Part shown: positions 1 through 9,397 of the stretch, piece after piece
Layout of the letters: the number at the start of each line of letters is the position of its first letter
Position numbering within the stretch: position 1 is the first letter of the stretch
Source: Caryophanales bacterium UBA6768
Lineage (GTDB): Bacteria > Bacillota > Bacilli > Bacillales_D > Amphibacillaceae
Direction: 5' to 3'
DNA: 9,397 bases
NCBI GenBank assembly: GCA_002453315.1
Contig: DKGO01000019.1
Span: forward strand, 1-9,397
The notes under the pieces: model-generated
Database searches by the model: none
What the model was told of the DNA's origin: nothing
The model's input: only the letters and a program-made list of their open reading frames with translations
Made by a program: the position numbers and the translations under genes

Positions 1-66
1 GACATATTACCGCAGGTCTTTTATGAAATTGACTTAAGTGATATATATCTACTGTTATCTATTATA

Positions 67-83
67 CCATTTAATTTAAATGG
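67..83. repeat. Short AT-rich palindrome, possible weak terminator of an upstream gene
   Basis: CCATTTAA and TTAAATGG form a perfect dyad around a single central T. It is followed by TTACTTTT, so it could be a weak terminator for a gene to the left of the window. The base composition is so AT-rich that chance is also plausible. No open reading frame is recognisable in positions 1-66. Confidence 0.25.
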
Positions 84-117
84 TTACTTTTCTAAATTAT
101 AAATTTTATGAAAATGG

Positions 118-145
118 TTTACTTATCTGAATATATATGTATAAT
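118..145 (+). promoter_or_regulatory. Sigma-A type promoter for the serine hydrolase gene
   Basis: A perfect TATAAT -10 box sits at 140-145, and a TTTACT -35 box (4 of 6 matches to TTGACA) sits at 118-123 with a 16-base spacer. Transcription would begin near 152, about 50 bases before the ATG at 202. The surrounding DNA is very AT-rich, which raises the chance of accidental matches, but the perfect -10 at a sensible distance from the gene makes this the best candidate. Confidence 0.5.
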
Positions 146-161
146 CTAATTATATCATATG

Positions 162-183
162 ATACATATCAATTGATATGTAT
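162..183. promoter_or_regulatory. Perfect 22-bp palindrome, candidate operator
   Basis: The arms ATACATATCAA (162-172) and TTGATATGTAT (173-183) are exact reverse complements with no spacer. They lie just downstream of the predicted transcription start and just ahead of the Shine-Dalgarno sequence of the serine hydrolase. A second small palindrome, ATCATATGAT, occupies 154-163 and abuts it. A dyad here is what a dimeric repressor site would look like, and binding would block transcript initiation or early elongation. It could also fold as an RNA hairpin in the leader. No regulator gene is visible in the window, so the cognate protein is unknown. Confidence 0.45.
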
Positions 184-201
184 TGGATTTGGGGTGAATA
201 C

Positions 202-2112
202 ATGAAATTTATAACAAGGTTATTTTTTATCATCTTGATTTTTGGAGGGGTTTTTACTCATTGTGATGAGGTAAGTGCTCAGGAGGAAGGTTTTTCAGAT
301 ATTGAGGATGTCATTGATGAATGGATGACAAATCAAGTGAAGGAGAAGCATATTCCAAACGCAGCAATGACAGTAGTACATAAAGGAGAAATAATTTTTT
401 CTAAAGGATACGGATTTAGCAATTTTGAAAATGAGGAGCCTGTTGATTATGACACTTCACTTTTTCGAATCGGATCAATCTCTAAACTATTTACATGGAC
501 GGCAATCATGCAATTGGTTGAACAAGGACAACTAGATTTGGACACAGATATTAATGAATATTTAGATTTTGATATTCCGGAAGGCCCAAATGACGCTAAT
601 CCAATTACGTTAAGGAACTTATTAACACATACTCCTGGTTTTGAGGATTATTCGGATGCAATCTTTAGGTTAGAAGAGGACAGTTTATTACCACTAGGAC
701 AATATGTACGCAAATATTTACCTGAGCGAGTTTTTCCGCCTGGTGAGGTGATAGCTTATTCAAATTATGGTACTACTCTTGCGGGGTATATTGTCGAACA
801 CATATCGGGAATTGCCTTTGCGGATTATATAGAGAAAAATATTTTCGAACCATTACAAATGGGTAATAGTACATTCGAACAGCCTATTCCGGAAAATTTA
901 AGTGAACAAATGACGCAATCCTATCGATATATTAATGATGAGTTTTTGCCAGCAAAATTTGAATATATGCCAACACCAGCGGGTGCGATGAGCAGTAGTG
1001 CAACTGATATGGCTAAGTTTATGATAGCTATATTGGAGAATGATGAAAGTATTTTAAATTCAGAAACATTTACGGAAATGAAAACAGAGCAATTTACCTC
1101 CCATCCATATTTAGATGGTATGACACTTGGCTTCATTGAAAGGACATTGAACGATGAACGGCTATTGATTCATGGTGGAAGTACGATGCTTTATGACTCG
1201 GGTTTATATTTACTTCCTGATGAGGAATTTGGGATATTCCTGACTTATAGTGGAGAGAGCCATTTAACACATACTAAACTGATCAACAAAGTGATGGATC
1301 ATTATTTTCCTTCCTCTGGAACGGATGAATATGAGCTTTCGCAAGAAATGATGAGTCGGGCGAAGAAATTTACTGGAGAGTATTTTCCAAACAGGAGAAG
1401 CTTCACAACATCTGAGAAGTTTATAAGCCTTCTAAGTGGAACAATCGACATAGGAGTGGATGATGAGGGCTATTTACAGGTAACACATATGGGAAGTACC
1501 AATCGATTTGTTGAAGTAGAAGAAGGTATTTATCGAAATCTACATGAGGAAGAACAATTAGATCCATACGGTGGGTTTGCAACCATTGTTTTTCAAGCAG
1601 ACGACAATGAAGTAATCCATTTATTGACGGATGGACCGATGAGTTATTCAAAGGTCCCATGGTATAGTACGAGTGGATGGACGTTTTTAAGTTTACTGGG
1701 CTCGATTTTAATCGTTATTGGTTCATTATGTTATTGGGGAATAACTGGTTTAATCGGGTTTATAAAAAGCCGTAAAAGCATCCCGAAAAATAAGTTAGCA
1801 TTTTGGAGTAAAATGTCGGCTACGGTATACAGTATAATTACTTTCATATTTATTATTGGCTTTTTATTAAATGGCGAAATGAATCCAATTTATGGATTGC
1901 CGTCTAGTGCTTATACTGTTGAGCCAGCTTGGATGAAAGCCTTTGAAATTGTACCGTATATGATGGGGATTATTAGTATAGTACTATTTGCTTTTTTGAT
2001 ATTAGGTTGGACTAAAAGAATTTCAAAAATTCCAACCCTCATTCATTTTACAATATTTACATTAGCATCCCTGATATTAAGCAGTTTATTTTACTACTGG
2101 AATATTATTTAG
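202..2112 (+). CDS. Secreted, membrane-anchored serine hydrolase of the beta-lactamase / penicillin-binding-protein fold
   Basis: This 636-residue protein belongs to the class C beta-lactamase-related serine hydrolases (Pfam Beta-lactamase family). The active-site motifs are all visible: the SISK tetrad with nucleophile Ser92 and Lys95, the YSN triad starting at Tyr186, and an HGG triad at about 324-326 in the place of KTG. An N-terminal signal peptide (hydrophobic core IILIFGGVF, probable cleavage after SA near residue 27) sends the domain outside the cell. A beta-rich linker region follows at about 390-480. Four hydrophobic segments near residues 494-521, 538-558, 583-603 and 613-633 then anchor the C-terminus in the membrane. 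I chose the ATG at 202 because GGGGTGA lies just ahead of it. The in-frame ATG at 178 has no Shine-Dalgarno sequence and would prefix a charged stretch to the signal peptide. The substrate is not predictable: family members include peptidases, esterases and cell-wall modifying enzymes, and true penicillin hydrolysis should not be assumed. It appears monocistronic. Confidence 0.9.
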   Translation: MKFITRLFFIILIFGGVFTHCDEVSAQEEGFSDIEDVIDEWMTNQVKEKHIPNAAMTVVHKGEIIFSKGYGFSNFENEEPVDYDTSLFRIGSISKLFTWTAIMQLVEQGQLDLDTDINEYLDFDIPEGPNDANPITLRNLLTHTPGFEDYSDAIFRLEEDSLLPLGQYVRKYLPERVFPPGEVIAYSNYGTTLAGYIVEHISGIAFADYIEKNIFEPLQMGNSTFEQPIPENLSEQMTQSYRYINDEFLPAKFEYMPTPAGAMSSSATDMAKFMIAILENDESILNSETFTEMKTEQFTSHPYLDGMTLGFIERTLNDERLLIHGGSTMLYDSGLYLLPDEEFGIFLTYSGESHLTHTKLINKVMDHYFPSSGTDEYELSQEMMSRAKKFTGEYFPNRRSFTTSEKFISLLSGTIDIGVDDEGYLQVTHMGSTNRFVEVEEGIYRNLHEEEQLDPYGGFATIVFQADDNEVIHLLTDGPMSYSKVPWYSTSGWTFLSLLGSILIVIGSLCYWGITGLIGFIKSRKSIPKNKLAFWSKMSATVYSIITFIFIIGFLLNGEMNPIYGLPSSAYTVEPAWMKAFEIVPYMMGIISIVLFAFLILGWTKRISKIPTLIHFTIFTLASLILSSLFYYWNII

Positions 2113-2114
2113 CT

Positions 2115-2193
2115 TGAACTACCCCCACTTAGCAAAGCTTGAAGTGGGGCATTCATCTCCCCCTTCGCTCGCCTAGGGGAGGAAGTTTTCTGC
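2115..2193 (+). mobile_element. IS200/IS605-like element end or palindrome-type MITE remnant
   Basis: Two GC-rich hairpins lie in tandem in otherwise AT-rich DNA, starting directly after the serine hydrolase stop codon. The first pairs CCCCACTT (2123-2130) with AAGTGGGG (2142-2149). It has an inner AGC/GCT stem, a 3-base AAA loop and an unpaired TG on the 3' side. The second pairs CTCCCC (2157-2162) with GGGGAG (2176-2181). Imperfect subterminal hairpins with an extrahelical base are the recognition structures of IS200/IS605 TnpA transposases, and the TTGAACTACCCCCACTT-like text resembles ends of tnpB-bearing elements known to me from Bacillaceae. No tnpA or tnpB coding sequence is present, so this would be a non-autonomous copy or a decayed end. 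The first hairpin may also serve as a transcription stop for the upstream gene. Confidence 0.45.
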
Positions 2194-2213
2194 CAACAAT
2201 ACCGATAAAATTT

Positions 2214-2252
2214 GGTTTCAAATCAAAAATGATTGAGTTGAAACCTTTTTAT
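2214..2252 (+). terminator. Rho-independent terminator
   Basis: GGTTTCAA (2214-2221) pairs with TTGAAACC (2238-2245), and an inner ATCA/TGAT stem extends the hairpin. It is followed directly by TTTTTATTTT. It lies about 100 bases after the serine hydrolase stop, behind the two GC-rich hairpins, and probably ends that transcript before the hepT remnant. Confidence 0.7.
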
Positions 2253-2281
2253 TTTCTTGGTTTAGGAAAGTGTGTTTGGAG

Positions 2282-2700
2282 ATGAATGAGGTTATTTTAA
2301 ATAAAACGGCGACCATTGAAAGGTGTATTAGACGAATAAATGAAGTGTATAAGCAAAACCCGGATAATTTACATAATTATACTAAGCAGGATAGTATAAT
2401 ATTAAATATTCAACGGGCATGTGAGGCAAGTATCAATTTAGCAATGTATATCATTAGTGAACGTAAACTTGGGGTACCAAAAAGTAGTCGTGAGGCATTT
2501 AAGCCTTTACAAGAAGCGGGTTTAATAAATAGCGAATTGGCAGAAAGCCTGATGAGTATGGTAGGCTTTAGAAATATTGCGATACGTGAATACCAAAAAC
2601 TAGAACCATAGGCATATTAAAAACAATTTTGGCAAATCATCTTAATGATTTTAAACAGTTCACAAAGATGATGATTAAATTGGAAAAGTCAAAAGGTTGA
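2282..2700 (+). pseudogene. hepT: Broken HepT-type HEPN toxin gene (DUF86), frameshifted and missing its catalytic His
   Basis: The first 109 codons (2282-2611) match the HepT/DUF86 family: N-terminal helix ILNKTATIERCIRRI, the TKQDSIILNIQRACEA segment, LGVPKSSREAF, and the MVGFRN helix that carries the catalytic motif. Known HepT toxins are HEPN ribonucleases with an R-x4-H-x-Y motif, neutralised by AMPylation by the MntA nucleotidyltransferase. Here the motif reads Arg97-NIAI-Arg102-E-Tyr104, so the catalytic His is Arg (codon CGT, one transition from CAT). The frame then hits TAG at 2609-2611. The missing C-terminal helix, ILKTILANHLNDFKQF..., continues in another frame from about 2611 to the TGA at 2698-2700. 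The gap fits a one-base loss or a two-base gain near 2603-2613. AGGAAAG at 2264-2270 could be the ribosome binding site for the ATG at 2282; a GTG at 2270 is an alternative start. No mntA is seen on either side. Both lesions indicate a dead toxin, unless the frameshift is a sequencing error. Confidence 0.85.
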
Positions 2701-2812
2701 AAAATACAATGTTAAAAACGCAAAAAGGTTAGTAGTCTACGTAAATTGAAGTAGATTACATTAGTAGTAAAGAAAGATATAAAAATAAAATGTCCTTTAA
2801 AATAGAAGTCAA

Positions 2813-2850
2813 AACCCTCGAAATCTTATAGATGGAAGGGTTAAATTTTT
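2813..2850 (+). terminator. Probable Rho-independent terminator after the hepT remnant
   Basis: AACCCT (2813-2818) pairs with AGGGTT (2837-2842). An inner ATCT/AGAT stem is separated from it by a small internal loop, and AAATTTTTATTT follows. It would insulate the downstream operon from transcription coming through hepT. Confidence 0.55.
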
Positions 2851-2913
2851 ATTTAAATGAGGTTTCCAATTAGCAATCTTCCCATAAATTGTCTATGTTT
2901 ATAACTATTAAAT

Positions 2914-2943
2914 GTGTCAACAGCTAAAAACTTTTGTTAGAAT
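2914..2943 (+). promoter_or_regulatory. Extended -10 sigma-A promoter candidate for the three-gene operon
   Basis: TGTTAGAAT at 2935-2943 is an extended -10 (TG, one base, then TAGAAT with 5 of 6 matches). GTGTCA at 2914-2919 gives 4 of 6 matches to the -35 consensus with an 18-base spacer. Transcription would start near 2950 and leave a leader of about 98 bases before the ATG at 3048. Confidence 0.45.
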
Positions 2944-2956
2944 AGATTTAGGTATT

Positions 2957-2986
2957 TTGATTTAGTGTAAATACTTTATGTAAAAT
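2957..2986 (+). promoter_or_regulatory. Second, overlapping promoter candidate for the three-gene operon
   Basis: TTGATT (2957-2962, 4 of 6 matches) and TAAAAT (2981-2986, 5 of 6) are spaced by 18 bases, which would place the transcription start near 2993. It may be an alternative to, or act in tandem with, the candidate at 2914-2943. The region is AT-rich, so only one of the two may be real. Confidence 0.35.
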
Positions 2987-3047
2987 GGTATTGGGAGATG
3001 ATCAAGTAAGGTTCTATACCTAATAAGATAGATTATTAGATGTTATC

Positions 3048-5702
3048 ATGGATAGGTTTCATTTATACATAAAGCGAAACGGGGTGTATCATTTGGTCTA
3101 CGGTCAAATTCATCAAATTGAGGGTGCCCTGAAGGTATTATTTAGGGTTGGGATAAAAACAAATGAGCAATTATATTCATTAACTGAAGAACAGCTACAA
3201 AAAATACCTGGATTAGGTGAAGGGAAAATTAAAGCCATTCAACAGCTACAAAGGGAAAACAGCGATAGAGATGTCTTTCGTATGTTAAGGGCCGATTTCA
3301 TTAAACCAAAAAGAATGATTGGTTTTTTTAATAAATTAAAATTAAATAGTGATAATATTCTAACGAAAAAACTTCATGATATCCAAAAGAGTGAAAAGCT
3401 GACGAAAGGAAAAATTAAGGCATTTTTAGAGTTTAAATTTGAATGTTTACGTCATAAATACAACGACACAAACCCCTCCCCTGATAATAGAGAGCAAGAT
3501 GATACAAATGAACGTTTGGTGGAGCTCTTTTTATTTCCAATGAAACCGTATTTATCTGATGAACAACTAAACTCATTGCAGGGGGAAGTCGACTCATTCA
3601 TTTCGATGATTCGATTTGAAAATGTTGATATCGAACAGTACGGTGAAGAGATTATTGCTGCATTAGATGATGAATATTTTCTTGGTAATCAAGCAAATCA
3701 ATTGATAGAAGATTTGTTGTATCAAATTATTTTTAAACAGAGGAAAGAGATTAATTTATTTCGATTAAAAGAGATACTTCAACCAATCCCGATTGTTGAT
3801 GTAAATCAAATGAATGACTATCTACAGCGTTTATTGAAAGATGGTTTCATAATATATACCCCACATGGACTAAAATATCATAGACCGGGAGTAATGGATT
3901 ACATTCAAAATAACCTTGAGGACTACGGGATTGTTTTTGAACGTTTACAAGGGAAAACTTTAGAAGAAATTGGTCAGGAAAGAAACTTAACGAGAGAGCG
4001 GATAAGGCAATTAGAAAAAAAGGAATCGATAACCATTCCTTATCAAAAAATATCCGAACAGAAATATGTTCCTTTTTTTGTACAATATGATTTATCAGAG
4101 GATGAATTTTGTAAGGTATTCGAATTGAACCAGTCTCAATTCCTTTATTTAAAACTATATAATACTCCTAAAAAACAGGTTGATAAGTTAAGTAAAGAGG
4201 AATTGTTGGAGAGTCAAACCCTCACATTAAAAGAACAGGAAAGACTGTTAGAAATTATAAATAAAGGTTATTTAGTCATAGGAAATCGTAAAATTAAGAA
4301 AAACAAATTATCGATTATTTCTTATTGTGTAGAGTTATATGCAAAAGAAACGATGAAATTAAAAGAGTTTCACCCTTTAGTCATTGAATTTTGTGAGGAA
4401 TATGATCTAGATATGGATTTTTCTTCTATAAGGGCTTTAGAGGGAATATTAGCAAGGGTTGATGCATTATTATGGAAATATGGGAAACAGTTTCGATTTT
4501 ATAATATTGAAAAGGAATTAATTCTTTCTACTTTATCGAATATAAATTTCAATCAATATAATCATTTGGAGATTTCCGCCAGAAGAATATTGGATGACTA
4601 TGATGAAGAGTTTGCTCAAATTGATATTCTTGATGAATATGAAATGCATAATTTGTTGAAGAAATATCAAGGGCACTTACCTAATAAATTGCATTTAAGT
4701 CGGATGCCGTTACTACAAATCGGCAGTCCGAACAGGGAAGAACAATTGCTAGATTTATTAATTGAAAATAGTCCTATCTCAAGGGATGATTTTGCTGAAC
4801 TTTATTCTGAGCGATATGGGATACTCCTCCAAACAGTGAAGGCAAATTATTTATCGATGTTACAAGAATATGAACACGGGGATACTTTAAATGCGAATAC
4901 ACCAATGGTATCGCAAGATGTTATAGAAAAATTAGAAGAAATTTTGATAGAAGAATTTTACTTTAAGGAAGATATTTATACATTATATGCTGAACGTTTT
5001 GGGGAGGAAAGGTTACCAGATTACCTATTTTCACAATTAGGCTATAGAAACTACGCACAATTCATTTTAAAAGATACATATCATAGGGCAGATTTATATT
5101 TTGAGGAAACCTATTTTAATAAAGAAATTTTCGAAGTGACGGATAAACGGATGTTGTATTTGGGTAGTTTCCGAAAAAGGTTATTTGCTTTGCGAGAAAA
5201 TCTTGATGTGTTTGAATATGATGAAAGGGCCTATATTCGATTTGAAAAAATAAATGAGCAGACGGGAATAGAAAAGTCGGATATTATTCGACTAGTACAA
5301 ACTATTTTAGACGAGGTTGGTGACCGTTATTTCACAGTAGATGTCGTACAACCAATTATTGAACGCTCTGCTTTATACAAGCTGGGATTTGACAACATAT
5401 TTTATGAATCTATTTTAAGGGGAAATCAATATTTAAGATTTCAATATATGGCGAATAAGGTTGTCTTTCGCCGCACTAAAGACAAATTTTATATTTCTAA
5501 TTTAGTAGATGAAGTTGTATCAAGATTTAAACGTATTGATATTTATGATTTAATTTTTTATATTGATGAAACGTACTCTGTTTCATTATCAAAAGAAAGT
5601 ATCGTTCAAAGTACGGAAGTAACAGAGCTGTATTATCATCCAGTGATGGAAATGATGTTTCAAGATGTAGAAGAATTTTACGAAATGATGGAGGCGAATT
5701 AA
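3048..5702 (+). CDS. Large putative DNA-binding protein with alpha-CTD-like helix-hairpin-helix and sigma-70 region-4-like HTH
   Basis: This 884-residue soluble protein has no signal peptide or membrane segment. Residues about 27-67 form a helix-hairpin-helix unit (VGIKTNEQLYSLTEEQ, then IPGLGEGKIKAI with PGLGEGK at 54-60). The pattern resembles the RNA polymerase alpha C-terminal domain. Residues about 232-290 look like a winged helix. Residues 302-325 (GKTLEEIGQERNLTRERIRQ...) match sigma-70 region 4, the part of sigma that reads the -35 element. The C-terminal half, from about 565, is mixed helical with a recurring LYxERYG-like motif near 585, 646 and 838, suggesting repeated modules. No nuclease, methylase or ATPase motif was found. 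It is the first gene of an operon with a ParB-like protein and an SNF2-like helicase, so it may recognise DNA or act as a scaffold for them, or regulate the operon. An in-frame stop at 3024 limits upstream extension. The ATG at 3048 lacks a clear Shine-Dalgarno sequence, so the exact start is uncertain. The molecular function is not established. Confidence 0.85.
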   Translation: MDRFHLYIKRNGVYHLVYGQIHQIEGALKVLFRVGIKTNEQLYSLTEEQLQKIPGLGEGKIKAIQQLQRENSDRDVFRMLRADFIKPKRMIGFFNKLKLNSDNILTKKLHDIQKSEKLTKGKIKAFLEFKFECLRHKYNDTNPSPDNREQDDTNERLVELFLFPMKPYLSDEQLNSLQGEVDSFISMIRFENVDIEQYGEEIIAALDDEYFLGNQANQLIEDLLYQIIFKQRKEINLFRLKEILQPIPIVDVNQMNDYLQRLLKDGFIIYTPHGLKYHRPGVMDYIQNNLEDYGIVFERLQGKTLEEIGQERNLTRERIRQLEKKESITIPYQKISEQKYVPFFVQYDLSEDEFCKVFELNQSQFLYLKLYNTPKKQVDKLSKEELLESQTLTLKEQERLLEIINKGYLVIGNRKIKKNKLSIISYCVELYAKETMKLKEFHPLVIEFCEEYDLDMDFSSIRALEGILARVDALLWKYGKQFRFYNIEKELILSTLSNINFNQYNHLEISARRILDDYDEEFAQIDILDEYEMHNLLKKYQGHLPNKLHLSRMPLLQIGSPNREEQLLDLLIENSPISRDDFAELYSERYGILLQTVKANYLSMLQEYEHGDTLNANTPMVSQDVIEKLEEILIEEFYFKEDIYTLYAERFGEERLPDYLFSQLGYRNYAQFILKDTYHRADLYFEETYFNKEIFEVTDKRMLYLGSFRKRLFALRENLDVFEYDERAYIRFEKINEQTGIEKSDIIRLVQTILDEVGDRYFTVDVVQPIIERSALYKLGFDNIFYESILRGNQYLRFQYMANKVVFRRTKDKFYISNLVDEVVSRFKRIDIYDLIFYIDETYSVSLSKESIVQSTEVTELYYHPVMEMMFQDVEEFYEMMEAN
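5690..5694 (+). promoter_or_regulatory. Strong ribosome binding site deciding a TTG start
   Basis: GGAGG lies inside the last codons of the upstream gene, with 8 bases to the TTG at 5703. The spacing is ideal, and no ATG or GTG nearby competes, so TTG is the likely start of the ParB-like gene. Confidence 0.8.
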
Positions 5703-6923
5703 TTGTTATTAAAAGAAGGCATTGCTAACGAAGTGGTGATTCCAACAGAATATACTAGAAAATTGACGATAGATGGTCTTACTAATTCTTATCTTGTGTA
5801 TAAAATAAGATTAGATCAATTATTTTACAATGATCAAAATGACAGAATTGCCACATGGATAAGTAAATATAAGGCTGAGAACAAAATCGATGGCTTTAAT
5901 GTGAATGATGAAGGTTATAACGATATTATTGAGGAATTTATTTATGAAAGTAATCCAAAAGCGATTGAAAAGACAAAAAACAATATTGATTTGGTAGGGC
6001 AACGTGAACCTGGAGTCGTTTTATCAGACGGACGTATTATAGATGGCAATCGTCGTTACACATGTTTAAAAAAAATTCAAGACGAGAAATCTTCAACAAA
6101 TTATTTTGAAGCGGTTATTTTAGACCGTGATATACAACAAAATCAAAAGGAAATTAAATTACTAGAGTTATCTATCCAACATGGGGAAGAAGGTAAAGTA
6201 GATTACAACCCGATTGATAAATTAGTAGGATTGTATAATGATGTCATTAAAAATGAACTAATTACAGTTGAGGAATATCAAAAGACTGTCAATGAATCAA
6301 GGGCATCTATTAATAAAAAAATAGAACAAGCGGAATTAATGGTCGAGTTTTTGGAATTTATGAATGCGTCAGAACAGTTTTATATTGCTCGTGACTTAGA
6401 ATTGGATGGGCCACTAGGTGAAGTACCAGCTATCTTAAAAAAGGCTAAAACAGAAGATGAGAAAGAAGATTTAAAATTAATTATTTTTAGTAATTTAGCG
6501 ATGAAACCACAAGGAGATATAACAAGGTTTGTTCGTAAAATGAAAAAGATTGTAGAATCAGAACATGCCGATGACTTTATCGAGGAACAAATGGACTTTG
6601 TGGAAAAAACAGCTAATAAAATCGAGCAATCTTCCTTCGTTGATTCTAAGTTCATTAATAATGAATTACGTACAGATGAAGATTTAAAGGACAAAATGAA
6701 AGGTTCTATTGAGAAATTTGAAATAAAGTCTAAAAAGGATTCGACTCGCATGAAGCCCATTCAAGATCTACAAAATTGTGGATTGTATATAAATAATATT
6801 GATCAGAGGATAGTGAAGACATTTAATGCAGAGGAAAAAGAAGAAATGATCAATTTAGTTCAGCAATGTCAGGAAGGTCTTAAGGAAATTTTGTCACAAT
6901 TAACAAAGAGTGAATCAGAATGA
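5703..6923 (+). CDS. ParB-like protein (ParB/Srx N-terminal fold), second gene of the operon
   Basis: This 406-residue protein carries a ParB-type N-terminal domain. VVLSDGRIIDGNRR with DGNRR at 114-118 corresponds to the ParB GERR-type box. LELSIQ followed by VDYNPIDKLVGLYND (about 155-180) parallels the ENIQR-(x)-NP(L/I)EEA region. The following segment (EYQKTVNESRASINKKIEQAELM) fits the ParB central helix-turn-helix. In ParB and relatives this domain binds and hydrolyses CTP to form DNA clamps, while other relatives act as nucleases or kinases. Which applies here cannot be read off, and the third CTP-binding box is divergent (SIQ where ENIQR is usual). The C-terminal part is charged, helical and unassigned. 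It begins with TTG directly after the upstream stop and overlaps the helicase gene by 4 bases. No ParA-type ATPase is adjacent, so a partition role is unlikely. A role in DNA loading or sensing with the two neighbours is inferred. Confidence 0.8.
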   Translation: MLLKEGIANEVVIPTEYTRKLTIDGLTNSYLVYKIRLDQLFYNDQNDRIATWISKYKAENKIDGFNVNDEGYNDIIEEFIYESNPKAIEKTKNNIDLVGQREPGVVLSDGRIIDGNRRYTCLKKIQDEKSSTNYFEAVILDRDIQQNQKEIKLLELSIQHGEEGKVDYNPIDKLVGLYNDVIKNELITVEEYQKTVNESRASINKKIEQAELMVEFLEFMNASEQFYIARDLELDGPLGEVPAILKKAKTEDEKEDLKLIIFSNLAMKPQGDITRFVRKMKKIVESEHADDFIEEQMDFVEKTANKIEQSSFVDSKFINNELRTDEDLKDKMKGSIEKFEIKSKKDSTRMKPIQDLQNCGLYINNIDQRIVKTFNAEEKEEMINLVQQCQEGLKEILSQLTKSESE

Positions 6924-8782
6924 CCCAACTGTTACTTACGGAAAATAATAATCTTGCTTTATATGTAGAAGATGAGAATAAATTTAATCAATTAATGAAA
7001 TCGGCAAAATTTAAAATCCGCTTAAGAAGATATGTTGATAAGATAGCGGAAAACAATGTGTTTTTCAAAAGCTCTATCACAATTCATGATATAAAAAAGG
7101 TGAAAAGTGCCATTGTTGCCATTTTCCCAGAGACTGTAATAGATGAGAAAATTGAGGTTTATATTGAAGATAGAAATTATTTTATCCAGTCCCGTTATCG
7201 ATTAGGGAATGATATTAAAAAAAAAGAATTAAAGTTCTCTGAACCATTTGAGGAATTTTCCACCCTCGTCAATCGTCAGATGATTCGTCCATTAACAGAA
7301 GTACAAATGTGGAATGCTTTTTACATGTATGTCATGAGAAATGTGTCAAATTTCTCAGTGCCGGGGTCTGGGAAGACAGCGACAGTACTTGGTACATTTG
7401 CCTATTTAAAAGAAAAAACAGATATTAATAAAATAGTAATGATTGGTCCCAAAAACTCCTTTGGTTCATGGATTTACGAATACAGGTTTTGTTTTGGGTT
7501 AGATTTGGAAAATTATTATTTTAACCTTCATGATAAAGCTTATAATACACCACGAAAAAGACAATTTGCATTACGATTTGATTCCGGTTCGAAAGAATTA
7601 ACATTATTAAATTACGAGTCATTACAATCGTTACAAGAAGTGTTAACAGAGATCATTGATGATAAAGTATTGTTAGTGTTCGATGAAGTGCATAAAATCA
7701 AGAATCCAGCCGGGCAACGGGCTACCGTCGCGTTAGAAGTAAGTAAGGGGGCAGGAGCGATTATTGCATTGACGGGAACACCAATACCTAATTCATATCA
7801 AGATATTTATAATGTGTTGAATATTTTGTATAGAGAAGATTATCGTGATTTCTTCGGTTTTTCAACGCGAGAATTAAAAAATGCTGGTCCAAATGAAATT
7901 TCTAATATTAATGAAAAAATAAGACCATTTTTTTGTCGGATTTCTAAAGAGGATTTGCAAGTTCCCGAAGTAAATGAAGATAAAGTGATGGATATACAAG
8001 CATCAAAACCCGAAGAAGTAATTTTTAAAATTTTATTCCAAGCATACAAAAACAATATGTTTGCATTATTAGTAAGAATTTTGCAATTAGAAAGTAACCC
8101 ACAATTGTTATTGAAAAAAATAAATCAAGACGATTTTAAGGCAATTATCGATGATGAATCGGATTTTTCTGAAGATGTCATGATTCAGGATTACCGTGAA
8201 GATATTGTTCATTATATATCCCAAATTAAAAGGACAACAAAAACCCAAAAGACAATTGAATTGATTAAACAATTGACAGCTGAAAATAAGAAGGTAATTG
8301 TATGGTGTGTTTTTATTGCTTCTATTCGTTTACTTGAGGCAATATGTTCTCAATTAGGTATTAAAGTGAAATGTATTTATGGGGGAGTGCCCCTAGAAGA
8401 AAGGCAACAATTGATTGATGAATTCCGTAAAGGTGAAATTGATGTTCTCATTACTAATCCTCATACCCTTGCTGAATCTGTGTCCTTGCATATGGTTTGT
8501 CATGATGCTATTTATTATGAATATAGTTTTAACTTAGTTCATTTATTACAATCTAAAGATCGAATTCACCGACTAGGGTTACCAAAGGATCAGTATACCC
8601 AGTATTACTTTATGAAAAATAACTATGTTTATAATGAGGAACATGTAAGTATCGATGGACGTATTTATGACCGATTAAAAGAGAAGGAAAATACAATGTT
8701 AGATGCCATTAACAATGATGTGTTAGAACATGTGACATCCTACGAGGAGGATTTGGAATTAATCTTTGAGAATCTTCAATAA
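6920..8782 (+). CDS. SNF2-like superfamily 2 DNA helicase/translocase, third gene of the operon
   Basis: This 620-residue protein is an ATP-driven motor with both RecA-like lobes. The motifs in order are: a Q-motif-like RPLTEVQ just ahead of lobe 1; Walker A VPGSGKT (147-153); Walker B DEVH (255-258); motif III LTGTPIPN (284-291); motif V region LITNPHTLAESVSLH (510-524); and motif VI QSKDRIHRLG (544-553), with the arginine-finger region intact. The N-terminal ~130 residues are unassigned and could bind DNA or partner proteins. A poorly conserved insertion of about 60 residues separates the lobes. SNF2 proteins usually translocate on double-stranded DNA and remodel bound proteins rather than unwind. 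There is no fused nuclease or methylase. The ATG overlaps the previous stop as ATGA, with AGAGTGA upstream as a weak ribosome binding site, pointing to translational coupling. SNF2-like motors are common in restriction-like and defence systems such as DISARM and Zorya, but this one is not a member of those operons. Confidence 0.9.
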   Translation: MTQLLLTENNNLALYVEDENKFNQLMKSAKFKIRLRRYVDKIAENNVFFKSSITIHDIKKVKSAIVAIFPETVIDEKIEVYIEDRNYFIQSRYRLGNDIKKKELKFSEPFEEFSTLVNRQMIRPLTEVQMWNAFYMYVMRNVSNFSVPGSGKTATVLGTFAYLKEKTDINKIVMIGPKNSFGSWIYEYRFCFGLDLENYYFNLHDKAYNTPRKRQFALRFDSGSKELTLLNYESLQSLQEVLTEIIDDKVLLVFDEVHKIKNPAGQRATVALEVSKGAGAIIALTGTPIPNSYQDIYNVLNILYREDYRDFFGFSTRELKNAGPNEISNINEKIRPFFCRISKEDLQVPEVNEDKVMDIQASKPEEVIFKILFQAYKNNMFALLVRILQLESNPQLLLKKINQDDFKAIIDDESDFSEDVMIQDYREDIVHYISQIKRTTKTQKTIELIKQLTAENKKVIVWCVFIASIRLLEAICSQLGIKVKCIYGGVPLEERQQLIDEFRKGEIDVLITNPHTLAESVSLHMVCHDAIYYEYSFNLVHLLQSKDRIHRLGLPKDQYTQYYFMKNNYVYNEEHVSIDGRIYDRLKEKENTMLDAINNDVLEHVTSYEEDLELIFENLQ

Positions 8783-8802
8783 AAAATATAAAAACACCCG
8801 TG

Positions 8803-8821
8803 GTCATGGCAATGACTTTTT
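8803..8821 (+). terminator. Small Rho-independent terminator after the helicase gene
   Basis: GTCAT (8803-8807) and ATGAC (8812-8816) close a GGCA tetraloop and are followed by TTTTT. It lies about 20 bases after the helicase stop codon. The stem is only 5 bp, so read-through to the stronger hairpin at 8847 is likely. Confidence 0.5.
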
Positions 8822-8846
8822 AGTAAAAGGGATTTTGTTAAAAATT

Positions 8847-8888
8847 TGGGCCCTTATGGGGGTGATTCCATCCAAAAGGGCCCATTTT
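8847..8888. terminator. Strong bidirectional terminator between convergent genes
   Basis: TGGGCCCTT (8847-8855) pairs with AAGGGCCCA (8876-8884), with an inner ATGG/CCAT stem. The plus strand continues into TTTTAT. The minus strand continues into AAATTTTT, from 8846 leftward. The hairpin therefore can stop both the operon transcript and the convergent minus-strand gene that ends at 8902. Confidence 0.8.
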
Positions 8889-8901
8889 ATATAGTTATAT
8901 G

Positions 8902-9397
8902 TTATGAATTTTGTTTTTTTCGATACAGAAAATATAGTGTAACACCGATTCCTGCCGCCAAAAGAAAGAATAGAAATACTAATACAACTACGACTATAAT
9001 GATGATTGTTTTTTTAGAAGAATCTTTGTCTGATTGATCATCGGTATCCCCTAGTGCTTCCCTATTAATAGAATTTTCCGAAGTGAATGATTCGTCATCA
9101 TTGCTAGCTAATGTAGCATTACTATCATTTTCCCATTCCCTTTCTTCGGATAACCCATCATTTGATACACTTTCGTCCATATCGTTATTTATAACACTGG
9201 CACTGCCTGGGGGGCTATTGCCTGTCAGTGTACTTTTAGATGATGATCCACTTGGCCCAATATTTCCCGACGGGTGATTGTTATAGCCTGAACCGCCCGA
9301 TGGACTACTCGTGGTTCCCGAGCTTCTAGATGAACTGCTACCTGTTCCTTTGTTATCTGGGGAAAAACCGTTAGACCAAAGGCTACCCGATGAACCG
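8902..9397 (-). CDS. C-terminal part of a Ser/Gly-rich, acidic, membrane-anchored protein (partial)
   Basis: The minus strand stays open from the right window edge to the TAA at 8902-8904, giving 164 visible residues of a longer protein whose start lies outside. From its N-terminal side it shows a low-complexity Ser/Gly/Pro/Asn-rich stretch of about 70 residues (SSSSRSSGTTSPSGGSGY and similar). An acidic Asp/Glu/Ser/Asn-rich stretch of about 55 residues follows, then KK, one long hydrophobic segment (TIIIIVVVVLVFLFFLLAAG...) and a short basic tail ending RKKQNS. This suggests a disordered extracellular linker with a single C-terminal membrane anchor and a cytoplasmic tail, so the missing N-terminal part is probably the functional domain outside the membrane. 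The family is not recognised. An internal Met at 9178-9180 could mimic a start, but the frame is open well beyond it and the composition is continuous. It converges with the operon and shares its terminator. Confidence 0.7.
   Translation of the reverse strand, partial: GSSGSLWSNGFSPDNKGTGSSSSRSSGTTSSPSGGSGYNNHPSGNIGPSGSSSKSTLTGNSPPGSASVINNDMDESVSNDGLSEEREWENDSNATLASNDDESFTSENSINREALGDTDDQSDKDSSKKTIIIIVVVVLVFLFFLLAAGIGVTLYFLYRKKQNS

Follow-up and report, generated by a model that had tools for sequence, protein, structure and literature searches.

The window, as we call the whole 9,397-nucleotide stretch of DNA analysed here, contains three joined genes, A, B and C, which probably help their host cell to block incoming DNA, to judge from their sequences and from the company that their relatives keep. 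In the reading that we prefer, and to which we give an even chance, the trio would be a stand-alone ParB-SNF2 module derived from restriction-modification (R-M) systems, which would block foreign DNA by ATP-driven binding and translocation rather than by cutting. Protein A would serve as the DNA-reading front end, by means of a sigma 4.2-like helix and winged helices, and would dock onto the motor complex via its C-terminal module. B, a ParB-fold and putatively clamp-like protein that may use a nucleotide, as the CTP-dependent clamps of the ParB superfamily do, would load at or near the site read, while C, an SNF2 motor, would move along double-stranded DNA. Relatives would have a type III Mod-Res or a protein of the Sau3AI/MutH kind for recognition, and could cut through Res, through Sau3AI or through a PLD domain that C carries; the window copy would act by blocking replication, transcription or establishment of the foreign DNA.

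If this reading is true, the ParB-SNF2 core, common to type III operons, C5-methylase/Sau3AI loci and the methylase-free trio, would be an accessory engine of general use to restriction systems and as yet without a name. The trio would also present a clean case in which to ask if foreign DNA can be kept out by a DNA motor and a clamp that neither cut nor mark it. Work on PbeABCD, in the parts that bear on motor-based exclusion without cutting, leaves the matter disputed (PMC6459918 versus PMC10853773).

All three genes are open on the forward strand, and in the ORF list A occupies positions 3048-5702 (884 aa), B 5703-6923 (406 aa, TTG start) and C 6920-8782 (620 aa). They are joined just as the preliminary description had it: the TAA of A (5700-5702) directly precedes the TTG of B, and B and C share a 4-nt overlap of sequence ATGA. 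B homologues have their start near the same residue. The trio is flanked by a serine beta-lactamase-like protein (178-2112) and a HepT-family ORF (2270-2611), and a small ORF with a hydrophobic segment lies downstream of C on the reverse strand (8902-9180); apart from A, B, C and the ORF at 178-2112, no listed window ORF exceeds 126 aa. The HepT-like ORF had been taken for a dead toxin gene; its HepT-family membership stands, and as to its being dead, it covers model positions 1-102 of 120. The terminators said to flank the trio fared unequally. Downstream of C, folding finds a strong terminator-like hairpin on the forward strand (8847-8884, z -2.99), and here the claim holds; upstream, there is only a weak hairpin (2813-2842, z -1.21), and a consensus scan of the window called no terminator beside the trio, at either position. 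The trio had also been credited with its own promoter region; promoter-like matches in the window are no commoner than chance would have them (47 against 47.8 expected, consensus scan). Rfam and tRNA scans of the window yielded nothing informative.

Counting the window's own proteins, B has at least 3296 homologues in the database at E <= 1e-3, C at least 1971 and A at least 108, numbers far above chance. B combines a ParB N-domain with a helix-turn-helix (HTH) fold, a DGNRR box and a helical C-terminal extension, and so shows the N-domain fold, GxRR-type box and HTH of the ParB superfamily. Fold comparison likens it to ParB/Noc, and on these grounds its designation as ParB-like is sound, although no Pfam ParB model reaches cut-off; a PDB sequence search with the B profile gave nothing informative. 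Box II of ParB usually takes the form ENxQR; that of B reads ELxIQxGxE and departs from it, which does not favour the main reading. C is an SNF2 ATPase in which Walker A (GSGKT), DEVH and motif VI are all intact. It scores 56.6 bits against PF00176 (cut-off 24.9), which places it in the SNF2 family, and the SNF2 motifs are present in 17/17 aligned C proteins. Seven of these are of PLD type (L022, L023, L024, L088, L090, L092 and L097), and all seven have the PLD motif HxK; the other ten have no PLD region, two of them having an HxK within the SNF2 part. For the C proteins of L098 and L107, the PLD was assigned from length. Alignment with relatives shows that the PLD nuclease region is absent from the window C, and no nuclease family reaches cut-off in A, B or C with Pfam or curated models. 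The earlier remark that no nuclease motif is visible thus holds for the window copy.

In protein A, an alpha-CTD-like helix-hairpin-helix at about residues 28-65, which in the window protein is degenerate, is followed by a winged helix (residues 214-280), a sigma-70 region 4.2-like helix-turn-helix (residues 300-325, at 3945-4022 on the forward strand, containing RERIRQ), further small helical or winged units and a C-terminal module (about residues 600-884, at 4845-5699 on the forward strand). Its description as alpha-CTD/sigma-4-like is supported: Sigma70 region 4 passes its Pfam cut-off (26.3 bits versus 24.1), and the alpha-CTD of the window protein stays below its own (16.2 bits versus 23.8), yet the family profile backs both (E 1.5e-10 for alpha-CTD and 7.1e-10 for sigma 4.2). 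The sigma-like helix resembles RpoD/SigA structures, and its RER[IV]RQ motif is kept in 19/19 aligned A sequences, in which mean column identity is 31%; in a second alignment it is found in 11/12, the exception being L088 with RQRASQ. Such conservation would fit the reading of -35-like DNA and lends itself to a rival explanation, in which the trio is a transcription-level device: A would mimic sigma/alpha and bind -35-like DNA or polymerase, and C would clear or stall transcription complexes after the model of RapA or Mot1. We consider this improbable. The motif is replaced in L088 and may be retained for fold alone, the window protein has a degenerate alpha-CTD part, and the R-M contexts of relatives favour action on DNA in general.

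The same helix figures in a bolder version of the preferred, blocking reading. Here the trio would be a defence free of nuclease and methylase, derived from restriction, in which a protein with the sigma-type helix reads promoter DNA (-35-like) and loads the ParB clamp and the SNF2 motor onto incoming DNA, translocation alone silences that DNA, and the ParB-SNF2 core is swapped among type III, Sau3AI-type and sigma-like recognition parts. We offer this full picture as speculation, and doubt that all of it is right. Elsewhere in A, E532, H534, N535 and R552 are invariant in an alignment of 12 sequences and may be part of an active site or of an interface. As for a hidden nuclease in A, none is prominent among the matches listed, and one of the comparisons mainly covers residues 214-279.

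The C-terminal module of A is shared with a 519-aa 'MutH/Sau3AI family' protein of Priestia (L023). The MutH match lies in the first half of that protein (Pfam E 3.3e-6), and its second half resembles A residues 602-813 (BLASTP E 3e-11). When A residues 600-884 are made into a profile that leaves out the Priestia protein, this protein scores 147.8 bits (hmmsearch, E 3.2e-44), and the profile has no other non-A match among the ORFs of the scanned loci. The second MutH-like domain of Sau3AI is an effector domain. By alignment, the enzymes of L088, L090 and L097 are fully Sau3AI-like, with ExK in the front half, and the Priestia protein and a 247-aa protein of L024 comprise the second MutH-like domain only, without the catalytic Sau3AI half. 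From these similarities, we infer that the tail of A may be a docking module that links various DNA-reading parts to the B-C machine, A being one such part.

In relatives, the B-C pair is an accessory module of R-M loci, most flanking genes being classified from annotation. All five type III loci examined (L025, L094, L095, L096 and L101) are mod-res-B-C operons; C is split in two pieces in L025, and in L101, an 8,755-base plasmid record, mod, res, B and C are the only genes in PLSDB's incomplete gene table. As in the window, the operons of E. faecium p1818-a, L. reuteri p53608_1, L. lactis pIBB109_AgSa_3 and L. paracasei N1115 join homologous B and C genes and encode an SNF2 protein without PLD. 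The type III operons differ from the window in possessing Mod and Res, in having no A in the stretches scanned and in the placement of their B and C proteins, which form another branch of both trees.

A second context pairs a C5-methylase with a C protein of PLD size. It is found in 8/9 PLD-size loci examined, namely two each from Exiguobacterium and Priestia and one each from L. plantarum, L. argentoratensis, G343 and G629, the methylase being identified by Pfam in G343, by a closely similar ORF start in G629 and by annotation elsewhere; the ninth locus, G007, has no methylase on its 9.7 kb contig. A belongs to four of these loci (G343, G629 and the two Exiguobacterium plasmids), where all three proteins are homologous to those of the window and, in G343 and G629, stand in A-B-C order. 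Unlike the window, these loci have a methylase and a PLD on C (motif checked in G343, G629 and one Exiguobacterium), and G343 and G629 also hold a Sau3AI-like enzyme, which the window trio lacks. In Exiguobacterium sp. Helios, A comes right after the C5-methylase and Vsr genes, which supports A as a part of the R-M locus. G146 represents a third kind, in which B and a Swt1-like HEPN domain form a single protein, and Pfam verifies one of the two methylase-like ORFs next to it; HEPN-ParB fusions as such are already known, as a section of PMC3710099 records. One further locus, L027, was left unclassified.

These contexts leave the view of the trio as self-contained, with an unrecognised composition, without support in that form. 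Each of the three proteins has relatives that belong to R-M loci, and many C relatives carry a PLD whereas the window copy does not, which suggests a reduced form of something larger. In support of the preliminary description, PADLOC, run on four window ORFs (A, B, C and the HepT-like ORF), gave no match for A or B and only generic helicase matches for C, and no NCBIfam model reached cut-off for A, B or C. Methyltransferases are found in the relatives; Pfam, run on six ORFs of the window, which is itself part of a 13,680-base record, detected none there, although a neighbouring methylase or nuclease may lie in the remainder of that record. Lack of a methylase leaves the sparing of self DNA without an explanation; both are points against the main reading.

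The maximum-likelihood tree of C unites the loci with A beside B-C, together with G007 and the decayed L004, in one clade of 11 rows (100/100), and that of B, taken without L004, has a clade of 11 rows (98/96) that includes the HEPN fusion. The window and Enterococcus copies form one subclade (100/100) in which every C lacks PLD. Beside this subclade stand G007, G343 and G629, with PLD, and L001-L003, without; the nearest outgroups are of PLD size. Loss of the PLD in the stand-alone trios would therefore be the simpler reading, several deep forks being open. The Exiguobacterium loci, in which A lies 7-10 kb from B-C, fall outside the clade, beside Priestia. Their position counts against the main reading and, since they too have A, the link of A to B-C may be older than the clade. 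Long branches lead to L097, L024 and the HEPN fusion.

We favour blocking over cutting for the window copy because it has no methylase and no recognisable nuclease. By analogy, PbeABCD provides a precedent: it has been reported to stop the replication of viral DNA with no visible cleavage (in part of PMC6459918), a finding disputed in a passage of PMC10853773. Restriction by cleavage is a less probable alternative that nevertheless deserves serious thought. On this account, B would cut DNA, or the trio would mark foreign DNA, travel on it and call in a nuclease encoded elsewhere, be it that of the host, a PLD protein or an R-M enzyme not linked to the trio. Analogy suggests that B may be a nuclease itself, as ParB-like domains are counted among R-M endoDNase families in a portion of PMC3710099, and DNA nicking within the ParB/Srx superfamily is cited in one of PMC12839542. 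PLD-bearing C proteins occur within the same clade, and type III relatives without PLD stand beside Res. The Enterococcus lactis trio lies between hsdMSR and a McrB/McrC-like gene pair, and in L001 a DnaQ-type exonuclease gene precedes A, which likewise weighs against the main reading. The stand-alone trios have no constant nuclease gene, however, and next to those of L002, L005 and L006 none was recognised among the flanking ORFs scanned. In L001, a DUF2201 gene overlaps the end of C.

The trio bears partial likeness to several known systems. In PbeABCD, a CxC ABC-ATPase system that includes a DndE-like protein, PbeA is a PLD-helicase, and the likeness to PbeABCD runs through the PLD of the G343 (L088) C protein, which matches PbeA models (E 3.4e-62); the window C lacks that PLD, the six window ORFs scanned hold no ABC-ATPase/DndE homologue, and membership is rejected, with no PbeB-D match in the four ORFs scanned. 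ATP-dependent restriction by PLD-helicases is described, in the sections concerned, for SauUSI, NgoAVII and CglI (PMC7913695, PMC4267653 and PMC5737866). With their PLD nuclease and SF2 motor, NgoAVII/CglI and SauUSI resemble the PLD-bearing relatives, and differ in their other accessory domains and in that no ParB protein is mentioned in the relevant part of PMC7913695; the window copy differs further in lacking PLD. Zorya, DISARM and Dpd have an SNF2-family motor in common with the trio, and C generically matches ZorD, DrmD and DpdE models. Membership, for which Zorya would require the motor proteins ZorA/ZorB with ZorD, DISARM the drmA, drmB and drmC core, and Dpd DpdA along with further Dpd components, fails in each case: C matches ZorD over the helicase part only, and A, B and the HepT-like ORF match no Zor model; among the four ORFs, DISARM models yield only helicase-part matches of C (DrmD and one weak DrmA); and Dpd models yield only helicase-part matches of C (DpdE/DpdF), B matching none. 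MzaA of MZA resembles A as a defence-linked protein with a sigma-like helix; a match of 25 residues and 19.8 bits, against a cut-off of 800, rules out membership.

Closer in setting are the HEPN-ParB fusions linked to R-M and the MORC/SNF2 R-M operons, where ParB-like or SNF2 proteins are found near cytosine methylases and Vsr; neither source, in the parts on these operons, describes a ParB-SNF2 pair or an A-like protein (PMC3710099, PMC2292703). A section of PMC2292703 describes R-M operons in which SNF2 motors occur together with cytosine methylases, Vsr and MORC-type ATPases, and by analogy the ParB clamp, B, may take the place of MORC. Among the matches listed from the open PubMed Central literature, we recognised none on the trio, on a ParB-SNF2 pair in R-M loci or on experiments with members, and the available sections of PMC10952713 and PMC13190303 contain nothing further on the trio.

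A neighbourhood survey, the check proposed in the preliminary description, shows the trio recurring in order in Bacilli and Clostridia. A-B-C is found in the same order and strand in three clostridial loci (L001, L002, L003), in five Enterococcus plasmids (L005, L006, L026, L099, L100) and also in L088 and L090, where C is larger and bears a PLD. The L004 copy is decayed, A being a short fragment, B in pieces and C 502 aa long. In G007, A sits on a different contig from B and C, the latter PLD-bearing, and G030 has A without B or C nearby, which does not favour the main reading. The B profile matches 7 of 398 genomes of one phylum: full-length in G007, G343 and G146, decayed in G004, and weak or partial in G193, G239 and G284. 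A exceeds 100 bits in at least four of the 398 (G004, G007, G030 and G343), a lower bound as two candidates were scored per genome, mostly rpoA/rpoD; three of the four also have B (G343, G007 on separate contigs and G004 in decayed form). The order of G343 has B in 2/189 genomes (G343 and G629), and the order and class of G007 in 1/73 and 1/82, G007 itself both times.

B is present in 52 Enterococcus plasmid records. All 46 with a close B (E <= 1e-40) also match A, LR962392 with an A fragment only, when the two lists are matched up by eye; the six whose B is more distant are absent from the A list, and the two of them examined, L025 and L094, are type III. Seen from the other side, 49 Enterococcus records have A, of which 46 have B and three a truncated A and no B. 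The Enterococcus copies are mostly near-identical E. faecalis ones and thus represent few independent lineages. With 46/46 close-B records matching A, and B in three of the at least four A-positive genomes, the notion that the three genes are rarely together, which the preliminary description had set as grounds for refuting it, is not borne out. The three truncated copies, the decayed L004 and the missing methylase and PLD might suggest a functionless remnant of an R-M system, which we think most improbable: three long open frames and conserved motifs persist in the window, Enterococcus and clostridial copies, and B shares 67-80% identity with the five relatives closest to it in the alignment, unlike the outcome of neutral decay.

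Among the 51 plasmid records with A, 48 are typed conjugative or mobilizable, a setting that would also suit a device for maintaining a plasmid or element, with the ParB-like protein at its heart, whether by partition, by incompatibility or by shutting out competing plasmids. Upstream of B in Exiguobacterium come two genes of the ParA family and one of the ribbon-helix-helix type; they hint at partition, and the ParA-family genes are a further point against the main reading. ParB/Srx proteins can act in plasmid conflict, according to a title cited in PMC10853773 and PMC12839542. A maintenance role strikes us as quite unlikely all the same, for the annotation of the Enterococcus trios examined shows no ParA-family gene next to B, and an SNF2 motor and R-M contexts fit partition poorly. 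Phage origin was considered as well and rejected: the B alignment has no relatives in viral contigs, C has three distant ones (24-29%), and B is matched in part by four phage records. Blocking of incoming DNA, the role that we prefer, could bear on the spread of plasmids and on resistance to phages in Bacillota, since the trio is common: one protein cluster of A represents 778 contigs, and A is carried by the 49 Enterococcus plasmid records.

Two of the other ORFs that share the window with the trio, which comprises A, the ParB-fold protein B and the SNF2 motor C, have recognizable relatives. The first, at 178-2112, scores 193.9 bits against PF00144 and encodes a serine beta-lactamase-like/PBP-like protein whose C-terminal part has hydrophobic segments; among the matches listed, its scores against NCBIfam beta-lactamase models fall far under the cut-offs. 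The second is a HepT-family ORF at 2270-2611 (NF047751, 132.7 bits), covering model positions 1-102 of 120. HepT proteins carry an RX4HXY motif, and because the motif histidine is missing from its position here, the product looks inactive from its sequence. The ORF listing of the window contains no ORF of at least 60 aa between this gene and its neighbors.

Two of the clostridial trios have neighbors of their own. In one of them, L001, A has a DnaQ-type exonuclease gene (PF00929 with DUF1351; 5769-7106) on its upstream side, and C overlaps at its end with a VWA-like DUF2201 gene (13068-14414); this pairing was seen in that one clostridial trio. Upstream of another, L002, an ORF at 3949-6249 resembles, by eye, a mobilization-type relaxase and is a candidate for that role, with a Peptidase_S24/HTH regulator gene (PF00717) between it and the trio. 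An A homologue at L089 (7207-9795) has neither B nor C within the 18 kb read, and in alignment its final residues fail to match the end of the conserved A tail.

Relatives of B and C keep varied company. On an Exiguobacterium plasmid (L022), the stretch directly 5′ of B (6735-9755) codes for two ParA-family proteins, a DUF3102 protein and a ribbon-helix-helix protein, and a similar set precedes B at L098, also in Exiguobacterium. An L. paracasei plasmid record (L101, 1-8755) has only four genes in its table, mod-res-B-C; no replication gene is entered in that table, which is itself incomplete. In genome G007, an ORF for a 1050-aa SMC_N-type ATPase (L092, 4982-8134) lies 3′ of B and a PLD-bearing C. 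Elsewhere, a Swt1-like HEPN domain (PF18731) is fused to a B-like protein (L091, 9346-11463) adjoining C5-methylase ORFs, possibly representing a suicide-RNase branch of the family. At the Exiguobacterium locus, an AspBHI-N/HNH protein (L105, 14563-15675) is encoded next to the genes for the C5-methylase and Vsr.
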